From Oryzias latipes (taxonomy: Eukaryota; Chordata; Actinopteri; Beloniformes; Adrianichthyidae): a stretch of DNA of 64,000 nucleotides. Numbering within the stretch: the first letter of the stretch is position 1; each line of letters starts with the position of its first letter. The DNA lies in the NCBI RefSeq assembly GCF_002234675.1, contig NC_019879.2, positions 25,976,773 to 26,040,772 on the forward strand. Reading direction: 5' to 3'. Both the position numbers and the translations under genes were made by a program. Below, piece after piece: positions 1 through 64,000 of this stretch. A model generated the notes under the pieces. It made no database searches. It saw only the letters and a list, made by a program, of their open reading frames with translations, and was not told the DNA's origin.

Positions 1-281
1 GAAAAACAGTGCAAAGTGTCGCCCAACTAACTATTGGTGCAGTGAAATTCATCTAGGAAAAGATTGGATTACTTGCAGTCATTAAATCCATCTTTGGGAT
101 TCACAAGTGCATTTTCAGTCAATGTGGATGGTTCCAGAAAAAACAAAGAAAAGTCAAAGGTTCCTCTTGATAGTGTTACTAGTCAAGGCAATTGTACCAT
201 CACAGTGCAGAATTGGTGCTCAGACCAGCTGAATTGGTAAAAAAAAAAAAAAACGCGTCAGCTGTTAGACTTCTTAGACCC
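1..281. other. Sequence downstream of rab20, no gene seen
   Basis: This stretch lies 3' of the rab20 stop codon and probably carries its 3' UTR (rab20 reads leftward). I see no minus-strand AATAAA (TTTATT on the plus strand) here, so the polyadenylation site is probably outside the window. There is a short A-run near 240-253. Confidence 0.5.
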
Positions 282-3200
282 TCAGCAGCAGGAGGATCGG
301 ACCCGCTTGCCACTTCCCCTGCAGTCCTCTAGATCCACAGTTGGCGACTCGTGGTTCTCGTGCCTCTTCCTCAGGATGGAAGGCAGCACCAGGTCGAACA
401 GCGTCTCGAACAGAGCGTCCACATTGTAGCCGGTCTTGGCGCTCGTCTCGAAGCACATCTTGTCTGCAGGCAGGCTGCTCTTCTCATCCAGACCTTTGTA
501 GCGCAGTATTCTTCCATAGAGAGCCATCGCGTCCTCACGTGATACCTGTTTGCGGGGAACCACGCCAGAGAGGGAAGTGGGGGAGGCTGGAGGGGTTGGA
601 CAAGCAGACAACACCTGAGGTTCTGTCCTGTCTTCCACAATGTCCGTTTGGTCCTCGGAGAAACTATCAGAGTTTGGGGACAGCTGGGCTTTCGGGTCGG
701 TGAGATCTGCCTTGTTGCCCACTATAGCGTAGATGCAGTCATGGTTGGCGGTATCTGTAAGGGACAGGAAGCGCTCCTCCAGCTCTGAAAGGCTCTGCCA
801 GTTGGTGACATCGTAGGTGAGAATGACTGCGGCTGCGCCCCTGCAGTACATGGAGCCCAAACCGTGGAACTGTTCTCGGCCTGAGGAGACAAGTCAACAG
901 GTAGAACGCTACTTAAAATCCACGACAAACACCAATCTGTACCAAAGATATTTACAGTGGTTCACCTTTAGAAGCGGATATTTTTGTGCAGTTTTGCATT
1001 TTTTTTTTTCTTACAGTGGATTGTGTCCTGCATCCCGATTGTACGGTGGCCCAGAAGGGTCACAACACAACACATTAACTTTATACACAACACACTAACT
1101 TTACACACAACACATTAACTTTACACACAACACACTAACTTTACACACAACACATTAACTCACAACACAACACAATAACTCACAACACAACACAATAACT
1201 CACAACACAACACATTAACTCACAACACAACACATTAACTCATGGCCCAGAAGGGTCACAACACAGTAATGTCACAGTGAGCTGTGGAGGGAGCTGCACG
1301 CGCGCTCCTCTCCTCTCCTTTTTTCCGCTCCGTCCTCTCATACAGGCACGTGCAGTCCCCAACACACACGCACACACAGGACGGAGCGGAAAAAAGGAGA
1401 GGAGAGGAGCGCGCGAGCAGCGACAGAGGGGGGTGTCAGAGCGGAGGGAGGAGTGTGTGTTCATATTGTGTGTGTTTAGAGGAAGGAGAACCGTAGTAAA
1501 GACAAAGTTTCTGGCAACACTGCTGCTAGCTTCTCTTGTAGCAATAACATGCTCCCTCCACAGCTCACTGTGACATTACTTTCTGTTAGGTAGTTAGCTG
1601 CTCAGCCCAGTAGAAATTTCAGAATAAAAGCACTTCAATTGCTGCTTTACTTCCGTTGTGAGTTAATGTGTTGTGAGGTAAGTTAATGTGTTGTGTTGTG
1701 ACCCTTCTGGGCCATGAGTTAATGTGTTGTGTTGTGAGTTAATGTGTTGTGTTGTGAGTTATTGTGTTGTGTTGTGAGTTAATGTGTTGTGTTGTGAGTT
1801 ATTGTGTTGTGTTGTGAGTTAATGTGTTGTGTTGTGAGTTAATGTGTTGTGTTGTGAGCTATTGTGTTGTGTTGTGAGTTATTGTGTTGTGTGTTAAGTT
1901 AATGTGTTGTGTGTTAAGTTAATGTGTTGTGTGTAAAGTTAGTGTGTTGTGTGTAAAGTTAATGTGTTGTGTGTAAAGTTAATGTGTTGTGTGTAAAGTT
2001 AATGTGTTGTGTGTAAAGTTAGTGTGTTGTGTATAAAGTTAATGTGTTGTGTTGTGACCCTTCTGGGCCACCGTACGATTGGTTGTAGGCTACTGTCAAT
2101 CAATCTCCTCCATGTTGTGCATTACATACAGAACACGTTCAACTTGACAAATCTACATAAACCTTTGATTGCAAGCAGACATTTGGTTCATTCTATGATA
2201 CTGACTGGACTTACTTTTTTGGAAAGCTTTGAACTTTGAGAGTGTTTAACCCTTAAACACCGGTGCTTTAGCTCCAGTGAAAATAGTCATGCCCAGCCTA
2301 TTTTCTACGTCACAAATAAGCTCTTTTTCTAAACGGCAACCTTTCTTCTGCTTTTGATTCATGATATGAATAGAGAGATACTCAAAAATACTATTTGAGG
2401 CATAATTTTCTTTAGACACGTCCTCCATTATCAGAAAAATGTCACAAAAAAATGTAAAAACACGATTTTCATCTGAGTGAGTATTTAAATGGTTATAGGA
2501 GAGAAAAGGTGTGCATGCAGTTTTTACACCTCTAAGAGTAAACTATATCTATGAATATGATATTATATTAGTTTTGGGACACTAAAGAATGATTTTTTAA
2601 AGAAATATAAAGTTGTTTTCGCAGCTCTTATCTACCCGGAAGTAAGACGACTCGATCTTAGAGGCACCACTTGTTGCTCTTTGTGGGCATCGCCCATTTC
2701 AACTTAAAGTCGGACTTGGCTGTGCATCCGCAAACATCAGAACTTTTAGCAAAGATGGACGTGCATTAAAAAAAAAAACATTTTGACGATCACCGGTAGC
2801 TCTGCTGAGAAAGTGGGCGTGTCTGTTAGCCTGGGGGCGGTGCTGGCGCAGACTCTTCCTGGAAGGGGCGGTTCCTCACTTTGTGACGTCACAATGTGAC
2901 AACCCACTCATTTTTGTGGATTGGGAGGGGCTGGTGCTCAGAACAAAGGTTTTTATAGGAATACTTAGGGATGCATGAATGGATCAAAAGACCGCTTTGG
3001 GGTTGTTTTTTGTGCGGAATTAACATTGTAATTCACTTAAAAGCTCAAAAAAGTAGATTTTGTTTTATAAAGGCCCTTTAAAGTCAAATGAAATGACTAC
3101 AGTACAACCCACAGGAAGTTAGGAAAATACATAAATGTGTAAAAGTGACAAAGTGACAGTATCAAAGCAAGAAGTGTAAACTTAGTGAGGAGTTTTTTGG

Positions 3201-6200
3201 TCTGAGCAAAATTTGGGCAATAGTGTCTCCAAATGAGTATCTATTGAAACTACATGATGTCTCAGGATGGTTTGAGGCTTTCCATTAAAAACCTTCCCTT
3301 CCTGAATTTGGCATGAAAAAAATAGTTCTGAAGGGTGCAGTTCCTCAAAAGACCACTGGAGGCTGGTGTTAGATGAGTGGAACCATGGAGCTTCAAACTC
3401 TGCTTTGTCCTGCAGTTTCTGGAGGGTGGCTGAAGTTAGACACGGCGCTGATCAACTTATTCGTCCCACTTCAGGCTTCCTTCTTGCCTTTTGGAATCCA
3501 ACAGATTACATCAGAGGCTTTACTTCCCCTCCCACTCAGACCAGCAACCTAAAAACCACATTTCCTTCATTTTCACAAGTTGAAGCAGAAATGAAAAAGG
3601 AAACATGACAGAGCTGTGAACTAATCCATAGAAAAACAAAGCACAGAAGCACAGAGGAGAACATGATCTGGTTCCATGCAGCACGGTGGTCAGAAAACAA
3701 ACTAGTCCTTTGTTTCTGAAGTATGCAGAACTCTTGAAAGAGCACATTGTGAGCAGAAATGTCAACATTCAGCCAATTTGCTTGTTTGTCCTTTAATTAC
3801 GGTTTAGTTGCATGACAAAGCGTGGCTCGGAACATTTCAAAAACATTTTAATTCTTGGTATTTTTGGTCTTAAGTGAAAAAAAAATAGCTGATGCTAAAA
3901 CAAAAACAGTATTTGAGGACTACAGTTTTCCCCGAGTTATCTCAAATATGAAGTAACCATGGTCCATAGAGTTGGGCTCACATCACAAGTCCCCTATCGA
4001 TTTAGCTCATGTAAACAATGAATTTAGTGTCAATAAGATGATGGTGGCTGAAAACTATTTGTCAAAACACTGTGTGAAGGTTGTTCTTCCCTCTAAAGCA
4101 AAAAAAATAAATAAATCTATCAATTCAATGAATAATATCGGTCTTCATGAGGCCTGCACAATTTATCGCATAGCGCAAAAGTCGGCGAAAATTGGGATAA
4201 ATGGTCATCTTAAATGTGCTAAAACAATCTTATGGCAGCTTGAAGTATATAATGAATCAAATAAATCCCTTTATCCATTTGACCAATCGGATGGACTCAT
4301 TTTATGATAGATGTTTGCCTTCTTTGTAGACAAGAGTTGATTGAATTATAATTTATGTTGTGTTGACTCTTATTTAAATTAAACTGTTGCAGTGAAATAA
4401 ATACGTTTATGGTTGTTTTACTGTTTTTTTCATGTATCGCAAGTTTTATCGTCAACGCAATATTGATCATTAATATCGCAAATGGCAGGTTTTCCTCCCT
4501 AATCTTCATTTAAAAGATGCCATTTGGATTCATCTAACGGTATTTCTTTTGTGATTAGATAAAGAAATATTTCTATTAGTTTTCAATGTAATACAATTAT
4601 ATTTTACTAACTTGCATCTATAATTTTATAAAAAGAATTTAACAACCAAAACCATTTTTTTAAATGAATGAATAACTCAATAAATCATAAACTTGCCAAT
4701 CTAAATCTAAAGATTCACAACTCGACTCAGCTTCATCACTACAACGAGAAAAACGGACAATAAAAAATATGAAGACAGATCAGATGAAAATGTTTTAACC
4801 AGGTTGCTAGGATATTCCATTATCTAGTTTTGTACAGCAGGTCCCATTGATCTGCTTTATATTTAAGTGGATACCCATTTTCCATTAACATTAATTACTA
4901 ACCAAGTTTCTTTATTCACTGTGAGCAAAAGAGACCAAGTAGAGACCCCACATGAGAGCTGGTCTGGAAAAACCATGACGTAAGTTTGGAAAAAGACGAG
5001 ATGAGGCGAGTAGAGCCCAGACTTTCTGTCACAACCCCATCATGTGACTCTGAACAGGAACAGGGTATGCAGCTAGAGAGCATGAACTTGACCTCAAGTG
5101 CAACTGAAAGCAAGAAGATTCCACTTCCAATGAGGCGCTGCTGAAAAAACTCAAGTCAAAAGCATCCGATGATCCTCTAAAACCGATTCAGGCTTGGTTT
5201 CACTAAAATAATTGTAACACAAACCAGTTCACAAAGGGTCACAAGGTGAATGAATGCAATGGGAAACCACTCAGTGCTGACACAGTCCCCCCCTTTGCCT
5301 CATCTCAGAGGTTTTACTTTTGAAATGAACAACTACTCACAGGACTTACTGTAACTTTTGATTAAACAAGAATAAAATGTACAGACTTTCTGATTGTTTT
5401 GTAAGCCAGCAGAAAAACGACTGAGATTTGGTTTTTTTAAGGAATCTTTCAGGAGTTAACAGGCTGGATTTAACTCTTTATTCCACACAAAAATAAAGAC
5501 CAGGGCCCAAAGACTTTTGATGGAATAAGCTCCAAAATAAGAGGTATAACTCAACATGTTTATAGTTGAAAATGTTCCAGCTGATCGGTTGACCTGCTTT
5601 TACGGTGTCCTTCTATTACAGAAACTCCTGACAAAAGAATGCTCAGTTTTTCTAAATCTAAAACTAAAAAGGAAAGAACGTTAAATGGTGTATGTATGAA
5701 TGTATGCACTGCATTGTGCTACTTATCTTTTGTTTGCATCAATTCAATTTGCTGACTGTTTATTAGATTTTACAAGCAACACAAATCTGGTTAAATTGCC
5801 CGGCAGAGTCTCCAGCACAATTAGGGTTTGTGGCTTTAATCTGATCCGTTTTACCCAAACCTGCAAAGTGCAAACAGAATACCAAGTTTTGATTTCTAAA
5901 TATGAAAAACTACCCCGGCACCATTTTGAGTTTGATCAAACATGTTTGTATAGTTCGTAAAAATTGAAATAAACTATTGAGCAGATTTTAAGGTCAACCT
6001 TACGACCTCAAGGCAAATATATTAATAGTGAAATGACGGACTGAGTATATTAGCGAGACCTGAATACTTAAACAATTTACGCCCAAAATGAGCAATTATA
6101 GGAAAAAATGAAGTATGAGTGAGAATTTTTCTTAAACACACAAAGGCGTTTATTGGGTCACATTACCCCAAGATTGGGCAATAGAGCACATGACGAAGCA

Positions 6201-6929
6201 TGCAGTGATTTAAGACCAGTTATGTTAAATGCAAGAGATCAAATATTCACATCTTAAAGATCTTATTCTGTGCATTTTTTATATTACCAGATGGCAGATA
6301 TGGCAGCTTTTCTTTGTGACTAAAGTGCTCTCGTTTCAACATTTTCCAATATTGATTTACGCAAAGGTAACTTACAAAAAGGTAAACAAACGTCGAGTTC
6401 TTCTTTCAGGACTTACCAAAAACAGCTTTTTTTTAATATATTTAAATAAATAAAGTGACTTATGTGACAAAGCTGGCGTCTTATTGTGAAGGATTATCAG
6501 GCTGCCCGTCACCTGCCTGATCTTAAATAACATGTTTACTTTTAAATCTGATGATTATATGGCTGAAAGTTTTCAGGCCGTTGTTGTCATGGGACAGGCG
6601 GCCAGGGCGGCCTGAACCGGTGGGTCACATGCTGCTGATTGCCTCAGGTAGAGGCATCACGCGCTACCAGGTAAGCCGTTGGGCAGCCGCGAAAAGGCAT
6701 GATGGGAAAGGTTAGGGGGAAAAAAAGAAGAAAAGTTACCTGCGGTGTCCCATATTGAAATGTTGTAGGGCCCCCACTGTTTGAGGAAAAACGCCCCTCC
6801 GACGGTGCTGGTGGTGTCCTTAAACTTCCTTTCCGTGTACCTGTGGAGGAGCGACGTCTTTCCCACGTGCATGTCTCCCAGCAGAACTACCTTAACGTCC
6901 GGTTTCTTCATCTTTGACACGTCGGGCAT
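282..6929 (-). CDS. rab20: Rab20 small GTPase
   Basis: Two coding exons: 6740-6929 (exon 1) and 282-880 (exon 2). The donor reads GACACCGCAG|GTAACT and the acceptor CTCCTCAG|GCCGAG, which restores WDTAG-REQFHG across the junction. The protein is a Rab-family GTPase. It has the P-loop GDMHVGKTS, switch I TVGGAFF, G3 WDTAGREQF (Arg-Glu-Gln rather than the usual DTAGQE, as in human RAB20), G4 GNKAD, G5 ETSAKT, and a C-terminal SSCC suited to double geranylgeranylation. An in-frame ATG at 6929 gives 262 aa. A second ATG at 6911 (MKKPDVK, 256 aa) aligns with the human start and has A at -3, so either may be used. The protein is longer than human RAB20 (234 aa) because of a Ser/Pro/Asp-rich insert between G4 and G5. 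From family knowledge, Rab20 acts on endosome/phagosome maturation. The 5.9 kb intron is full of transposons. Confidence 0.95.
1041..2076. mobile_element. Nested fold-back (inverted repeat) DNA element in rab20 intron
   Basis: The element begins GTACGGTGGCCCAGAAGGG and ends with its reverse complement. It is flanked by GATT on both sides (1037-1040 and 2077-2080), a likely 4-bp target duplication. The left arm (about 1047-1250) is a tandem array of an ACAACACATTAACT-type unit. The right arm (about 1660-2060) is the same array inverted and roughly twice as long. Inside is a second inverted pair that repeats the GGCCCAGAAGGGTCAC motif (1243-1260 and about 1698-1715). It encloses a further pair (1268-1292 with 1553-1577) and a C/T-rich versus G/A-rich pair (1299-1337 with 1378-1414). 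No transposase is encoded, so it is non-autonomous. The superfamily is not identified. Confidence 0.85.
2270..2488 (+). mobile_element. TTAA-type MITE, copy 1 (3' half)
   Basis: This is the right half of a family found again near 7.3, 17.0, 22.4, 27.5, 38.7, 56.8 and 60.7 kb. Shared blocks are TACGTCACAAATAAGC, the 'CTCCATTATCAGAAAAATG' region and the terminal ATCTGAGTGAG(T)..TTAA. The left part is missing or too diverged to place. Confidence 0.65.
2489..4148. other. rab20 intron spacer, no gene seen
   Basis: Between 2640 and 2950 there is a locally GC-richer stretch containing GTGACGTCACAATGTGAC and several G-runs. It looks like part of another interspersed repeat ending near AAAGGCCCTTTAA at about 3080, but I could not define its ends. 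The rest is AT-rich with no coding signal beyond short chance ORFs. Confidence 0.4.
4149..4501 (-). mobile_element. hAT-like MITE, copy A
   Basis: It starts near AGGCCTGCACAATTTATCGC and ends ...CAGGTTTTCCTCCCTA. It is the reverse-orientation homologue of the element at 43499-43909; both contain TAAATCCCTTTAT, GTTGCAGTGAAAT and TATCG/TATCGC motifs. The flanks GTCTTCAT (4141-4148) and ATCTTCAT (4502-4509) look like an 8-bp target duplication with one change, as expected for hAT transposons. There is no transposase ORF. Confidence 0.75.
4502..6739. other. rab20 intron, no gene seen
   Basis: AT-rich intronic DNA between the hAT-like element and rab20 exon 1. The only ORFs are short and show no conserved motif. 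No RNA gene was recognised. Confidence 0.5.
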
Positions 6930-7292
6930 GATGATCTGATCTGATTCCGTCGGACTTTTCTTTTGTTCCAAAGAAAATGTAAGTTTTCGGTTTAGTTTTT
7001 GTAAATCATGTCTGGCCGCCCGAATATTCCGGTTACAAACATCTTATTATGAAAGCCAGCTGGGGTGTGGAGACGTGATTATCCAGCTTAGGCTCATAGT
7101 TAAATCCGCTGTCTGAGCCTGAACTTCAAAAAGTAACTCAGGTCCAACAGGAAGCAGACGAGAACTGTGGGGTGGGCGGGGCCTTTTCCCTGAGTCTGGT
7201 CTTCCAGGCATAAATCTCCACCGGAAGTCAGTGGTTACCTGAAATTCACCTAAAACGGCCCTATTTTAGTTGTATAATTTTACACAATCCTC

Positions 7293-7585
7293 TTAAGATC
7301 TATTTTGAAAGCATTCCCAGTGGTATTTTAATTGTGATTATGTTGTTTTTAGCCACACACAAAAAAGCTATGTCGTTTTAAAGGACATAGTTTCTGCAGA
7401 GCAGCAGGAGTTCATTAGAAATTCACCTCCGAGTTCTGGGTGGAAGCAAATTCGTTACTATCACCCATAACTGACTGCTCTCTGTTTATTTTACACACTC
7501 TCCAGCTAGCTTACAGTCCCTCACACCCCCAACCTAACATTTTGGGTGCAACAAAAATTGCTAGCAACATTGGCACTATCTATTA
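7293..7585 (+). mobile_element. TTAA-type MITE, copy 2 (5' half)
   Basis: This is the left half of the TTAA MITE family. It begins at CTTAAGATC and contains CATTCCCAGTGGT, GGACATAGTTTCTGCAGAGC, AAATTCACCTCCGAG and CCTCACACCCCCAACCTAAC, all shared with the other copies. It lies just upstream of rab20 (reads leftward), so it could sit near that promoter. Confidence 0.75.
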
Positions 7586-7739
7586 ATATTGTTTTTATTT
7601 TCCCTGTCACAAAAACATTTTGACAGAGTATAAAATTATAGTTTCTCTTTTGAGGACAACAGGTCAATTAAAACCAATGTAGTCATTTGGATTTTAGCAG
7701 TACTTATTGACGGATGCGTACAAAAATCTTTCTTAATAT

Positions 7740-7925
7740 TCCTTAGCAAAACGTACTACTATACTACAATATACTTAGTCTATACTAAAAGTCAGGGAGT
7801 ATACTTGAAGATTACTTTTTATATAATTTCTATATATTGTATACCTAAAATTTTATAATTTAGTCTGAAGAAGTATTTAGTTAGTATACTTCCTTAACTA
7901 AACCAAACTTTCAGAAAGGATGTTC
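7740..7925. repeat. AGTATACT-rich repeat fragment
   Basis: Several AGTATACTT/ACTATACT palindromic motifs are clustered here. A similar cluster occurs near 54.06-54.72 kb, suggesting a shared mobile element whose ends I could not define. Confidence 0.35.
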
Positions 7926-8503
7926 CAGTGTACCCAAAATAGACTTCTTCTCTGGTCCATTTGATGAATGAAAGCAGACTGATGGTCATTTTGAGAAGTT
8001 TTAAAACAATTTTTTATGGTTTCAAGACACAAAGTAAAAAGAAATTACCAGAAGACAATTGTTTTTTTTTTCTGGATTATTGCATATTACGAATATATTT
8101 GTGCAGTGCAAAAACCAAGCAAAAGCCGAAAAGTCCCACTTTAGAAAAATACACCTTTTCGCGTGTTTGTAGCCATTAATTTATAATATATAGCTTTTAG
8201 TATTTTCTACATTTGATTTAAACAGTATTGTGCTTTTCCATTTCTAAAATGTTAACATTTTACTTTAGACAACTGCTGATCCAAGTTCTTTTCAAAATAA
8301 AATGCACCCTGTGTTAAAAAAAATCCTCCTGCTGCAGATTTACTTTTAATTTAAAAAAAAAAGCAAGAAAAAAAAGGTATTGTCTTTGACTTAAGTGTGT
8401 CTTTGTTTATTTCTTTGTTGTTTTTTTAATTATTTATCACACTTTACAGTCACACATTGCATTTTACTTCTATTTTGTGACTGGGTCCTCCAGTTTTCAA
8501 AGA

Positions 8504-9127
8504 ATGAGCGGTTTCAATCCCGCTCCCTCAGTCATCTGTTGTTGTGTTCTTGATCCAGCAAGACTCAATGAAGGCGACGGCATTGCTGCTACTTTGAAGA
8601 GGAACAATGCAAAGTACCATGTTAGCTGTCGGTTGCTCTTCAACAACACCAAGCTGGAAAGAGCAAGGAAGCGGCGATCTGACTGTGGGAGTGAGTTGGA
8701 AGAAAGTCCCGTGAAGCACTGTCGCACAACTCATGACAGGCAAACATGTATATTGTGTGACAAAGTAGCTCCTGTCTCTGACTTGAGACAGGTAATGACC
8801 ATGAACCTAAACGACAAACTCCAGAAGTGTGCTGAAACACTCAGTGATGGGAAGCTTCTGGCAAAACTCAGTGGTGGAGACGCTATTGCACAGGAGCTAA
8901 AGTATCACAGAGTTTGTCTCACAGGTCTTTACAACAAGGAAAAGTCCTACTTGAAGAAAATTGAGAAAAACACTCATGTCTCTCAATCAGAGTCTGATGT
9001 CTTTCCAATTGTACTATCAATATCGTTTATTTTTATATCAGAAAATTACTACTTCTGCAACGCACGTCGTTTGTCACACACGTCAATTTTAAAGAATATC
9101 AAAAGACAGTATCTCGAGAACCAATAG
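8504..9127 (+). CDS. Transposon-derived ORF with two CxxC...KYHxxC modules (fragment)
   Basis: An open frame of 207 codons from the ATG at 8504. The first ~155 residues look like real protein. They hold two similar metal-binding-like modules: one with CCC...NNAKYHVSC near residues 14-45, and one with CILCDK...ELKYHRVC ending near residue 148. A basic linker ERARKRR lies between them. After about 8975 the reading drifts into low-complexity hydrophobic residues, so the original protein was probably longer and this copy is cut. It is intron-free and lies in a repeat-rich spacer. I do not recognise a named family; the layout suggests an accessory or transposase protein of a fish mobile element. 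Function unknown. It could instead be a degenerate exon of a multicopy fish gene. Confidence 0.4.
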   Translation: MSGFNPAPSVICCCVLDPARLNEGDGIAATLKRNNAKYHVSCRLLFNNTKLERARKRRSDCGSELEESPVKHCRTTHDRQTCILCDKVAPVSDLRQVMTMNLNDKLQKCAETLSDGKLLAKLSGGDAIAQELKYHRVCLTGLYNKEKSYLKKIEKNTHVSQSESDVFPIVLSISFIFISENYYFCNARRLSHTSILKNIKRQYLENQ

Positions 9128-9399
9128 AGCTATAGACCCGATTTATGCATCAAAATGTCCGCAATACCCAAATTTATATTCAAGTTTCACTCATTTATAG
9201 GGTCTAAAACCAATAGTTTTAAGGATATTCCAAAAAAACAAAAACATCGGAACGCCATCTTGAATTTCATGGTCGCCATCTTGGATTTTTGCGTGGCCAG
9301 CGGTATTTTTGAAAAGAGTGGACTTTTCAGCATATATGTGGAAAATTTCATGCTTGCATACCTAAGTGAAGTATTCTTATGAAATCTGCAGTTATCTGC

Positions 9400-9564
9400 T
9401 GCACTAAAGCAAGACCCTTCTCCCTCCCCGCCTCCAGTGTGTCTCCACTGATGTGTGAGCATATGTGAATGTCCCAGTGATGGTCAGAGGGGCCTTAGAT
9501 GCGTCCTGGCAGCCCCACCTTTGTGAGTCTGCCCCAGGGCACCTGTGGCTACACAAGTAGTTTA

Positions 9565-9616
<52 letters not shown>
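9400..9616 (+). repeat. Interspersed repeat fragment ending in an (ATT)n tail
   Basis: The stretch from GCAAGACCCTTCTCCC through GATGGTCAGAGGGGCC and TCTGCCCCAGGGCACCTGTGGCTAC resembles a repeat I associate with many fish genomes. It ends in about 18 ATT units (9562-9616), consistent with a microsatellite-type 3' tail of a retroposed element. Confidence 0.55.
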
Positions 9617-9937
9617 GAAATGTAATCAAACTGTGACAAAGCCTAGTCCAAGAAGTCTCCAGATAAAGAACCCTCATGCTACAGTTCTGACAGCAGTGTG
9701 ATGCACTTTTTGTTTCTTCAACACCTACTATTTTTTCAAACAAAATGCGATCGAGATGCTTTCTTTTGCATAAACATGTTATTATTTATGGCTAAATTTC
9801 ACATTCACAAAAGCAAATTTTCTAATAAAAAACCTGATTTCTTTGTGTTCAAACTGGAACTGCAGCAATATTTAAACTTGATTTCAGCTTCAAAAAATAC
9901 AAAAGCTCACAAAACAATTAACATTTGTAAATCTTTT

Positions 9938-9942
<5 letters not shown>

Positions 9943-9991
<49 letters not shown>

Positions 9992-10800
9992 TAGATAGAT
10001 GACTTTATTAATCCCACAATGGGGAAATTTCATTTCTGTGGCAGCAACACGACATTCAGAAATAATCTATATAATATAACATCAATAAAGGACATCACAA
10101 ATGACATTTGTATTAGATCATTAAAAATATTACTAAAATTATTATCAAAAATGAGATTCTTATTAAATAAAGAAATAAATATTAATATTAAATAAATACA
10201 GCTGCAAAAGTGTAAAAAACATGCGGTCTGCAATACATGTAAACTGTAAAAAAACATTATAAATTTTTTCAAAATACAGAAATAACTAATGAAGTTAACA
10301 CCAAAAACAAACAACTGTTCAGGAACAAAAAACAATTTAAAAAACAATTTAAAATTGAAAAACAACAACTACAACAAAAGTAAATGAATCAATGACTAAA
10401 CAGAAAAACACCCCTGGGACCGTGGAGTGTCACTTTGACACGGTGTTGTACAGTCTGATGGCTGTGGGGAGGAATGACCTGCGGTAGTGCTCCTTCTTAC
10501 ACTGAGGGTGCAACAGTCTTGTGCTGAAGGAGATGGTCAGCGCCTCTACAGTTTTGTGAAGGGGGTGGGAGGGGTTATCCATGATGGATGTCAGCTTAGC
10601 TAACATCCTCCTGTCCGCCACCTCCCCAATGGACTCAAGTGTGCAGCCCAGGACAGAGCCGGCCTTCCTAACCAGTTTGTTAAGCCTCTTCAAGTCTCTG
10701 CCTGCACTGCCCCCCGCCCAGCACACAACTCCATAAAGGACCACTGAGGCCTTCACAGTGTCGTAAAAGGTCCTCAGCAGCTGTCTGCACACACATTTTG
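9943..10800 (-). mobile_element. 5'-truncated LINE (L2/CR1-like) with microsatellite tail
   Basis: On the minus strand this reads as the end of a reverse-transcriptase ORF (10430-10792) followed by a 3' UTR. It ends in the tail TCCCCATTGTGGGATTAATAA followed by (GTCT/ATCT)n, seen on the plus strand as (GACA)n/(GATA)n at about 9943-10002. A 3' end made of a short conserved block plus a microsatellite is typical of L2-type non-LTR retrotransposons. Nothing 5' of the RT C-terminus remains. Confidence 0.8.
10430..10792 (-). pseudogene. LINE reverse transcriptase C-terminal remnant
   Basis: About 120 codons are open. They contain the post-RT segment typical of fish L2-like LINEs, with VVLYGVVCWAGGSAGRDLKR, LNKLVRKAGSVLG, the basic RRSFLPTAIRLYN near the end, and a stop after TVSK. 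The endonuclease and RT catalytic YADD region are absent, so this is a dead fragment. Confidence 0.8.
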
Positions 10801-11330
10801 GAATGATAACATATGTTTACTCTCGCATTTTCTCTTTTTATTTTATCTATTTTTTTTCTATATTAAGTTTTATTTTTTTTATTTTTTGTATGTGTTGCTA
10901 ATATTTAGAATCTTTCTAAGAATGTAACACGTTTAATCTGTATTCAGAAGTGTAATTGTTGTTAATTTTTCATTTTGTTGTTCTGTATGTTGCAATTGTT
11001 CAATAAAAAAAAGAAAAAAAAATGCACAGGATACTAACTTACATTCACAAGGATTTGTGGCACAAAAAACTGGATAAAATGGTAATTTGTGGCCACAAAT
11101 GGCAACTTATGCACACAAAATGCTCAATTGATTAAACAAAATTTTGATTTATTTTTATGTCATGTTCAGGATTCCGTAAGATTTCAAATGTTCTGATTTC
11201 CGAGGAGCCCGCGAACGCATCATGTGGATTCAGAGGTAAAGTGGGTGTGTTCTAATGTCGTCAAGCTCATTTACTCCGCCTTTTTCCCCATATATGGATT
11301 GCAAAACGGTTAGGCGTGTCCTTTGGGTCG
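10801..11330. other. Spacer upstream of naxd
   Basis: AT-rich to about 11,190, then GC content rises toward the naxd promoter (11,200-11,440). No coding region seen. Confidence 0.45.
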
Positions 11331-11339
11331 AAGATGGCG
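11331..11339 (+). promoter_or_regulatory. YY1-like site at the naxd 5' end
   Basis: AAGATGGCG matches the YY1 core (AAGATGGCGGC). It sits about 100 bp upstream of the naxd start codon in a GC-richer stretch, a common position for YY1 sites at or just after TATA-less transcription starts. Inferred from motif and position only. Confidence 0.4.
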
Positions 11340-11439
11340 AAGCCAAAGCACTTTAAGTGACGTCAGAGGGGGGTTGGACCAGCAACTGTAGTGTCGAAGA
11401 TATCTTTCCGTAAGGGGGTGAACCAGGTCTGAAATCCTC

Positions 11440-14400
11440 ATGTTCAGAATCTCAGGCGTACTCTTTTCTTCTTCGAAACGCATTTCCTGTTTAGGTAAGG
11501 AGAAAAGTCACAGTAAGAGTGTCTTCCAGGCTGGTAACGGTTGGGTAAATGCCTCAAATTCAGACGCAGCTCGCCTTGTGGCTCATCCCGGTTGCACTGT
11601 CGATTGTGTGCACGTTCTTCTGTTATAACGAGAAAGGTAACATCAAACAGGAATTTTTTATAAGAATTTATATTTTTTTTAATGTATAAAGACAAACAAA
11701 GCTGTAACCAGAACTGTAATGTCGCTACGGAGTTTTATTATGTGGCTGTTGACAGCTCTATTGAAATGTTGGTCTTTAGGACCCAGCAGGTATCTAGCAT
11801 GAAGGACGGAGGGCGAAGCAGAAAAGGTGAAATGAAGCTCCGATGACTGATCAGAGGTCAGTTTGGAAAATTTACCAATGTGGACAAAGATCGTAAACAC
11901 CGCTCCGGAGCCTGACCTCCGTTCAGTTTGTCCAACGCCGCTAAGCTACTTAGTTTTATGGCGACCTGAAGGTATAAGCATTCTGGTAGGCTTTAATTAG
12001 GATGCGGGGAGTCGATGGGCGCGCGCTGTTGTCACATACCTAAAGTTCAGCGCAACCGTTTTAACTTAAGCTAACCCCGAACTATCAAAATGGCCCCTGG
12101 ATGCTGTCTGGGTCGGTGTGGCGCCGCGCAGCTTTGATGCAAGGATCCAGCGCGGTCTTCCGTGACAGTCTGCAACATCTTCATCCAGCCCGCTGAGGCG
12201 GGTGGAGGTTGCTGCGGACCGGCGCGATGCAAGCCAACACGACGCGCGGCTTCCTGTGGTCGGACGTGGAGACCAGGACTTTGCTGGACATCTGGGGGGA
12301 GCAGGACATCCAAGCGGCGCTGGACGGAAACTTCCGAAACAGCTTCGTGTACCGCGACGTGGCCCGCAGGCTGGGCGCCATGGGCTTCGAGAGGACCCCG
12401 GAACAGTGCCGAGTGCGCATCAAGAGCCTTAAGAGGCAGTATCTGCTGGCCAGGGAAGGGAACCTGCGAAACAACGGGCAATATCACAAGATCAGTAAGT
12501 TCTATGGCACCATGGAGAGGATCCTGAGCAGCCGGTTGGCTCTGGACCCGCAGGAGTTTGTGGAGGGTGGCGCAGGAGCGGAGGAGACCGGGGAGGGCCT
12601 GGAGGAGGACGCAGAGGATGTCCAGGATGCGTACTCGGAGGGCGCAGGGGAATGTTATCCCGCAGAGACTGAGGTGAAACTGGAATATCCGACCGTCCCA
12701 ATCCCCATCCCGGTGAAAGTCACTGTGGGTAAGAGGAAGTCCACTTTGTGGTTCTGTTACGTTTCTGTTCACATGCGCTCACAGAACCCGCCTCTCCTTC
12801 AGGCACTTCAGCAAGACCGCCCAACAGCAGCCAGCCTGCCAGCAACCTGTCGGCTAGAGCACCCAAGCGCCCCAGGAAGCGGCGCTCCAACTTCCCCATG
12901 GAGAAAATGATGGAGCAGTTCCTGGAGCAGAGCGCCCAAGCTGAGGAAAACTTCTACCGGCTGGAGGAGCAGCGCCTGCAGGCGGAGGACCGCCGTCGAG
13001 AAACCGAACACGCCCGGGAGCTGCACATGCTCCAGATGCTTGGTCAGATGTTCTCCAGCATGTCCTCATCCAGGGCTGTCAGCTCTACCGTCGGCTCCGC
13101 CGCCTCTCCCAGCAAGCCGCCCCCTCCTGTCCGTCCTCCAGTCATCTCCAGTGCGTCCCACTCTCACGTCAGGCGACCTTCAGCCCAAACAGACTGTTTC
13201 TCTCAGCAGAGCCAGTCGCTGAGCGCAGAAACTCAGGCATTAGGTATTTGTTCTGGGGTTGTGTGTGTGAATCCTCGGGGCGGGATTCCTCAAAAGAATA
13301 TTGGATCAGCTTCTACTTTGTTATTTATTTTTTTTTGAGCTATACTTTTGAGGAAGAAATTGAAATGTGGGCCAACCGACTAATATGTTTGGTCTGTTCT
13401 CTTGTTTATCTTGCCAGCCTTTGAGCGTTACTTCACTTTGGGTTCTTCAGCACACAGAGGCATGGATGAAGACATCTTCTCGTTGGTAAAGACCATCATT
13501 CCTCCCCTGACATCCAAAAAGCACAAAGGACAAGACGGCCGGATCGGTATCATCGGAGGATGCCAAGAGTACGTACCACAGATATCCCCTTTTTGAACAA
13601 AATCAATCCCCCAAACATCACGTGAAATCCCTCCTTTCAACTTCTGTCCCCAAAGCTACACCGGAGCTCCATACTTTGCTGCCATCTCTGCGCTGAAAGT
13701 GGTGAGCCGGAGCTCACATTCTTAAAATTGATGTTGAACCTCGATTGTGACGGAGTTTTGTTGCTTCCAGGGAGCAGACTTGTCCCATGTGTTCTGTACC
13801 AAAGATGCTGCCACTGTGATCAAGTCTTATAGCCCTGAACTTATAGTTCACCCGGTTCTGTGAGTACACACCCTTTTCTTTGAAGTTTCAAAAAAAAAAT
13901 TCAAAATACGAAATAAATTTTAATCAAAATGACAGATAACGGTGGGTATTAGTATCTTAATCTTAGAATAGTTCTTCATGTACTGTTAGTTATTTAAAAA
14001 AAAAAGGTCTAGAGATGGAAAGATGATGCTAATAAAATGAACTTAAGGTTTCTACATCTTGTAGGTGTAAAAGAAGATCATACCATCCCTCCTACCATGT
14101 AGATGTCCATGCTGATGAAGTTCTTCTAAAATGACTTTATTTTCAGCAAACATAAGACTTTCTTTTGATTTGACAGGTCCAGAGAAATTGCTCTGTTTCC
14201 CAATTTTTCTCCAGTTTTGGGAATCTTCTTCCTTACCTAAAAGAGGAGTTCTACCAAACAACTAGACTTATCATTCCTTTTAGTTTTGCGTCAACAGGCT
14301 TAAAAAAAAGAGGCTGTATAGTGTTGGTTTGCATTTTGGAGTTTGCTTGTTTTACCCCTGATCACACAGGGTTTCCCCCTTAAGTGTCAGTGTCTGTGCG

Positions 14401-17400
14401 ATCCTCGGCTTGTAGAAGTGGACTGGGACCGGACCGAGGGAAAGTGCTACTGGGCCACAGGAGGGGAAAAAAAACTACATTTTTTTATGTTTAATATCTA
14501 ATCTGATTGAGACTGGATCCCCTCCACCGCATCCGACTCATTCTTGACGCATGTCGAGTCACTCCGTCACGTGTCGAAAATCCACTGCTTTCTTAAAGTG
14601 CCCAACCGCTAAACTGACACCCCCGAGCTAGCAAATTAACATAAAACAAATGTATTTGGAAAGTTTCTATTAGCAGAAAAGATCCAGTGAGGTAACAGAA
14701 AAAGAACATTGGACTTCAATGTAAAAGAAAGCTGCATTTAAAAGACAAGAATCAGAGGTCTTTACTCCAAATCTGGATGTATTTTGACAGTTGTTCCCAC
14801 ACACCAGAAAAGTAATGCAGAATATTCTGCAATGCTAATGCAATTAGGATGCTGCTAATAAAGTAAAGTTGTTCAAACAGTGGATTCACGTTTATGATAT
14901 TTCAAAATGCCAGTTTTATTCACCTTTATTTTCTTTTACCCATCGCACCTTAAATGTTGGACGAGGCTGAAGTTGGTGTTGGATATTTTTAGCTTCCACT
15001 CTGACAGTTCTGGCTTTAGAGGAAAATCTATATAGCATTTTAACGGTTCTTACAAAAAAAGAGTGAAAAAATGAAGTTCAAAGGAGTTGCAGATATTTGA
15101 CAGAGGATGAAGATAAATGTTACCCTCAAAAGCTAAGGGAAACTGGGGGGGAAAAAAATCACATTCACAGACCGATCCGTGAAAGTATTGTCTGACAGTA
15201 AACCGGTCCATGGCCTGAAAGGTTGGGTGCAGAAAACCAGTGACATCTGCTGAGAAACAGTTGGGATTGGCTCCTGTAAACTCTCTGACCTCCGTTGGGA
15301 CAAAGCATCAGATGCTCATTGTGGTCCAAGATGTAGCTCTTGGGTTTAAAGTGGTTTTCTGAACATTTCTAGGTCCAACCTTTGAATAGACTTGTTGCTA
15401 GGACGACCACTGCTGACATCTTTGGCATCTATTTCAAAGTTTTGAATCATTTTTTTCTGCAAAACAAAAAAAAATACAATTTAATTAGTAATTGAAAGCC
15501 TAGAAACAATGAAAACTGGTTAAAAAAAACTAAACTGGTAGCTACTATGTGTGATATAGCAGCCAGTAGAAGAAGTATGGTAATCTGAAGGACCTGAATT
15601 CTGACACAACTACACAACTGTGCTGCGATACAATCAAAATCAGAACTTGACCTGCACTTCAGTACAAAAACATTGATTTTCTTCCCTGTTTTCTTTTCCT
15701 GGTTGAATTCTTTAGGCATGACTTCAGCAGCGTTTTATATCCATGTATGGCTGAACAGCATATGTGGTACTGTATTGGTTTAAATCAGACCGTATCACAT
15801 TTATATTTGGGTTTTTTTGTTGAAAAGAAAAAGGTACAAACCTTTTTTTTTTGCACATATGGTATATTATGATTTGAAATGTAATGAAACAGATTCAATT
15901 CCAAGCGCTGAGGTAAATTTGATCTTCATTTTTAGTGGAATCGGATCTTACTTTTTTAGTTTTGTGTTTCTTTTACTTGATCTTTGTTCCAGTTTTTTGG
16001 AACACGTGTGTAAGGCTTTGCTTCTGTGTGCATCAGGGACAGTCTGAACGCCGTGGAGGAGATAGAAAAGTGGCTGCCACGGCTTCACGCTGTGGTGGTG
16101 GGACCAGGTCTGGGCAGAGAAGACGTTTTATTGAAGACAGCCAAGGCAGGTGGAGTCTGTTCATGCACAGAGAAGTCCTGTCGTTTGTCTCACGTGTCCC
16201 TCAAACACATCTTTGTTGAAAAAAAATCTCCACGTCTACCTTTAAAATGTGAGCGTTTGGGGGGAAAAAACATGAACTTTATTTTTCTTTCAGGAGGTTA
16301 TTGAAAAGTCTAAAGCAAGAGATATTCCTGTTGTCATTGATGCGGTGAGTCATTCTTTTAAATTAGACTCACAACATATTATTTAAAAAGATTTCTAATT
16401 CATATTTTTGTGGTTTCTAACAGGACGGATTGTGGTTAGTTACCCAGCAGCCATCTGTAATTCAGGGGTACCAAAAGGGCATTCTGACGCCAAATTTCAT
16501 GGAGTTCACCAGGCTGTACGAAGCCCTGGTGGGTCTCTGGTCAGTCACCAACTTTTGAATGAAGAATATTGACTGTGTGCTAATGAGTGTTGCTGTCTCA
16601 GCACCATGAACCCATGAATGCTGGCGATCGTCAGCGCAGCGTTCTGCAGCTCAGCGCAGCCATGGGCAACGTCACTGTGGTGCTGAAGGGGGATCAGGAT
16701 CTCATTTCAGATGGTAGCAAAGGTTGGTATTATTCCTTATAGTATTTAATACATCTTGAAGCTCTTTCTCTCTGTAACTGCATTTTGTCTGTGGTTTCTC
16801 CTAGTGTACTCATGCAGCATTGAGGGCAGCGGGAGAAGATGTGGCGGACAAGGAGACCTCCTGTCTGGATCTTTGGGAGTGCTGGCACATTGGGCTCATT
16901 CTGCACCTGAAATCAAAGCCAGAAGGTCAATTTGGTTTTGTATTCTAGTTTAAAGACTCACCCTCATCCTCTTTTGATTTATGGTTAAAAAAACATTCCC
17001 AGTGATCTTTTAATAATGATTTAGCTGTTTTTAGGCCAAAATCAAGAATATCTGTCGTTTTCTAGGACATAGTTTCTGCAGAGCAGCAGTAGTTCTTTAG
17101 AAATTCACGTCTGAGTTGTGGGTATCCCTGGAGCTGAGAGCTCTCTGTTTAAATCAGCCCAGGGTATTTTTTACGTCACAAATAAGCAAATTTTAAAACA
17201 GCACTTCTCCTAATTTACAATTGGAATAAAGAAATGCTCAGAAATGGAATTTTTAACTTTTTTCTTCATATTTGCCCTTCATCATGAGAAAAGTGCTTTG
17301 AACATGTTTAAAACACAAAAAACACAACTTTCATCTGAGTGAGTCTTTAAAAAAAAACACATTTCCTGCATTACTATATCTAATGCCATAAAATGTAACA

Positions 17401-17628
17401 TTTTGGTTTGGGTTAACCTGGTCAACAAAATATCATTATTCTTCTGTGACCTAAATGGCGATTTTGTTTTTGTCCAGTTTGAATCCATCGGTGGTGGCAG
17501 CTTTTGGAGCTTGTTCCCTCACCAGGTGGTGCAACAATCAAGCTTTTCAGCGGCATGGCAGATCCACCACCACCACAGACATGATCCAGGAGATTGGCCC
17601 TGCCTTCAGGAAGCTCTTTGAGAGCTGA
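11440..17628 (+). CDS. naxd: ATP-dependent (S)-NAD(P)H-hydrate dehydratase
   Basis: Ten exons: 11440-11494, 13418-13568, 13656-13701, 13771-13859, 16037-16145, 16294-16344, 16424-16528, 16602-16722, 16805-16925, 17478-17628, giving 332 aa (human 347). NAXD repairs damaged NADHX/NADPHX using ATP, working with the epimerase NAXE. Visible motifs are [17 protein letters not shown] in exon 5 (about residue 135), DADGLW, TPNFMEF (human has TPNHVEF) and the ATP/catalytic [12 protein letters not shown] in exon 9 with Asp about 260. Exon 1 encodes [18 protein letters not shown], rich in Ser/Arg with no acidic residue, a likely mitochondrial presequence. An internal ATG at 13462 could start a cytosolic form ([10 protein letters not shown]). 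Intron 5 uses a GC donor (AAG|GCAGGT); no GT donor nearby keeps frame. Intron 1 holds a SANT-like gene in the same orientation, and intron 9 holds a MITE. Confidence 0.93.
12227..13338 (+). CDS. Myb/SANT-like (trihelix-type) DNA-binding protein nested in naxd intron 1
   Basis: Exon 1 (12227-12728) and exon 2 (from 12803) join through a 74-bp intron (GTGG|GTAAGA ... CCTTCAG|GCACTT). The start is the ATG at 12227; the frame is open a little upstream but lacks another ATG. Residues ~8-95 form a Myb/SANT-like domain ([49 protein letters not shown]). An acidic Glu/Gly stretch follows, then a basic patch ([10 protein letters not shown]), then a charged, probably coiled-coil helix ([20 protein letters not shown]...) and a Ser/Pro tail. 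This is the usual plan of transposon-domesticated MADF/Myb-like regulators, so a nuclear DNA-binding role is inferred. Reading through gives a stop at 13338, with no nearby AATAAA. Alternatively a good donor at 13243 (GCATTAG|GTATTT) splices into naxd exon 2 in frame. The region is GC-rich (CpG-like) compared with its surroundings. Confidence 0.75.
13860..16036. other. naxd intron 4, no gene seen
   Basis: A 2.2 kb AT-rich intron, the longest in naxd apart from intron 1. Only short chance ORFs are present; no repeat family was recognised with confidence. Confidence 0.5.
16950..17350 (+). mobile_element. TTAA-type MITE, copy 3 (complete, short form)
   Basis: This is the best-defined copy for its ends: TTAA|AGACTCACCC at the left and GTGAGTCT|TTAA at the right. 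That gives a TTAA target duplication and a terminal inverted repeat beginning AGACTCAC. TTAA duplication points to the piggyBac or Kolobok superfamily. It lies inside naxd intron 9, is about 400 bp long, and lacks part of the interior present in copies 5-7. Confidence 0.8.
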
Positions 17629-17710
17629 AATTCTTGTAATATAAAGTTATGCAATTAGTGTGTAAATCTTTGGATGTTCAGAAGGAATGTTTTTATTATG
17701 TGGTACACAA

Positions 17711-17716
17711 AATAAA
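17711..17716 (+). terminator. naxd polyadenylation signal
   Basis: AATAAA lies 83 bp after the naxd stop codon, preceded and followed by AT-rich sequence. It is the first canonical hexamer downstream of the stop. Confidence 0.75.
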
Positions 17717-17874
17717 AGTGTTATCTCTTTAAAGTCAATACTCGGACTTTGGTGGTCAACTTTTAAAATCATGTTTTAAATATAAGAAAAAAAATAAGTT
17801 AAGTTTCAGTAATTGTGTCGAGGAAAATTTCAGCTGCATTGAAAAGTAAAACGCATAAATTTCGGGAGTCGATG

Positions 17875-17911
17875 GCGCATGCGCACAGCAGAGAGGTAGT
17901 GGCGCATGCGC
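17875..17911 (+). promoter_or_regulatory. Paired NRF1-type motifs, probable ing1 promoter
   Basis: Two perfect GCGCATGCGC palindromes (17875-17884 and 17902-17911) lie 27 bp apart. They match the NRF1 consensus YGCGCAYGCGCR. They are in the short gap between the naxd poly(A) signal and ing1, about 0.8 kb before the ing1 ATG. A 5' UTR intron may lie between, since an acceptor-like TTCACAG occurs at about 18691. Assignment to ing1 is inferred. Confidence 0.55.
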
Positions 17912-18730
17912 ACATAGCTCATGCGGAGTTGCAGGACCTGTTCTGCACGTCAACAAACTAGCATTAGCAAAGCTGCAACAGAATTCCAGAGGTTTGCTAC
18001 AAATATATTAAAACAATACAGGTATACCCAAAGGTATGGTTTTGTATAACCAGCTACTTTTTTTTTTTATCAAAATGGACGTTTTAGATGGTTTTCTTTC
18101 GTACCACGCCTTACGTTTTTAGCATAAGCTAGCGAGTCAATTACGGCCGCTAACGGATTAAAATTAACGTTTAAAACGAGTAAATACGTCTGGTGTTTAT
18201 TAAATTATTTATGTGGGGATTTCGTCTTGTTATAGATGTCGGTCGTGTGAGCGTACAGCGTCACATTTTATGATACATGATATTAAGCTCTGCTAACGGC
18301 TAAATGCTAACATCTGAAAGAAAAAGCGTGACCGTTTAGTCTCACAAAAAAGCCCCTTTCTTGAAACAAATAACACGTCTTCTTCTGTGTCGTCGTTAGT
18401 TGTGGTTGTTTTAAAACATTAAAGCTTAGTGGCTTAAGCCACTTTTGAGTATCGCTCTTTTTTCGTGACATTGTTGTGTTTTTGCTAGCCTAATGTCAAT
18501 TCATCCTGAAGATCATTCAAATACCTGCGCGCACAGACAGACCAATCTGATAATGATAGTTTATCTGCACGCGCGTACTTGTGAGTCATAAGTAAGGATT
18601 GTATTAAAAGTAACTACTCCACCAAAGTCAGAAATTCCATTCTAGTGTCCGGTTCTGTTAACAGAACCGCAGCGTCATTGTGGATTCACAGGACCACCTT
18701 CAGGGGACTTCGGGGTCCAGACGAACCGCG

Positions 18731-20142
18731 ATGTTGAACTCTGCCAACGGCGACCCAGGCCACGTCGTTGTGAATTATGTGGAGGAGTATTTGGATCTGG
18801 TGGAGTCACTGCCCTTCGACCTGCAGAGGAGTGTGTCCCTCATGAGAGAAATAGATGCTAAATATCAAGGTGCAAAACATTTGACTTGCAAAATCATTTG
18901 GAAATAATCTTTAGTGGCAAAATAGTAGTGTTCAAGCAGGAAATGAGCATTTTGCTGTTTTATTGTGTATTATACTAGTTGAGAAAGTGTGTAGCATTAG
19001 GGGAATTATATACATGATGCATTTATTACATGTAAAAATACTCCTGTGATGTGAACATGTAAAGCTGTGAAAACTAAGTAAATCTAAGAAAAGAAAATCT
19101 TGACAGTTGTGTACTTTTCAAAGGCCTAAACAAATACTGATTGGCACATTGTTTTAATCAAACATTTAAAAATCCTAATAAAGCTTTAAATATATTATAC
19201 TAAGTAAATCTTTCTCTATCTGATCTTGTAAATTCTTTTTTTGTGTGTGTGCACCTTTTTCTGTTTTTCTCCTCAGATGTTCTGAAGGAGCTTGATGATG
19301 CGTACGAGCGATACCGCCGCGAGTCGGACTCCCTCCAGAGGCGGAAGCTGCAGTTATCCATCCAGAGGGCGCTGATCCGGAGTCAGGAGCTTGGAGATGA
19401 AAAGATCCAGATTGCTGGTCAAATGGTTTGTGAACATGGCGTGTTTTGGGGGGTAAATGTTTGCTGCTTTTCCAAATAAAAATGTAAGACTTCAAGCAGT
19501 ACATTTTTGTTTCAGGTGGAGATGGTTGAGAACCGAACACGGCAGATAGACTGGCATTCTGAGCTTCTGCTTTCCTCTCAAGAAGTTCCAGAAAGCCACG
19601 TGTCCACGCCGGCATCCCTGACAACCACTGCAACATCCCTGATGTCCTCTTCGTCTGCAGCAGTCACCCCGGGCAAACCCAGCCACTATGAGAAGAAACG
19701 GGAGGAGGTGACCCCTGGCTCTGGTAGTGTCGACAAAGCAGGAGGGAAACGCTCAAGACGGCAGAAAAACGGAGAAAACCGCGAAAGTTACGCAGGTCTG
19801 GATCACCCTGAAGACGTGGGAGCTTCACGGGAAAAGAGGGCCAAGACATCCTCCAAGAAGAAGAAAAGGTCAAAGGGGAAGTCTGAGAGGGAGGTCTCTC
19901 CTCCGGACCTGCCGATAGATCCAGACGAGCCCACGTACTGCCTGTGTGAGCAGGTGTCCTATGGCGAGATGATCGGCTGTGACAACGATGAATGTCCCAT
20001 CGAGTGGTTTCACTTCTCCTGCGTCGGGCTCCACCACAAACCCAAGGGCAAATGGTATTGCCCCAAATGTAGAGGGGAGAATGAAAAGACCATGGACAAG
20101 GCCCTGGAAAGAGCCAAGAAGGAGAGAGCGTACAACAGGTAG
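18731..20142 (+). CDS. ing1: Inhibitor of growth protein 1 (p33-type isoform)
   Basis: Three coding exons: 18731-18869, 19277-19425, 19516-20142, giving 304 aa. ING1 is the H3K4me3-reading subunit of Sin3/HDAC complexes and is linked to p53 function. The N-terminal ING domain ([19 protein letters not shown] ... [15 protein letters not shown]) spans about residues 10-110. A basic nuclear-localisation stretch ([11 protein letters not shown]) precedes the PHD finger at about residues 237-282. There the C4HC3 ligands run from YCLC to CPKC with [18 protein letters not shown] in between. The C-terminal polybasic tail ends KERAYNR. The ATG at 18731 matches the human p33 start; the open frame extends upstream with no earlier ATG. 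The first intron (after AKYQ) is the conserved one. The second, only 90 bp after QIAGQM, is not one I know from mammalian ING1. No alternative first exon (p47-like) was recognised. Confidence 0.95.
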
Positions 20143-20936
20143 CCCGCTCACCACGCTGTGGTACTGAAACCACATGTGATCTGGTCTTCATTTCTGAAGA
20201 CATTGGTGCGTTTTGGTCACCGACCCATAGCTAAAAACAAGAAGATGTAACACAAGTGACAGAACAGGAATGTTCCTTAAAAAAATACGTGTTCTGCATT
20301 TACATGCTTTGTTTACATCAAGCTTCCGGCATTACTGTATATACTCTTTAACATTTGGCCATGCTGATTCAGATTTCTTTAAAGGATCTGATCAGTCAGG
20401 AGTTTCTAACATCTGAATGTTCAACACAGGTCACTTATCCTAACCTTGACAAAAAAACCACTTGTACTGGTAAATTCATAAAACCATTTTATTTGTATTC
20501 ATTTTTACATTTCTGGAAAGATTTAGCCTGTAGGGAACATAATGCACCTGATCAGGACTGAAAAAAAAGAAACTTTCTGTAAAGTAACTATTTATTGCCA
20601 TGACCCTGTAAATTCAACATGTTTGCAAAAGTGCAAGTCAAGTAAATATGAATCTAGCATTATAAATACTTAAAAATTCATATTTACTTGATGAAACAAT
20701 CCGACCCCTAATCTGCTGAATCCTCTGCATTTTCACCATTTTTTAGACATTGAACATTCAGAAGACGCTTGCTATAGCAGCAACAGATGAAGGAGCTGTA
20801 GAAAAAATATTTGCCAGTAAATCAAAGACTTTAACAGTCTTAAGTGGAAAAGGTATTTTCTCCGATTGTTGTAACTGTACTCAATATTTCAGCGCTTGTA
20901 CATCTGTTAGACGCAGCGAGACTCTTTTAAGTGAGA

Positions 20937-20942
20937 AATAAA
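20937..20942 (+). terminator. ing1 polyadenylation signal
   Basis: AATAAA about 0.8 kb after the ing1 stop, the best hexamer before the facing ube2a 3' end. Placement of the ing1 3' end here is inferred. Confidence 0.5.
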
Positions 20943-20974
20943 CTCTTGAGCGTGGAAAGGATGAATTTTGTCTG

Positions 20975-20980
20975 TTTATT
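20975..20980 (-). terminator. ube2a polyadenylation signal
   Basis: TTTATT on the plus strand is AATAAA for the leftward ube2a transcript, about 540 bp after its stop. It lies only 33 bp from the ing1 signal, so the two genes would end within tens of bases of one another. Confidence 0.5.
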
Positions 20981-21518
20981 TACAATTTCTGGAAAAGACT
21001 TACATGGGGACAACCAGTGCAAAATCTGTACATAATTTCACTTGCAGGCGTCTGCTGCATACAGAAGTGAATGGGTCAGGAGAACATTTAATCATGCACG
21101 TAGTAACAGGTCGCAGCACAGCAGACACGGCAGAAAGATGGCTGATTCCAAGACCGCTCGTGACCCCCGCTTCCTTCAGAACCAAAAACAGATCAACAGA
21201 AATGACCCACAACTTGATTGACGCCCCCTTGTGAACGTTTAATCCATGAATTGTTATTAGCAGATATTTGTTTGAGGGGGGGTGTAATCCTCATCGGTTC
21301 TGACAAACTACCAAAGCAGGTTTCAACACATTTCCCCCTGAAGGATTAGAAGAGGGTGATATTAAAAAAAAAAAGTGGTTACAAAAGAAAAGTGGAAGAT
21401 TAAGGTAAAGTGCATAAAAGCTTAAAATAAAATAAAAAAGAAAGTGGGGGGTAACAAGAGAGTCCACTAAAACTTCCAGCACGCACAGCTTAATATAGCA
21501 GCCACCAGGATTGTCAGG

Positions 21519-24162
21519 TCAACTGTCCCTCCAGCTTTGTTCGACGATGGCGGACACGCGCTTCTCGTACTCCCGCTTGTTTTCCTGGTACAGCTGCGCC
21601 GCCTGACTGTTGGCTGGACTGTTGGGGTTCGGCTCGTCAAGCAGGGACTGAGGGGGGAGCGTTACGTTAAATATGAAACGGGGAAAAAAAAGTCACCCCC
21701 AGCTCATTTAGTGCCCTGTCTTTACCAAACACATGAAATATACAGCAACTCAACAACTAAACAATCTAAAAGCTGCGTTGTGGTTCATAAATAAGGGGAT
21801 TTGTCATTTTTAGACATTACTTTCAGCTTTTAGTTTACATTCTAGGAATTTACAGATTAGAAAATGAACATAAAATCCTTGTTTTTTTTGTGTAAAATTG
21901 CAACATCAATGAAACTGACAAAGCGGCTGCTTACCTGGATAGATGTAAGAATGGATGACACGTCATACGTGGGGCTCCAGCGGTTCTGTAAGATGTCTAG
22001 ACATATACTGCCGTCTGCATAGACTGGAAACAATAAAACAGAATATTATCATTGCAAACATTCGCCCAAGTGATGTTAAACCGTACCCCAAATGAAAATT
22101 TGAACCCACCATTTGGATGAAACATCTTTGACACGAATCGTACCGTGGGGGGTTTGTTGGGGTATTCTTCTGTGAATTCTACAATGAGTTTAAATGTACC
22201 TGAAGACAAAAATGAGATGCAGAAGCAGGACGTTAAAGCAACCAAACAGAGAAGAAACCTAAAAAAAAAAAAAAAAAGGGAAGTATAGGTAAAGCTACCT
22301 TAAATAAAACCCTGTTCAAGACCCACACCCATGAAAATGGTGTGGACATGTCCTTGAGACCTTTTTCTGATGACGTGGGACATTTATTTAAAAAAGTAAT
22401 TTAGCTCAAAATTACAGTCCTGAATATTTCTTTAATCTAATTGTTCTGAATCAGGAGCAGACAAAAAACATAGTGTAGTTGTTGCGTAGAAACGGCTTTG
22501 CGCCGTTTCTTATTCGTCCTCTTAAACGTCTTGGTTTTCCTCGTCTGAGCCCACATCTGGAGCTAAACGCTGGCGTTGGCTGGATAGCGCCAACATTGCT
22601 CGCCATTTTTGTTGCACCGGTAATATTAGGTTGGGGCTGTGAGCTAGCGGGAGAGAGTGTAAACAGAGAGCTGTAGCTTATGGGTGGTAGGAATAATAAT
22701 AATTAATAAAAATTGATACTTTATTCATCCCACAATGGGGAATTTCTTCTCTGCATTTTGACCCATCCCTATAACTAATTCTGTGTTCTGTTTCTTTTAA
22801 CATTTTGGTCAAACTCAACTAACAACAATATTTTATGATATATTGATCAAATTTTAATGTGCTAATTTCCATTATCTGCTGAAGTTAGAGGAAAACAACT
22901 TACGCTACTCCTTAAATATTGAGATAGTTAAATATTAAACTCATTTTATCTAAACAAAATTAAATTATTCCGACAGTAAGACACTCACCATCCTCAAATG
23001 GTGTTCCTTCGGGGCTGTAAGGTTAAAAATATGCAGTTTTGTCACTTATTTTACACACATATATACGTAACAATCAGAAAGTTTGAAATGCAGTTTTAGT
23101 TCTTACCCAAATATGACAGCATTCCAAACCATGATGTTATTTTCAGACGGGGCTCCGCTGACACCAGCTGGGGGGTCTTCTTGTAGCCTTTATAAACAAA
23201 ACAACACGGATCGTAGTCCTATGACTTATTTTTAGAAACTAGATGTGTTCAAGTCAGTGCAAAGAAAAGGCTTATCGCTGTTTCAACCAGTCAGGCCCAG
23301 GCAGATTTGAAGAAAAAGATGCTAAATATTACTGTCTAGGCAATGCTGAGGCTAAAGGATGATACGAATATTTTCTTTTCAGATCAGTTTGAAGATATTT
23401 GCTGCCATTTATCACAATAATACATTAAATGTTTGTAAAATACTTTCCAAAACAATTTTTAAAAAATGGCTCGTCTCAAAGTCCTGAGTTGATTAAGTCA
23501 AACGCAGAGATGTATCCGTTTCCTTTCTGGAAAGCTTAACAACAACACAGGCAGGTGAGCTATAGTTACTCGCAGCTTTAAATAAACAAACTGTATCTGG
23601 GGGGGACAAGGTGTTCCTTTGCCGCCGGAACAACCAGAAAGAAAAAGCAGCAGCCTCCAACACACCGCTACTGCTTCCGCTGACTTTAACGCTCGTGTGG
23701 GGAAAACATTTCCTCAAGTCGTGCTCCAAACGCTCAAAAAGATAGCACGGATTTGAACCAAAACGTGCTTTAAAGATGGCAGCAGGCGTAATGAACTCTA
23801 CGGTTAGTTGCATCAAACTGAAGTATTTAACATACATAGACGCTTCTGATCACTCTGCTGCAGGCGTTTAAATAAGAGACACCTTCCCCTTTTTTTTACT
23901 TACTCGGTTAACTTCGTTGATATTCGAGCATATTTTGGCGTCTGAATTTTTCAAAGGATATTAAATTGATCTATATTCGGTTTTTGGTAGCGTAAACGCT
24001 ACGTAAGCACAGTACTTGGTCACTGAAAGGCGACTAGCTTTATCAGGCTAACCAAACCAAGCTAGGCTATCAGTTCAACAGCGTTATCGTCATCGTCTCA
24101 GTCAGATCACCCACTCACCGTTTAAAATCCCTCATAAGTCTTCTTCTAGCCGGGGTGGACAT
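21519..24162 (-). CDS. ube2a: Ubiquitin-conjugating enzyme E2 A (RAD6)
   Basis: Six exons: 24119-24162, 23107-23187, 22989-23014, 22110-22199, 21935-22023, 21519-21647. They encode exactly 152 aa, the length of UBE2A/UBE2B. The start is [15 protein letters not shown]. The active-site region is [22 protein letters not shown] split over exons 4-5, with the catalytic Cys at 88 and the HPN motif just before it. VWNAVIF and [19 protein letters not shown] fit UBE2A better than UBE2B ([24 protein letters not shown]). The C-terminus WRDS mixes the two (A ends WRDC, B ends WNDS). RAD6 enzymes pair with RAD18 (PCNA ubiquitination) and RNF20/40 (H2B ubiquitination). The intact introns exclude a retrocopy. 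It is tail-to-tail with ing1. In human, UBE2A is X-linked and not beside ING1. Confidence 0.95.
22388..22690 (-). mobile_element. TTAA-type MITE, copy 4 (partial, reverse)
   Basis: Reverse-orientation fragment of the TTAA MITE in ube2a intron 3. It keeps the block read on the minus strand as CACCGGTGCAACAAAAATGG..., also seen at 27.7, 56.9 and 61.0 kb, and the GACGAGGAAAAC segment. Outer ends are poorly preserved. Confidence 0.65.
22712..22770 (-). repeat. LINE/SINE 3'-tail fragment
   Basis: TTTATTCATCCCACAATGGGGAA closely matches the 3' block of the LINE at 10005-10030, followed by TCTGCATTTTGACCCATCC. It looks like a very short 3' remnant of a retroposon, next to the MITE copy. Confidence 0.5.
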
Positions 24163-24500
24163 GCTTTACCCTCCGGAATGCGTAATAAAACAACTATTTT
24201 CTCGAAAGGAGGAGGTCTTAACACTAACAGAGTCGGAAAGGGATTGAAATTTTGACAAATTCACAGTAATCCGTATCACAAGAGCGACGTCTTCCGTCGT
24301 AGTCGCCAACCCCTCCGGTTAGCCCAGATAGACCAAGAGGACGATACCATTCAGACAGAGAGAGGGGGGGGGGGGGGCATGGATATTGTGTGAATCAAAA
24401 ACGTAGAAGGGTCAAAGATGCGTCGAAATATTTCTTAGTTATGAATTGAGAAATCGATTTTTAATATTTAACCTCACTTTAGTTTTTATAATTAAGTACT
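24163..24500. promoter_or_regulatory. ube2a: ube2a promoter region
   Basis: The 5' flank of ube2a includes a run of 14 G (24364-24377). No TATA box is seen at a convincing distance. This is an approximate call from position only. Confidence 0.35.
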
Positions 24501-25144
24501 TTTGAATGGAAACATTTTATCTCGCCACCCTTTTTTCTGGTGGAAGGAGTCATTCGGCACGGGGCGTACCGGAAGTGACGTAATGTTTGTGCAGCACTGC
24601 GTGGATGAAGGTCGGCTCTGGGAACAGGTGTGCTGTGTGTCTCCGCGTGAAGCTGCACTAAGGGACTCTGTCAAACTTGGAGCAGCTTTCCATAAATTTG
24701 GATTAATCAAAATACATCTTTATTACAGCGTTATCTAAAAATGTGGCTACAGGAGAGGAGAAAAATCCCCGAAAATCTGTGCAGTGAAGTGTGTTTTCTG
24801 CATATATTTGGAAGAAAAGAAATCCATACATATGCTTGGAAAATCTTTTAATTAACTTACAAAGATGAATCTTGACGTAGAGTTAAGGTCATGAAACAAA
24901 CAAAAAATAGCATTGGCAGTGCTTCATCAGACAATCTTTTGTTGTAGAGTATTTGAAACACAAATGTTTCTAAGCGTCATACATACACTTTTCCCTCAAA
25001 CAAAACACTTCAATACAAAATCGAGACCCATAAACAACAATTGCCCTTTTTAGGTATAACAAACATCATTGCACAACTGAAACACTTGATGGATTTAAGG
25101 CGGAGGAATGCTCAAACTCAATTCAGTCTACAGCCTTTTGTAGA
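24501..25144. other. Spacer between ube2a 5' end and ankrd10 3' end
   Basis: Holds the putative ankrd10 3' UTR (reading leftward), with a minus-strand AATAAA at 24719-24724. No other gene seen. Confidence 0.4.
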
Positions 25145-40300
<15,156 letters not shown>

Positions 40301-43068
40301 ACAGTTTAGAAAATATTTCAAAATAGGTTTTCATATATATGTAAAATACTTTTGGTTATTTCGCGCTGTTCATACTACTTGTCTGTTCTAATGTAATTTG
40401 TGTTATACTATGTTTGCATTAAATCACTTGAGGCAATGAAGCTTGAGATTATTTAAAAATAATAATATTTTCTTATTTCTTGGACTTCGTTTTGATAAAA
40501 CTACTTAAATGTATGCATCTTTTCAAATTTGTATTTAATTTTTTACTGTAAGACCACATCTGCTGGTGCCTTTACATCAAAAAGCCTCTGGACACATTAT
40601 CAGTGTTTCTGTTTTGGGGGCTTTCATCATCATACACCGTTCTCCAAGTGACTCCAAGCTGATCAGACCTCAGCTTGCATCCAGATGGCGAGCCAGCTGC
40701 CATGACTCCAAGGATCTCCTCTCCTGAACCATAGCAATCACAGCCAGTGGTTTGGATGCCTGCAGATGTGGTTGCAGAGGTTGCCTCCCTCTCAGCTTTG
40801 ACGAAAGCAATTGCCATATTAAAGCAGTGGTACAGCTCAGCACACTTCTCTGATTGTTGAAAAGACTGCAAGTGATGTAAAACCAGAACATGTCTTCCAT
40901 TTTAGCTTCTCTCAACACCATCATCTCAATTTAGCAGGTTTGAATTTTAATTTAAATGGTAAATGGCGTATACTTATATACGCTTAACTTCCTTCTGGAT
41001 CCACTGGCAACTTGGAAAGGAATCTGCTGTGGCTGTAAGATCATCAGTAAAACAATTTGCTGCTGATAAACATCTCCTCTTTGCTTGGCAGAGTTTCAAA
41101 CCCTGCATGTTTTTGCACACTTAACCACACTCACACTGCATACTCATTTGTTCAATGCCTTGGTTTATTGGGTCCAACAGACAGGGATGTCCCTCCAAAC
41201 CCTCATAGGTTTTTCTGTTACTTTTTTTTTTTTTTTTTTGGGGGGGGGGGGGGGGGCACGGATTCATACCCAATTTCTGTTTCTTTGTATGACGTAAAAT
41301 TAAACTGTATGTCGATGTGTTTATTACGACAGGAGAGGAACTATTTTCCTTCAATCAGAGACTTTATTTATGCAGCATTTTTCATCAACGTGCTGTCAAA
41401 CACAAGCTTGACATAAAAGACATACAGATGAGTTAAAATCATAAAAATTAGACACATTAGATTAAAAGCAACAACAATAAAAAAAAAGACAGACATGAAC
41501 TGGAGGGAAATGTGGCTGAAATTTGAGGAGGCACTGCATGGATTAAAAGATAGACCGAGAAAAAAATAAACAAATGATAAACTATAAAAGCAATAAAATA
41601 CTTAAAAACCAAATAAACAAGTTGATTAAATTATTTATTTAAAAGCTAACTTAAAAAAAGAGGTTTCTTTTATTTCCACAGAAGCAGAAACTCTCAGATC
41701 TTCAGGTACAAATGAGCACCACAGTACTGAAAGGAGGCCTCACCTTGAGTCCTAACTTGACCGCATGAGGAAATAAAATGTGGTTTAGTAATAAAAATTT
41801 AAAGGATGTTTGAGGAAAAAAATGGATGTTAGTGACAAGAAACAGTTGAGTGGTTGAAAAGCTGGGGAATAAAAAAAGAAGCTCTGGAGGAAACATAAAA
41901 ACTACCCATACTGTGCATGAGAATAAATTAATTTTACTAGATGATCACATATTATTTATTTATTTTTTACTAAAAAAGTGGACAACTTCTGTCATTTCTT
42001 TTTCAATGCCAAAAATTCTCAAGTTGACTGAAAAATAATCTTTTTGATTAAATCTTTAGTTCATAAATTCATTACCATTTAGAATTCAAAATGGAGGAAG
42101 TGCAAGAAACAGGTTTTAGTTGTCTTTTGTGTTTTTGCTGGTATTTCTAAAAGGCCAAAATCCTTTCTAAACTTTAGTTTACTTGGTCAATAAAATTGAT
42201 CAATATCTAGATATGTGCCTAAGCAAATTCTGTTTACAAACAATGTTAGCTTCTTAAGAGGTTAAAATAAAAAAAAAATAATGTCCAAGATTGTACTAAT
42301 ACATTAAAAACGCCCTTTATGTTTACACAGTACTTGCATTTAATATCACCATCAGACATGCTTTGAAACAAATTTATTTTTGATAAATATAACCAGAAAG
42401 TTAGTTTATAGTTTCAAAACGTCAGCCTTCGAAACATGATCATTTACAGTATCAATATAAATATTTTCAACCAAACTAAGCAATATAAGCTTCTTTAAAC
42501 ATGTTTTCACACATTTTGTAAAATCAGTAACCAGGAAGTTCTTTCTTCGCTTTCACACCACATTCAGGTTTCCTTAAAGTCAGAAAATTTTGTTTTGAAA
42601 ACAAATGTGAAGCGTCTCACATTATAGTCACAGTTACGTTTTTTTAAACCGTGGCAAAACATTTCAAACAATTTTAAAGTACCACCAGAAAAGTGCCAAT
42701 TAAAAGCTTTTTTTTAAACTATTTAAGAACTTTGGCAAAAATGACCTAATTTAAAAAGATAAAATGTAAAATTGGTTATTCTTCTCAAGAGTTAAACATC
42801 TTAAGAGTTAATGCAAATATACTCAAATACTTCAAGACAGCAAAGAGAAAAAGCCAGTGAGCGCTGTACTTTCTAATACTTAGACCTAAAGGAAACAAAA
42901 ACATTTTTTGGCTACCTTTAAAAGATACATTTTCTTTAATTTTCAAGTCCCCAAACCACAAAGGTGTGCAAAAAATGTTAAAAACCGATGAATATAGTAA
43001 ACAAGTTGTTGCTTGAATGTGCCATTCTCCAAGCATCGCCTCAGTTTTTCAACGTTCTGCTGCCCCCC
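40301..43068. other. Spacer between ankrd10 and esyt3
   Basis: No supported gene. A leftward open stretch (about 40572-40924) has no recognisable domain. A T-run followed by a G-run (41222-41256) and repeat-like debris near 40,960-41,420 suggest decayed mobile DNA. The esyt3 3' UTR occupies the right end. This is also where human-3q-type synteny meets human-13q34-type synteny. Confidence 0.45.
42373..42378 (-). terminator. Possible esyt3 polyadenylation signal
   Basis: Minus-strand AATAAA (TTTATT on plus) about 690 bp after the esyt3 stop. Other AT-rich candidates exist nearby, so the assignment is tentative. Confidence 0.35.
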
Positions 43069-46000
43069 TTAGATGGATTTCTTCAGCCCGGGGAGGGTGA
43101 GCTCGAACCTGCAAGAAAAGACAGAATATAATTCATTATTGCTGTGTTGGACTTAGACAGGGCCTGTGCACTCCCACCTGTTTCTGTGCAATCACGTTTT
43201 CTGCCCATGGCTAATCATGTCCCTCAAGTCAACAAGGTCGACTGACTTTTTTTCTCCCTCCGATTCATTTTTGTAAATAAAAAAAACAAACAATGGAATG
43301 GATTGCGACGTATTTATAAGACAGAAGCGTTTCAGACATCAAATCGAACCCATCAGCTCCTCAGGAGGCTTCAATAGGAAGGTCGCCTCAACATTAGGTG
43401 TTGGGATTTCCTATAAATATTTCTGTAGGCTTTAAATCAGCGTTGAAACAGATGGTTAAATTTTATTGAGTTGTACGTTAAAAGGTTTGGCCTGTTATAG
43501 GGCTGCTTGATATGATGAAAACTCGCGATATGCGATATTGGTGATTAATAATGCGATAACGATATAATTTGCGGTATATAAACAAATAGCAAAACAACCA
43601 AAAACATAATTTCCATTTCACTGCAACAGTTTAAAAATTATACTCCAAATGACCCTTGTCGACGTAGGAGGCAAACATCAAACATTAAAGGGCTCATCTG
43701 ACTGATCAACAACGTAAACGGGTCCTTCCGATTGGTTAAATGCATAAAGGGATTTATTTCATTTGTTCAATATTTCAAGCTGTCATGAGTTTGTTTTGGC
43801 ACATTTAAGGTAACCATTTATTGCGATTTTCGCCGTCTTTTGCGGTATGCATATTGCACAGCTTGATGTCGCGATAACGATACATTTGCGGTATATTGTG
43901 CAGGCCTAGCCTGTTACTTTATTTTTTAAAAAGATAAATCAAAGCCAGAGAGGTCAAATTAGAAGGAACTATTTTCATACTGTACCATTCTGAGATGCCG
44001 TTTTCCAGATCCACCTGTGAGAGATCTATTATCACCTGCAGACAGAAGAAACACACTCTGGAAAATCTGGAAGGACTTCAACTGATCCGAAAGAAGCATT
44101 AAACATCAAACAGACCCATCACCTACCGTGCCAATGTCCTTTATCTCCTTTCTATGAAACATCTTGTTATTTTTCACCGCCACATCCAACTTCCTGTTCA
44201 GGGCTTCTGTAAGGGGTACATCAAACTCAAACCTGCCAGGAAAAGACGTTTGACAGACGACATGAAAACCTGGCTCCTAAGAGGGAGATCTGAAAGATTA
44301 AAAAAAAAACTTTTCTGCTTACTTCTCATTGAAGGATGGGGACACGGTCTTCTTCTGGACGTGTGTCTTCTTGCGGTGAAGGAAGGCCTGATCAGGGAGC
44401 AGGTACAGGCGGACATACGAATCCGTGCCGTTCTCACTGCAGGGGAACAAGTCCCTTTTGGAGAAAACATAACAGTTTTTTTGGAAGGATTATTTTGAAG
44501 AAGACTACAATGAGGGATTTTTTTAGGACAAACCTGCAAGACTCCACAACCACCAGGAGTTTTTTTCGGAGCCCGGCGTAGCGTATGGTGAGTTTGATCT
44601 CTCCAAATGAGCCCTGATGATTCCTAATTGCCCTGCAGCCAGAAAAGAAACACACCATCTTTAAAATTTAAAATATTTTTGTAGTTTCTTCACTTAAATT
44701 CAGCACTAAACCTCTGACAAATTCGTGGAAGGAGGCAGACTTACTCGGGATAGGAAGCTCCGTCTAATAAGTCGAAGCGCGATGAAGCAAGGGAATTCTC
44801 CGACAGCAGGCTGCGAGAGTCGTACCGGCGCATGTTTGGAGTAGAGGGCTTCCCGGAGTCTGACGCTAAGGGGTGGGATTGGCGTGGGGTTGATGGGTCT
44901 TTTCTTGTGCCCTTGTCAAGAGGACGGGCAAAAGATGAGGCAGCAGCGTTGGTGGAAACGCCTCCATCATCTTTGGCTTGTGATGTCGGAGGTTCCTTTT
45001 GAGGAGTCGTTACAGTCGTTTTGGGTTTTTCCTCCATGGAAAGAATCTGTTGTGAGGTTGAAGATGTGATTCAGCATTTCTGAGATCTGTGAGACACAGA
45101 AAAACACACGGAGGGAAACTGATGGCTCACCCGAAGAGTTGCCTTCAGTTTGATTTCGCTTGTTGCTCCGGAGGACTCCAGCAGGAAGCGTTGGTCCAAA
45201 ACCATGTCAGGGATGTTGAAAAGGCGATTGAGAGGTAACTCGAGTTTACCCAGGGATGTCTTTTTGTCATACTCTTTGACCTGAACCAGAATAAAAGTAT
45301 TTGAGTGTGAACAGCACAATCTTTGATGTTTCGCTTCACAATACTTGACTATCATCCAACAGCAAAGACGCTTGGTCCAAATACAGCCATATCTGCCTTT
45401 AGGAGGAAAGGTTTGCACCAAAACTGCATTTTTTTGGGCCACAATTCCAACTAAACCAATGACACAGGAAGACCGAAATACTTCAAGAAATCACACAGAT
45501 GTACCAAAAAATTAGGGGTTCCATTCATCCATCTATCTTCAGAACCTGCTGGAGCCAACCCAGCTACTGTTGACGAAGGCAGGGTACACCCTGAACAGGT
45601 CAGCAGTCTGCAGCAGGGCCACACAACCACACACATGCACACCTAGGGGTAATTAATGGATACCTGGGAGATAGCTGGAAAAAACCCACGCATGCATAAG
45701 GAGAACATGCAAACAGAAAGGATCCAGCCAGGCTTTAAACCGGGGCCTTCTCGCTGTGAGGCAAGAGTGCCAACCACTGTGCCATCTTATTTAATCGCTC
45801 CACGGGTCACTTTCAAATGACCCCAGAATTCTATTTTCCGACACATTCAAGTGTCAACGTTTCTTCCACACCTGTGGATTTTTTTTTCTATTTGCCAAAT
45901 GAAGCAGCCCACCTCAGAAAGTGAAATCTAGTGTGGACCAAACAGCCCGATGTGAAAGCAGACACCAATGTTGTCTATTTGATCCCAATCAAACACATGC

Positions 46001-49000
46001 AGCTGTTAGAAAACAGAAGGTTTCATTTACTGAATCAGAGATTTCTGAGGTTTCTTTTCTAGCAAATGAGATCACCGAACATGATAAATATAAGCATTGA
46101 TGCTACAAAAATAGAATTAATTAAAACATAGGTTTGATACATTGATTTTATATATAAAAAAGGCTCAACTCACATGAATAATAAGCTCCTGTGTTTTTAC
46201 ATTTTGTACAAAGAAAGTGAAGCCCTCCCCCCATTCTGGGTCTTTATTTGCGTACACAACCTGAAAAAAGAGAAGAAAGGAGGATTTTAGTTTCAACAGA
46301 AAAACATCATAATGCATACCTGTATGAATCTGTCAGCATGAGAAAAGGTTTATTAAAGAAAGCAGCGGATTGAGGTTTAGTTCATAGATGTAACTGAGTG
46401 AAAACAGTACCTTGCTTTTCTTAACATCTTTGCCAACAGAAAACTCCACGTAAGAGTTCGGCCCGGATTTTGTCTTTGTGAGCTGAAACCAGAACAAACC
46501 AATGAGAAAAAATTAACAAGCAAATCAGCCATTTGTTCTCCTTTCATTGAGCTTTTGGATTCAGAACTCCCTGTACTTCTGTGGCTTCATCCCAAAACTG
46601 GATTGTTTTTTCACTTGGGTTTCTATTTGAGTTTTATTCATGTTAGTTTTTGTTTCATTATGTCAGGCTATGTTCACACTGCAGGCTGAAACAACCCAAT
46701 TCTGATTTTTTTGCCCCCATGCGACCTGTATCTGATCTTTTCAGAACAGTCTGAACGACACTGATCTAATCTTTTCAAATGCGACCCAGGCCACTTGGGT
46801 ATGTGGTCCTGAATCCGATACGTATCCGATCTTTTCAAATGCGACCTCCGTCTGAACGGCCAGCCCACATGTATCCGACCCGTACGTCATTGATACGCTA
46901 CATTGATACGCATGATGTTGAACATTTCCCGCAATTACTTTTTTCCCTTTCCGACCGTGGTCAGAAGTGCGGGGGACCGAAGGCGGATCCTCCTCCGGGG
47001 TTCACTTCCCCGTTCGGACCCTCAGATTCTCCAGAGCGGGTTAATAAAGAGTCAATAGCAGTTCTGCTGGGGGGAAGCCTTCTTTTATTACTGTTCTCCT
47101 TCCTCCGTAACACACAACATGAATGCACGCCCCCACTGCACCCCCCCCCCTTCTCTACCTCGCTGCACGTGCTCTCTCCTCTCTCTTACACACACGCGGG
47201 TGGCCCCAGCACATACACATCCCCATTCCACATCAGTGGGTACAGACGATCCTGGCTCCAATGCCTTCTTAAAATGAGAAGATTGTTATTGTGCTGGCTC
47301 TTTTGTAGAAAATAGATGTAATAATGCAGAAAGCGCTCCACTGTTGACAACACTGTTGTTGACATCCATTGCTAACATTAGCTACTTTCGCAAACAACAG
47401 CGACGTCGTTCCCCATTGAGTACTCTTCTGCGCATGCGGGTCACTTCTGGGTCATTTCACGGTCACACAGGAGATCACTAAAGTTTGCATTTAATTGGAA
47501 ATGTGAAGGGCCTTGCAAAGAAATTGAATTTTTTCCAAAAATCGGAATTGAGCACTAAGCCCTGCAGTGTGAACGTAGCCTTAGAAGCAGGGGGGTCTGG
47601 AGGGCATTCTGTGTATTTGATCATTTTGCTTTTTATTTTGTTATAAGCTTTTAAAACACTTCCTGTTATTCTTGCATTAAATTGCTTTATAAATAAAGTT
47701 TAAGTCTTGAATAAAGAAAGCCGATTGGAAACAACAGTGAATCGTTGGTGCTCTCCAGTTTGATCAGGTTATTTGCTACAAACTCATTTGCCTGTTTTGA
47801 CTTGCAAAGAAAGTTGCTTAGGAAATGCAACCCACGCATTTCTACAGCTTTCCATTATTAACTAAAAAGAAAAAAAGATCATTTTATATATAAACCAGTT
47901 GATTTTTACGCATTGTTTGTCACAGCAAAAATTAATTGGATCATTAAACTATTTTAAAATCAATATCCCACATGCATAAAAAGAAATGTAAAATGCAGTT
48001 TAGAAATTATAGAAAAGTGTCCAAACATGATCAGCATTTTGGGATTATTCCATTTCTTTCCTCTGAATAGATAAATTACATGTTAACAGCAAAAACCCAT
48101 GGTAAAAAGTGTCCTTTTTTGCATAAAATATTCAAACCAATAAAGGCTTTCCTTTTAATCTTTAGACAAAGTTTCTGGCGGTTAAGTTTCAAAACTAGAC
48201 AGTTTTGTTTGGCAGGTTTATCAACAGTGTGACTAGAAACGTACAATTGCTTCAAACAATACAAACAGCTAAAGCATAGCATTTTAAATCATTAATGGGT
48301 TGAAATCATTCCAGAAAAATAATTATTTTCCTTGACAATTTCAGTACTCCTCAACTTCTTTTTGATTTATGAGGAATGCAGTTCAGATTGTGACCAGCAG
48401 GAGGAGTTTTAGAGCTTTTAGAGCAGCTCAGCTGTTTCTTTTCAAGGACAAATCTGATCAGTTTCTTCTATTACTTTCGAAATTCCTCCATCAATCTTCC
48501 CTTCAGAGAACTATTTCTCCATTTCTTGGGGAATGCTGGAGGAGGAAATTCATAACAAACACCAGCTGGTAGCGGCACTCCCACCCACACAAGAAGACAG
48601 ACAAGCTTGTGCCAGATAAACTGGAAATACTAGCTTCAGAGGAGAGACAACAACCCAGCCGGACAGTTTGGATCAGTCAAAGTCCTTTTTCTAACCGGAT
48701 GCAAAAGGAAGAACTTGTGTAACGATTGCTCTTATCCAAACTCAACACATTTTAAATACTTTGGAGTTAAACTCTAACAATATGAATGAAAAAGTGGTTT
48801 GAGAAGTGTGATGCAACAGTTCTACAAAGGTGATTAAAATCAATAATATTAATATAGAAGCTTTGAAAGTTTTAACAAAATGAACAAAAAAAAATCCCTT
48901 TTGGTTTCATGTTTAAAAAGAAAATGTTTCTGCAAATCTGAAATACTATTATTTTTTGGATGTTTTCCACTCTTTTTCAGCTCAGTTCCTGCCTTTAACT

Positions 49001-52000
49001 GTCTCAAGAGGGTTACTATTGGCTGTTTTTATCATTGCTTATTGAGACAGATGAAAGAATTCCTTTCTAAAAGGACTTGGAAGAAGGAATTGGACAGTAA
49101 AACATGAACACACTACAAGTATGATGGATTTTACACGCAAGCATTTATCTTTGGATCAATCACATATAGATGATGTTGCTCTTACCCGCCCCTCCTTCGG
49201 CTGTTTGCCATGTTTTTGTTGTACCTCGCTGAGGTTTTTCTGCAGAAAAGAAACACTTCAGCATTTTTGCATCATATGCTCACAAAGCTTACAGTCCTCC
49301 ACTCACTGGTAAGTTGGAAGCACTGTCCAGATAAATTGCAAGCATTGCACAAGCGAGGCCGTCATGCGACTGGAAGAGAAGGAACAGAGAGGTTTAAATA
49401 AGGAAAAGGGAGCGGAGCTTTCTGATCAGAAACAGCCGTACCTTCCTGAGGAGCGATTCGTCGGTCTGGAGAGAAAGCCAGTTGAGCTGCAGGTGAACCT
49501 CACCTTTCTCAACCGACTTCAGAGGAAACCACTTGAAAAAGAAAATCCAACATTTGTCAAACATCCAGTTCTGATCTTTTTGTTTCTTCTACATGTAAGG
49601 AAATCTTCTTCATATCACAGATCTTAAAAGAAATAAAACTTACCTGTTTCATTTCTTTTTCCTTCTTTACTTCTCCTAAATCAAGGCGAAAACTAAGCAG
49701 AAAATACATTTCTTTAAATTTGTCAATTATGCATCCATGTTCTATCAGCTGTTTACAGCTGCAGTTTTTCAGTAAGAGTCTTTTAAAGATTAGAAAAGCC
49801 GATCATTCTGGAAATCATGTCGAGGACCTCCTTGAGTAATGCGAGCAAAAATTGTGGAAACAAACACTGCAGAAGATTGGCGATAAAACTATTATCCAAC
49901 TATAATTGGAGGACATTGATCTGCCTTTACCGAGGAGACTTAATCAAACTTTATCACTGTTGGCTCTGCTTCTCTATTGTCCATTTAAAGATACATTCCG
50001 CCAGTGTTTTTTTCTATTTTTGTTTATTTCTGCTTTTACTCAGTTAGGTGCTTTCACAATGTAAGGAACCACAGCAAAGTTCACTTGCAACCCCTTGAGA
50101 TGTTTTCGTTTTCTTACTTCCCTTATTCCTGCTCGTGACACTTGAGTTTTCCTTAGATGCATGGGGGGGGGACATTAAATCTTATTATGTCAGCCCCACA
50201 GGCCTGATTGGTCCACGCTTTGACTGTATATGAGAACTGGACTGACCTAGTCTGACATCACCCTTTGAAAATGGCTTACTTCCAACTCCAGTAAAATGAA
50301 GTCAATTCAGTCAACATTTTTTTGCAATACGGACGCTGCCATGTTGGAGCCAGAATGTTTATTCTGACAAATAGTAGTACTGAGTATTTCTCAATAGAAG
50401 TCTATGGAATTATTCTATTCTGGAAGTCTTTTCTGGAAGCAAATGATCGATTAAATCTGTGAAGATTAGGCTTTATTTTGACATTTTCTTAAGTGAGGAC
50501 AATCACTACGTTAAAAATGAGGCTCTTACTTTCCCAGAGGGTCGTCGTTATCGTTGTCCTCGTCGAATAGCTCCACCTCCAGCTCCTGCCCCGGTGCCTC
50601 ATGGACAACAAACTGCTCACAGGTTCAAAAACAGAACATTCTTGTTTTAGCTTCAAATAAACACCAGGTATTTCTACTCTGGCATGTTTCCATCATTGTC
50701 TATTCTCATAATTATTGTTTTTTTGTGTTTGTCCGTTTTGGCATGAGGGCCGCCCAACCATCTCCCAGCGACATCAGCCCTAACTGCTGCTGATTATCTG
50801 GATCAACTGAAGGTTCAGACTAACTGAACAAACACAACTCATCTAGAAAATTAGCAGCAAGTGGGGGAGAAAAAGCTGCACAACAAGCAGGGTGATCTTT
50901 TTCTACAGGGTTATGGATGATCTTAGGGAATCAGCAATCGGAAGCTGCAATGATTAACAGAACAAGTGGAGAAATTTATTCCAAAAACCTTTTTTGTTCA
51001 ATAATTTTGGAGCCAAGCACCGATCAGAACATGTGGGACTCTACCTCATACACTTCGTTCCACTTTGGGTCCAAACAGTTGTCGATGGTTTTGGTCTTAA
51101 AATGCTGGTTACCAACTCTGACGATGGTATAGGGGTCGGATTTGCCTTTCACCAAACCCCTCAGATAGGTGTCCTTGGCCACCAGGTTTCTGGCCTCCAG
51201 AACGTGAACCCTCACAACACCCTGAAAGGAAGGAGGAGGAGGAGTTTGTAGAGAACAGTCATCTAAAACAGAAAATGTTGCTGGGGCTGCGAGCTGCCTG
51301 TGACGGATCAGTGTTTTCACGTACGCGAGGAAGAGGAAACCTCATCTGATCCACTTTGACCTGGTCTATGAGGGGAATGCACATGCGATTGGGCAACACC
51401 ATGAGGGAGGCGATGATGTCCATGATGGCATCGTCAGAAAGTGAGCTGGAAAGGGACAATTGAGATGAGAGGAGAACTTCAAGAACAAAAAAACTCTCAA
51501 TTTAGACTCTGGCATTTGAGGAATCAGAGGGATTTTCAGGGATGACCGACTTGAACGCGGGGCTGTCCAAGAGGTTCGTCATTCCAGTCCAGTTAATTCC
51601 CAAAGTCTGAGAGGAAAAACAAGTTTGAGAGTGACTGCAGCAGTGAACTGTTCAAAGCAATGGTTGTACGTGTGCTCACCGGACGACGAATGAAGAACAA
51701 AGTAATCCCTCCAACCAGTGGGGCTTGACTGATAAGTGGCTCCAAAATGACCCTCAGCGTTCCCTGAATCTTCAGGATTCAAGTTGATTTATCAGACAAG
51801 CAAATATAAGCTTTACAACACAGACTTAAAAAAAAAATACATACTCTAACTCCTTTAACTCCAGCTGTGATCGCTGAATTCACGGCAGCATCGATTTCCA
51901 TGTCGCTTTCGAAACTGCAAAACGAAGACCTGATGCTTACAAAAACATACAACACTTGGGTTTGGAGAGCAAATATGACTTTAACCAGAAATAACATCAA

Positions 52001-55000
52001 AGTGATCTCAAAATTAAAAAAAGAAAGTCAACAGACTTTATATTTAAATCCAGAACGACCTCCCTGTGGTCCACTTCCTGGGTGTACGCTCGAATTCCTG
52101 TGATCTTGGGAGCCTAAAATGACTCCATTCAATGAGGCTCATCACAAACAAGAGCTTCTCGATCTCTAAATATCAAGAATGAGAACAAGTCAAAGACAAT
52201 TGGTTGCTTACTTTATGTCCAAAGTGGACTTTGCTAAAAGTGAACATCTTCAGCGCAGAGTTGGTGAGCCGGATGGTCGGCTGGATGCTTTCCTTCAGCA
52301 GCTTCTCCATGTACATCCCAAAAAAGGGCCAAGCCTGCTCCAGCACCTGAACGCACCGCCACAAAAGTGAAAAAGTAAATGATTTCACTCTGACAGCTTT
52401 TGTGCTGGACTTTAATGTAAGAATTTAACATCTAATCAACAAAAGTTGTTTGTATAAATAAATATAAATCACATAATGTGAAAATAGTTTGTTAGTTTGA
52501 CAAATAAATCCATATTTAGTTGAATTGTGGTGGATTAAAACTGAATTAAGCAGTGAACTTTCAAAATTGAATTGCTTCAGTATAGTTTAGGACTGACTCT
52601 GTCAGAATCAGTGCCAAGTTAGTACCAGATTTTCCATTTTAACCACCTGAAAACACCTGGATGACATCACCGGCCGTCATGTCTGACTCAGTCTCTATTT
52701 CTCTACAAAAGCATTGAAAATAACAGAGCGACAACAACTCTAGGTTTAAAAATCAAACAAAAACTCACATGTAAGGAAACGAAACAAAACTTTGCTCAAC
52801 AACAGTGACATGAATTCCAAACCAAATGATAAATATGTCAGCTTTTATTTTGAAAGGAGAGGTGATAAATACAAGTTACCAGCAGCGTTGTACCTGGCCT
52901 GACCAGCTAAACGACTGCAACCCTGGTCAGACCTGCATGTGACAACATTTTTCTAAACATCTGCTTTTCATTTGGGTTTATCACCATAGCAACCATTTCA
53001 TGTTTTTGGGTCACCTGGTGGTGACAAACAGGTCGATGAAATTTTTAGACAAATCGTCAAAAGTAAATTTTTATATTTCCTTAGCAACAGCGTTATTTTT
53101 TTTGTCAACCACGCCCACATTTCTAATATGCTCACATCGCATGTCTTATCAATATGTTAAGCTTGAAAAAATAATTCATGTATTGCATTTTTGCAATATT
53201 CCAAGAAAGAAATTTGCAAACAACAGGAAAAAAGTCCCTTTTATGAGCTCGCCACGCTTACAGCGTTCAAAATCTACAACATTTTTCACCACGCAGCTTC
53301 CCAGAGATGCTCCAGGAGTTAAGAGGCGATAAACTGAAATCTTTCTGTCAAAATTTATATTTAAACTAATTTTAAAACTTCCCTTTAACATCCTCGACAT
53401 TTGTGTTTTGGTTTTGGATTTTTTTGAGCCCCATATGAGACTTTAGCCCCATTTGTCATCTTTTTTTGTTTGAGGGGGGTCATTCACTATGTCAAAAAAA
53501 AAAAGATGTAGTTGTGTGCAATTCTAATTAATTTTTTAGTATGTGGCACGGGTAAATCTTTGCTTTAAAACGGATTAAGAAAGTAAAATTGCAAAAACAA
53601 TCTGGTCTTTGCAGTCCAGTCTGCTGCAGGACTGAATGATTTTTAATTCGATTTGCAACAAATTATAATAACACCATACAGCTACTTCATAAACACCATT
53701 TTGGGCTTAAATTGCACTCTTACTTGTGTTCCTCATGAGACAATAAACCTCTTTAGAGCCCATTGCATCACTACAAAATACTAAAATAATGTACCTTATT
53801 GAGCCACTGAACCTTCTCCACATCATCGAAATGGACCTTGGAGAATAAAGACACGACAGACATGAGAAAAACTGTTAAAAAAAGAAGATGATGCAAATTA
53901 AATACACATAGGAGTTCAAAGCAAAACATTTAAGTTACGATTTTTTTTTATTCTTGAAATGTTCGACACAGAAACTGATCTAATCTTGAGAAGAGACCTA
54001 TCTAAAAAAATGAAACAAAACATGGAAGCCAATAGCAAAAGTTGGTACTCTGGAAGTTTATATTATGAAGTATACATAGTAGAAGTATAGAAGGTATACT
54101 ATATACCATGATCGTGTAGGGTAGGATGTTTTTTTAAAAATATATTTCAAACATATAATAAAAATAAACACAAGTTTTTGAACTAAACAGATTGGGAGAG
54201 GGTAGAAGAAGAAGAATCTTGTATGGTTCCACCCCTTTTTACAACAAGTGCATATTTCTATTTACAGTTTTTCCTCAAAACATTCACATAATGATTCATT
54301 GCATGTCGAGCACAATGAAGTTGACTTTGATTACCTTGTGTAGAAGTGACATTTGCTTATTTGTTTTTAATTGATCATTTCTAGCCTTGTAAAGTTTCCT
54401 CAGGGACATGTGTAGGTTCTTTAAATACATGTAGACATTTGCAGATGAATACTTCTTCACACTAGGGTTTCAGCATCAGCCCTGGTTTTAATCTCTTTTA
54501 ATTTGGTTTATTTATGCTTTTGATTATTTTATGTTTTTTTAATCCATGGATACACTTTGGCCTTGTGGTGAAAGGTGCTTTATAAATGTATAAATATAAT
54601 GAAATGACACAGAATTGAAGACATTTTAAGTTTACAATATAAATGCTATAATAAAAAGTACACTGCCTCTCTTTTTGTATAAGTTAAGTATACTTGTAGT
54701 ACTATACTTTCTGTGAAACCAGAAGGTCAAATCTGCAAATCTAACTGAAACCAGACATCACCTCCGCTGCTCCTGACCTGCAGACACCTCCTAACTTCCA
54801 GTAGTGGACATTTGTTTTTGGGTTTTACTTATTTAAAGTTCTCTTTTAAGACTTGGTGTGCTGAAATAAGGACATCCTGGCCAATGAGACAATGGGAAGT
54901 TTAGTTTCCTAGGGAGGTATAATTGGGTCTAGAGGTCATAATGAATGGGCTGGTTTCTCAGGAGGCTCAGATCACCTCCTAGAGTCTCCTCCTTGCGTGG

Positions 55001-55372
55001 GAGCTCTGACAGGACCTCCAGCTGGCTGCGTGACCACGCACACCCATGACAGTGACTCACCCACGAGGCCATCTGCAGAGACCCGCTCAGCTCGGTGTCT
55101 ATGACCTGCTTCTCGTTGTCCACGAAGTCGATGGCTGATCCGATGCGCGAGAATTTCTGCACGCGGTTCTTCCTCCACCACGTGACCATCAGCATGCACA
55201 GCAGCACCCAGCTGATACTGAGGCCCAGGTAGCCCGTCAGGTACACCGGGTACACCACGACCAGGGTCTTCCCCACGGAGATCAGGAGCTCCATCAGCAC
55301 GCGGTTGACAGCGGAGGGGCTGAGGGTGTCCTCGCCGCCCTGAGCCACCGGAGGGGGGTCCGTGGACGCCAT
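43069..55372 (-). CDS. esyt3: Extended synaptotagmin-3
   Basis: Twenty-three exons, 818 aa (human ESYT3 886). Exons in transcript order: 55061-55372, 53795-53836, 52212-52346, 52037-52113, 51845-51914, 51680-51769, 51551-51606, 51325-51445, 51045-51221, 50530-50612, 49644-49692, 49442-49531, 49307-49369, 49186-49239, 46411-46482, 46174-46260, 45131-45280, 44745-45046, 44534-44632, 44323-44454, 44127-44232, 43986-44035, 43069-43108. Frame is kept throughout. Extended synaptotagmins tether ER to plasma membrane and move lipids through the SMP domain. Order: hydrophobic hairpin ~26-66, SMP ~105-285, C2A ~301-420 (KGKSDPY, FDEDNDNDD calcium-type acidic loops), C2B ~445-575 (acidic loop ligands mostly lost), Ser/Pro linker with SENSLASSRFDL, C2C ~690-815 (GTDSYVRLYLLP). 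The SLASSxFDL linker, CRDLFPCSENG segment and short N-terminus favour ESYT3 over ESYT2. esyt2 remains the alternative. Confidence 0.88.
43499..43909 (+). mobile_element. hAT-like MITE, copy B, with 8-bp target duplication
   Basis: Starts AGGGCTGCTTGATAT and ends ATATTGTGCAGGCCTAG. It is flanked by CCTGTTAT (43491-43498) and CCTGTTAC (43910-43917). It lies in the last intron of esyt3 and is homologous, inverted, to 4149-4501. The 411-bp length, inverted termini and 8-bp duplication fit a non-autonomous hAT element. Confidence 0.85.
45500..45790 (-). mobile_element. tRNA-derived SINE (reverse) in esyt3 intron
   Basis: Read on the minus strand from about 45,785 it starts GGCACAGTGGTTGGCACTC, a tRNA-like A-box region. 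The degenerate B-box-like GGTTTAAAGCC follows (consensus GGTTCGAATCC), then the usual SINE body with GCATGTTCTCC and TGCGTGGGTTTT. This is a familiar layout of fish tRNA-derived SINEs. Confidence 0.65.
46665..47581. mobile_element. Long-TIR MITE, hAT-like (about 917 bp)
   Basis: The left end AGGCTATGTTCACACTGCAGG and the right end CCTGCAGTGTGAACGTAGCCT are inverted repeats with one mismatch over about 20 bp. The left part has a tandem-like repeat of ATCTTTTCAAATGCGACC (around 46,735-46,850). A 178-codon frame inside shows no domain. I could not find a clear target duplication. It lies in the esyt3 intron between the KEGR and LTKTKSG exons. Confidence 0.75.
47582..49185. other. esyt3 intron remainder, no gene seen
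   Basis: AT-rich intron sequence between the long-TIR MITE and the exon ending KEGR. Only chance ORFs. Confidence 0.5.
52347..53794. other. esyt3 intron 2, no gene seen
   Basis: A 1.4 kb AT-rich intron. A 110-codon chance frame around 53,000-53,330 has no recognisable domain. Confidence 0.5.
54030..54720. repeat. AGTATACT-rich repeat in esyt3 intron 1
   Basis: Motifs GAAGTATACATAGTAGAAGT near the left and AAGTATACTTGTAGTACTA near the right flank unrelated AT-rich sequence. This is similar to the cluster at about 7.74-7.92 kb. They may mark the ends of one element. Confidence 0.35.
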
Positions 55373-56744
55373 GATCCGGCAGGACTCCCGCTGTGAGGGG
55401 GGTTCGGTTCTAAAGTCCTGGAAAACGATTTGACCGAGTCTCTAAATTCGAGGAACTTTACTCTAAAAGTAACGAGACCAGCTACTTTGACTGAGGGAGC
55501 AGCGACGAGCAGCTCCAAAGCTTCCGCGTTTAACCTCACGCAGGTATGCAGACACACCTGCACCCTTGGGTGGAGAAACTCCAGCAGTCACAACAAAAGA
55601 GGTAAGTGACGACACAGACCATAAAACCAACTTTAACAATTTAATTTAGTTATTTTTTTAAGTTGAATATGTTGATTAGCACTAATAGGTTTGCACATGA
55701 CAGTTGAAACACAGTGAAATCTGAGATTAATGTCCATATTATAGCTGCGCCGCTGCTGTCTGTCCAGCAGATGGAGCCAGAGCGTCCTTTTGATTCGTGG
55801 CCATGTTTGTCTCCGCATTTCATACTTTTCCATGTGCAATATTGCCACCTACCAGATTCGTGAGCATCCCGAGATGATTAAATTAAGCCTCGCCATTTAT
55901 TTTTTTAATTCAGGAAAAGATTAGTTATTTCGATTTTATGATGTGAACAGATAAATAGATGAGTAGATAAAATGACAGACTTTTATTTATGGCTACAGGA
56001 AGAAGAAAGGCAGACTGAACAAAACTATGATGTGTCGGTCATGAAAGAAACGCCTCTTATTTCATAAATGTATCTCATATTTTGCACTAGACTGGAGAAT
56101 GGAATTCACTCCTTTTTTCCCGCCTCTGTTTTCACTGCGTCTGCTCAGACCTTCTTCTTCTTCTTCAGCGCGTTCACAGACAAGTGAACGAGCAGGATGT
56201 CATTCATGTAATAAATAAACCTTGGAGACGATCGCGTTGTTTGAAAAGTATAAACGCTGCTCAGAAGTTCATTGTGGACAGTCGCAGGAAAATCCAAACA
56301 TTAGCATGAAATAAACATGCGAATGTGGATATAACTGGTGCAATGATGCTTGGCTCTTTAAAGTGAATGACAAGAGTTTCTGTTTTTTAACTGTCCTACT
56401 TCTTCTTCTCTTTTGGTCATGTGTTTTTGTGCTGAGCGCGTGAATGGAATAGAGCTGCCGGTGCAACAATAGACTAGAAGAGACAACATCAACACAAAAA
56501 TGTACAGAATTGAGTGACACTGGAAAAAGAAGCAAAATCCGGAACCACTTTACTTCAATGGATAATGTGAAAAGAGAATTTAGAGTCTGCAAGAAACCGT
56601 TTATATGTAGGACCGGATGCCCGACCGACCTGCACCTGAAAACTGAGAGGATCTTCTCCTAAACAGCAGATCATTGCTGACTGCAGAAACCACATCAGCT
56701 TCATTGAGATGAGACACTTGGTGTTGGAATGCCAGCCATTACTG
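55373..56744. other. Spacer between esyt3 5' end and parp9, left part
   Basis: The first ~200 bp carry the esyt3 5' UTR/promoter (GC-richer, up to about 55,570). The remainder has no gene that I can support. Confidence 0.4.
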
Positions 56745-57216
56745 TGAAGAAAAATTAAAAGTGTTGTTTTCTAGGACGTAGTTTCTGCAGAGTGGCAGGC
56801 AGTCAGAAATTCAACTCTTCCTCTCCCTGTTGCTGAGAGCTCTCCGTGTTTACACTCTTCTGCTAGCTTTCAGTTCCTCACACGTCCAACTTAACATTAC
56901 TGGTGTAACAAAAATGGCAGCAATATCAGAGCTACACAGATTTGACCCAAATTCCAGCTCAGACGAGGAATTAGAGACACACGCGATCTATTCGTCTGCA
57001 AGTGGAGGCATCAGAATGGAGCGGAGCAGAGAGTTTGTGGCCCATGCAGTGTATTTTCTTCATATGAACTACGTGTTTTCATCTGTGTCTGATTCAAAAC
57101 AATTTGAATAAAGAAATACTCAGAAATGTAATTTTGAGCTAAAACTTCATCTATATCATGAGAAAAATGCTACAAGAATTTGTTAAAAACAGCAATTTAT
57201 GAGCGTGGGTCTTTAA
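56745..57216 (+). mobile_element. TTAA-type MITE, copy 7 (with preserved short frame)
   Basis: Ends GCGTGGGTCT|TTAA; the left end is truncated. It contains GGACGTAGTTTCTGCAGAG, CCTCACACGTCCAACTTAAC, ATTACTGGTGTAACAAAAATGG and GATTCAAAACAATTTGAAT. From the ATG at 56911 a 66-codon frame runs MAAISELHRFDPNSSSDEELE... The same position in the copies at 61.0 kb (reverse) and 22.6 kb (reverse) can be read as similar acidic Ser/Asp/Glu-rich sequence. This suggests a leftover of the N-terminus of the parent transposase. Confidence 0.75.
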
Positions 57217-59033
57217 AAACCGAAGAAAGTGAGCCTTTCTTGCTTTAAGTGGGTCATGGATGCTCTGTTTATGGAGTTCCACAGGGTTTGTTCTAGCACT
57301 CCTTTACATTCTACTACCTTCTTCAATCCATAGAAAGAGTTTCAGTGTAAACCTGACAGCTTAATATTTATCAACCATTTTGCACGACTTCTGTTATGTT
57401 CACATCAAATAAATTGTTTTGCATTTTAATAAAATGTAAAAGGAAGGGAGCTCCCTTCCTTTTGTAATTTGAGTTCTTCATCTCTGGATGTGAATCTTTT
57501 AAACTAGTTGTGTAGCGTTTTAGTGGCAAACAGATCACACAAAGGTTCAAGGACGTTTTCATGAAGCTGCATGATCCAGTTTGAGACGAGCTTCAGCTGT
57601 CAGATGTTCAGATGAGGAACTTTGTCTCTAGAATCCTCGGTTTGAGGCGCTGCACTTTAGGATTTGTTGTTTTCAGTTTGATTCTATCCCCTATAAGGAC
57701 ATTTTTCTTCTGGAAACATTGTGGATTTCTTTTATGTAACTTTGCTACTATGTTGGTTTTAGGGAAATTCCTCTTCCTACAACTTGATTTTGATCCCTTA
57801 ACGGTCATTAGAAATCGCAAAGGCTGTGGAAATATAAAATATACTTTATTGATTCCTTAAGGGAAACTTGTTTTTTGCAGTTAGCCTTATTTGAAAAGTA
57901 AGTTCGGTGTTAGAAAATCTTAAATTTAATTTTTTATCCTAGAAACAAACATTCATGTGTAAATGTGTCAGGTCCAAAATCCACACTGGGTTAGTTATTT
58001 ATGCCAAATCTCTTATTCTTTGCAATCTAGTGACCTTTGACCTGAGAAAAAAACCAATGACTATTAAAAACATGTTTAATAATGATTTAAATATTTCAAA
58101 AACATCTTGAAAATGTTAAACATGATCCTGCACATATTGAGAAAAATGAAAATTCAGCACTATTCCTAGAAATAAAAAATAAAAACATCTTTGAATAAGT
58201 TTGATCTGATCAAAACATTAAACATACTTTTTTAAACTAAACTTCAAATTGAGAAAAACAAATGTAGGCATTCGAGCTAATTTAAATTCAAGATTTAAAA
58301 TCCCTTAGAAGATTTTTAACTCCTAATTCTTTAGGTGGGTGGAGCCCAGAATGCATGACAGATACCCAGAAACCCAGAGTTCTGGACCCGGAGTAGCCCA
58401 GAAGGGTTAGATGAACATCACATTCCAGAGTTCAATGTTTTTAAGCTGTCATTGCGATTCACACACTATTTGTTCCTACAGCTGCACAGAGCTCCAGATT
58501 AAAGCGATTAAAGCCCAAAATAATCACAATGTGATTATAATAATCCACATGTGCTTTGTGGGTTTGGACGAAGCATTCAGGCTTGTTTCTGGTCTGTGGA
58601 AGGTCAAAATGGGAGTCAAAATGTACAAGAATAAAGTTATAAAATTTAGAGAAAAAAGTCAAAAACAAAAGTCCTAAAAGTATCATAGAGGGGTCACCAA
58701 TGTACAAGAATAAAGTCTTAAACTTATGCTTTAAAAAGTTGCATATTTACAAGGGAAAGTCACACTTTTTAGAGAGTAAAATGTTACATTTGGCTCACAA
58801 AATGTTTCAACAAAGACAATTAAAGTCTTTCAATTATGTTGCAGAAAATTCGGAGAAATATGATTAACATCACACATTTCTCCATAAAAATTACAACTTT
58901 ATCTTCAGAAAATCATGACTTTTTGAATAAAAAATTTAAAATGTTATACTCTTAAAACCCTGACATATCTCTATTAATTGAATGACCATTGTCATTTAAA
59001 AAAAATCTGGACTTTCTTGTCATAGCTTTCTCA
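57217..59033. other. Spacer, no gene seen
   Basis: AT-rich. A TACTTTATTGATTCCTTAAGGGAAA motif at about 57841-57865 resembles the LINE 3' tails at 10.0 and 22.7 kb. No coding region recognised. Confidence 0.4.
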
Positions 59034-59083
59034 TCATTCATTCATTCATTCATTCATTCATTCATTCATTCATTCATTCATTC
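59034..59083 (+). repeat. (ATTC)n microsatellite
   Basis: About 12 copies of a CATT/ATTC tetranucleotide, uninterrupted, 150 bp upstream of the parp9 promoter motifs. Confidence 0.95.
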
Positions 59084-59226
59084 ACGGTGGTCTAATTCTC
59101 TGTCGTAGTTTCTAGGGTTCCTTTCATTTTAAATCTTAGATTTTCTTCCTCCTTTAACTGGAAGAGCTGCCTGCACTTCCGCAGACCCACCAGCAGGGGT
59201 CAGCACTACACAGCAGCCTCTCCAAA

Positions 59227-59316
59227 CTTTCGCTTTAGTTTCTCTGGAAACGTAAGGCTGACTGCAGGTCATCCGCCCTGAAAGGGGTGTTTAGGGGAGA
59301 GAAAACAGGAAGTGTT
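59227..59316 (-). promoter_or_regulatory. IRF/ISRE-like and ETS-like sites upstream of parp9
   Basis: CTTTCGCTTTAGTTTCTC (59227-59244) reads on the minus strand as GAGAAACTAAAGCGAAAG. This contains AAGCGAAA (the IRF AANNGAAA core) and a second GAAA-type half. ACAGGAAGTG at about 59308-59317 is an ETS/PU.1-type core. Mammalian PARP9 is interferon-induced, so these sites just upstream of the presumed start fit. Inferred from motifs only. Confidence 0.5.
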
Positions 59317-59344
59317 TGCATATAGTAATTATTAATCGACCGAG

Positions 59345-59430
59345 GGTCAATCTGCGGGCGTTGTGGTTCAGGCAGTGTCCGCCTCTGCTCCGTGTCTACA
59401 CGCTTTTGCTTTCACTTCTCTTCGAGCTGG
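59345..59430 (+). other. parp9: Probable parp9 5' UTR exon
   Basis: A GC-richer block ends in a strong donor (GAGCTGG|GTAAGTG). It is placed between the IRF-like motif and the coding exon whose acceptor is CTTTCCGCAG|GTCTCTC at 61290. The 5' limit is a guess. The resulting intron is about 1.86 kb. Confidence 0.45.
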
Positions 59431-60716
59431 GTAAGTGTGTCGTTTGTCTCTTAAGGTTTTACAATTTATTCAGTTTTTAATCATAGACAGTTTTTAATCA
59501 TAGACAAATAATGCATGGTTAAAGATTAGCGCTGCAGATAGTTAAGAATTGCGAAACTTTCAAAAACCATATAGACCAGCGAAGGAATGACCTTTGATCC
59601 CATTTACACATAAAATACAGACCAAATAAAATATTTGTATTCGTGTGTTTAGTTTTCAAGAATTTGTATTATGGTAACGATTTAGATTTGTAAGTACTAT
59701 CGTACAATATTGCGTTATTTTTGCTGTTATAAACAAAAATGTTAATGGGCGGGGTTTATACATGTAACTGTTTATGATTGGTCAGTGAGTGTTTACATGG
59801 TTACAGCACTTTCAAATCATCATAAATATTTAAAATAAATACTTCACTAATACTAATAAATACTTCAGCATATGGTATATTTATCTAAGATACCTGTCCA
59901 CAATACAAATAGTTTGCATTAAAAAGTATGTTTAAGCTTTGGAAGCTGCAAAACAAAGTCAGATGTAGTTCTGGGAAACGGCCAGCAGGTGGCGCGCTGA
60001 GCTCATTCTTTAGGACTGCGGGCAAAAAACGATGTAATCCTCCGACTATAAGCAATGCAGATTTGTCCTGTGTAAAAACATACATATTTCTCAATTACTG
60101 CATACTGTTGGTTTAGCTTCTTTAGGTATATTCAAAGGGCATTTTGTGACTATCATTGATAGCAAATGTAAAGGGGTGGGGCTCTGGGAATAGTAGTTTC
60201 AGTCAGGAAAAAATATATTTTTAACTCCTGCCTGACAGAAATTACAGGCAGTGATTTAGTAGAAATTTATAATTTTCTAATGTAAATTCATGGTTGTTTT
60301 TTTGGGAGGTGGGTGGTACCTGAAAAATAATCATTTAAAAAAAATATTAATACAAATATTTTAAAATCTTTGTTCTTAGAAAAAAAAAGTTATTTGTTTT
60401 TATTTGCTTAATTTACTATTCTCAAAAATCGTATTTTACCATTTTTTTCCAGTTTGTTTTAGTCTTTTTGATAGCAACACTGCACATTAACAACTAAATT
60501 TAGTATCAGATGCAAACCTGCTAGAATATTGCTAAAAACAAAAAAAGAACAATTTCTAGTCAAGTCACCGGGCAGATATCAGAAGTCACTGTTTTTGAAT
60601 AGCAAAACTAGGAAGTTTTCAAAATAAATAAATAGTAAAAAAAAAAAAGATAGTAATAAATACAGCATGTTTTAGCCTCAGTTTGACATTTATTGATGAG
60701 CTGGAATCTCATCAGT
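59431..60716. other. parp9 first intron, left part
   Basis: AT-rich, with no gene and no clear repeat recognised. Confidence 0.45.
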
Positions 60717-61205
60717 TTAAATGTTAGAGCGATTTTGCTGTTTTTAACACGTTCTTGTGGCGTTTTTATGATGGAAGACATGCATTAAGAAAATGAAGCT
60801 CTGAGTATTTTTTTATTCAAATTGTTGTTTTAACTAAAAAATGCATTTAGAAAAAGATCTTATACGTGATGTAAAAAAGTACACTGGGTGGGTCACAAGC
60901 TCCCTGTTCTGCTCAGCTCTGATGCATCCACATGCAGAAACAAATAGATCCATGGACGTCTTTGTTTTCCCCGTCTGAGCTGGAATCTGGATCTAAACTG
61001 TACGGCTGGATTGCTCCTATATTGCTCGCCGTTTTTGTTGCACTGGTAATGTTAGATTGGGGGTGTGAGGGGCTGTAAGCTAGTGGGAGAGCGTGTAAAC
61101 AAAGGGATGCATTGGAATGGAGTGGAGCAGGAAGCAGGATCTAAAATCTCTTCACATATGTCCTCTATCGTGAGAAAACGGACCATGTCAAAAACACAGT
61201 CTTAG
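60717..61205 (-). mobile_element. TTAA-type MITE, copy 8, with an adjoining opposite fragment
   Basis: From TTAA at 60717 to about 61,105 the sequence reads as the reverse complement of the family (for example GTAATGTTAGATTGGGGGTGTGAGG). From about 61,108 to 61,205 it switches to the plus orientation (GGAATGGAGTGGAGCAGGAAG..., TATGTCCTCTATCGTGAGAAAA). Two copies or a copy plus fragment therefore lie head-to-head, less than 100 bp from the parp9 coding-exon acceptor. Confidence 0.7.
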
Positions 61206-61305
61206 AGTTGAGCATCACATACATCCTGAATCCCTCGTTTCTTTCTGTGAAATTCCCCCGGCTCATTGGGAATGTGTGATCTTTCCGCAGGTCTCTCATC
61301 AAACC

Positions 61306-64000
61306 ATGGAGGAAAAAGTAGAAATCCCTCTTGAGGATTTTCCATTCATTCAGCGATATAGAGAGGATCTGAGTGAAGTCATAAACAGCAAGTTCGGTTG
61401 TGTGGTCACCTTTGAAGGAGTGGACGGTGCTTTCAGTGGTACAAAGTACAGTAAGGCTCCGGTTAAACCAGAGAAAAGGTCTGAGCATACGCTGAGTTCT
61501 GGCGTGGTGGTTTCAGTCTGGAAGGCTGATCTCAGCTGTTTCGGTCCCGCTGAGGCTGTCGTAAATGCTGCTAACAGTCATCTCAGTCATGGAGGTGGTC
61601 TGGCTCAGGCTTTGTCTGATGCTGGTGGTCCTCAGATTCAACAAGACAGCCAAGATCATATCAAATATCACGGCCCCTTGAAAAAAGGAGATGCAGTTGT
61701 TTTGAATGCGGGGTTATTACCATACAAGAAGATAATTCACGCTGTGGGTCCTGATCTGTCATTTAACCCTAGTAGATCTGACGTAAAAGATGCTGAGCCA
61801 CTTTTGAGAAAAGCCATCGAGAACATCCTGAAAAGAGTGGCAGAAGAACGTCTGTCCTCTGTTGCTATACCTGCAGTAAGTTCTGGGTTATTCTACTACC
61901 CGCTGCCAGAATGTGCACAGACCATAGTGTCAACTGTGAAAAGTTATTTAGAGGGCCCGTCCAATGGAAAACATCGTCCCAAAGAGGTCTTCTTTGTCAA
62001 CAACGATGAGCCCACGGTCCGCGAAATGGAGAGGGCTTGTCGGCAAATCCTGGGGTCTGGACCATCTTCATACAGCAATGCGGTGCAGAACACCAGAGGT
62101 GCAAGCAGAGACCAAGATCTTACCGTCCAGATCGGACAAGTCTCTCTGACTCTGAAGATGGAATTAATTCAAGACCAGCAAGTAAGAAATGTCCTCATGC
62201 ATTGATGTCTGTACAGTTATGCTTTTAGTTTGAAGTAGTTCTTCTGAGTATCACAGGGTTCTTGTCGTTTTGAGCTTCGTTTATGGTCCAGGTGGACACC
62301 CCCACATTTTCTTTTTCTTCAAACAGCTTTAAAAAACATTCCACATCATGATATTGAGATGTAAAAAAAAAAAAGGATAATAAAGAAAATAACCTAAGGC
62401 AGATGTGTGGCAAATCAGTGAAGCTCTTGAGTCTTCATGTAAGGAGGCGGGAGTATCATGGTGTTGGGCTGTTTTTCAGAGGAGACGGGCTCACTGCACA
62501 TAGGAGACAGAAGCAAGAAAACTTTAGACGATAAATAATTAATGTTGCTGCTTTAATAAATCGTACAAATGCACATCGTGCTGAAAAAGTCAAATGATAC
62601 CAATTTCATCTGCTAACGACAAATGAAAATGCTGAGTTTGCTAGAAGCTACATAAGTGATCACACTTAATGAGGTGGACTTTCCGAAAGCGCCCATACTT
62701 TGCTTTGCTTTGCTTGGAACGGTTCACTCCACCGCTTTGTCCATTCATTTCTAATAATGAACACCTGGAAGGAGATTATCCCACCATTGTCCGGGTGAAT
62801 ACCCGATTCTGATTGGCTGCTGGGTGTGCATTAAAAAGTGATAACGCACAGGGATAATGCACACCTAAAAAAAGTAGTTCCGGTCACCTAGCTTAAATGC
62901 TCTGTATCACTGCACTGGCTTCTTTGAAACAAACTTTAGCTTCATCATCTGGACAAAGACAAGCAGAAAGCGGTGAACTTTCTCTCTGATCTGATGCTTT
63001 ATTTAACCCGTCATGACGGATGGTTCAGGCTTCCACAGCGTGTGTTAATTTCAGAAAATGCACACTTCGTCGGTCATTAACCCTTACAAACTACGAAGGA
63101 AAGGCTTTTTTCAAAGTAACTATATCCACAATGAATTCTTAGACCGCTTTACTGCAAGAAAAATCCACCATGAGGTTTTGATTTGGATTTGATACATTTC
63201 ATTTTAAGCATTTATTGTAGTCAACACAATAAAAGAAATCACATAGATGTATAAAACTTGTTATAGAAATGGTAAGGTGGGGTGGCCGTGGTGCAGAGGT
63301 AGAGCAGAGGTGTCGCCGCTTCAGCTGCTCCTGATGGTTATAGGTTGGCGCCTGTGCAGCAGCGGAGCCGCCATCTGTGTGTGTGCACGTGGGTGAATGG
63401 GACTGTGACTGTATGGTTTTTGTTGTTCCAGTTACCAACTGATATTTAGGCAATAAGATAGGACACCATTTGTGCTAATCTAACTAAAACAAACAAAGGG
63501 GAGTGATCTTAGTGAACTTTCCAGTCAAGAATCAAAGAAAAAGTCTGTTTTTGACTGATGTTTTTTGTTCTTTCAGACAGACGTCATTGTGAACACTGCT
63601 TCAGAAAACCGAGACCTAAAGCTTGGAGGAGTTTCTAAGGCTTTGCTGCAAAAAGCAGGTTCTAAAATGCAAAATGAATTGTACAGCGCAAAGCAAAACC
63701 GTTACATAATTTCCACAAAAGGCTACAACCTGATGTGTAAAGATGTTTATCACACATTTTGTGTTCACAAGCGGGATAGAGACTCACAGAAGGTAAAGTA
63801 AAAGTGTGTATTGGTGAGTGGAATCTTGCTGGAAATATCACGTGTAGTTACCATTTTTTTCTGTTTTCACAGATCCTTTCTCAGTCTGTAACTGAATGTT
63901 TATGGACAGCAGCATCAGCACAACACAAGTCCATCTCCTTTCCTGCTATTGGAACAGGAAACCTGGGATTCTCTGAGACTGAAGCTGCCCGCATCATGCT
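61306..64000 (+). CDS. parp9: PARP9 (BAL1)-like double macrodomain protein, 5' part
   Basis: Three exons are visible: 61306-62181, 63577-63792, and 63873 to beyond the window edge, giving 406 codons in frame. The start ATG is at 61306, just after acceptor CTTTCCGCAG. Residues ~20-40 (DLSEVINSKFGCVVTF) resemble the region before the first macrodomain of human PARP9. Macrodomain 1 spans ~68-250 with VVNAANSHLSHGGGLAQAL, IIHAVGP and VAIPAVSSGLFYYPL, an intact ADP-ribose pocket. Macrodomain 2 starts ~275 with DVIVNTASENRDLKLGGVSKAL (NAAN changed to NTAS, as human PARP9 also deviates), and SISFPAIGTGNLGF follows. The C-terminal catalytic domain expected for PARP9 is off the edge. PARP9 acts with DTX3L in DNA damage and interferon signalling. 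parp14 is the main alternative, but the N-terminus and the order of motifs favour parp9. Confidence 0.82.
62182..63576. other. parp9 intron between macrodomain exons
   Basis: No gene seen. Around 63,281-63,430 the sequence GTGGCCGTGGTGCAGAGGTAGAGC and what follows looks like a degenerate tRNA-like SINE head, but the B box is not convincing. Confidence 0.35.

Follow-up and report, generated by a model that had tools for sequence, protein, structure and literature searches.

The 64,000-nt stretch of Oryzias latipes DNA analyzed here (hereafter the window) lies on contig C21 and carries on its plus strand a naxd gene, whose coding exons were rebuilt as one continuous frame followed by a poly(A) signal. 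Most of the predicted product is spanned by the Carb_kinase domain PF01256 (E 2.2e-56), and the product matched PDB entry 6efw, annotated as an ATP-dependent (S)-NAD(P)H-hydrate dehydratase, with an E value of 1e-70. Exon 2, the first exon common to all naxd forms, has a strong acceptor, with TTGCCAG directly before position 13418. The coordinates of all features are summarized in Table 1.

Table 1. Features of the naxd locus in the window and the related SANT-enzyme gene on contig C6
Feature	Position	Strand	Basis or remark
naxd first exon, mitochondrial type	11440..11494	+	phase 1 end; targeting class predicted from composition
Second naxd first exon, ER/signal-anchor type	11549..11636	+	phase 1 end; predicted class
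SANT exon 1: Myb/SANT-like domain and acidic linker	12227..12728	+	ATG 12227; phase 1 end
SANT exon 2: basic motif, coiled-coil-like stretch, Ser/Pro/Gln-rich tail	12803..13243	+	coiled coil by eye
Intron if the fusion is made, otherwise read-through tail	13244..13417	+	frame reading
naxd exon 2, first common exon	13418..13568	+	acceptor ctcttgtttatcttgccag
Remaining common naxd exons	13656-13701, 13771-13859, 16037-16145, 16294-16344	+	rebuilt frame
Remaining common naxd exons, 3' part	16424-16528, 16602-16722, 16805-16925, 17478-17628 (stop)	+	rebuilt frame
naxd poly(A) signal AATAAA	17711..17716	+	hexamer scan
SANT-coiled-coil-ACC-synthase-like gene	L032 (C6:22246200-22256100), 1447-2877 and downstream exons		open frame, domain matches

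An earlier annotation made from the letters alone (the sequence-only reading) had overlooked the ER-type first exon. Since this exon exists beside the mitochondrial-type one, naxd already possesses two alternative first exons that end in phase 1. The leader encoded by the mitochondrial-type exon has a net charge of +3 in its first 25 residues, and the ER-type exon reaches a 15-residue hydropathy maximum of 2.31. Putative use of the two exons yields complete frames of 332 aa (mitochondrial type) and 343 aa (signal-anchor type). The arrangement resembles that of human NAXD, for which forms in mitochondria, ER and cytosol are described (PMC11715087; PMC12861718), in that several starts lead into one common catalytic part and to different compartments, and first exons of mitochondrial and ER type are found here as well. 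In the common part, exon 5 has a GC donor (GCCAAG/GCAGGT at 16145/16146), the sole boundary among those tried that kept the frame.

The SANT-like gene that the sequence-only reading had placed within naxd intron 1, in the orientation of naxd, was recovered, and its two exons could be read directly. The first contains the Myb/SANT-like domain PF13837 (Myb_DNA-bind_4) at residues 11-98 (E 2.9e-17; 63.3 bits vs a Pfam cut-off of 27) and is followed after 12728 by the phase-1 donor GTAAGA. A single-sequence structure model of this exon, addressing its tri-helix fold, was poor (mean pLDDT 46.4). The acceptor of SANT exon 2 at 12803 scored well, and the basic motif of this exon is PKRPRKRR. Around the SANT start, G+C content was 0.60 and the CpG observed/expected ratio was near expectation (0.99 in 12000-12300), a composition that fits a SANT promoter of its own without proving one.

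Host SANT genes of the tri-helix Myb/SANT-like type are often traced to Harbinger. The window locus shares a Myb/SANT-like domain, of presumed tri-helix type, with the Harbinger proteins and host derivatives described in PMC9179366; in contrast to Harbinger-type genes, no transposase was found beside it, and it was not taken as a transposon copy, as a 1,401-base query matched the genome searched (734 Mb in 25 contigs) once, making it single-copy by DNA. No strong repeats were found flanking the locus, and no relatives were confirmed in the viral contig and genome contig collections. Among 31 loci (L001-L031), the search for a close paralogue of SANT exon 2 returned only the self-match of the locus, which had been entered twice (L001 and L016). 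In a tree of SANT domains, the window copy grouped with copies on C9 and C23 with a support of 91/78, which is below the star level of the tool. The nearest relatives include Myb/SANT domains that form a cluster of about 6 kb at C23:13820964-13826527.

We then considered whether the SANT exons are joined to naxd. The sequence-only reading had stated that splicing 13243 to 13418 would give a product of about 630 aa with no stop, and that 13243 leaves phase 1 as does the naxd exon ending at 11494. Both statements held, with the boundary CATTAG/GTATTT read directly and the rebuilt frame running over 628 aa to the naxd stop, so that the SANT domain (PF13837), the coiled coil and the enzyme (PF01256) share one open frame. 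The same reading had called the donor consensus-like, which proved wrong: its log-odds score was -1.08 under a human donor matrix. On the plus strand of the window, 502 of the 3,495 GTs scored at least as high. A strong splice donor was thus not found at 13243, which fell below all 20 comparison donors from naxd, SANT exon 1 and the accs gene on C6 (minimum -0.64); this set omitted the naxd GC donor and one accs exon end that had no GT close by, and each accs donor was the top-scoring GT in a range of a few bases, a choice that flatters the set.

Four GTs between the start of SANT exon 2 and the read-through stop matched or exceeded the score of 13243, three in phase 1 (13042, 13150 and 13243 itself) and one in phase 0 (13167), the best being 13150 with 0.45. 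The site at 13243 is one of three comparable in-frame donors (13042, 13150 and 13243), any of which may be the one used. The SANT exon 1 donor at 12728 was stronger (2.96) and is in frame with naxd exon 2 too, giving 481 aa. The chance of a phase match alone is about 1 in 3. When the codons between the start of SANT exon 2 and the read-through stop were shuffled 5,000 times, a phase-1 GT of equal quality appeared somewhere in this stretch in 85% of the shuffles and in its last 150 nt in 37%. Because 85% of the shuffles contain a comparable site, the phase match alone is not beyond chance, and we rejected this cheaply obtained match as proof of a fusion.

The phases also permit SANT exon 2 (441 nt, phase 1-1) to be inserted before naxd exon 2 and after either of the two naxd first exons, mitochondrial or ER, which would give proteins of 479 or 490 aa with no SANT domain. 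We considered this insertion very improbable: the frames are open and the acceptor at 12803 is good, but the insertion depends on the same weak donor at 13243 and nothing that we found requires it.

Another outcome is that the weak GT at 13243 is read through and SANT is an ordinary stand-alone nested gene. The frame would then gain 31 residues, ending at the TGA at 13336-13338 after 345 aa in total, and the transcript would be cleaved just downstream via AAGAAA at 13354 and a T/G-rich stretch doubling as the naxd acceptor region. The frame is indeed open to 13338, the donor is weak as noted, and AAGAAA comes 15 nt after the stop. On the other hand, AAGAAA is a rare poly(A) signal, and it was alone among 12 hexamers tested before naxd exon 2. 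The sequence-only reading had already noted the lack of a clear poly(A) signal there, in agreement with our scan of 13101-14200, where AATAAA first occurred at 13912 and ATTAAA was absent. Such hexamers are common: in 401 control windows of 175 nt from naxd intron 4, at least one of the 12 was contained in 276, and AATAAA or ATTAAA in 69. If a SANT transcript with its stop at 13336 were instead spliced through the later naxd exons, the stop would lie far upstream of many exon junctions, which is a known trigger of mRNA decay.

The composition of the read-through tail also bears on the stand-alone gene. GC3 was 0.70-0.85 over codons 1-290, 0.50 over codons 291-314 and 0.26 over codons 315-345, and the last 31 residues are hydrophobic after a polar tail, as if coding stopped near the donor at 13243. 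The best GC3 change point was near 13225, with 13123 and 13174 nearly as likely. Codons 315-345 scored -0.31 bits per codon under a codon model built on 1,042 codons from four stretches with bounds set partly by eye. Since the running score showed a plateau between about codons 304 and 340, peaking at codon 328, the coding-potential curve does not fix the end at 13243. A sharp coding end at this position was accordingly not adopted, as GC3 fits it loosely and the codon score is undecisive; together the two measures are only suggestive of a coding end near 13243. The putative intron also contains a 15-nt inverted repeat (13286-13300 and 13341-13355, 93% complementary); a hairpin in 13286-13355 was rejected, its folding energy being ordinary (z -0.50 and -0.43).

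A SANT paralogue with a plan like that of the window's module was found at C6:22247679-22247930 (loci L008 and L032). Its SANT exon has 643 coding nt and ends in phase 1, and its second exon of 701 nt, which encodes a basic motif and a coiled coil, runs stop-free into ACC-synthase-like sequence (448 aa, 0 stops). The gene matched both PF13837 and PF00155; its downstream exons matched Aminotran_1_2 with an E value of 6.9e-32 and the plant ACC synthase 7dlw with 1.4e-29. As the exon is free of stops and the 7dlw match starts 17 residues inside the end of the coiled-coil exon, a SANT-coiled-coil module is physically joined to a different enzyme in the same genome. In both genes a SANT exon and a phase-1 intron are followed by a basic motif, a coiled coil, a Ser/Pro-rich stretch and a metabolic enzyme, but on C6 the coiled-coil exon itself enters the enzyme whereas the naxd joint requires a splice. 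Over both exons, the modules were 27% identical at 201 aligned positions (E 1e-17), with the likeness mainly in the SANT domain; the second exons alone were weakly similar (E 0.002 in a two-sequence comparison and 0.08 by tblastn).

In humans, MSANTD3-TMEFF1 is known as a read-through pair in which the Myb/SANT gene lies upstream, and TSNARE1 is a Myb-like/SNARE fusion. Both resemble the present case in that a Myb/SANT gene stands upstream of, and is joined to, an unrelated gene, but their partners are different ones and none is a metabolic enzyme. MSANTD3-TMEFF1 is also a precedent for low-level conjoined transcription, by which SANT would have its own 3' end, some read-through would be spliced into naxd exon 2 and the resulting fusion protein would have no role, as proposed for many read-through pairs. 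The shared strand, the short spacing and the strong naxd acceptor are in line with such transcription, and all the good phase-1 donors would make accidental joints readable. Nevertheless, conjoined transcription by itself leaves unexplained both the exonic fusion on C6 and the long extensions of curated zebrafish RefSeq proteins described in PMC12861718, and we regard it as quite improbable.

Using PF13837, we scored 150 of 246 first-look candidates in the genome and obtained at least 90 matches. In 21 of 22 other SANT regions (L032-L053), the sense-strand frames over about 4 to 10 kb were read with a minimum length of 28, 75 or 90 aa; L035, the C23 cluster, was left out. The gene on C6 was the only exonic SANT-enzyme fusion (1/21). 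SANT with a coiled coil and its own stop, judged by eye, was seen in nine of the 21 regions, so the stand-alone SANT-coiled-coil gene is the commoner form, a point in favor of a stand-alone nested gene in the window as well.

An enzyme gene lay downstream on the same strand in two of the 21 regions, namely paics (L034) and pycr3 (L042), with the enzyme names assigned by eye. At L034 (C4:3977000-3986900), three tandem SANT domains at about 450-2840 are followed by a paics-like gene from 4268; this gene has its own first exon and was not taken as a SANT fusion. At L042 (C4:20789100-20799000, minus strand), a SANT exon (814-1303 of the reverse complement) precedes a pycr3-like gene (3836 onwards) by about 2.5 kb. 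The first visible exon of this gene begins in phase 0 with VKLDPD before MDSQ, so that an upstream exon is needed. The SANT frame at L042 has its own stop and contains four in-frame GTs above -1.1, all in phase 0.

In zebrafish, the naxd RefSeq isoforms 1 and 2 are described as having long N-terminal extensions that neither resemble human NAXD nor contain a predicted targeting peptide, and the recombinant zebrafish enzyme that was assayed is isoform X7 (PMC12861718). An extension with neither a human counterpart nor a targeting peptide is what would be expected of a SANT extension, although the zebrafish extensions were compared by their description alone and the window's SANT exons by sequence. 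That the zebrafish extensions are the SANT module is our guess; the terms SANT, Myb and DNA-binding are absent from the main text of PMC12861718. A stand-alone SANT gene would not account for these N-terminal extensions, and on balance we consider such a gene less likely than the fusion but a serious rival to it. In the literature, no description of a SANT-naxd or SANT-accs fusion was found at the title and abstract level, which does not prove its absence from print. PMC6816169 was set aside as a source, the part of it consulted concerning human and E. coli proteins.

Of the alternatives left by the sequence-only reading, that of alternative first exons or a fusion is our best explanation. The in-frame layout on which it was based stood, but the weak donor and the cheap phase match count against it. 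The fusion gains from independent facts, namely the two other phase-1 first exons, the C6 fusion and the zebrafish extensions. We therefore estimate at roughly 0.55 the probability that the SANT exons are a third naxd first-exon set making a SANT-NAXD fusion. The observations are the arrangement and phases of the exons, the open frames, the two domains and the sister fusion on C6, and from these we propose the following course. Transcription would start in the G+C-rich stretch before 12227, a presumed promoter, and run through both SANT exons, and a phase-1 donor late in the second (13243, or 13150 or 13042) would be joined to naxd exon 2 at its acceptor (13418). With 13243 as donor the product has 628 aa, and it would consist of the SANT domain, an acidic linker, a basic nuclear-signal-like motif, the coiled coil, a Ser/Pro-rich tether and a complete NAD(P)HX dehydratase. 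The enzyme would thus be placed in the nucleus or on DNA, beside mitochondrial and ER forms from the exons at 11440 and 11549. From the domains and the basic motif we predict that this NAD(P)HX dehydratase would act in the nucleus or on DNA. No SANT module was found in the descriptions of human NAXD consulted (PMC11715087; PMC12861718), and compared with the human gene a third, DNA-binding start would bring in the nucleus as a further destination.

If the fusion is made, damaged NAD(P)H may be handled at chromatin too, and SANT-NAXD would account for the N-terminal extensions, so far unassigned, that the main RefSeq isoforms of zebrafish carry. Because the enzyme assayed was isoform X7, the question also bears on zebrafish models of NAXD deficiency. 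Together with the C6 gene, the locus would point to a route by which Myb/SANT genes join enzymes. As a more speculative and rather unlikely extension, teleosts may repeatedly cap metabolic enzymes at the N-terminus with a Myb/SANT-basic-coiled-coil module that binds them to chromatin, by splicing at naxd, within one exon at accs and perhaps at pycr3, with the naxd form serving as a nuclear NAD(P)HX repair enzyme that protects the pool of NAD(P)H at DNA.

Two further frames were noted in the window. Upstream of naxd, a minus-strand frame at 10430-10816 resembles by eye the C terminus of a LINE reverse transcriptase. On the plus strand at 8390-9127, a 245-aa open frame was found, the later part of which weakly matches Pfam DUF5929 (E 0.059).
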